Assembly (NCBI GenBank): GCA_004298675.1
Contig: SCRI01000085.1
Span: 1-27,669, forward strand
Direction of reading: 5' to 3'
DNA length: 27,669 nucleotides
DNA from: a bacterium
Lineage (GTDB): Bacteria; Vulcanimicrobiota; Vulcanimicrobiia; Vulcanimicrobiales; SCRA01
In this document: piece by piece, positions 1 to 27,669 of the stretch
Layout: each line of letters starts with the position of its first letter
Numbering within the stretch: the first letter of the stretch is position 1
Made by a program: the position numbers and the translations under genes
Notes under the pieces: model-generated
Database searches by the model: none
The model's input: the letters and a program-made list of their open reading frames with translations, nothing else
Told to the model about the DNA's origin: nothing

Positions 1-341
1 TGCTTGCCCAGGCTGAGTGCGCGCGCCACATAGTCGGCGGCGGCATCGGTGCCGCCGATGCACTCCATGACCACGTGCACGTTGGGGTCGTTGATGACCG
101 CGTCGGCGTCCGTGGTGAGCACGGGCAACGCGGGCGTGGAGCCGCGCGGCTTCTCGGCGTCGCGGATGAGGACGTGGACGAGATCGAAGTCCACGCCGGC
201 TTCATCGCGTAACAGCTCGCGCTGCGCGTGGAGTATGGCGACGACGCCGCTGCCAACCGTGCCGTGACCCAGCAGACCGATGCCGACACGTTCGGGGCGG
301 CCTCGATGCCAGTGTGCTGGTTGAGTGAGCAACACGGCCAT
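1..341 (-). CDS. hom: Homoserine dehydrogenase, N-terminal part (gene runs off the window)
   Basis: The enzyme makes homoserine from aspartate semialdehyde with NAD(P)H, on the route to threonine and methionine. Only about 113 residues lie in the window. They show a Rossmann nucleotide-binding start, GLLGHGTVGSG at about residues 22-32, and VVMECIGGTDAAADYV near the window edge, both typical of bacterial homoserine dehydrogenases. I chose the ATG at 341 because TTGAGG lies just upstream and the Rossmann motif begins about 20 residues later, after an unusually long polar N-terminus. It lies 77 bases downstream of trmD on the same strand; that gap holds a 12-base palindrome. The catalytic and any ACT domains are outside the window. 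Confidence 0.88.
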   Translation of the reverse strand, partial: MAVLLTQPAHWHRGRPERVGIGLLGHGTVGSGVVAILHAQRELLRDEAGVDFDLVHVLIRDAEKPRGSTPALPVLTTDADAVINDPNVHVVMECIGGTDAAADYVARALSLGK

Positions 342-383
342 CAGAACCTCAAGATGTGGAAACGGGCCGCCCAGAGGCGGCGT

Positions 384-395
384 ATTGGCGCCAAT
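384..395. promoter_or_regulatory. 12-base perfect palindrome upstream of hom
   Basis: ATTGGCGCCAAT is a perfect 12-base palindrome about 43 bases upstream of the hom start. On the minus strand a weak TTGCAA (406-411) and CAATAC (382-387) pair with an 18-base spacer overlaps it, so it could be an operator within a promoter. This is a pattern observation only; no regulator is identified. Confidence 0.3.
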
Positions 396-418
396 GGTAG
401 CGAAGTTGCAACCGAGCG

Positions 419-1129
419 TCAATCCCCCGGAGGGGTCGGTTTTTCATTTTCACCCGCGGCGCCGAGATCCGGGCGGCGCGCGGCGGTTCGGCGGCGCGAC
501 TCTTCGCGGCGCCAGGCGGCGATCGCCGCATGGTCTCCGGAGAGCAGCACGGGCGGCGTCTCCAAGCCGCGGAAGGTGTGCGGGCGCGTGTACACCGGAT
601 GGTCGAGCGTGCCGCCTTGGAACGATTCGTGCTCCAGAGAGTCGCCGGTGATCGCTCCGGGGAGCAGCCGAGCCGTGGCGTCGAGGACGGCCATGGCGGG
701 GATCTCGCCGCCGGTTAGGACGAAGTCGCCCAGCGAGACCTCCTCCACGGGATAGAGTTGGGTTAGGCGCTCGTCCACGCCCTCGTAGTGGCCGCAGACG
801 AGGATCACGTGCTCGAGCTCGCTGTAGCGTTGCGCCGTCGCCTGCGTGAAGCGGCGCCCTGCCGGAGTGAGGAGCACCAGCGCGCGCCGCTGGGAGGGCA
901 GTGCCAGCAGCGGATCGAGCACGCGTGCCAGCGGCTCGATGCGCAGCACCATGCCGGGGCCGCCGCCGAACGGCGTGTCGTCAGCGCGCTCGCGTCCCTC
1001 GAGCGCGTCGAGCAGATGGTGCAGGCGCACGTCGATCAGCCCGCGCTCCAGCGCGCGTCCGAGGATCGAGAGCGCGATCTGCGGCGCGAAGAGTTCGGGA
1101 AAGAGCGTGACGACGTCGACGCGTAGCAT
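419..1129 (-). CDS. trmD: tRNA (guanine-N1)-methyltransferase TrmD
   Basis: TrmD methylates G37 of tRNAs that read codons with G at the next position, using SAM, and prevents +1 frameshifting. The 236-residue protein has the trefoil-knot SPOUT signatures: GHYEGVDER at 113-121, LGDFVLTGGE at 133-142 and HPVYTRP at 177-183, and begins MLRVDVVTLFPELF, a classic TrmD start. The frame is open further upstream, but the ATG at 1129 matches the family start. The length fits the family, with a short polar C-terminal tail. TrmD usually sits with rpsP, rimM and rplS; here it stands between a divergent TPR gene and hom on the same strand, which is an atypical context. It is a housekeeping gene. Confidence 0.96.
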   Translation of the reverse strand: MLRVDVVTLFPELFAPQIALSILGRALERGLIDVRLHHLLDALEGRERADDTPFGGGPGMVLRIEPLARVLDPLLALPSQRRALVLLTPAGRRFTQATAQRYSELEHVILVCGHYEGVDERLTQLYPVEEVSLGDFVLTGGEIPAMAVLDATARLLPGAITGDSLEHESFQGGTLDHPVYTRPHTFRGLETPPVLLSGDHAAIAAWRREESRRRTAARRPDLGAAGENEKPTPPGD

Positions 1130-1166
1130 GGCGCGCTGCTGTTCGCGGCGAAGGCCCGGCATACCC

Positions 1167-1667
1167 ATGCTTTCGACGATCGTAGACCTTTGGCGCAAGC
1201 GGCGTCCCGGTCCAGCGGGGCCATTCGAGGAGGGCGTCGCGGCCATCGAGGCCGGACGCTACCAAGAAGCCTATCATCTCCTGACGCGCGCGCTCCACGA
1301 TCCCGCGGCCGACGCCGTGCTGGCGGCGGGCATCTACAATAAGCGCGGCGTGGCGCTGGTACACCAGGGGCGGCACGAGGAGGCCTCGGCCGACTTCGCG
1401 GCGGCGATCGCCAGCGATCCGGCCTGTACCTCGGCCATCGTCAACGTCGGCAACTTGGCGCTAGAGCGCGGGGATCTGGAGACGGCCGTCGAGCGCTACG
1501 AGGCGGCGTTGCGCATCGACGAGGAGTGCGCGCTGGCCCACCACAACCTGGGCACCGCCTACCGCCGCATGGGACGCCGCGCCGAGAGCGTGGCCCACCT
1601 GAAGGCGGCCGACAAAATCCGCAGCCGGACCTGGTTCGTTCGCCTGCGCGATCGCACGCCGCGCTAG
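1167..1667 (+). CDS. Tetratricopeptide repeat protein
   Basis: This 166-residue cytoplasmic protein has about three consecutive TPR units (roughly residues 20-145), recognisable from patterns such as AIYNKRGVAL, AIVNVGNLALERGD and AHHNLGTAYRRMGR, each followed by a helix ending in A-x-x-x-D-P or equivalent. TPRs make protein-protein contacts; no catalytic domain is visible and the partner is unknown. The ATG at 1167 was chosen because the longer open frame reads antisense through trmD. It diverges from trmD with 37 bases between starts. Its TAG overlaps the stop codon of the convergent gene by four bases. Confidence 0.85.
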   Translation: MLSTIVDLWRKRRPGPAGPFEEGVAAIEAGRYQEAYHLLTRALHDPAADAVLAAGIYNKRGVALVHQGRHEEASADFAAAIASDPACTSAIVNVGNLALERGDLETAVERYEAALRIDEECALAHHNLGTAYRRMGRRAESVAHLKAADKIRSRTWFVRLRDRTPR

Positions 1668-2134
1668 ACCTGCTCGACCTCGGTGCTGGTGATCTCTTCC
1701 AAGTATTCGAAGAGCTGCGGCAGGGTGATCTTCTCGAGGGCGTTACGCTTGAGCTGATCGCCGCCGCCCTCGTCGCCGTCATCCCGTAGATAGCAGCGCG
1801 ACTCGACTTCGCCAACCTCGCTGTAGAAGACGACCGCGAAGCCCTTGCCTACCGTCTCGTCGTAGATGCGCATCGCTTGCGGGTTGACCACCTCGACCGA
1901 GTGCGCCGGATTCCCAGCGTCGTAGATCGTGATGGTGAGGTAGTCCCGGTTGGTGACCTCGATGGCGCGGACCACGAAGGTGTTCTTGGCGGAGTAGAAC
2001 TCTTGGCCGCGCCGGAAGCGCGAAGAGATCTCATAGAACACCCGGTGGCCGGTGAAGCGGCCGAGGATCTTCTTGAGCGTGGCGAGCGACGCTAGGGTCT
2101 CGACACGGTTGGTACGCGTGTAGATGATCTTCAA
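1664..2134 (-). CDS. Conserved-looking protein of unknown function
   Basis: I do not recognise this family. From a TTG start the product is 156 residues beginning LKIIYTRTNRVETLASL. It is rich in beta-prone segments (TFVVRAIEVT, YLTITIYDAG, FAVVFYSEVG), has no signal peptide or membrane segment, and ends in an acidic helix (LPQLFEYLEEITSTEVEQV). The frame stays open to 2338, but that stretch is antisense to the tatA-like gene, so the TTG at 2134 is the better guess. It is transcribed divergently from the tatA-like gene with 78 bases between starts, and its stop overlaps the TPR gene stop. The coding call rests on codon structure and composition; the function is open. Confidence 0.65.
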   Translation of the reverse strand: MKIIYTRTNRVETLASLATLKKILGRFTGHRVFYEISSRFRRGQEFYSAKNTFVVRAIEVTNRDYLTITIYDAGNPAHSVEVVNPQAMRIYDETVGKGFAVVFYSEVGEVESRCYLRDDGDEGGGDQLKRNALEKITLPQLFEYLEEITSTEVEQV

Positions 2135-2212
2135 GCTCGCGGTAAACTCCGGACCCAAAGCCTTTTGCGGAACGGCAGGAAAGCCCTGCGGCGGCGCAAG
2201 AACCCGCCGTCC

Positions 2213-2605
2213 ATGCTCTCGATTCCCGACGTTGCGATCCTCGGAGGCCTCGCGCTCCTGCTCTTCGGACCCGAGCGCCTGCCCAAGATCGCGCGCGACG
2301 CCGGGCGCGTGATGCGCGATCTCCAAAACACGAGCCAAGCCTTCGTGAGGGAACTGGAGCGGGCGGCGGATACCGCTGAGGAAGAGGCCCGGCTAGCGGA
2401 GCTACGCAAGGCCGAGGAGTCGCCTGTCGCCCAGCCCGCGGCCGTCACCGAGCTCGAACCCGTCGTGGAGTCCGAACCCGTCGTGGAGTCCGAACCCGTC
2501 GCGGAGTCCGAGCCGGTTGCGCACCCGCAGCAGCCAGCGGAATCCGTGACGCAGGAACACGCGGCTGAACCCGAGCTCCAGTACGAACGTCCGCCCGTCT
2601 TCTAA
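2213..2605 (+). CDS. tatA: Twin-arginine translocase TatA/TatB-family protein with an acidic tail
   Basis: Tat A/B proteins help export folded proteins across the cytoplasmic membrane. The 130-residue product has the family layout: a short N-terminus, one hydrophobic helix (VAILGGLALLLF, about residues 7-18), the hinge FGPERLP at 18-24 and an amphipathic helix (KIARDAGRVMRDLQ). The GPERLP form resembles TatB as much as TatA. After about residue 70 the tail is acidic and contains tandem EPVVES repeats. I chose the ATG at 2213 because it puts the helix near the N-terminus; a TTG at 2165 would add 16 basic residues. No tatC is nearby. Its TAA overlaps the stop codon of the convergent gene. Confidence 0.85.
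   Translation: MLSIPDVAILGGLALLLFGPERLPKIARDAGRVMRDLQNTSQAFVRELERAADTAEEEARLAELRKAEESPVAQPAAVTELEPVVESEPVVESEPVAESEPVAHPQQPAESVTQEHAAEPELQYERPPVF
2456..2509 (+). repeat. 18-base tandem repeat, three copies, inside the tatA-like gene
   Basis: The 18-base unit gaacccgtcgtggagtcc occurs at 2456-2473 and 2474-2491. A one-base variant is at 2492-2509 and a degenerate fourth copy follows. The repeat encodes EPVVES-type hexapeptides in the acidic cytoplasmic tail. Copy number could vary between strains. Confidence 0.9.
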
Positions 2606-2847
2606 ATCTGGAAGTTCTGGCGCAGTTCGGCGACCTTCTGGTCGATGAGCGTGCGCACTTGGCGCTGCAGACGCTCCCGCTGTTCGTCGGGGAGGCGTTG
2701 GTAGATCAAGTAGCCGGCCGCGCCCACCACAGCGCCGACCAGCCCGGCGATCATCGCGCCGCGCGCATCGGAGTTCGATGGAGACCCCTCGTTGGCATCG
2801 TAGGCGGGCTGCTCTCGCGGGTACTCCGTGTGGATCGTGTCGGGCAT
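2602..2847 (-). CDS. Small single-pass membrane protein (glycine-zipper, YtxH-like)
   Basis: This 81-residue protein has a polar N-terminus, one membrane helix with small-residue spacing (MIAGLVGAVVGAAGYLIY, about residues 32-49), and a charged C-terminal helix (DEQRERLQRQVRTLIDQK) that could form a coiled coil. This resembles YtxH-type or glycine-zipper stress proteins; the family assignment is tentative. The ATG at 2847 has AAGGAAAGAG upstream, a good ribosome binding site. It begins 11 bases after prp and is the third gene of rplU-prp-this gene, where rpmA (ribosomal protein L27) would usually be expected. Confidence 0.8.
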   Translation of the reverse strand: MPDTIHTEYPREQPAYDANEGSPSNSDARGAMIAGLVGAVVGAAGYLIYQRLPDEQRERLQRQVRTLIDQKVAELRQNFQI

Positions 2848-2858
2848 CGTCTCTTTCC

Positions 2859-3185
2859 TTAGTCGCGCGCGGTGGAGACGGCGATGTTCTGCGGATACTG
2901 CCGGGCCAGCGTCTCGATCGCCAGTCGTGCGGTTCCGAGCACGGCCTGCGCCTCGCGCGAGGCTCGCCCGTCCTCGCCCCAACGGAGGCGGAGGGTTCCC
3001 GGGGACCGCTCGGCTTCGACAGCGATCTGCAAGTGTTCCTGGAGTCCCAGCCATGCGGCCTGGAGGATGGCGGAGGCAGCCGCGCAGACCACGTCGTCGG
3101 TCTCCACGGCGTACTCCACGTGCCCCTCAGCAGAAAACGAGGATAGCCGGCCCCGGCCATCCTCGCGGAAACGAACCTTCAGCAC
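2859..3185 (-). CDS. prp: Ribosomal-processing cysteine protease Prp
   Basis: Prp removes an N-terminal extension from ribosomal protein L27 in Firmicutes and relatives. The 108-residue product matches in length and motif: GHVEYA with His22 and DVVCAAAS with Cys34, the catalytic pair in the spacing known for the family. It lies 21 bases downstream of rplU, its usual neighbour. The next gene is not rpmA but a small membrane protein. Whether L27 of this organism carries a cleavable leader cannot be judged here. Confidence 0.92.
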   Translation of the reverse strand: MLKVRFREDGRGRLSSFSAEGHVEYAVETDDVVCAAASAILQAAWLGLQEHLQIAVEAERSPGTLRLRWGEDGRASREAQAVLGTARLAIETLARQYPQNIAVSTARD

Positions 3186-3206
3186 GGCGCGATGCCGAGC
3201 GCGCGG

Positions 3207-3524
3207 CTAGGCCGGCAACGCGATCTTGGTGATCCTGACCTCGGCGAACGGCTGGCGGTGGCCGTTGAGCTTGCGCACGCGCTTCTTGGGCTTGTATTTG
3301 AAGACCATGATCTTCGGGGCCTTGGCTTGGCGGAGCACCGTGCCCGTCACCTTGGCGCCGGTCACCACGGGGGCGCCCAGCGCCACGTCGGCGCCGTTAG
3401 CCGCCAGGACGACGCGATCGAAGGTGACCTCCCCGCCGACGGTGGCGCCCACGAGGTCGCAGCGGATGACGTCCCCCTCAGATACGCGGACTTGCTTTCC
3501 GCCGGTTTCGATGATCGCGTACAT
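3207..3524 (-). CDS. rplU: 50S ribosomal protein L21
   Basis: L21 is a large-subunit ribosomal protein that binds 23S rRNA. The 105-residue product starts MYAIIETGGKQVRVSEGD, the canonical L21 N-terminus, and contains FKYKPKKRVRKLNGHRQP, the conserved basic C-terminal region. The ATG at 3524 was chosen over the longer frame because it matches the family start. It is the first gene of an rplU-prp-small membrane protein operon. A good promoter and a short hairpin precede it. Confidence 0.97.
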   Translation of the reverse strand: MYAIIETGGKQVRVSEGDVIRCDLVGATVGGEVTFDRVVLAANGADVALGAPVVTGAKVTGTVLRQAKAPKIMVFKYKPKKRVRKLNGHRQPFAEVRITKIALPA

Positions 3525-3545
3525 CTTCAAACGTGCTCCAAGAAC

Positions 3546-3560
3546 TGGCGAAAAACGCCA
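3546..3560 (-). promoter_or_regulatory. Hairpin in the rplU leader
   Basis: TGGCG and CGCCA enclose a five-base loop (TTTTT on the minus strand), a perfect 5-base-pair stem about 21 bases upstream of the rplU start codon and right after the predicted transcription start. It may be an autoregulatory L21 leader element, since ribosomal protein operons often carry such sites. This role is inference. Confidence 0.4.
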
Positions 3561-3571
3561 TGCAAGCCCTG

Positions 3572-3601
3572 ACTTTACCATGTCTAGCCCTAGCCAGTCA
3601 A
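3572..3601 (-). promoter_or_regulatory. Sigma-70-type promoter for rplU
   Basis: On the minus strand TTGACT (3601-3596) and TAAAGT (3577-3572) are separated by 18 bases. This is a good match to the housekeeping consensus and would start transcription near 3565, about 40 bases before the rplU start codon. It lies in the gap between the lapA-like gene and rplU. Confidence 0.6.
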
Positions 3602-3617
3602 CGCTTGGGCGCTGCGC

Positions 3618-3965
3618 TCAACCCTGCGCGGGCGGCGCCTTGGCCTCGACGGGCGCGGGGGCTGCCCCCGCTGGCGGGTGCGTCGCGGCCATCTGCTGGG
3701 CTAGCGCGTCATAGGCGCGCTGGCGCTCGGCCAGCGCCCCCTCCAGCTTGCGGATCGTCCAGTACCGGCCGACGTGTTTCGAGATGCCGGCAAGCCAGAC
3801 GATGATCGCGCCGGTGAGGGCCGAGAAGGCGATGACGTATCCCAGCGGTACGCCGCCCCAGGTCCACAGGATCAAGGTGACGGAGTTGGCTTGCGCCCCC
3901 GAAAGCAAGTTGGCCAGGACGACGACGACCAGAAAGGCCAGAACCAGCAGCGCGAGAATCCCCAT
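3618..3965 (-). CDS. LapA-domain (DUF1049-like) inner-membrane protein
   Basis: The 115-residue product has two hydrophobic helices, MGILALLVLAFLVVVVLANL at the start and a second at about residues 40-61 (LGYVIAFSALTGAIIVWLAG), joined by a short segment with NSVTLILWTWG. A coiled-coil-prone helix (RKLEGALAERQRAYDALAQQ) and a Pro/Ala-rich tail follow. This is the layout of LapA-domain proteins, which act in envelope assembly in Proteobacteria; the role here is unknown. The ATG at 3965 starts directly at the first helix. It diverges from speH, and the AT-rich spot near 4025-4031 could supply a promoter in both directions. Confidence 0.75.
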   Translation of the reverse strand: MGILALLVLAFLVVVVLANLLSGAQANSVTLILWTWGGVPLGYVIAFSALTGAIIVWLAGISKHVGRYWTIRKLEGALAERQRAYDALAQQMAATHPPAGAAPAPVEAKAPPAQG

Positions 3966-4002
3966 GTGTTCTCTATTCCCATCCTGGGAGGCGACCGACC
4001 CC

Positions 4003-4031
4003 TTTACAGCGAGGGGAGGATGGCATATTAT
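4003..4031 (+). promoter_or_regulatory. Near-consensus sigma-70 promoter for speH
   Basis: TTTACA (4003-4008) and TATTAT (4026-4031) are spaced by exactly 17 bases, one of the best promoter matches in the window. The predicted start is near 4038, which gives speH a leader of about 205 bases. The complementary strand reads TAATAT at the same spot, so the -10 region may also serve the divergent lapA-like gene. Confidence 0.7.
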
Positions 4032-4037
4032 CGTGTG

Positions 4038-4245
4038 CTGTAGTGGGTGGCCGCGCCCTTCGCGGCATCGCGGCGCAACGCCCGTGCTGACATGCCGGGG
4101 ACCTCTGCTCAAAAGAGGGCCCGGTTTGCGAGCGCCGGCAGGAGTTGCGTCGAGAGGCTGGACGCGCCGGTCGTCGTGAGCGACGCGCGTAACAGCGAGC
4201 TGGAGGTGGGATTTCCCGACCGAATCCGAGGGGGATACACAAGAA
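4038..4245 (+). promoter_or_regulatory. Long structured 5' leader of speH
   Basis: Two sizeable hairpins can be drawn. Hairpin 1 (4095-4124) pairs CCGGG with CCCGG and CCTCT with AGAGG across a small internal loop, with loop GCTCAAA. Hairpin 2 (4162-4190) pairs ACGCG with CGCGT and CGTCG with CGACG around a TGAG tetraloop, with a five-base bulge CCGGT. A second AGAGG at 4153-4157 could compete for CCTCT, so a switch is conceivable. GAGGGGG at 4228-4234 is the likely ribosome binding site. I see no SAM riboswitch of the classes I know. Regulation by SAM or polyamines is inference. Confidence 0.45.
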
Positions 4246-4665
4246 GTGGAAGAGCTGGGTACTCACATCGTCTGTGAGTTGTCGGGCTGTAACGGCACGC
4301 TGCTCACCGATGTGGAACGTGTCCGCGACGTCATGGTCACCGCTGCGGGTGAAGCCCGCGCGGAGGTCATGGAGGTGGCCTTCCATCGCTTCATGCCGCA
4401 GGGCGTGAGCGGTGTGGTGGTCATCGCCGAGTCGCACCTGTCCATCCACACCTGGCCCGAAACGGGGTATGCAGCCGTCGACATCTACACCTGCGGCACC
4501 AATACCCAACCCTGGAGAGCACTGGAACACGTCGCGCGATCCTTCGAGGCCGCTACCATGCGGACCACGGAGGTCAAGCGAGGGATTCCCGCGGCGCCGG
4601 GGGAGTTTACGCACGTGATACGGGATCAGGAGCAGACTTTGGTCACCGCCGTCAAATCGGCCTGA
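4246..4665 (+). CDS. speH: S-adenosylmethionine decarboxylase proenzyme (Thermotoga-type)
   Basis: SpeH makes decarboxylated SAM, the aminopropyl donor for polyamine synthesis. The proenzyme cleaves itself to form a pyruvoyl group. The 139-residue product has the cleavage site Glu62-Ser63 within AESHLSIHTWPE, with His68 and Cys83 (DIYTCG). These positions are the same as I recall for the short Thermotoga maritima enzyme. I took the GTG at 4246 because VEELGTHIVCELSGC aligns with family N-termini and GAGGGGG lies upstream. A strong terminator follows, so speH appears to be a separate transcription unit from speE, its functional partner. Confidence 0.95.
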   Translation: MEELGTHIVCELSGCNGTLLTDVERVRDVMVTAAGEARAEVMEVAFHRFMPQGVSGVVVIAESHLSIHTWPETGYAAVDIYTCGTNTQPWRALEHVARSFEAATMRTTEVKRGIPAAPGEFTHVIRDQEQTLVTAVKSA

Positions 4666-4739
4666 CGATACAACGACTCAGAACGTCTACCCTCGGAAAA
4701 CGCTCCTCGCAGGGCGGGGAACCGGTACGGGAGATCGAT

Positions 4740-4782
4740 GGGAGGGCGGACGCCTGCAAGCGTCCGCCCTCCCCGCTTTTTT
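4740..4782 (+). terminator. Strong intrinsic terminator between speH and speE
   Basis: A perfect 14-base-pair GC-rich stem (4740-4753 with 4760-4773) closes a six-base loop and is followed, after three bases, by six T residues (4777-4782). There is no T tract on the other strand, so it acts in the plus direction. AGGGCGG at 4711-4717 repeats part of the left arm and could pair with the right arm as a weak antiterminator. Confidence 0.9.
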
Positions 4783-4867
4783 GCAAAGGCCGGGGCCGCA
4801 GAGGCGTCGTAGCAAGCGCGGCGCGCGCCCTGCAGGCGTTGCACGTTTGCGCCGACCCGAGGAGAAG

Positions 4868-5758
4868 ATGCCGAAGACCGAGCACTGGCAGTGGTACGCC
4901 GAAGAGTTCGCCCCGACCGAGCGCCACGAGCACGCCGTGGAGGAGTTGCTGGCGGCGGGACACTCGCGTTTTCAGCAGTACGCTATTCTGCGCACGCCCG
5001 TGTTCGGCAAGATGCTGGTACTCGATGGCGACACACAGAGCTCGCAGGGCGACGAACGCATCTACCACGAGACGCTGGTGCACCCGGCGCTCGCCGCGCT
5101 CGAGCAGCCGCACGAGGTGCTGATCCTCGGTGGCGGTGAGGGCGCGACCCTGCGCGAGGTGCTGCGCCACCCCGGCGTGGAGCGCTGCACGATGGTCGAC
5201 ATCGACGGCGAAGTGGTGGAGTTGTGCAAGCGGCTGCTGCCGGAGTGGGGCGCCGGTGCGTGGGACGATCCGCGCGCGCGCGTCATCATCGGCGATGCAC
5301 TGCGCTTCCTGCACGAAGACCACGATCGCTACGACGCGATCATTAGCGACCTCACCGAACCGTTGCCGGATTCACCGTCGTGGCCGCTGTTCAACGGGGC
5401 GGTCTTCGCGGACGTCAAGGCGCGTCTGCGCGACGGTGGCGTGTACGTGCTGCAAGCCAGCACGGCGGCATTTCACAACATGGCGCTGCACGTAAAGATG
5501 GCGCGCACGCTGCGCGCCTATTTCGCGCACGTGCGCAGCTACTTCGCGCACGTCCCGGCGTTCGACACGGCTTGGGCCTTCCTGGCCTGCTCCGATGCCG
5601 TCGACGCCGGCGCGTTGGACGGGGAGCGCATCGCCCGCTATGTGGGGCGGCTGCGCGGCGAGAACTACTTCTACGACGACGAGACGCACCGGCGGATCTT
5701 CTCCCTGCCGCTCTACCTGCGGCGGGCGCTGGCGGAGAAAGGTGAAGTCTTCTCATGA
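4868..5758 (+). CDS. speE: Polyamine aminopropyltransferase (spermidine synthase family, Thermus/ACL5-like)
   Basis: The enzyme transfers an aminopropyl group from decarboxylated SAM to a polyamine acceptor. The 296-residue product has GGGEG at 88-92 (cofactor loop), VDIDGEVVELCK at 110-121, YHE at 66-68, and the catalytic Asp161 in ISDLTEP. In place of the usual QLT after VLDG it has DTQSSQGDE (55-63), as I recall for Thermus triamine/agmatine aminopropyltransferase and plant thermospermine synthase ACL5. The acceptor may therefore not be putrescine. The ATG at 4868 follows GAGGAGAAG. It lies downstream of the speH terminator and its stop overlaps the next gene (ATGA). The family call is firm; the substrate is open. 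Confidence 0.93.
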   Translation: MPKTEHWQWYAEEFAPTERHEHAVEELLAAGHSRFQQYAILRTPVFGKMLVLDGDTQSSQGDERIYHETLVHPALAALEQPHEVLILGGGEGATLREVLRHPGVERCTMVDIDGEVVELCKRLLPEWGAGAWDDPRARVIIGDALRFLHEDHDRYDAIISDLTEPLPDSPSWPLFNGAVFADVKARLRDGGVYVLQASTAAFHNMALHVKMARTLRAYFAHVRSYFAHVPAFDTAWAFLACSDAVDAGALDGERIARYVGRLRGENYFYDDETHRRIFSLPLYLRRALAEKGEVFS

Positions 5759-6558
5759 GCGGATGGAACGGCAAAGGCGTGCTGGTGACGGGCGGCGGCA
5801 GCGGCCTGGGGCGTGCGATGGCGCAGCGCTTCGCCGCCGCGGGCGCCGCCGTGGTCGTGCTCGGGCGTCGCGAGGAGCCGCTGCGCGAGAGCGTCGCGCT
5901 GATCGAGCAAGCCGGCGGACGCGCCTTCGCCGTCAGCTGTGACGTACGCGATGCGGAGCAGGTGCAGGCGGCGGTTGCCTTCGCCGTGGATCGCGCGGGG
6001 CGTTTGGACGTGCTGGTCAATAATGCCGCGGGCAACTTCATCTGCCCCTCCGAGCAGCTCTCACCCAACGGCTTCAAAGCCGTGGTCGACATCGTGCTGA
6101 ACGGCGGCTTCAACTGCTCGCGCTTCGCCTTCGAGCACCTCAAGGTCAGCCGCGGCGCCATCCTCAACATCGTGGCGACCTATGCCTGGCTGGCGGAGCC
6201 CGGTGTCGTGCACTCGGCGGCGTCGAAGGCAGGGCTGTTGGCGATGACGCGCACGCTGGCCGCGGAGTGGGGGCGCTTCGGCATCCGCGTGAACGCGATC
6301 GCGCCCGGACCGATTCACACCGAAGGTACCGACAAGAACCTGTGGGTGGCGCCGGAGCTGGAGCAGGCCATGGTGGAGGGCATTCCGCTCGGGCGCATCG
6401 GCCAGCCGTCCGACATCGCCGAGGCGGCGCTATGGCTGTGCGGTGAGCAAGCCGCCTGGGTGAGCGGCACCTGTCTCACGGTGGACGGCGGACAGTGGCT
6501 CTCCGCGGGCGTCTACGACTTCCGCGCCGCATACGAGCGCTACGCGAGCAAAGGCTAG
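5755..6558 (+). CDS. SDR oxidoreductase, 2,4-dienoyl-CoA reductase-like
   Basis: This 267-residue short-chain dehydrogenase/reductase has the NADPH-binding TGGGSGLG (12-19), NNAAGN (89-94), and APGPIHTEGTD in the substrate loop. The stretch NNAAGNFICPSEQLSPNGF and the end VDGGQWL resemble bacterial and peroxisomal 2,4-dienoyl-CoA reductases, which help oxidise polyunsaturated fatty acids. The classical Tyr-x3-Lys is altered: Lys158 is present but the Tyr position is Ser154 (VVHSAASKAG). This is known in dienoyl-CoA reductases and argues against an ordinary alcohol dehydrogenase. Its ATG overlaps the speE stop by four bases, so translation is probably coupled. The metabolic link to polyamines is unclear. 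Confidence 0.85.
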   Translation: MSGWNGKGVLVTGGGSGLGRAMAQRFAAAGAAVVVLGRREEPLRESVALIEQAGGRAFAVSCDVRDAEQVQAAVAFAVDRAGRLDVLVNNAAGNFICPSEQLSPNGFKAVVDIVLNGGFNCSRFAFEHLKVSRGAILNIVATYAWLAEPGVVHSAASKAGLLAMTRTLAAEWGRFGIRVNAIAPGPIHTEGTDKNLWVAPELEQAMVEGIPLGRIGQPSDIAEAALWLCGEQAAWVSGTCLTVDGGQWLSAGVYDFRAAYERYASKG

Positions 6559-6563
6559 CGGCG

Positions 6564-7100
6564 ATGAAGGGGGGAGGCGCCTTTCTAGCCGGGATCATCG
6601 CCGGGATGATCCTGATGTTCGGCCTGGTCCATCAGGGCTACGTGCGCGTTGCCCAGTTACCCGCTCCAGGGCCCACTGCCGGCGCCGCGCTCACGCCCTC
6701 CCCGGTGCCGGAGCTCACGCCTGCCGCTACCCCGGCCGCGACGGCAACGCAGGCCGCGGCGTCACCCGGCGCCACGGAGAGCTCGCCTGCGGCACTCTCC
6801 GGGCAGAGCTACGTGTGGACCGGAGAGCAGGCCACGATCACCTATGCGTTCCACGCCGACGGTTCCTACGACGCTACCTATGTGGGCACGGAGAACGGCG
6901 CGCGCGTCGTGGGCGTGTCGAAGGGAACGTACACGCTCTCCGGCGACCAGGTGAGCACGCACGAATCGTCGGGCTCCACCCGGCGCACCGTCAACGGAGC
7001 GACGACTACGCGTGCGCAAGGTGCGGGCGACGTCACGTTCACCGTTGCGGAGGACGAGCTGCGCGACACCAAAGGCCGCACCTTTGCTCCAATCCACTAG
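6564..7100 (+). CDS. Membrane-anchored hypothetical protein
   Basis: I do not recognise this family. The 178-residue product has an N-terminal hydrophobic helix (AFLAGIIAGMILMFGLVHQG, about residues 6-25) that would act as a signal anchor. A Pro/Ala/Thr-rich linker to about residue 80 follows, then a beta-rich C-terminal domain (YVWTGEQATITYAFHADGSY, GTYTLSGDQVSTHE, DVTFTVAEDELRDTKG). That domain resembles lipocalin-like META/DUF-type extracytoplasmic beta domains in look only. The ATG at 6564 lies five bases after the SDR stop, so it is probably the third gene of the speE operon. Confidence 0.7.
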   Translation: MKGGGAFLAGIIAGMILMFGLVHQGYVRVAQLPAPGPTAGAALTPSPVPELTPAATPAATATQAAASPGATESSPAALSGQSYVWTGEQATITYAFHADGSYDATYVGTENGARVVGVSKGTYTLSGDQVSTHESSGSTRRTVNGATTTRAQGAGDVTFTVAEDELRDTKGRTFAPIH

Positions 7101-7128
7101 CGCGGATTGGGGACCCCGCTGATGCGCA

Positions 7129-7548
7129 CTACGTGCGTGGCGGGGTGTTGAGGAAGTTGAGCGTGGCGTGGGCGATCATCTTCTCGCCGCTGTGCACGCT
7201 GACTGCGCCGTAAACGATGCGGCGGCCGGCTTTGAGCACGTGCGCCTCCGCGATCAGGTCGTGCGGCGCGAGCGCCGGCGCGAGAAACGCGATGTGAAGG
7301 CTGGCGGTCGTCGTCTCTTGCTCTTCGCCGTAGATCGAGGCTAGCGCCATGTAGAAGCACGTGTCGCAGAGGCTGGTGATCGCGCCGCCGTGAACGGCGC
7401 CGGTGCCGTTGGTGATCTCGGCGCGGAACGGCATGCGCATGACCGCGCGGCCGTCTCCGATGGATTCGAGCTTGAGATCCAAGAGTTTGAGGTAATGGCT
7501 GCGGCGCTGATCGTAGCGAGCGATCGGGTCGTCGACGGGTTTTGGCAT
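7129..7548 (-). CDS. PaaI-type hotdog-fold acyl-CoA thioesterase
   Basis: Hotdog thioesterases of this family hydrolyse acyl- or aryl-CoA esters in the cytoplasm. The 139-residue product carries the family active-site segment ITNGTGAVHGGAITSLCD, with Asn47, the HGG at 53-55 and Asp62, and ends in the usual strand ATLNFLNTPP. The ATG at 7548 gives a normal family length; a longer frame runs into the divergent gcvT leader. It converges with the membrane-anchored hypothetical gene (28 bases apart) and diverges from gcvT. The natural substrate cannot be predicted. Confidence 0.85.
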   Translation of the reverse strand: MPKPVDDPIARYDQRRSHYLKLLDLKLESIGDGRAVMRMPFRAEITNGTGAVHGGAITSLCDTCFYMALASIYGEEQETTTASLHIAFLAPALAPHDLIAEAHVLKAGRRIVYGAVSVHSGEKMIAHATLNFLNTPPRT

Positions 7549-7598
7549 GGCGCGGCGCTTCCGTTCCGCGCGCGCCCGCCCCTTTGCCAAAGCCTCGA

Positions 7599-7621
7599 GC
7601 GGATGCGGCAGGCGCATCCGC
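7599..7621. promoter_or_regulatory. 9-base-pair inverted repeat between the thioesterase gene and gcvT
   Basis: GCGGATGCG (7599-7607) and CGCATCCGC (7613-7621) are a perfect inverted repeat around a five-base spacer, 25 bases before the gcvT start codon and in the shared divergent region. It could be an operator or a hairpin in the gcvT leader. There is no T tract, and I see no glycine riboswitch core around it. Confidence 0.4.
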
Positions 7622-7646
7622 CGGGGCCACGGAAGAGGCCGCCGCT

Positions 7647-8756
7647 ATGGTGAGCGAGTCGGCCGAGAGGCACACTGTCTTGTTCGATGAGCATCGCGCC
7701 TTGGGCGGCCGCATGGTTCCGTTCGGCGGCTTCGCGATGCCGGTGCAGTACGAGAGCATCCTCAAAGAGCATGATGCGGTGCGCGAGCGCGCCGGTCTCT
7801 TCGATCTCTCGCACATGGCGCAGTATTTCTTCACCGGCACAGGCGTCGCGGCGTGGCTGGACGGTCTCACCGTCAACAACGTGGAGACGATGAAGCCGCT
7901 GCAGGCGCGCTACAACATCTTCACCAACGAGCGCGGCGGCGCGCACGACGACATCATCGTCTACCGCCTCGACCAAACGCGCTGGATGGTGGTGGTCAAC
8001 GCCGGCAACGCACCCAAGATGCTGGAGTATCTCACGGCGCGCGTTCCCGCCGGCGTGGAGTTCGTCTCCAAGCACGGGCCCAACGCCAACATCGCCCTTC
8101 AGGGGCCGCTCTCCGCGAGTCTGCTGGCGCCCCATGCCGACGTGGATCCTGCGACTTTGAAATACTACACGTGCGTGGAGTGCAAGGTGGACGGTACGCC
8201 GGCCGTCGTCGCGCGCACGGGCTACACCGGTGAAGACGGTTTCGAGATCTTCGTCGACGGCGCGGCGGCCGTGCGCATCTGGCGCTTACTGCTCGACGGC
8301 GGACGCGCGCAGGGCGTGGCGCCGTGCGGTTTGGGTGCGCGCGACCTGTTGCGCCTGGAAGCCGGGATGCCGCTCTACGGCCACGAGCTGACCGAGGAGA
8401 TCACGCCGGTCCAGGCAGGCCTGGGCTGGGCCGTGAAGTTCGGCAAGCAGGCATTCGTCGGCAAGGAGCCGCTCCAACGGCAGGCCCAGGCCGACCAATT
8501 CGCGCGCGTCGTGGGCATCAAGTCCGTCGGGGGGCCGCCGTTGCGCGAAGGCTATCTGGTCCAGCACGACGGGTTGCCGGTGGGCGAGATCCGCTCCGGC
8601 GCTCCGTCACCCACGGTCGGCGCAAACATCGGCACGGCTCTGGTCGCGAAGAGTGCGTCCGCACCGGGTACGCCGGTCAGCGTGGAGATCCGCTCGCGCG
8701 CGTATCCGGCGGAGGTCGTCGCTCTGCCGTTCTATAAGCGCGGCACCCCCAAGTAA
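7647..8756 (+). CDS. gcvT: Aminomethyltransferase, glycine cleavage system T protein
   Basis: GcvT takes the aminomethyl group from lipoyl-GcvH, passes the one-carbon unit to tetrahydrofolate and releases ammonia. The 369-residue product is full length for the family and shows VPFGGFAMPVQY (about 23-34), GLFDLSHMAQY near 53, the central DDIIVYRL, ARTGYTGEDGFEIF (about 188-201), LRLEAGMPLYGHEL and a C-terminal GCV_T domain. The ATG at 7647 has GGAAGAGG eight bases upstream. It is first in gcvT-gcvH-gcvPA-gcvPB. The L protein (dihydrolipoamide dehydrogenase) is not in the window, which is common. Confidence 0.97.
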   Translation: MVSESAERHTVLFDEHRALGGRMVPFGGFAMPVQYESILKEHDAVRERAGLFDLSHMAQYFFTGTGVAAWLDGLTVNNVETMKPLQARYNIFTNERGGAHDDIIVYRLDQTRWMVVVNAGNAPKMLEYLTARVPAGVEFVSKHGPNANIALQGPLSASLLAPHADVDPATLKYYTCVECKVDGTPAVVARTGYTGEDGFEIFVDGAAAVRIWRLLLDGGRAQGVAPCGLGARDLLRLEAGMPLYGHELTEEITPVQAGLGWAVKFGKQAFVGKEPLQRQAQADQFARVVGIKSVGGPPLREGYLVQHDGLPVGEIRSGAPSPTVGANIGTALVAKSASAPGTPVSVEIRSRAYPAEVVALPFYKRGTPK

Positions 8757-8784
8757 CCAACCAGACGTAAAAAGGAGATCGAGC

Positions 8785-9177
8785 GTGGCGCAGCCGCAAG
8801 GATTGCTGTACTCCAAAGAGCACGAGTGGGCTAACGTAGACGGTGGGGTCGCGACGGTCGGGATCACCGAGTACGCGCAGAACTCGCTGGGCGACATCGT
8901 CTTCGTGGAGCTGCCCAAGGTCGGCGCGAAGGTCGAACAGGGCGCGAACGTGGGTGTGGTGGAGTCCGTGAAAGCCGTCAGCGATCTGTTCACGCCCATC
9001 GGCGGCGAGGTGGTCGAAGTCAACGGTACGCTCGAGGACGACCCGGGCCTGGTCAACCGGGAGCCGTTCGCGGGCGGCTGGATGTTCAAGGTCAAAGTCG
9101 CCGATCTGGAACCTCAGCGCGCCAACCTGCTCAACGCCGCGGCTTACGAGCAGTTCGTCGCCGAGAGCGAGCACTAG
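8785..9177 (+). CDS. gcvH: Glycine cleavage system H protein
   Basis: GcvH is the lipoylated carrier that shuttles the aminomethyl intermediate between the P, T and L proteins. The 130-residue product has the lipoyl site Lys63 in VESVKAVSDL, the N-terminal LYSKEHEWANVDG and the C-terminal Y-E-x-F region, all standard. The start is the GTG at 8785, placed by a strong AAAGGAG (8771-8777) eight bases upstream. It follows gcvT after 28 bases. Two small hairpins separate it from gcvPA. Confidence 0.97.
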   Translation: MAQPQGLLYSKEHEWANVDGGVATVGITEYAQNSLGDIVFVELPKVGAKVEQGANVGVVESVKAVSDLFTPIGGEVVEVNGTLEDDPGLVNREPFAGGWMFKVKVADLEPQRANLLNAAAYEQFVAESEH

Positions 9178-9192
9178 GCCCCGCGCTTCTCA

Positions 9193-9254
9193 GGCGGGGT
9201 TTGCCCCGCCCTCGGTCGAACCCACGCGTGGACCGGGACGGCTCCCACCGTCCC
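9193..9254 (+). promoter_or_regulatory. Two tandem perfect hairpins between gcvH and gcvPA
   Basis: Hairpin A pairs GGCGGGG (9193-9199) with CCCCGCC (9204-9210) around TTTG. Hairpin B pairs GGGACGG (9235-9241) with CCGTCCC (9248-9254) around a six-base loop and is followed by only three T residues. These might attenuate or stabilise the message inside the gcv operon. They are too T-poor to call terminators. Confidence 0.4.
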
Positions 9255-9300
9255 TTTCGCGCGTCGTGGGGTCTGCGCGCGGGTCCAGCTCGCGAAAGGT

Positions 9301-10674
9301 TTGTCCATACCCGTGTACACTCCGCATACCGCGCGCGACATCGAAGAGATGCTCGCCGTCGTCGGCGCGCCGTCGCTCGACGACCTGGCGCGCGTACCCG
9401 CCGGCATCGCGCTCAAGGTCAAGCTCGACCTTCCGCAAGCGACGCCGGAGATCGATCTCATCCGCCGCTTCCAGCAGCTGGCGCATCGCAATGACGGCGC
9501 CGGTTACCGCCAGTTCCTCGGCGCGGGGGCCTATCGCCACTACATTCCTCCGGTCTTGGGGGCGCTGGCGATGCGCGGTGAGTTTCTCACCGCCTATACG
9601 CCCTACCAGGCCGAGGTCTCGCAGGGCTCGCTCCAAGCGATCTATGAGTGGCAGACGTACATCTGCCAGCTCACCGGGCTCGACGTCGCCAATGCCTCCG
9701 TCTATGACGGCGCGACGGCGCTGGCGGAGGCGGCGATCATGGCGATCAATGCCACCGGCAAGCACACGCTGCTGATCTCGCGCGCCGTGCATCCCAACTA
9801 CCGCGCCGTGCTCAATACCTATGCCGGCGGACTCGACGCACGGGTCGAGGAGATCGCCGCTGCGGCGAGCGGAACCACGGACTGGGCGCAGCTCTCCGAG
9901 CGTCTGGCGCAGCCGGACGTAGCGGCGGTGATCGTGCAGTCGCCCAACTTTTTCGGCAACGTGGACACACCCGACAGCGTGGTGCAGGAGGCGATCAAAG
10001 CCGCGGGCGCGGTGCTGATCGGCGTCGTGGCCGAAGCGCTCTCGTTGGCGGTGCTCCAGCCGCCGGCAGCCTGGGGCGCCGGCATTGCCGTGGGCGAGGC
10101 GCAATCTTTCGGGGTCGCGCTTGCCTATGGCGGCCCGTACGTCGGCTTCATCGCCGCCGCTAAAGAACATCTGCGCCGCTTGCCGGGACGTCTGGCCGGC
10201 AAGTCGACGGATGCCCAGGGGCGTCCGGCCTACGTGCTCACGCTGCAGGCGCGCGAGCAGCATATCCGCCGCGAGCGGGCCACCTCCAACATCTGCACCA
10301 ATCAGGCGCACTGCGCGCTCTTGGCGACGATGTATCTAGCCGCCGTTGGGAATAGCGGTTTGCGTGCCATCGCTACGGAGAACCTGCGGCGCTCGCGTCA
10401 ACTTGCCACCACCGTTGCCAACGTGCCGGGCTTCCGCCTCGCGCACCAGGAGCCGTTCTTCAACGAGTTGGTCGTGCGGGTGCCGGGGCGCGCCGCCGAC
10501 GTGCTGACGGTGCTCGAGCAGCACGGCATCCTCGGCGGCGTCGATCTCGGGCGCTGGTATCCGGAGTATGCCGACGCGCTGCTGATGACGGCCACCGAGC
10601 TCACGACCGACGAAGATATCGACGCGCTCTCCGCCGCGCTCAAGGAGGTTGCTTCCAGTGCCGCTGCCGTCTAG
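9301..10674 (+). CDS. gcvPA: Glycine dehydrogenase (decarboxylating) subunit 1
   Basis: Together with GcvPB it forms the P protein, which decarboxylates glycine using PLP and loads GcvH. This alpha-type subunit lacks the PLP lysine. The product of about 457 residues has YTPHTARDIEEML at the N-terminus, GAYRHYIPPV, GEFLTAYTPYQAEVSQG, ANASVYDGATALAEA and LTLQAREQHIRREKATSN-like signatures, as in Thermus and Firmicutes subunit 1. The start is uncertain. TTG at 9301 is one base from AAAGG; GTG at 9313 gives MYTPHT, which fits homologues better, with a 13-base spacing. It overlaps gcvPB by 17 bases. Confidence 0.95.
   Translation: MSIPVYTPHTARDIEEMLAVVGAPSLDDLARVPAGIALKVKLDLPQATPEIDLIRRFQQLAHRNDGAGYRQFLGAGAYRHYIPPVLGALAMRGEFLTAYTPYQAEVSQGSLQAIYEWQTYICQLTGLDVANASVYDGATALAEAAIMAINATGKHTLLISRAVHPNYRAVLNTYAGGLDARVEEIAAAASGTTDWAQLSERLAQPDVAAVIVQSPNFFGNVDTPDSVVQEAIKAAGAVLIGVVAEALSLAVLQPPAAWGAGIAVGEAQSFGVALAYGGPYVGFIAAAKEHLRRLPGRLAGKSTDAQGRPAYVLTLQAREQHIRRERATSNICTNQAHCALLATMYLAAVGNSGLRAIATENLRRSRQLATTVANVPGFRLAHQEPFFNELVVRVPGRAADVLTVLEQHGILGGVDLGRWYPEYADALLMTATELTTDEDIDALSAALKEVASSAAAV
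10642..10648 (+). promoter_or_regulatory. Ribosome binding site that fixes the gcvPB start
   Basis: AAGGAGG lies inside the end of gcvPA, nine bases before the GTG at 10658. It touches the alternative TTG at 10649 with no spacer, so the GTG is the likely start of gcvPB. Confidence 0.8.
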
Positions 10675-12160
10675 CTCCGCCACGCCGCTGCTCTTCGAGC
10701 AGGGGCAGCCAGGCCGCGCGACGCCGTACGTCGTCAGCAGCGCCTCCGCGCGCAGCTTCCTGCCACGCGAGGTACTGCGCGACGACCTCGAGCTGCCCGA
10801 CCTCTCCGAGCTGGAGATGGTGCGCCACTTCACGCGGCTCTCGCAGAAGAACTTCGGCATCGACCTGGGCTTCTATCCGCTGGGCTCGTGCACGATGAAG
10901 CACAATCCCAAAGTCAACGATGCCGCCGCAGCGCTGCCCGGCTTCAGCGATTTGCACCCCTACACGCCGGACCATCTGGCGCAGGGGGCGCTGCAGGTCA
11001 TGTGGGAGTTGGAGCGCGCGCTCTCCTCGCTCTTCGGAATGGCGGCGTTCTCGCTCAATCCCTCCGCGGGCGCGCAGGCCGAGTTGACCGCGCTCTTGAT
11101 CTCCAAGGCGTACTTCCGGCAGCGCGGCGATAGCGCGCGTACCACCGTCATCGTACCCGACACGGCGCACGGCACCAATCCCGCCTCGGCGGCGATGGTG
11201 GGCTACAAGGTCGTCTCCCTCAAGTCCAAAGAGAACGGACGCGTCGATCCGGAGGCGATGCGTCAGGCCGTAGGTCCCAACACCGCCGTCTGCATGCTGA
11301 CCAACCCCAACACGCTGGGGTTGTTCGAAGACGAGATCGCGACCATCGCCAAGATCGTGCACGAAGCCGGCGGGCTGATGTACTACGACGGCGCGAACGC
11401 CAACGCGCTGATGGGGATCACGCGCCCGGGCGACATGGGGTTCGACCTCATGCACATCAACACGCACAAGACGTTCACGATACCCCATGGCGGCGGCGGC
11501 GCCGGCCACGGCCCCGTGGGCGTGGCGGCGCATTTGGTGGAGTTCCTGCCCACGCCGCTCGTGGTGCGCGACGGCCCCGAAGGGCGCACCACGCCGGCGC
11601 ACGCGTTTCGTCTGGACTTCGAGCGCCCGCTCTCGGTCGGGCCGGTGCGCTCGTTCTGGTCGAACTTCGCGCACGCCGTGCGCGCGCTGGCATACATCTA
11701 TGCGAACGGGGCCGACGGACTGCGCCGGGTGAGCCAGCTGGCGGTGCTCAATGCCAACTACCTGCGCGTGAAGATCGCCGAGTTCCTCAGCGTGCCGTAC
11801 GACGAGCTCTGCCGTCACGAATTCGTCGCGAGCGCCCAGGATCTCAAGCACGAGACCGGTGTGCGCGCGCTCGACTTGGCCAAGGGCCTCCTAGACGAGG
11901 GCTACATGGCGCCCACGATCTACTTCCCGCTCATCGTTCCCGAGTGTTTGATGATCGAGCCGACGGAGACGGAGACCAAAGAGACACTGGATGCTTTCGT
12001 CGAGACGCTGCGCGCGCTCGTCGCGCGCGCGCAGAGCGACCCGCAGACGCTCCTCGACGCTCCGCAGCGCACGCCCGTGGGCCGTATCGACGAGACTCGC
12101 GCCGCGCGCCAGCCTGATCTGCGCTGGATGCCGCCATCATCGGGAGCGAACGAAAGATAG
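10658..12160 (+). CDS. gcvPB: Glycine dehydrogenase (decarboxylating) subunit 2
   Basis: This is the PLP-carrying half of the P protein. The 500-residue product has GFYPLGSCTMKHNPK near residue 75, VPDTAHGTNPASAAM in the middle, and the PLP lysine in NTHKTFTIPHGGGGAG, which also contains the glycine-rich loop. All are hallmarks of GcvPB. The GTG at 10658 is preferred because AAGGAGG lies nine bases upstream. The start overlaps gcvPA by 17 bases, so the two subunits are translationally coupled. A desaturase gene begins two bases after its stop. Confidence 0.97.
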   Translation: MPLPSSSATPLLFEQGQPGRATPYVVSSASARSFLPREVLRDDLELPDLSELEMVRHFTRLSQKNFGIDLGFYPLGSCTMKHNPKVNDAAAALPGFSDLHPYTPDHLAQGALQVMWELERALSSLFGMAAFSLNPSAGAQAELTALLISKAYFRQRGDSARTTVIVPDTAHGTNPASAAMVGYKVVSLKSKENGRVDPEAMRQAVGPNTAVCMLTNPNTLGLFEDEIATIAKIVHEAGGLMYYDGANANALMGITRPGDMGFDLMHINTHKTFTIPHGGGGAGHGPVGVAAHLVEFLPTPLVVRDGPEGRTTPAHAFRLDFERPLSVGPVRSFWSNFAHAVRALAYIYANGADGLRRVSQLAVLNANYLRVKIAEFLSVPYDELCRHEFVASAQDLKHETGVRALDLAKGLLDEGYMAPTIYFPLIVPECLMIEPTETETKETLDAFVETLRALVARAQSDPQTLLDAPQRTPVGRIDETRAARQPDLRWMPPSSGANER

Positions 12161-12162
12161 AC

Positions 12163-13002
12163 ATGACGAGAACGATGAAAATTGCTTGGCCCACCACGCT
12201 GTGGATGATCGCCATCCACGCGTTGGCGCTCTTGGCCTTCGTACCGGCCCTCTTCTCGTGGAGCGGAGTGGCCGTGGCGGTGGGGCTCTACCTCGCGTCC
12301 GGCGTGCTCGGTATCAATGTCTGCTACCATCGCACCTTGACCCACCGCGGGCTCGTGCTGCCCAAAGCGTTGGAGTATACGCTGGCGCTGCTGGGTTCGC
12401 TGGCGGTGCAGGGTGGCCCCATCTCGTGGGTGGCCACGCATCGCGTGCACCATGCCAAGAGCGACCGCCCCGGCGATCCCCATGGCATCGACAAGGGCTT
12501 CTTCTGGGCCCACATGGGTTGGATGCTCTTCGTCGATCCCGACTTTCCCAAGGGCGCCGAGGTCTTCCAGCGCTTCACGCCGGATCTGCGGGGGCAGGCC
12601 TTCTACCGCTTCTTGGATCGCTACTTCCTAGCGCTGCAATTCGCGTTGGCCGTCGTGCTCTACGCGTTGGGCGGCTGGTCGTGGGTGATCTGGGGTGTCG
12701 TCGTGCGACTGGTGGCGACGTACCATATCACGTGGTCGGTGAACTCGGCGGCCCACTCCTGGGGCTACCGCACCTATGCCACCAAGGATCAATCCACCAA
12801 CAACTGGTGGGTAGCGCTGCTCACCGCCGGTGAGGGTTGGCACAACAACCACCACGCCTTCCCGACCTCCGCGCGCCACGGGCTGCGCCGGCGCGAGTTC
12901 GATCTCACCTGGCTGATCATCCGCGGCCTGCGGGCGGTGGGTCTGGCCAAAGCCGTGATCGTTCCCACGCCCAGCCAGCGCGAGCGCCGTCAGGCCGCCT
13001 AA
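12163..13002 (+). CDS. Membrane fatty acid desaturase (acyl-CoA delta-9 type)
   Basis: Such di-iron membrane enzymes introduce a double bond into fatty acyl chains using oxygen and an electron donor. The 279-residue product has the three histidine boxes HRTLTH (56-61), HRVHH (93-97) and HNNHH (227-231), a further conserved His in NSAAHSWG, and two pairs of hydrophobic helices (about 12-32, 36-50, 70-90 and 155-187). No cytochrome b5 domain is fused. The ATG at 12163 is two bases after the gcvPB stop, so it probably rides on the gcv transcript, an unexpected pairing. An ATG at 12175 is an alternative start. Its TAA overlaps the stop of the convergent protease gene by four bases. Confidence 0.92.
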   Translation: MTRTMKIAWPTTLWMIAIHALALLAFVPALFSWSGVAVAVGLYLASGVLGINVCYHRTLTHRGLVLPKALEYTLALLGSLAVQGGPISWVATHRVHHAKSDRPGDPHGIDKGFFWAHMGWMLFVDPDFPKGAEVFQRFTPDLRGQAFYRFLDRYFLALQFALAVVLYALGGWSWVIWGVVVRLVATYHITWSVNSAAHSWGYRTYATKDQSTNNWWVALLTAGEGWHNNHHAFPTSARHGLRRREFDLTWLIIRGLRAVGLAKAVIVPTPSQRERRQAA

Positions 13003-14090
13003 CGCGCCGCGGCGATGCGCCGCAAGACCGACTCCCGCGTGACCAGGCCCAGGAGACGGTCGGCCGAATCGACCACTGGGACCTGGTGGTATCCGCCTTG
13101 CGCCAGGCGGCGCACGACGGCCACTGCGTCGTCGTTGGGTGCGGCGCGCTCGAGCGCCTCCAGCTTGGTCATGATCGAGGTGGCATAGGCACGGTCGCGC
13201 GGCGTCTCGCCCAGCCGCTCCAAGTCGCGCATCGAGAGCAGCCCGAGCAGCCGTTCTCCAAGCATCACGGGCAGGGCCCGTCCGCCGAAGCGCACGACTT
13301 CTTCGTAGGCGCCCTCCACGGTGGCATCCGCCTGGATGATCGCCGCCGGCGGGAGCATGAGGTCGCTGGCGTGCAGCCCGCCCAGCACGTGGGTTACCTC
13401 GGCCCCCATCGTTTCGGCGGCCCCGGCTTGGAGCAGATACCAGCCCACGAACATCAACCACAGACCGCCGGCCAGTCCCGTCGCCAGCGTGGTCGAGATC
13501 CCGATGCCGATGATGACCCAGGCGAAGATGCGTCCGATCAGGCCGGCCACGCGCGTGGCGCGCAGCCGGTCGCCGGTCCAGCGCCAAAGCAGGGCATGGA
13601 GCACGCGCCCGCCATCGAGCGGCGAGGCCGGCAGCAGGTTGAAGACGCCCAGCATCAGGTTGGCGGTGGCCAGGTACTCGAGGCCCGCGCCCACCGGGTG
13701 CTGCGGTCCGGCGCCGCGGCCGGCAGCGAAGAACACGCCTGCGAGGATCAGGCTGGTCAGCGGGCCCACGAAGGCGATCCACGCCTCCCCGGGAGCGTTG
13801 CTGGGCTCGGCCTCCAGATGCGAGACGCCGCCGAAGATGAACAGCGTGATGGAGGAGACGGGGACCCCGCGGCTGCGGGCTAGGAGCGAGTGTGCCAGCT
13901 CGTGTGCCAGCACGCTTCCGAAGAAGAGCAGCGCCGTGACCACCGCGAGGGTTCCGCGGGCGGCGGGGCTGAGGCCCGAGGTCCGGAAGGGGACGAAGCC
14001 GCTAGCCAGAGCCCAGACCACGAGCGCGAAGATGAAGAGCCAACTCGAGTTGACGATGATCTCGATGCCGTAGATCTTACCGAGCCGCAT
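12999..14090 (-). CDS. Site-2 protease family membrane metalloprotease with two CBS domains
   Basis: S2P (M50) proteases cut transmembrane segments, often of anti-sigma factors. The 363-residue product has the zinc motif HELAHSLLARSRG (HExxH) in a membrane helix and the second motif NLLPASPLDGGRVL, with several other hydrophobic helices in the first 230 residues. A tandem CBS pair follows at about 240-360 (HASDLMLPP, VMLGERLLGLLSMRDL, QVPVVDSADRLLGLVTRESV), which may sense nucleotides. This is the M50B-CBS architecture. The ATG at 14090 begins MRLGKIYGIEIIVNSSW, the usual family start, with GGGGAGG close upstream. It diverges from the nudix gene. The substrate is unknown. Confidence 0.92.
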   Translation of the reverse strand: MRLGKIYGIEIIVNSSWLFIFALVVWALASGFVPFRTSGLSPAARGTLAVVTALLFFGSVLAHELAHSLLARSRGVPVSSITLFIFGGVSHLEAEPSNAPGEAWIAFVGPLTSLILAGVFFAAGRGAGPQHPVGAGLEYLATANLMLGVFNLLPASPLDGGRVLHALLWRWTGDRLRATRVAGLIGRIFAWVIIGIGISTTLATGLAGGLWLMFVGWYLLQAGAAETMGAEVTHVLGGLHASDLMLPPAAIIQADATVEGAYEEVVRFGGRALPVMLGERLLGLLSMRDLERLGETPRDRAYATSIMTKLEALERAAPNDDAVAVVRRLAQGGYHQVPVVDSADRLLGLVTRESVLRRIAAAR

Positions 14091-14125
14091 GCCTCCCCGA
14101 TTCCCGCGCCCTTCTTGGCGTCCTC

Positions 14126-14134
14126 TGATAAAAT
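14126..14134 (+). promoter_or_regulatory. Extended -10 promoter for nudix-scpA-scpB
   Basis: TGATAAAAT is a TGn-extended -10 element in the gap between the divergent protease and nudix genes, 38 bases before the nudix ATG. I see no good -35 hexamer, which is compatible with an extended -10 promoter. The reverse strand is also AT-rich here (TTATTTTAT) and may serve the protease gene. Confidence 0.5.
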
Positions 14135-14172
14135 AAGGGTGGCCGGCTGCGCCCGGCATTTCGGGAGTCGAC

Positions 14173-14649
14173 ATGCGCATCAAGTTCGAGACCTCAGCGG
14201 GAGGCCTGGTGGTTCGTCGCCAGGGGCAGGCGTATTCATGCCTGCTGATCGGTCGTGGCATGCCGCGGGTTTGGTCGCTCCCCAAGGGTCACGTCGAGGC
14301 GCGTGAGACCCTGGAGCAGGCCGCGATCCGTGAGGTCCGCGAGGAGACCGGCTGCTGGGCCGAGATCATCGTCAAGCTCTCCGAGATCTCGTACTACTTC
14401 TTTCAGAACCGCTCCAAGCACAAGAAAGCGGTAACCTTTTACCTCATGCGCTACCTCTCCGGGAATACCGCCAACCACGACCACGAAGTCGACGAGGCGG
14501 CGTGGTTTCCGCTCCCAGCCGCCAAGCGCGCCCTCAAGTACGTCAACGAGAAGCGTTTGGTGGAGCTGGCGCTCGAGTATATCGAACAAGAGCAGCCGCT
14601 GATTCCGGAGAGCATCGCCGTGCCGCAGGCGGCCGGGGAGCAGCGTTAG
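14173..14649 (+). CDS. Nudix hydrolase
   Basis: Nudix enzymes hydrolyse nucleoside diphosphates linked to another group. The 158-residue product has the complete Nudix box from Gly39 to Gly60: Gly39, Glu45, Arg53-Glu54 and Glu57-Glu58-x-Gly60. It is preceded by WSLPKGH, as in diadenosine polyphosphate hydrolases of the MutT/Ap6A type. The KHKKAVTFYLMRY segment is also typical of that group. The ATG at 14173 follows GGGAG. It is the first gene of nudix-scpA-scpB, with scpA starting three bases after its stop. The substrate assignment is inference. Confidence 0.9.
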   Translation: MRIKFETSAGGLVVRRQGQAYSCLLIGRGMPRVWSLPKGHVEARETLEQAAIREVREETGCWAEIIVKLSEISYYFFQNRSKHKKAVTFYLMRYLSGNTANHDHEVDEAAWFPLPAAKRALKYVNEKRLVELALEYIEQEQPLIPESIAVPQAAGEQR

Positions 14650-14652
14650 TCC

Positions 14653-15414
14653 TTGACCTCGATCGCCGCTCCGGAGCCGCACGCCTGCCGCGTGCAGCTC
14701 GATTGTTTCGACGGACCACTCGATCTGCTGCTGACGCTCATCAAGGAGCGCGAGCTCGACATCGTCACGGTGCCGTTGGCGGAGGTGGCCGATCAGTACG
14801 TAACCTACATCCGGCTGATGGAATCGCTCGACGTCGAACTCGCCGCCGAGTACTTGGTGATCGCCGCGACGCTGGTCTTCCTGAAGTCGAAGGCGCTGCT
14901 GCCCCCGATTCCGGACGAGTTGATCGCCGAGGGCGAGGAGACGCCCGAAGAGGTGGAGGAGCGTCTCCGTCAGCGGCTGATCGCGTATTCGCGTTACAAG
15001 AGCGCGGGCGACGAGCTACGCAGGCGTCTGGACGACGAGGCGGGGTATCTCTATCGCGAAGGCGGCGATGCGACCACCGAGATCGTGCAGCGCTACGCAC
15101 TCAAGCTCGACAAGCTCTCGTTGGCGCTGGCGGCGGTGCTCTCGCGCGCCAAAGCGGAGCCGGGAACCGTTGCGCGCGATCGCGTAAGCGTGATCGAGCA
15201 GATGGCCTACGTCGCGCGGGTGGTGCGTGATCGCGGCCTAGCGAAGTTCAGCGAGCTGTGCGCCGGCTACCATCGCGGCGAGATCGTCGCGACGTTCCTC
15301 GCGGTGCTGGAGCTGATCCGGCGTGGACGCGTGGGCTTTCGTCAAGATCAAGCTTTTTCGGACATCGAGGTGTTTACCGTGACGAGCGAGGTGCTGAGCG
15401 CGAGTGGAGATTGA
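14653..15414 (+). CDS. scpA: Segregation and condensation protein A
   Basis: ScpA is the kleisin of the SMC-ScpAB condensin, which compacts and separates chromosomes. The 253-residue product has the kleisin N-terminus FDGPLDLLLTLIKERELDI, then EYLVIAATLVFLKSKALLP, a coiled middle and a C-terminal winged helix (IVATFLAVLELIRRGRVGF). The TTG at 14653 is the only sensible start before the conserved N-terminus, and GGGGAG lies about 12 bases upstream. The start sits three bases after the nudix stop, and scpB overlaps the end by 11 bases. Confidence 0.96.
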   Translation: MTSIAAPEPHACRVQLDCFDGPLDLLLTLIKERELDIVTVPLAEVADQYVTYIRLMESLDVELAAEYLVIAATLVFLKSKALLPPIPDELIAEGEETPEEVEERLRQRLIAYSRYKSAGDELRRRLDDEAGYLYREGGDATTEIVQRYALKLDKLSLALAAVLSRAKAEPGTVARDRVSVIEQMAYVARVVRDRGLAKFSELCAGYHRGEIVATFLAVLELIRRGRVGFRQDQAFSDIEVFTVTSEVLSASGD

Positions 15415-16099
15415 GCTCGAGGAAGAGCGCGACGATTTCGACCCGGACCTGCTGCAGCGCAAGATCGAAGCGTTGCTCTTCGTCGCGGGCGAGGCGCTCT
15501 CGCTGAAGGAGCTCGCGCGCTTGACCGGATGCGACGAGACGCAAGCGGCGTCCGCCGTTCAAGGCATCGACCAAGCCTACGCGGAGCGCGGCATCGTGCT
15601 GCGCGAGATCGCAGGCGGTTACCGCTTCGCTACCGCACCGCAGACGCGCGAGGTCGTGGAGGCCTATCTATTGCCGCCCAAGAGCTCGCTTTCGCCGGCC
15701 GCAATGGAGACGCTGGCGATCGTAGCCTACCTGCAGCCGGTGACCAAAGCGGAGATCGAGCAGCTGCGCGGCGTCAACGTCGACGGCGTGATCAAGACGG
15801 TGGTGGAGCGCCGGCTGATCGCGGAGGCTGGGCGCAAGGACGTGGTCGGCCGCCCGATTCTCTACAAGACCACGGATGAGTTTCTCGAGGCCTTCGGACT
15901 GCGTTCGCTGGGCGATCTTCCGCCGCTAGAGGAACAGGCCGACGGTGAGGGATTGCCGTTGACCCTGCCGCTGCAGCAACCGATGCCATCCGCCGGAGCA
16001 GAGGAGGCAGCTCCGGCAGATGGCGAGCCAGCGCGGGGGGATGAGCACGAGTCCGAAGCGTGTCCGCCGTCTCCGGATTCGCGTGCGCTGTTTCGGTAG
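15404..16099 (+). CDS. scpB: Segregation and condensation protein B
   Basis: ScpB dimers bind ScpA in the SMC complex. The 231-residue product carries tandem winged helices: KIEALLFVAGEALSLKELAR at about 19-38, YRFATAPQTREVVEAYL near 76-92, then LSPAAMETLAIVAYLQPVTK and GRKDVVGRPILYKTTDEFLE, which are ScpB signatures. After about residue 180 an acidic, low-complexity tail extends beyond the core. The GTG at 15404 lies inside scpA with an 11-base overlap, as expected for coupled synthesis of complex partners. Confidence 0.96.
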   Translation: MEIELEEERDDFDPDLLQRKIEALLFVAGEALSLKELARLTGCDETQAASAVQGIDQAYAERGIVLREIAGGYRFATAPQTREVVEAYLLPPKSSLSPAAMETLAIVAYLQPVTKAEIEQLRGVNVDGVIKTVVERRLIAEAGRKDVVGRPILYKTTDEFLEAFGLRSLGDLPPLEEQADGEGLPLTLPLQQPMPSAGAEEAAPADGEPARGDEHESEACPPSPDSRALFR

Positions 16100-16106
16100 C
16101 CAGATC

Positions 16107-16118
16107 GTCACATGTGAC
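16107..16118. promoter_or_regulatory. 12-base perfect palindrome between convergent genes
   Basis: GTCACATGTGAC is a perfect palindrome eight bases after scpB and 55 bases after the end of the convergent hypothetical gene. Its half sites TCACA/TGTGA recall CRP/FNR-family half sites but in a joined arrangement, and no promoter is expected here. A short CCCGC/GCGGG hairpin follows. Its function is unknown. Confidence 0.25.
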
Positions 16119-16173
16119 CGCCCGCAGCGGGTATGACCGTAGTAGCAGGGGTGGGAGCCCGGTCGCACCGGTG

Positions 16174-16782
16174 TCACTCCCCATGCGGCATCGCGTGCGG
16201 CAGGTAGGCTCCTACTTCGGCTGCTAGTGGGGCGTCGTGGGCAACGACGACGAGCGTTTCGCCGGCGCGGCGCAGCAGGTAGAGGCGCGCCGCAGGCACG
16301 CTGACGTGATCGCCCCCGCGCGTGATGGTCACCGCCGTTATGTCTACGTGTAGTGCGCAGTTTCCGGAGCGGAACTCCGTGCCTGCCGGCAGCGGCGCGA
16401 GCGCGGGCCCGCGCAGTGCCGCTGCCGCCGCGCGCGCGGTCAGCCGCGTGCCGTTACCGCTGTCGATGACCACGCGCATCTCCACATGGCCACGGGCAAG
16501 CGCCTCGATTGCGTGCGCGTGCACGCGCTCCTCGACCCGATCGCTGCCCGGCTGCCACTCCCAACGCGGGGTGAAGCACGACGGCAGCGCATCGAAGGCC
16601 CACGGTGCCTCGCCGGAGATCGCGCCTCCTTGGGAATGCGGATAGATCGGCAGCGTGGCGCGCGGGCCCGGCACCGGGGTGCCGGTGCGAACGTCGGGGT
16701 GCGGGGCACGCAGCGGCAGCGCGAGGAAAAGCAGCATGAGGCCTACCACCACGGCCGTTGCGGCCAAGAGATAGCGCCACAT
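16174..16782 (-). CDS. Membrane-anchored hypothetical protein
   Basis: I do not recognise this family. The 202-residue product has an N-terminal hydrophobic helix (LLAATAVVVGLMLLFLALPL, about residues 5-24) and so is probably exported or anchored. A proline-rich stretch and then a domain of mixed strands follow (HVEMRVVIDSGNGTRL, NCALHVDITAVTIT, ARLYLLRRAGETLVVVAHD). The ATG at 16782 sits directly before the helix, although no clear ribosome binding site is visible. It converges with scpB and is divergent from nfo with about 160 bases between starts. The intact helix and steady codon bias favour a real gene. Confidence 0.65.
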   Translation of the reverse strand: MWRYLLAATAVVVGLMLLFLALPLRAPHPDVRTGTPVPGPRATLPIYPHSQGGAISGEAPWAFDALPSCFTPRWEWQPGSDRVEERVHAHAIEALARGHVEMRVVIDSGNGTRLTARAAAAALRGPALAPLPAGTEFRSGNCALHVDITAVTITRGGDHVSVPAARLYLLRRAGETLVVVAHDAPLAAEVGAYLPHAMPHGE

Positions 16783-16822
16783 CAGGAGCCCCGGACCGTA
16801 ACGGCGTCGTCGACGGGGCGAA

Positions 16823-16903
16823 GTTCCGGAACGCCGGCGGGCACCCTATTCGGCTGCATGGCCGATCTCTAGCGCGCCGGAGGCGCTCGCCCCTGCAGGG
16901 CGA
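16823..16903. promoter_or_regulatory. Upstream region of nfo-dinB with palindrome and hairpin
   Basis: The gap holds GTTCCGGAAC (16823-16832), a perfect 10-base palindrome, and a 6-base-pair hairpin TCGCCC/GGGCGA (16887-16892 with 16898-16903). The palindrome is a candidate operator for the downstream repair genes. It does not match the LexA boxes I know, in either spacing or order. No strong promoter is visible. Confidence 0.3.
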
Positions 16904-16945
16904 ACGGCAGATGCCGTGAGTCCGGTGAAGAGAGCGTCCACGACG

Positions 16946-17779
16946 ATGCGGTTCGGCCTGCACACGCCCATCGGTAAGGGTTACGAGAAGGCCGTTGCCT
17001 ATGCCGCGGAACTCGGTTGCCGCACGATGCAGTTTTTCTGCGGCAACCCACGCGGCTTCCGCCTTACGACACCCGATCCGGATGCCTGGGCGCGCTTTGC
17101 CGCGCTGCGGCGGAAACACGATCTGCTCCCCAGCGCCGTCCATACCTCGTATCTGGTGAATCTCGCCACGGAACGGCAGGATCACTTCGCTGCTTCCATG
17201 GCGCTGATCGCGCACGACCTCGAGTTGGCCTCTAGCGGCGAGGTAGCGTTCGTCAACACCCACCTCGGCTCGTACGGCAAGCGCGAGCGCGCGCACGGAC
17301 ATCGGCAGGTCTGCCGTGCCTTGAGCCGGCTGCTCGAAGATATCCGGCCCGGCGTCCAGCTCGTGCTGGAGAACAGCGCGGGTTCCGGTAATCTGGTCGG
17401 CGGCACGCTCGAGGAGTTGGGGAGCTTCATACACGAGGTCGATCATCCCCAGCTCGCCGTCTGCCTGGACACCGCGCACGCGTGGGCCGCGGGGTACAAG
17501 ATCGACGATGCGCCGGGAGTCGAGGCTTTTCTCGACGAGGTGGAGCAGCGGATCGGGCTCGCGCGGGTGCAGATGTTTCACGTCAACGACACCGTCGTGC
17601 CGCTAGGTGGTCAGCGTGACCGCCACCATCACATCGGCGCGGGCTTGATCGGCATGGCAGGCTTTGCCGCGCTGCTCGATCGTGCCGAGATGCGCGAGAA
17701 GATCGCCATTCTCGAGACGCCCGGCGAGCGTGCCGAGGACGAGCGCAACACCGCTGCCCTGCGCAGCATCCTCGCGTGA
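16946..17779 (+). CDS. nfo: Endonuclease IV (AP endonuclease)
   Basis: Nfo cuts DNA at abasic sites and removes 3' blocking groups in base excision repair, using three zinc ions. The 277-residue product retains all the metal-ligand segments of the family: HTSYL, NTHLGS, VLENSAG, CLDTAHAW, FHVND, DRHHHIG and ILETPG. The ATG at 16946 gives MRFGLHTPIGKG, matching homologues; a GTG at 16916 would add ten residues. Its TGA overlaps the dinB start (GTGA), so the two repair genes form an operon. Confidence 0.95.
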   Translation: MRFGLHTPIGKGYEKAVAYAAELGCRTMQFFCGNPRGFRLTTPDPDAWARFAALRRKHDLLPSAVHTSYLVNLATERQDHFAASMALIAHDLELASSGEVAFVNTHLGSYGKRERAHGHRQVCRALSRLLEDIRPGVQLVLENSAGSGNLVGGTLEELGSFIHEVDHPQLAVCLDTAHAWAAGYKIDDAPGVEAFLDEVEQRIGLARVQMFHVNDTVVPLGGQRDRHHHIGAGLIGMAGFAALLDRAEMREKIAILETPGERAEDERNTAALRSILA

Positions 17780-18822
17780 GCATCGTCGTACACGTCGATC
17801 TCGACGCCTTCTACGCCAGCGTGGCGCAACGCGATCAGCCGGCGTTGCGTGGCCAGCCGGTAGCCATCGCGCACGGTGGCCGCCGTTCGGTCGTACTGAC
17901 GGCTTCCTATGAGGCGCGCCCGTTCGGCGTGCACAGCGCGATGCCGCTCTATCAGGCGCTCGAGCGCTGTCCGCAGCTGGTCGTGGTGCCGCCGGATTTC
18001 GAAGCCTACAAAGCGGCCAGCGCCGGCGTGTTCGCCAGCGTGCGCGAGGTGGCGCGGGCGGTGGAGCGGCTCTCGCTGGACGAGGCCTATCTCGATCTGG
18101 GCGAGGTCACCATCGGCGAAGCGACGGTGGTGGCCTGCGCGCTCAAAGCGCGCGTGCGCGAGCGCACCGGCTTGGCTCTCTCCGCGGGGGTCGCAAGCGG
18201 CAAGATGGTGGCCAAGATCGCCAGCGACGACGCCAAGCCCGATGGGCTGGTGGTCGTTGCACTCGGCTGCGAGGCCGCGTATCTGGCCGGCAAACCCGTG
18301 GGGCGGCTCTGGGGAGTGGGGCCGAAGACGGAACGGCGGTTGCGTCAATTGGGCATCGAGCGCGTGGAGCAGATCGCCGCGCTCTCCGATGAGCGTGCGG
18401 CGGAGCTCTTCGGGCGGGGCGGACCGGCCTTCCGCGATCTGGCCTTGGGCATCGACCGGCGACCCGTGGCCGAGGACGACGAGGTGCGCTCGATCTCCAG
18501 CGAGGAGACGTTCGAGTACGATGAGCGTTCCGCTGCCACGCTGCTGGGCGTAGTGCGCGCGCAGGCTGCGGAGTTGGAGGAGCGTCTCCGCAAGCGGGAG
18601 CTGCGCGCCTTCACCGTGGGCGTGAAGGTCAAGCTGGCCGACTTCAGCGTGCTCGGGCGGCAGACGACGCTCGCGCAGCCGACCGATCGCGCCGCCGTGA
18701 TCTACGGAGCGGCCGCGCACTGTTTGCGGCGCGCGGGTCTGAACGGCCGTGCGGTGCGCTTGATCGGCACGCGCGTGGCGAGCCTGGTCGAACATCCTCC
18801 GGAGCAGATCCCGCTGCTGTAA
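17776..18822 (+). CDS. dinB: DNA polymerase IV (Y family)
   Basis: DinB copies damaged DNA. The 348-residue product has the palm carboxylates Asp8 (HVDLDAFYASV) and Asp102-Glu103 (SLDEAYLD), SYEARPFGVHSAMP in the fingers, a helix-hairpin-helix thumb (GVGPKTERRLRQLGI), and a little-finger domain with VGVKVKLADFSVLGRQTTL. The last residues, EQIPLL, look like a sliding-clamp binding motif. The GTG start overlaps the nfo stop by four bases. It converges with the GNAT gene at nine bases. Damage control by LexA is possible but I see no clear box. Confidence 0.96.
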   Translation: MSIVVHVDLDAFYASVAQRDQPALRGQPVAIAHGGRRSVVLTASYEARPFGVHSAMPLYQALERCPQLVVVPPDFEAYKAASAGVFASVREVARAVERLSLDEAYLDLGEVTIGEATVVACALKARVRERTGLALSAGVASGKMVAKIASDDAKPDGLVVVALGCEAAYLAGKPVGRLWGVGPKTERRLRQLGIERVEQIAALSDERAAELFGRGGPAFRDLALGIDRRPVAEDDEVRSISSEETFEYDERSAATLLGVVRAQAAELEERLRKRELRAFTVGVKVKLADFSVLGRQTTLAQPTDRAAVIYGAAAHCLRRAGLNGRAVRLIGTRVASLVEHPPEQIPLL

Positions 18823-18831
18823 CGCGAGCGC

Positions 18832-19839
18832 TTAGATGTGGTCCGTCGACCACAGCGGATCGGCGGTCGCGTGCAGGAGCGTGGGGCCGTGCTGCGTCCA
18901 CAACGCCTGCGCGGTGCGAGAAAGCGGTGCAAGCATCAGGACCGCGTGCGACCGTCGCTTGACGCTGCCACGCGGGAGCACGCCACGCTGCGGCTGCGGC
19001 GGCAGCCAGCCCGCCACTTTTCCCAAGTCGCCGATGGCGGCGGAGAGCAGCGTGGGCAGCAGCTCCTCGTAACCATCCAACGCCCCCATCTCATCCAAGA
19101 CGTAGGCGTCACGGCGCGGCTGGCGCCAACCTTTGACGTATGCGCGCACCGTACACCCTTCGCGCACCACCAGACGCACCGGTTGGAAGAAGCGCTGCGC
19201 GGGTGAGGCCTCGTCCTGCCGCTCGCGCAGGCGGATCGCATCCCAGATCACGGGCGTGCGCACGAGCGCAAACGGTCGCCGCGCCGCGCCCACGTCGTAG
19301 CACTTGCGAACGCCGCCGGCATCGGCATCCTCCATGGCGGAGATCACCGCGCGACCGCGTGCGAGTGAGGAGGCACGCGCGGTGAAACTGCGCGAGGGGA
19401 GCGCGGTGAAACCCAGACGCTCGTAGAAGGCGGGGTGGAGGTCGGAGAAGAGGAAGGCGAGATCGGTGCCCTCGTCGCGCTCGCGATCGAGGAACGCGCC
19501 GAGCATCAATGAGGCCAAGCCGCGCCGGCGCTCAGCCGGCAGTGTGAAGACGGCGCCGATACCGGCGGCGCGCAGACGGCGCTGCTCCCACGCGATCTCG
19601 CGTCCGTAGCGCTTGAAACAGCTTTGTACGCGTCCGTGCTCGCCGCGCACGCCGTGAAACGAGAACGAGCGCTTGCCGAACGAGCTGTGTTCGAAATCGC
19701 GCAGATCCGTGACGTACTGCTCGTAGCTGCGCTCGTAACCCCAGAGCTTGAACGTCTCCGGCAGCACCTGCGCGGCAAGCTCCTCCGCATTCAGCCGTTC
19801 GAGGCGTATCAACTCCTGCGGGTGCGGCAACGGATCCAT
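18832..19839 (-). CDS. GNAT acetyltransferase, Eis-like two-domain type
   Basis: The 335-residue product has an N-terminal GNAT fold with the acetyl-CoA segment GAVFTLPAERRRGLASLML (about 95-113) and the family end FYERLGF (about 139-145). A long C-terminal half follows, with a second GNAT-like region, as in Eis-type enzymes. Those acetylate amines or proteins, but the target here is unknown. The ATG at 19839 overlaps the helicase stop (TGATG), and a GTG at 19842 is also possible. It is the third gene of a nuclease-helicase-acetyltransferase operon, so its target might be a repair protein; that link is inference. Confidence 0.85.
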   Translation of the reverse strand: MDPLPHPQELIRLERLNAEELAAQVLPETFKLWGYERSYEQYVTDLRDFEHSSFGKRSFSFHGVRGEHGRVQSCFKRYGREIAWEQRRLRAAGIGAVFTLPAERRRGLASLMLGAFLDRERDEGTDLAFLFSDLHPAFYERLGFTALPSRSFTARASSLARGRAVISAMEDADAGGVRKCYDVGAARRPFALVRTPVIWDAIRLRERQDEASPAQRFFQPVRLVVREGCTVRAYVKGWRQPRRDAYVLDEMGALDGYEELLPTLLSAAIGDLGKVAGWLPPQPQRGVLPRGSVKRRSHAVLMLAPLSRTAQALWTQHGPTLLHATADPLWSTDHI

Positions 19840-21896
19840 CACTCCAGAGTGCGCGTCTGCGCGCTCTGAACCCTCCGCAACTCTTCGAGCAACTCGGGGT
19901 TGCGCAGCGCGCGGGTGGCGCGTCCGTGCGCCGTGACGAAGAGCAGCGAGCGAGCTCGCGCCAGCACTGCCATGAAGAGCGAGCGTTCGCGCGCGTAGTA
20001 CTTCTCGGCCACGCGCTGTTTGGCGGAGTACCAGGCATATTTCGCCGTCTGCGCCTCGCCGCCGTCGGCAACGTTTTCGCGCGCGATCAGCCCGTAGCGC
20101 GGACTGTAGTAGAAGCTAGGCGGCGAGTAGTAACGCGGAAACGAGCCCGCCTGCGCGCCAATGGCAAAGAGTGCCTCGAACTCGCGCCCGTATGTCTCTT
20201 CGGCCGCCAACAGCGCTACCGCGTCGGGCTCCAGCGGCAGATCGTGCGGCAGGTCCACGTCGCGTTCGGCGAGATCGTCGGCCTCGTGCAGGAACGCGTC
20301 GATTCCCGCGCCTGGGTGCGCGAGCGCGAAGGCACGCGCCTGCGACAGTAGACGCGAGAGTTGGCGGCGCTGGTGGCGCGCCTGCACGCCGGGGCCGCCG
20401 GCGATCCAGGCCGCCATGCCGCTCTCGTCGGCGATGCGCGCGAGCAGCACGTCCAAAGCGCACTCCTGCGCCCACGCGCGCCAGCGTAGCAGCGCCGCGC
20501 GCAGCGTACGCACGCGCGCACGGGCAGCCTCCGAGAGTTGCTCGTCGACCAGTCCCTCCAGCACGTTGCGCGCCAGGCGCTCGCCGCGCTCGGCACGGCG
20601 TGCCCCACGCTCCGTGCGCTCCAGCTCCTCGAAGAGTGCCGTCTGCGGCCCGGGCGGCGCGCCGCAGAGCCGGTAGATGGAGGCGTCGGAGAGCGCGATG
20701 GGCGGGACTTGCAGCGCGCGCAGCATGCGCACGGCGTCGTGCGGATTCCAGGCCGCGCCCGCCAAGGCCAGCACGTCGAGAACGGTGGCGTCGTCGAAGA
20801 GGCTGGTGCTGCCCAGGTACTGGTACGGCAGGCCGCGCGTAGTCAGCGCCGCGGCCACGGCAGCCGTGCCGCGGATGTCGCGCGCGACCACGGCGATCTC
20901 ACCCAGGGAGATGTCGCGCTCGCGTGCCAGCGCGGCGATCCGGTCGGCGACGAAAGAGGCTTCATCGGCGGCATCGGTGCCGCGATAGAGCGTGGCGCGC
21001 GGGCGGCTGGGGGCGCGGTGCGCGTGCTCCAACCGTACCGTCGCGAGGGTCGTGACCAAACCGTCGATCGCCTCGGCCGCGGCCAGTGTGACGCCGTGCA
21101 GCTCCGCCCCGTAGAGCGATCGCAGCAGCTCCAGCTCCCGGGCACGGCAGGCATGGGCATCGTCGACCAGGCACAACGGGTAGGCCAGACGGTGGCTGCG
21201 TGCGAGCGCGTCGTCTGCTTGCATGCGCGCGGCGAGATCGGCGTACAACGTCGCGGCCGTCACCGTGCGCGCCTGCGCCGTCGCCTCCAGGAAGGCCTCG
21301 TAGAGACGCGCGAGCACGGCCGCCAGCTCCAGCTCGCGGCCGCGCTGCGCCGCCAGCGTCTGCGCGTCGAGCTCGACATGGACGCGGCCGTAGAAGGCTT
21401 CGGCCCCGGCGCGCGCGCCCTCGAGAAACGCTGGCGGCGCGATGCCGGCATCGTGCAGCTTGAGGATCAGCGCGAGCGCGTCGTCCCGGAAGTGTTCCGG
21501 CCAACTCAGGCCCGGCTGCTCGGGATCGAGCTCACCGCGCTCGAATTCGGGCCACGCCAGCGCGAAGAGCGGCTCGATGCAGTGCTCGAAGATGCGCGCG
21601 GCCTCGACGTGCGCGAGCGTGGCGCGCCCGGCTAACAGCAGCGGCAGATCGTCGAAGCGGCGCACGCTCACGCTCTCGCAGTCCAATGCACGTAGGCGTG
21701 CCGCCAAGCGCGCGCGGGCACCCTCGCCGTGAGCGATTACTAAGACGCCGCGCGCGTGGGCCGCCGCGCGCGCGGCACGGCGCGCGAGGACCTCGCTCTT
21801 CCCGCTGCCCGTCGCGCCGATCACCAGCAGCGCGTCGTCTAGCGGTGCCTCCACCGCGTCCCGTTGCGCGCCGTCGAGCCCCTCCAGTAGATTCAA
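19839..21896 (-). CDS. UvrD/AddA-like helicase protein with degenerate motor motifs
   Basis: This 685-residue SF1A-like protein keeps a Q motif (LDGAQRDAVE, 7-16) and Walker A (GATGSGKS, 27-34). Motif II reads VDDAHA (about 244-249) instead of DEAQD, motif III (GDxxQ) is not recognisable, motif V reads EETYGREFE, and motif VI is LARAR. The segment ISLGEIAVVARD...LPYQYLGSTSLFDD is typical UvrD domain 2A. It resembles the weak or vestigial motor subunits of AddAB/AdnAB enzymes. The TTG at 21896 overlaps the nuclease stop (TTGA), so I prefer it to an upstream start at 21965. It is probably a partner of the upstream nuclease. Confidence 0.85.
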   Translation of the reverse strand: MNLLEGLDGAQRDAVEAPLDDALLVIGATGSGKSEVLARRAARAAAHARGVLVIAHGEGARARLAARLRALDCESVSVRRFDDLPLLLAGRATLAHVEAARIFEHCIEPLFALAWPEFERGELDPEQPGLSWPEHFRDDALALILKLHDAGIAPPAFLEGARAGAEAFYGRVHVELDAQTLAAQRGRELELAAVLARLYEAFLEATAQARTVTAATLYADLAARMQADDALARSHRLAYPLCLVDDAHACRARELELLRSLYGAELHGVTLAAAEAIDGLVTTLATVRLEHAHRAPSRPRATLYRGTDAADEASFVADRIAALARERDISLGEIAVVARDIRGTAAVAAALTTRGLPYQYLGSTSLFDDATVLDVLALAGAAWNPHDAVRMLRALQVPPIALSDASIYRLCGAPPGPQTALFEELERTERGARRAERGERLARNVLEGLVDEQLSEAARARVRTLRAALLRWRAWAQECALDVLLARIADESGMAAWIAGGPGVQARHQRRQLSRLLSQARAFALAHPGAGIDAFLHEADDLAERDVDLPHDLPLEPDAVALLAAEETYGREFEALFAIGAQAGSFPRYYSPPSFYYSPRYGLIARENVADGGEAQTAKYAWYSAKQRVAEKYYARERSLFMAVLARARSLLFVTAHGRATRALRNPELLEELRRVQSAQTRTLE

Positions 21897-22843
21897 CGCG
21901 CGAACTCGAGGGGCGCTGGCGCGGGGCGCTCGCGGCACGCGCGCGCGTAGACGCAGTAGCGGCACGGCGGGTCTTCCCCCACCTCGTAGCGTGCGATGCC
22001 GCTGCGCGTGATGCGCTCGCAGATTTCGACCATCGCGTGCCGGCTGCGCTCTAGCTCCTGCTCGGTCACGATGCCGCTCTTCGAACGATAGTCTGGGCGC
22101 GGCGGCGGCTCCGGCGCGATGCGCACTTCCAACGGCTCGACGGGTTGGCCTGGGTCTTTGAGCTGGATCAGCGCGAGGCTGGCCACCCGATCGCCTTGCA
22201 TGCGCCGCGCCCAGTAGTAGAACGGCAACTGGAAGTCCAGGCCGGCGTTGACGCTCTCGCGGTAGGCGTGGGCGCTATGGGGAATGCTGCCGGTCTTGTA
22301 GTCGATGATCGTGACTTCGCCGCTGACGAGCGAGCGATCGATGCGGTCGATGTAGCCGACGAAGGCGTAGCCTTCGAGGTCGAGCTCTTGGCGCGATTCG
22401 ACGGCTACGACCTCGAAGGGTTCGCGGCGCGCGCGCTCGACCAGCCAGCAGGTGTAGCGCCGCGCCACGCGGCGCGCCTTGCGGCGCCCCAGCTCCGCCT
22501 GCACCGCCCAGGTGAACTCGCTCGCGGCCGCGCGGAAGACTTCGTCGACCAGCGTCACGAGCCGCTGCTCCAGGACCGTGGGATCGGCTTCGTGCGGACG
22601 GCGATACTCCGCATGGAAGCGCTCGAGCGCGCGATGCACGAGCGTGCCGTAGAGCGTGAAGTAGGTGCCGTCGTCCTCCACGGCGTCGCAGAGGTAGCGG
22701 AAGAAATATTGCCGCGGGCAGTTCGCGAACGTGTTGAGCTGCGATGCGCTGAAGTACGGGCGCGCGGCCGCGAACGGCGTGGGTGGATCGGTGGGGAGAT
22801 CGGCGAAGATGCCGGCACTGGGATGCTCTGGGAACACGCTCAC
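21893..22843 (-). CDS. RecB/AddB-type PD-(D/E)XK nuclease with iron-sulfur cysteines
   Basis: The 316-residue product is a stand-alone PDDEXK_1-type nuclease. It has SASQLNTFANCPRQYFFRYL (Cys42), GTLVHRALERFH (His70), GYIDRIDR (Asp166, Asp169), EVTIIDYKTG (Asp181, Lys183), QLPFYYWARR (Gln205), and a C-terminal CRYCVYARAC with Cys294, Cys297 and Cys303. Those three with Cys42 match the 4Fe-4S clamp of AddB and Cas4. All catalytic positions are present, so it should be active. The start is a GTG at 22843. The helicase gene begins at its stop with a four-base overlap. A role in double-strand break end processing is inferred from family and context. Confidence 0.93.
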   Translation of the reverse strand: MSVFPEHPSAGIFADLPTDPPTPFAAARPYFSASQLNTFANCPRQYFFRYLCDAVEDDGTYFTLYGTLVHRALERFHAEYRRPHEADPTVLEQRLVTLVDEVFRAAASEFTWAVQAELGRRKARRVARRYTCWLVERARREPFEVVAVESRQELDLEGYAFVGYIDRIDRSLVSGEVTIIDYKTGSIPHSAHAYRESVNAGLDFQLPFYYWARRMQGDRVASLALIQLKDPGQPVEPLEVRIAPEPPPRPDYRSKSGIVTEQELERSRHAMVEICERITRSGIARYEVGEDPPCRYCVYARACRERPAPAPLEFAR

Positions 22844-22883
22844 GCGCTAAGGGTTCTCGCGCGGCGTCCCGAATCCCAGGAGC

Positions 22884-23450
22884 ATGCGAAAGATCATCGT
22901 CGGGATGACCGGCGCCAGCGGCAGTTTGTTGACGATCCGCACGCTGGAGGCGCTGCGCGACGTCGCCGACGTCGAGACGCACCTGGTGCTGAGTGCCGAG
23001 GCGGCGCGCACGCTGGAGTTGGAGGTGCCCGGGCGCAGCGCCGCCGATCTCGAGCGCCTGGCCGACGTGGTGCACCACCACGCCAACCTCGCCGCACCGA
23101 TCTCCAGCGGCTCCTTTCTCACCGCCGGCATGCTCGTCGTGCCGTGCTCGATGAAGACGGCCTCCGCGATTGCGCACTCGTACAACGACAATCTCGTGAC
23201 GCGCGCCGCCGACGTCACGCTCAAAGAGCGCCGGCCGCTCGTGCTGGTGGTGCGCGAGACGCCGCTGCACGTCGGACATCTGCGCACGCTCGTGCAGCTG
23301 GCCGAGATCGGCGCGGTCATCCTGCCGCCGATCGTGGGATTCTACACGCAACCCAAGACCATCGACGACGTCGTAAACCATACGGTGGGCAAGGCGCTCG
23401 ACCAACTAGGCGTCGAGCACAATCTCTTTGCCCGCTGGAGCGGAGCCTAG
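22884..23450 (+). CDS. ubiX: UbiX/Pad-type flavin prenyltransferase
   Basis: UbiX joins dimethylallyl phosphate to FMN, producing the prenylated flavin used by UbiD-family decarboxylases. The 188-residue product has GMTGASGS at 7-14, CSMKTASAIAHSYNDNL (about 90-106), AADVTLKERRPLVLVVRETPL and the end GKALDQLGVEH, all characteristic. The ATG at 22884 is preceded by CCAGGAG. It diverges from the nuclease gene by 40 bases. No UbiD is in the window, so the client decarboxylase is unknown. Confidence 0.94.
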   Translation: MRKIIVGMTGASGSLLTIRTLEALRDVADVETHLVLSAEAARTLELEVPGRSAADLERLADVVHHHANLAAPISSGSFLTAGMLVVPCSMKTASAIAHSYNDNLVTRAADVTLKERRPLVLVVRETPLHVGHLRTLVQLAEIGAVILPPIVGFYTQPKTIDDVVNHTVGKALDQLGVEHNLFARWSGA

Positions 23451-23524
23451 GAGCCGGGCCGCGACGGGCCGAAGGCGCGGGCCTTGGGCGCGGCGGCCGT
23501 GCCTGTCGTTCGTACTCGGTACGT

Positions 23525-23532
23525 GGAGGAGG
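23525..23532 (+). promoter_or_regulatory. Ribosome binding site that fixes the propeller lipoprotein start
   Basis: GGAGGAGG lies nine bases before the TTG at 23542. This makes TTG the likely start and puts the lipobox cysteine at residue 20; an upstream start would give an over-long basic leader. Confidence 0.8.
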
Positions 23533-23541
23533 TCACTTCGC

Positions 23542-24618
23542 TTGCGACCCTTAGGACTTGCGCTAGGCGGGTTCGTGCTCGCGGCCGCGCTGGCGGCTTG
23601 CGGTGGCGGCTCGTCGATCATCACGCCCGCCCCCTCACCCACCCCCTCGACCAGCCCCACGCCCGCGCCCACGGGCTACACCGAGTACCCCATCGGCACC
23701 GCCAACAGCTTCCCGTACGCCATCACCGTGGGCTCCGACGGTAACCTCTGGTTCACGGAGAACGCCGGTGGCAAGATCGGCAAGATCACGGTCGGCGGGG
23801 CGGTCACGGAGTACCCCATCCCCACGGCTAGCAGTCAGCCTTACGGCATCGCCGCGGGGCCCGACGGCAACCTCTGGTTCACCGAGGGCGCGGGGGATAA
23901 GATCGGTCGCATCTCGACCGCGGGGAGCATCGTGGGCGAGTACCCCATCCCCACCGCCAATGCAGATCCCATGGGCATCGCCGCGGGACCCGACGGTAAC
24001 CTCTGGTTCACGGAGGCCAACGGCGACAAGATCGGACGCATCACCACCAGCGGCACCATCACCGAGTACGCCATTCCCACGCTCGCGGCGTGGCCGGTGA
24101 GCATCACCGCGGGACCCGACGGCAACCTCTGGTTCACCGAGTCGGCGGCGGCGCCCAACACCGTTCAGGGGCAGGGCAAGATCGGTCAGATCACCACGAG
24201 CGGCACGATCACCGAGCATGCGACGACCAGCGCCGGCAGCGGTCCCGCCTTCATCACACCAGGGCCCGCCGGCTCGAACACGCTATGGTTCACCGAGTAC
24301 ACGATCGGACGCGTCGCGCAGATCACCACGAGCGGCACGATCGTAGGCGAGTACCCGTTACCGACGGTCAACGGCAGCCTGCCCGACGGCATCGTCACCG
24401 CGCCGAGCAACAACACGTTGTGGGTACTGGAATCGGGGGCCAATCAAGTGGCCAACGTCGTGCCGCCGGCACCCACGCCGTCGGCTACGCCGGTCATCAC
24501 CGAATACGGGATTCCCACCAACGCCAGTAACCCCATCGGCGCCGTGATCGGCCCCGACAAGGCGCTCTGGTTCACCGAGACGCGAGCCAACCAGATCGGC
24601 CGGCGCACGATTCCGTAG
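23542..24618 (+). CDS. Virginiamycin B lyase-like seven-bladed propeller lipoprotein
   Basis: The 358-residue product starts with a lipoprotein signal (RPLGLALGGFVLAAALAAC, lipobox Cys20), then a Ser/Thr/Pro linker, then seven repeats of about 40-50 residues with cores such as EYPIPTA, GPDGNLWFTE and GKIGKITT. This predicts a seven-bladed propeller outside the membrane. The repeats match streptogramin lyase (Vgb)-type propellers. The mature part has only one histidine (TEHATTS), so the histidine-based lyase site of true Vgb is not evident and an antibiotic-resistance role is doubtful. A binding or scaffold function is more likely. The last two blades are less regular. Confidence 0.88.
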   Translation: MRPLGLALGGFVLAAALAACGGGSSIITPAPSPTPSTSPTPAPTGYTEYPIGTANSFPYAITVGSDGNLWFTENAGGKIGKITVGGAVTEYPIPTASSQPYGIAAGPDGNLWFTEGAGDKIGRISTAGSIVGEYPIPTANADPMGIAAGPDGNLWFTEANGDKIGRITTSGTITEYAIPTLAAWPVSITAGPDGNLWFTESAAAPNTVQGQGKIGQITTSGTITEHATTSAGSGPAFITPGPAGSNTLWFTEYTIGRVAQITTSGTIVGEYPLPTVNGSLPDGIVTAPSNNTLWVLESGANQVANVVPPAPTPSATPVITEYGIPTNASNPIGAVIGPDKALWFTETRANQIGRRTIP

Positions 24619-24622
24619 CCGG

Positions 24623-25390
24623 CTATGAGACCGGCGTGCGTCCGCCCGCGATGAGCGTCTCGACCGCCGCCACGTCGCCGGCCCGGTCGACGTTGACGGC
24701 GGCCTCGGCGTGGCGGCACTCCAGCGCGCGCGCGTCGATGCCGGTCAGCGCGCGCACGCGGCGCTCGATGTAGCCCACGCTGAGCTGGCGCAGCGCGAAG
24801 CGCCAGATCGTCCCCCAGCCCAGCAGGCGGGCTAGCCGCAGCGGGCTCTTGCGGGCCGCGCCGAAGCTCTCCACGGCATCGAAGATAGCGGGCAGCGCGC
24901 GCGGTTTGATCAGCACGAAGCCGCCGCCGCAAAAGGTCCCCTCGCGTAGCGGGGCCCAGGTGTGCGGCAGCTCCGGATAACGCGCCACATGCGTCTCGCG
25001 GCGCACCATGGCGTAGACCAGATCGGCATCGAGCGTTTGGGCCTCGCGCACGAAGGCGTCGACCACTTCTCCGGAGAGCAGAGCGACATCGCTCGCCGTC
25101 GCCAGGATCGGCGCATCGGGGTCCAAGCCCTCCAGCGCGTTGCGCAGGCTCTCCACCATGCGTTCACCTGCCGGCCTGGTCTCCAGGCTCGCCAGCGCGG
25201 GATGACCGAGTGCCTGCGCGGGCGCGACCACGCGGATCGCATCGATCGTCTCGGCCTCGCGCAGGCCCCGCAGCACCCGCTCCAGCAACGTCAAGCCGGC
25301 GACCCGCACGAAGGCCTTGCTAGCGGCCCCAGGCTGGAGTTTCGCCACCTCGTCGTCGGCGGGTCCCCCCGCCAGCACCACCGCTCTCAT
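24623..25390 (-). CDS. MobA-like NTP transferase family protein
   Basis: The 255-residue product begins MRAVVLAGGP, the nucleotide-binding loop of NTP_transf_3 proteins, with PGAASKAFVRVAGLTLLERVL next (Lys and the substrate loop) and ATASDVALLSGEVVDAF (the metal-binding Asp). Such enzymes transfer a nucleotidyl group to a sugar, cofactor or alcohol phosphate. This one is neither a clear MobA nor IspD nor GlmU by motif. Its ATG overlaps the ispE stop (ATGA), so it is coupled to the isoprenoid pathway gene. The acceptor is unknown. Confidence 0.88.
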   Translation of the reverse strand: MRAVVLAGGPADDEVAKLQPGAASKAFVRVAGLTLLERVLRGLREAETIDAIRVVAPAQALGHPALASLETRPAGERMVESLRNALEGLDPDAPILATASDVALLSGEVVDAFVREAQTLDADLVYAMVRRETHVARYPELPHTWAPLREGTFCGGGFVLIKPRALPAIFDAVESFGAARKSPLRLARLLGWGTIWRFALRQLSVGYIERRVRALTGIDARALECRHAEAAVNVDRAGDVAAVETLIAGGRTPVS

Positions 25391-26259
25391 CGCCAGCTCC
25401 CATCGTCGGTGAGTTGGGCTACGCAGACCTCGCCAAACGACCGGTCGAAGCGCGCGGCGGCCGCCTGCGCCTCCGGCCAACTCTCGAACAGCGTGAAGAG
25501 CGCGGCCCCGCTTCCGGTTAGGGTGGCGGGGCGTCCGGAGGCGGCCTGCAGTGCCCGCGCGGCAGCGGCCACGGCTGGGTATTCGGCGCAGATCGCCTCT
25601 TGGAAGTCGTTGTCGAGCAGGCCTGCGAGGGCAGCGAAATCGGCGCGCTGCAGCGCCTCGAGCGCGCGGATCGAGCGGCTCTCCAAACGCGAGCCCCGCT
25701 TGCGGGGCCGCTGCAGGCGCGCCCGGTCGAGGAGCTCGTAGGCGCCGGCGGTGGCGACGTTCTGCGGTGGCATGGCTAGCAGTGCCCACCACGGCGGCGC
25801 CGAGCCCGCGGGCGTCACACGCTCGCCGGTCGCCTCCACCAGTGCCGGACCGCCCGCAAGGAAGAAGGGCACATCGCTCCCAAGCGTTCGCGCCGTCTGC
25901 GTCCAAGACGCGGGGGCGGCGCCCGCCAGCCGCCCGTCTCGCACGGCTGCGAGCACGGCCGCCGCGTCGCTGGAGCCGCCGCCCAGGCCGGCGCCGACGG
26001 GGATTCCTTTGCGCAACGTCACCTGGAGCGCCGAGCCGTCGACGCCGGCGGCGCGCATGGCACGCACGACCAGGTTGCTTGCGTTATTCAGGTTGGCCGG
26101 CACTGCGTCGAAGCCCCCGGCACCCGCGGTGCCCTCCACTGCGATCTCGTCGAAGATGGCGATGGGCGACATGACGCTGCGGATCCGGTGGTAGCCGTCG
26201 TCGAGGCGGTCGAGCACCTCGAGTGTGAGGTTCAATTTAGCGGGCGCGCGTAAGAGCAC
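25387..26259 (-). CDS. ispE: 4-diphosphocytidyl-2-C-methyl-D-erythritol kinase
   Basis: IspE phosphorylates CDP-methylerythritol in the MEP isoprenoid pathway. The 290-residue GHMP kinase has RAPAKLNLTLEVL at the start (Lys8), the ATP loop IPVGAGLGGGSSDAA (86-100), GSDVPFF with Asp129 (the catalytic aspartate position), and the C-terminal ATLTGSGAALFTLF. The GTG at 26259 gives the conserved N-terminus within two residues; the frame is open upstream but runs antisense to the divergent glycosidase gene. It is coupled to the NTP transferase gene by a four-base overlap. Confidence 0.95.
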   Translation of the reverse strand: MLLRAPAKLNLTLEVLDRLDDGYHRIRSVMSPIAIFDEIAVEGTAGAGGFDAVPANLNNASNLVVRAMRAAGVDGSALQVTLRKGIPVGAGLGGGSSDAAAVLAAVRDGRLAGAAPASWTQTARTLGSDVPFFLAGGPALVEATGERVTPAGSAPPWWALLAMPPQNVATAGAYELLDRARLQRPRKRGSRLESRSIRALEALQRADFAALAGLLDNDFQEAICAEYPAVAAAARALQAASGRPATLTGSGAALFTLFESWPEAQAAAARFDRSFGEVCVAQLTDDGSWR

Positions 26260-26325
26260 GAGCAGTCCGGTTCGCCGGTCGGGTACGGGGGCCTTCGGGT
26301 AGAGTACGGAAGACAGCACACTAGC

Positions 26326-27669
26326 ATGGACCACACGTACGACGCCCAGCGCAACGAATATTGCGCCTACGTGGCGGCCGAGCCGGAGATCCCCTTTGGC
26401 GCGACGCTCGGAAACTACAAGACGTTCGCGTCGTGCACGCCCAAGGGCAACGTGCGCGGCCTCTGGGACGCCGACACGGACCAGATCATCTTCGGCTCCC
26501 ATCAGATCGCCTATCGCGTGGAAGGCGAGAGCACGCTCTTTCCGCGTCAGATCGCGCGCGAGTTCACGTTCCTTCCGTACGCGCAGGTGGCGCAGTTTCG
26601 CGTGGGCGAGCGCGTCGAGGTCACCGAAACCTTCTTCGTCCCGCACGGCGAGGAGCACGGGCGCCGGGTCGCGTTTGTCGTCGACGTCGTGCTGCACAAC
26701 CGCAGCGATCAGCCCTTGAGCGTGCGGGTCTTTCCCTGGGCGCTGTTGATCGGCCAGCGTTTCTACGGCGAGCCGGAGTCCGAGGTGCGCGCGCAGAGCA
26801 ACCGGCGGCGTATCCGTGCCGTCAACGAAGTGACCGGTGCGGCGCGCACCTGGGGCGGCGATCGCGATCCGCGCGAGAGCATGCTGGCGTTGCGCGAGCA
26901 GGTGTTGCTTTCGAGCATGGAGCGCGGCGAGCTGGCCGGCGACGGCCGGCTGGACGTGGTGACTCCGTCGCTGGCTGAGTTCGTGAGCCGGCGCATCTTC
27001 GGCGCCTTCGAATATCAGTTGAGCGTGGCGCCGCGCGAGCGCGAGGAGCTGCGCCTCGCCGTCTGTTTCCATCGTGACGGCGCGGCCGCCGCCGACGGCG
27101 GGCTCGATGCCATCCTTGCCGATCGCGAGGTGCAGCGCAAGACCGCCGCGTTCTATGCCGAGCGGCTCTCACAGGCGCGCCTGATGGTCCCCTCCGCGGA
27201 GATCTCGCGTGGCGTCGTGTGGGCGAAGACGAACATGGTACGGGTTGCCAAGGAGTATCCGTTGGGCTGGGGCTCCACCAACTCGCCGCCCTCCGACATC
27301 CTGGTCTCGCGCGATACCTCGTGGTTCGTGCACGGCTACGACCATCTGTGGCCGCAGTTCAGCCGCTCGGCGCTGGAAGTCTTCAATCGTTGCTTGGAGC
27401 CGAGCGGCCAAGTCGTGGAGTACGTGCGCGGCGTCAGCGGCTATAAGACCACCTACGAGCTGAACATCAACGACGATACGCCGCTGCATCTGGTGGCGAT
27501 CCTGCACCACTACAATTGCACGCTCGACGACGCTTGGCTGCGCGAGATCTACCCGCTCTGCCGCAGGATCGCCGAGTACATGCTCTCGCAGCGCGACCGC
27601 AACGGTTTGCTCTTCTGCCGCGCCGCCGGCGTGGAGCTCTTCGGTATCTCCTCTTGGCGCAACATCATC
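26326..27669 (+). CDS. Six-hairpin glycosidase-like protein (3' end beyond the window)
   Basis: The frame is open from the ATG at 26326 to the end of the window (448 codons, no stop). The first 260 or so residues form a beta-rich domain (FGATLGNYKTFASC, LFPRQIAREFTFLP, VRVFPWALLIGQRFYG). Then an alpha-helical part begins with VWAKTNMVRVAKEYP, RDTSWFVHGYDHLWPQF, and INDDTPLHLVAILHHYN followed by EYMLSQRDRNGLL. This layout of a beta-sandwich then an (alpha/alpha)6 barrel is typical of six-hairpin glycosidases (GH15, GH63 and amylo-1,6-glucosidase relatives). The exact family and substrate cannot be fixed from this fragment. There is no signal peptide. It diverges from ispE. Confidence 0.78.
   Translation, partial: MDHTYDAQRNEYCAYVAAEPEIPFGATLGNYKTFASCTPKGNVRGLWDADTDQIIFGSHQIAYRVEGESTLFPRQIAREFTFLPYAQVAQFRVGERVEVTETFFVPHGEEHGRRVAFVVDVVLHNRSDQPLSVRVFPWALLIGQRFYGEPESEVRAQSNRRRIRAVNEVTGAARTWGGDRDPRESMLALREQVLLSSMERGELAGDGRLDVVTPSLAEFVSRRIFGAFEYQLSVAPREREELRLAVCFHRDGAAAADGGLDAILADREVQRKTAAFYAERLSQARLMVPSAEISRGVVWAKTNMVRVAKEYPLGWGSTNSPPSDILVSRDTSWFVHGYDHLWPQFSRSALEVFNRCLEPSGQVVEYVRGVSGYKTTYELNINDDTPLHLVAILHHYNCTLDDAWLREIYPLCRRIAEYMLSQRDRNGLLFCRAAGVELFGISSWRNII

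Follow-up and report, generated by a model that had tools for sequence, protein, structure and literature searches.

The locus comprises three genes at positions 18,832–22,843 of a 27,669-nucleotide stretch of DNA, the whole of which is called the window. The genes are consecutive and all on the minus strand, with overlaps of 1–4 bases, and look co-transcribed. They encode a RecB-family nuclease (316 amino acids; Pfam PDDEXK_1, 2e-39), a UvrD-like protein (685 amino acids; UvrD_C, 2e-14, with a weak match to the UvrD-helicase N-terminal domain, 3e-5), and a GNAT acetyltransferase (Acetyltransf_9, 3e-12). The features are given below, with their evidence in parentheses.

21893..22843, minus strand: nuclease, predicted Fe-S RecB family (PDDEXK_1), very likely AdnA/AddB-derived with the helicase half lost (Pfam, alignment, profile scores, tree)
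19839..21896, minus strand: helicase-like protein, UvrD-like, very likely AdnB/AddA-derived, with eroded motor motifs and without a nuclease domain (Pfam, motifs, model, tree)
18832..19842, minus strand: GNAT acetyltransferase (Acetyltransf_9), third gene and order-specific partner (Pfam, neighborhood counts)
21893..21896, minus strand: TTGA, 4-base stop/start overlap of nuclease and helicase (sequence; an NTGA overlap occurs likewise in relatives)
19839..19842, minus strand: GTGA, stop/start overlap of helicase and GNAT (sequence)

The best start for the helicase is TTG at 21896, and its frame stays open to a GTG at 21965. The GNAT gene starts either at GTG 19842, giving the 4-base overlap with the helicase, or at ATG 19839, giving a 1-base overlap. 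Elsewhere in the window, an open reading frame of 224 amino acids (1664–2338, minus strand) has no Pfam match at 0.001; its start was possibly set too early.

Conservation of the nuclease–helicase pair

Counts below refer to the class Eremiobacteriia and the phylum Eremiobacterota. G000 denotes the window's genome and G004 that of Vulcanimicrobium alpinus WC8-2, a cultivated species with a complete genome from the same order. The helicase had matches in 98 of 101 close relatives, with only other UvrD/AdnB-type proteins matching in a few of these (e.g., G001). A phylum-wide search placed it in nearly all class members, across two orders, and nearly every member carries the nuclease–helicase pair. 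Among the matches listed, a single one fell outside the class; it was weak and partial (E 7e-22, profile positions 228–432), with the size and span seen for ordinary UvrD matches. A scan of the whole GTDB with the helicase as the only query returned one locus, which is in the class. Our statements on the distribution of the pair apply within the phylum. Searches of viral contigs found no relative of the pair, and plasmids gave only partial matches, to ordinary helicases.

In 53 of 57 genomes, the nuclease gene lies upstream of the helicase gene and in the same orientation, at most 200 nucleotides apart in 51; the four exceptions have the partner on a different contig or past a contig end. The operon proposed in the sequence-only reading is thus confirmed as a conserved one, and among the 57 genomes we did not find the helicase occurring regularly without the nuclease. 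Between the window and its nearest relative, dN/dS is 0.21, 0.19, and 0.16 for the three genes, such that none of them looks to be decaying; selection is purifying. Together with the kept gene order, these values argue that the operon is more than a chance arrangement.

The largest interruption between nuclease and helicase among the 57 genomes is a gene for a Ser/Thr-rich repeat protein (L093 3220–4551, in G030). Three loci (L029, L036, and L049) appeared to encode nuclease–helicase fusions as single open reading frames. We rejected these, since the frames lack the nuclease motif DYKTG and are thus GC-rich overlapping frames rather than fusions.

Catalytic and motor motifs

Alignment of 20 nuclease homologs showed that the catalytic residues H70, D166, D181-Y-K183, Q205, and Y209 are invariant, as are cysteines 42, 294, 297, and 303. 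RecB-family catalytic motifs combined with four domain-spanning cysteines, as found here, are the mark of an Fe-S or ‘iron staple’ nuclease, and the protein is predicted to be one. This pattern has been described for the AddB, Dna2, and Cas4 nucleases (PMC7430649). The earlier recognition of an intact Fe-S RecB nuclease therefore stands.

The helicase motifs were examined by aligning 19 homologs with intact AdnB, AdnA, and PcrA proteins of the same lineage. Walker A (GK[S/T]) and the motif VI arginine are kept in all 19. In essentially all of them, however, motif Ia is missing or unrecognizable, motif III no longer has its glutamine, and motif V no longer has T-x-H; the window protein lacks motif III altogether. 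The motif II glutamate is replaced in 16 (by Asp in 15 and Asn in one) and retained in three. In AdnB of the same lineage, these motor motifs are intact. As the erosion is common to the whole helicase family, it is not a sequencing artifact of one genome; alignment thus bears out the description of a UvrD-like protein with an eroded motor, whose motifs are not intact. The protein ends shortly past motif VI. It scores 30–72 bits against the NCBIfam pcrA, uvrD, and rep models (cut-offs of 911 or more), and the full set of intact SF1A motifs that defines UvrD, PcrA, and Rep is absent. To judge from its motifs, the protein is likely to have lost motor function. It can probably still bind ATP, as the Walker A lysine is kept, and the three homologs with a motif II glutamate suggest that a weak ATPase may persist in some members.

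Ancestry of the two subunits

The two proteins resemble different subunits of AdnAB. The nuclease scored 82–111 bits against the AdnA nucleases of related genomes versus 12–31 against those of AdnB, and in a tree it groups with AdnA against AdnB (support 95/93). The helicase had the opposite preference, with 120–215 bits to AdnB versus 68–91 to AdnA of related genomes; its scores to UvrD (135) and PcrA (127) lie inside the AdnB range. It groups with AdnB in the tree with moderate support (81/73). The AlphaFold model of the helicase (pLDDT 83) also fits AdnB (TMq 0.62–0.68, mostly 0.65–0.68) and AddA (0.63–0.66) better than AddB (0.49–0.51) or AdnA (0.49–0.56), with RecB and UvrD likewise below AdnB and AddA. 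In VIA-align, AdnB and AddA gave Z of 19.5–20.8 over ~565–645 residues with rmsd of 4–5.5; UvrD and Rep tie with them on Z, but over fewer residues and with larger rmsd. Gene 2 is most plausibly an AdnB/AddA subunit stripped of its nuclease.

The N-terminus of the nuclease provides a second view of its origin. Whereas the window's family has ~30 residues ahead of the nuclease domain, there are ~330 or more in genus g2 (V. alpinus), 240–450 in family f3, and ~130–200 in most of family f2, a few members of which have ~30. In the model of the extended V. alpinus nuclease, residues 154–607 align with AddB 378–1139 (Z 18.5, 415 residues) and with AdnA 413–1039 (Z 18.0), as compared to Z of 14 or less for stand-alone nucleases. 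Residues 154–297 by themselves superpose on the PcrA 2B region (Z 11.2, rmsd 3.4). The two-domain fits have a large overall rmsd of ~11 Å, as is expected if the domains sit differently, and the first 150 residues of the remnant are modeled with low confidence. Profile–profile comparison (hhalign) of the remnant gave nothing significant to AdnA, the best hit being to AdnB (E 0.0016). From the structural match, the N-terminal segment is best read as a putative helicase remnant of the AdnA/AddB 2B type, and gene 1 as an AdnA/AddB subunit whose helicase was lost progressively. The series of 330 or more, 130–200, and 30 residues would then offer natural intermediates for how such machines lose parts.

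Taken together, the operon is very likely of the adnA-adnB (addB-addA) type after reciprocal domain loss, AdnA having lost its helicase and AdnB its nuclease. The sequence-only reading had instead taken the two genes for a single AddB/AdnA-like polypeptide split in two with its halves swapped, the active motor being encoded elsewhere. That proposal is in keeping with the AddB/AdnA-like profile of the nuclease, with a helicase that is degenerate as that of AddB is, and with the presence of a complete AdnAB elsewhere in G000. We consider it highly improbable, as profile, tree, and structure all place the helicase nearer to AdnB/AddA than to AdnA/AddB, so that the gene order is the ordinary adnA-adnB one and no permutation is needed. 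Moreover, the nuclease of relatives bears the 2B remnant of AdnA/AddB in addition to a separate helicase, and the helicase therefore cannot simply be the nuclease's missing half. The idea of a half-complex with its active motor elsewhere also fails, given that G000 has its own complete two-subunit AdnAB and most relatives lack a second motor-nuclease of the AddA/AdnB type. Specifically, we rejected the pair as one half of the AdnAB in G000, which is complete elsewhere, with its AdnB split by a contig end only.

Comparison with known systems places the operon close to, but outside, AdnAB and AddAB. As in AdnAB, the genes are adjacent and in adnA-adnB order (in 53 of 57 genomes), with the nuclease nearest that of AdnA and the helicase nearest that of AdnB. 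Unlike AdnA and AdnB, each of which bears a helicase and a nuclease (PMC13309787), the subunits here have one domain each. Neither combines an N-terminal UvrD-like motor with a C-terminal nuclease, and the AdnB-type motor is eroded, with motifs that do not predict an active SF1 motor. With AddAB/RexAB, the operon shares an AddB-type Fe-S nuclease, a degenerate helicase module that retains its P-loop, and the fit of the extended V. alpinus nuclease to AddB. In AddAB, however, AddB joins an inactive helicase to its nuclease in one chain, and the active motor-nuclease is AddA. Here the degenerate helicase is of the AddA/AdnB type and has neither the activity (to judge from its motifs) nor the C-terminal nuclease of AddA; the window nuclease, with its ~30 residues before the domain, has no fused helicase; and there is no second nuclease or scanning module. 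As the defining domain features of both systems were examined and are absent, we regard the operon as a variant of the AdnAB/AddAB kind and not a member.

Similarity to other nucleases is more limited. Dna2 and the bacterial Dna2-like Bad also place an ‘iron staple’ RecB nuclease first, beside an SF1 helicase module, but in them one chain holds both parts and the helicase is SF1B (PMC7430649), whereas the operon helicase is SF1A, UvrD-like, and separate, and the structural match to Dna2 spans the nuclease only. Solo Cas4 and Cas4-like proteins share the four-cysteine PD-(D/E)XK nuclease and weak Cas4 profile matches; in contrast to these, the operon nuclease matches PDDEXK_1 and AdnA/AddB far more strongly, has a constant helicase partner, and has no cas genes alongside. 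A text search of the literature, with the founding AdnAB papers outside its reach, returned no description of such a reduced nuclease–helicase pair.

Possible function in end processing

RecBCD, AddAB, or AdnAB is present in ~88% of sequenced bacterial genomes (PMC6452273). In G000, an intact AdnA-like protein of 1059 amino acids on contig C29 is followed by an AdnB-like protein broken only by the contig end (L017 3502–8709 on C29 and L018 1–1288 on C41). One and the same piece of protein is encoded at the ends of both C29 and C41, and both subunits have a helicase plus a nuclease. The nuclease–helicase pair therefore cannot be the sole resection enzyme in the window's genome. A full or partial AdnAB pattern occurs in six of the 57 genomes (G005, G007, G021, G022, G046, and G052). 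Most of family f3 has AdnAB and the pair, with the pair alone seen in G118 and G119, and most genomes of family f2 have no other long RecB-nuclease gene. In the complete genome of V. alpinus, the operon nuclease is the sole PDDEXK_1 match, UvrD_C matches only UvrD/PcrA and the operon helicase, and no other enzyme of the RecBCD/AddAB/AdnAB kind was found. From this distribution, the pair is an extra copy that diverged early and, in many lineages, was left as the only one. With a profile that was positive in 13 of 14 controls and that a very diverged RecJ could escape, RecJ (TIGR00644) went undetected in G000, G004, G009, G010, G011, G017, and G026; all seven genomes contain RecQ-family helicases and Ku.

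The complete AdnAB-like pair of G000 is itself an observation in Eremiobacterota, as compared to a survey of 5563 genomes that reported AdnAB exclusively from Actinobacteria (PMC6452273). A further locus of G000 (L020 957–4157, contig C58) carries a Cas4-Cas1 fusion gene after a gene for a 488-amino acid protein without a Pfam match; the locus, at a contig end, appears to belong to a CRISPR-Cas operon.

The distinct end-processing complex suggested earlier remains plausible, with an even chance or slightly less that the pair acts in end resection. The nuclease and helicase would form a heterodimer that recognizes DNA ends or single/double-strand junctions, in which the SF1 fold and its ATP binding might serve as a clamp or gate rather than a motor. 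Such a role has precedents. In AddAB, the inactive helicase fold of AddB acts as a scanner, and the Chi complex is modulated when ATP binds to a second AddB site (PMC4824097); in AdnA, ATP hydrolysis was undetected despite recognizable Walker motifs (PMC13309787). These cases establish a dead SF1 fold with a P-loop as a regulatory part of such machines. RecQ or UvrD may supply the unwinding, and the single remaining nuclease would cut one strand. In AddAB, the nuclease of AddB cuts the strand with the 5' end, and by analogy the operon nuclease would do likewise. If this strand choice holds, resection would leave a 3' tail, available to RecA without Chi control.

The account as a whole, a reciprocal-loss operon encoding an ATP-gated, motor-less, end-binding nuclease, is in our view more likely than not. 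One of its competitors is a true but weakly active helicase-nuclease, which would work as a compact AdnAB having a single motor and a single nuclease. Retention of Walker A and the motif VI arginine throughout, the motif II glutamate of three homologs, and the confidently predicted whole SF1A fold agree with it, but the losses in motifs Ia, II, III, and V described above make it unlikely. A defense or foreign-DNA nuclease, Gabija- or Cas4-like and not a recombination enzyme, is suggested by weak PADLOC profile matches, to GajB for the helicase and to Cas4 for the nuclease. In Gabija, however, GajB stands beside GajA, an ATPase-TOPRIM nuclease, and the partner here is a PDDEXK_1 nuclease with no match to GajA. 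The pair is also near-universal in the class, vertically inherited, and fixed in order among ordinary chromosomal genes, and it has neither viral relatives nor adjacent cas genes. A defensive role thus seems very improbable to us.

The preferred reading, of a motor-less end-binding nuclease, describes a class-wide relative of these machines under selection, in which both subunits lack a domain and the motor appears decayed while the nuclease is intact. It makes testable whether bacterial break repair can dispense with processive translocation and Chi scanning. A broader proposal is that across most of one order RecBCD/AddAB/AdnAB and RecJ have been replaced by this motor-less, Chi-independent pair, acting as an ATP-gated end clamp and nuclease with RecQ or UvrD unwinding, in a Dna2/BLM-like division of labor possibly controlled by the acetyltransferase. 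This is speculative, and we would not expect it to hold in full.

The acetyltransferase might act on the complex as a modifier, or its gene might simply be co-transcribed. It is a lineage-specific neighbor, seen in one order only, rather than a universal part. Of 57 genomes, 44 have the GNAT gene directly downstream (≤150 nucleotides) and eight more have it within 6 kb; no GNAT of the family was seen in the flanks retrieved around the pair in family f3 (the second order), and six of 61 genomes gave no match. A role as functional third subunit or regulator would account for the adjacency, the translational overlap in the window, the single copy in nearly all genomes having a GNAT, and its dN/dS of 0.16. 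The absences just noted, and the gene pairs of DUF1800/DUF1501 type that intervene in some relatives, leave this role doubtful. The operon GNAT resembles Eis-type GNATs in matching Acetyltransf_9 and, weakly, Eis2 structures, but it is shorter (~320–336 amino acids) and scores 22.9 bits against the NCBIfam Eis model (cut-off 576), well outside that family.

We also considered whether the genes that some relatives have between helicase and GNAT encode a missing motor, and rejected this, as the inserts are not helicases. The insert in L100 (1712–4400, same strand) consists of a DUF1800/DUF1501 pair, as tested there with Pfam, and similar pairs were seen in L092, L095, and L097.
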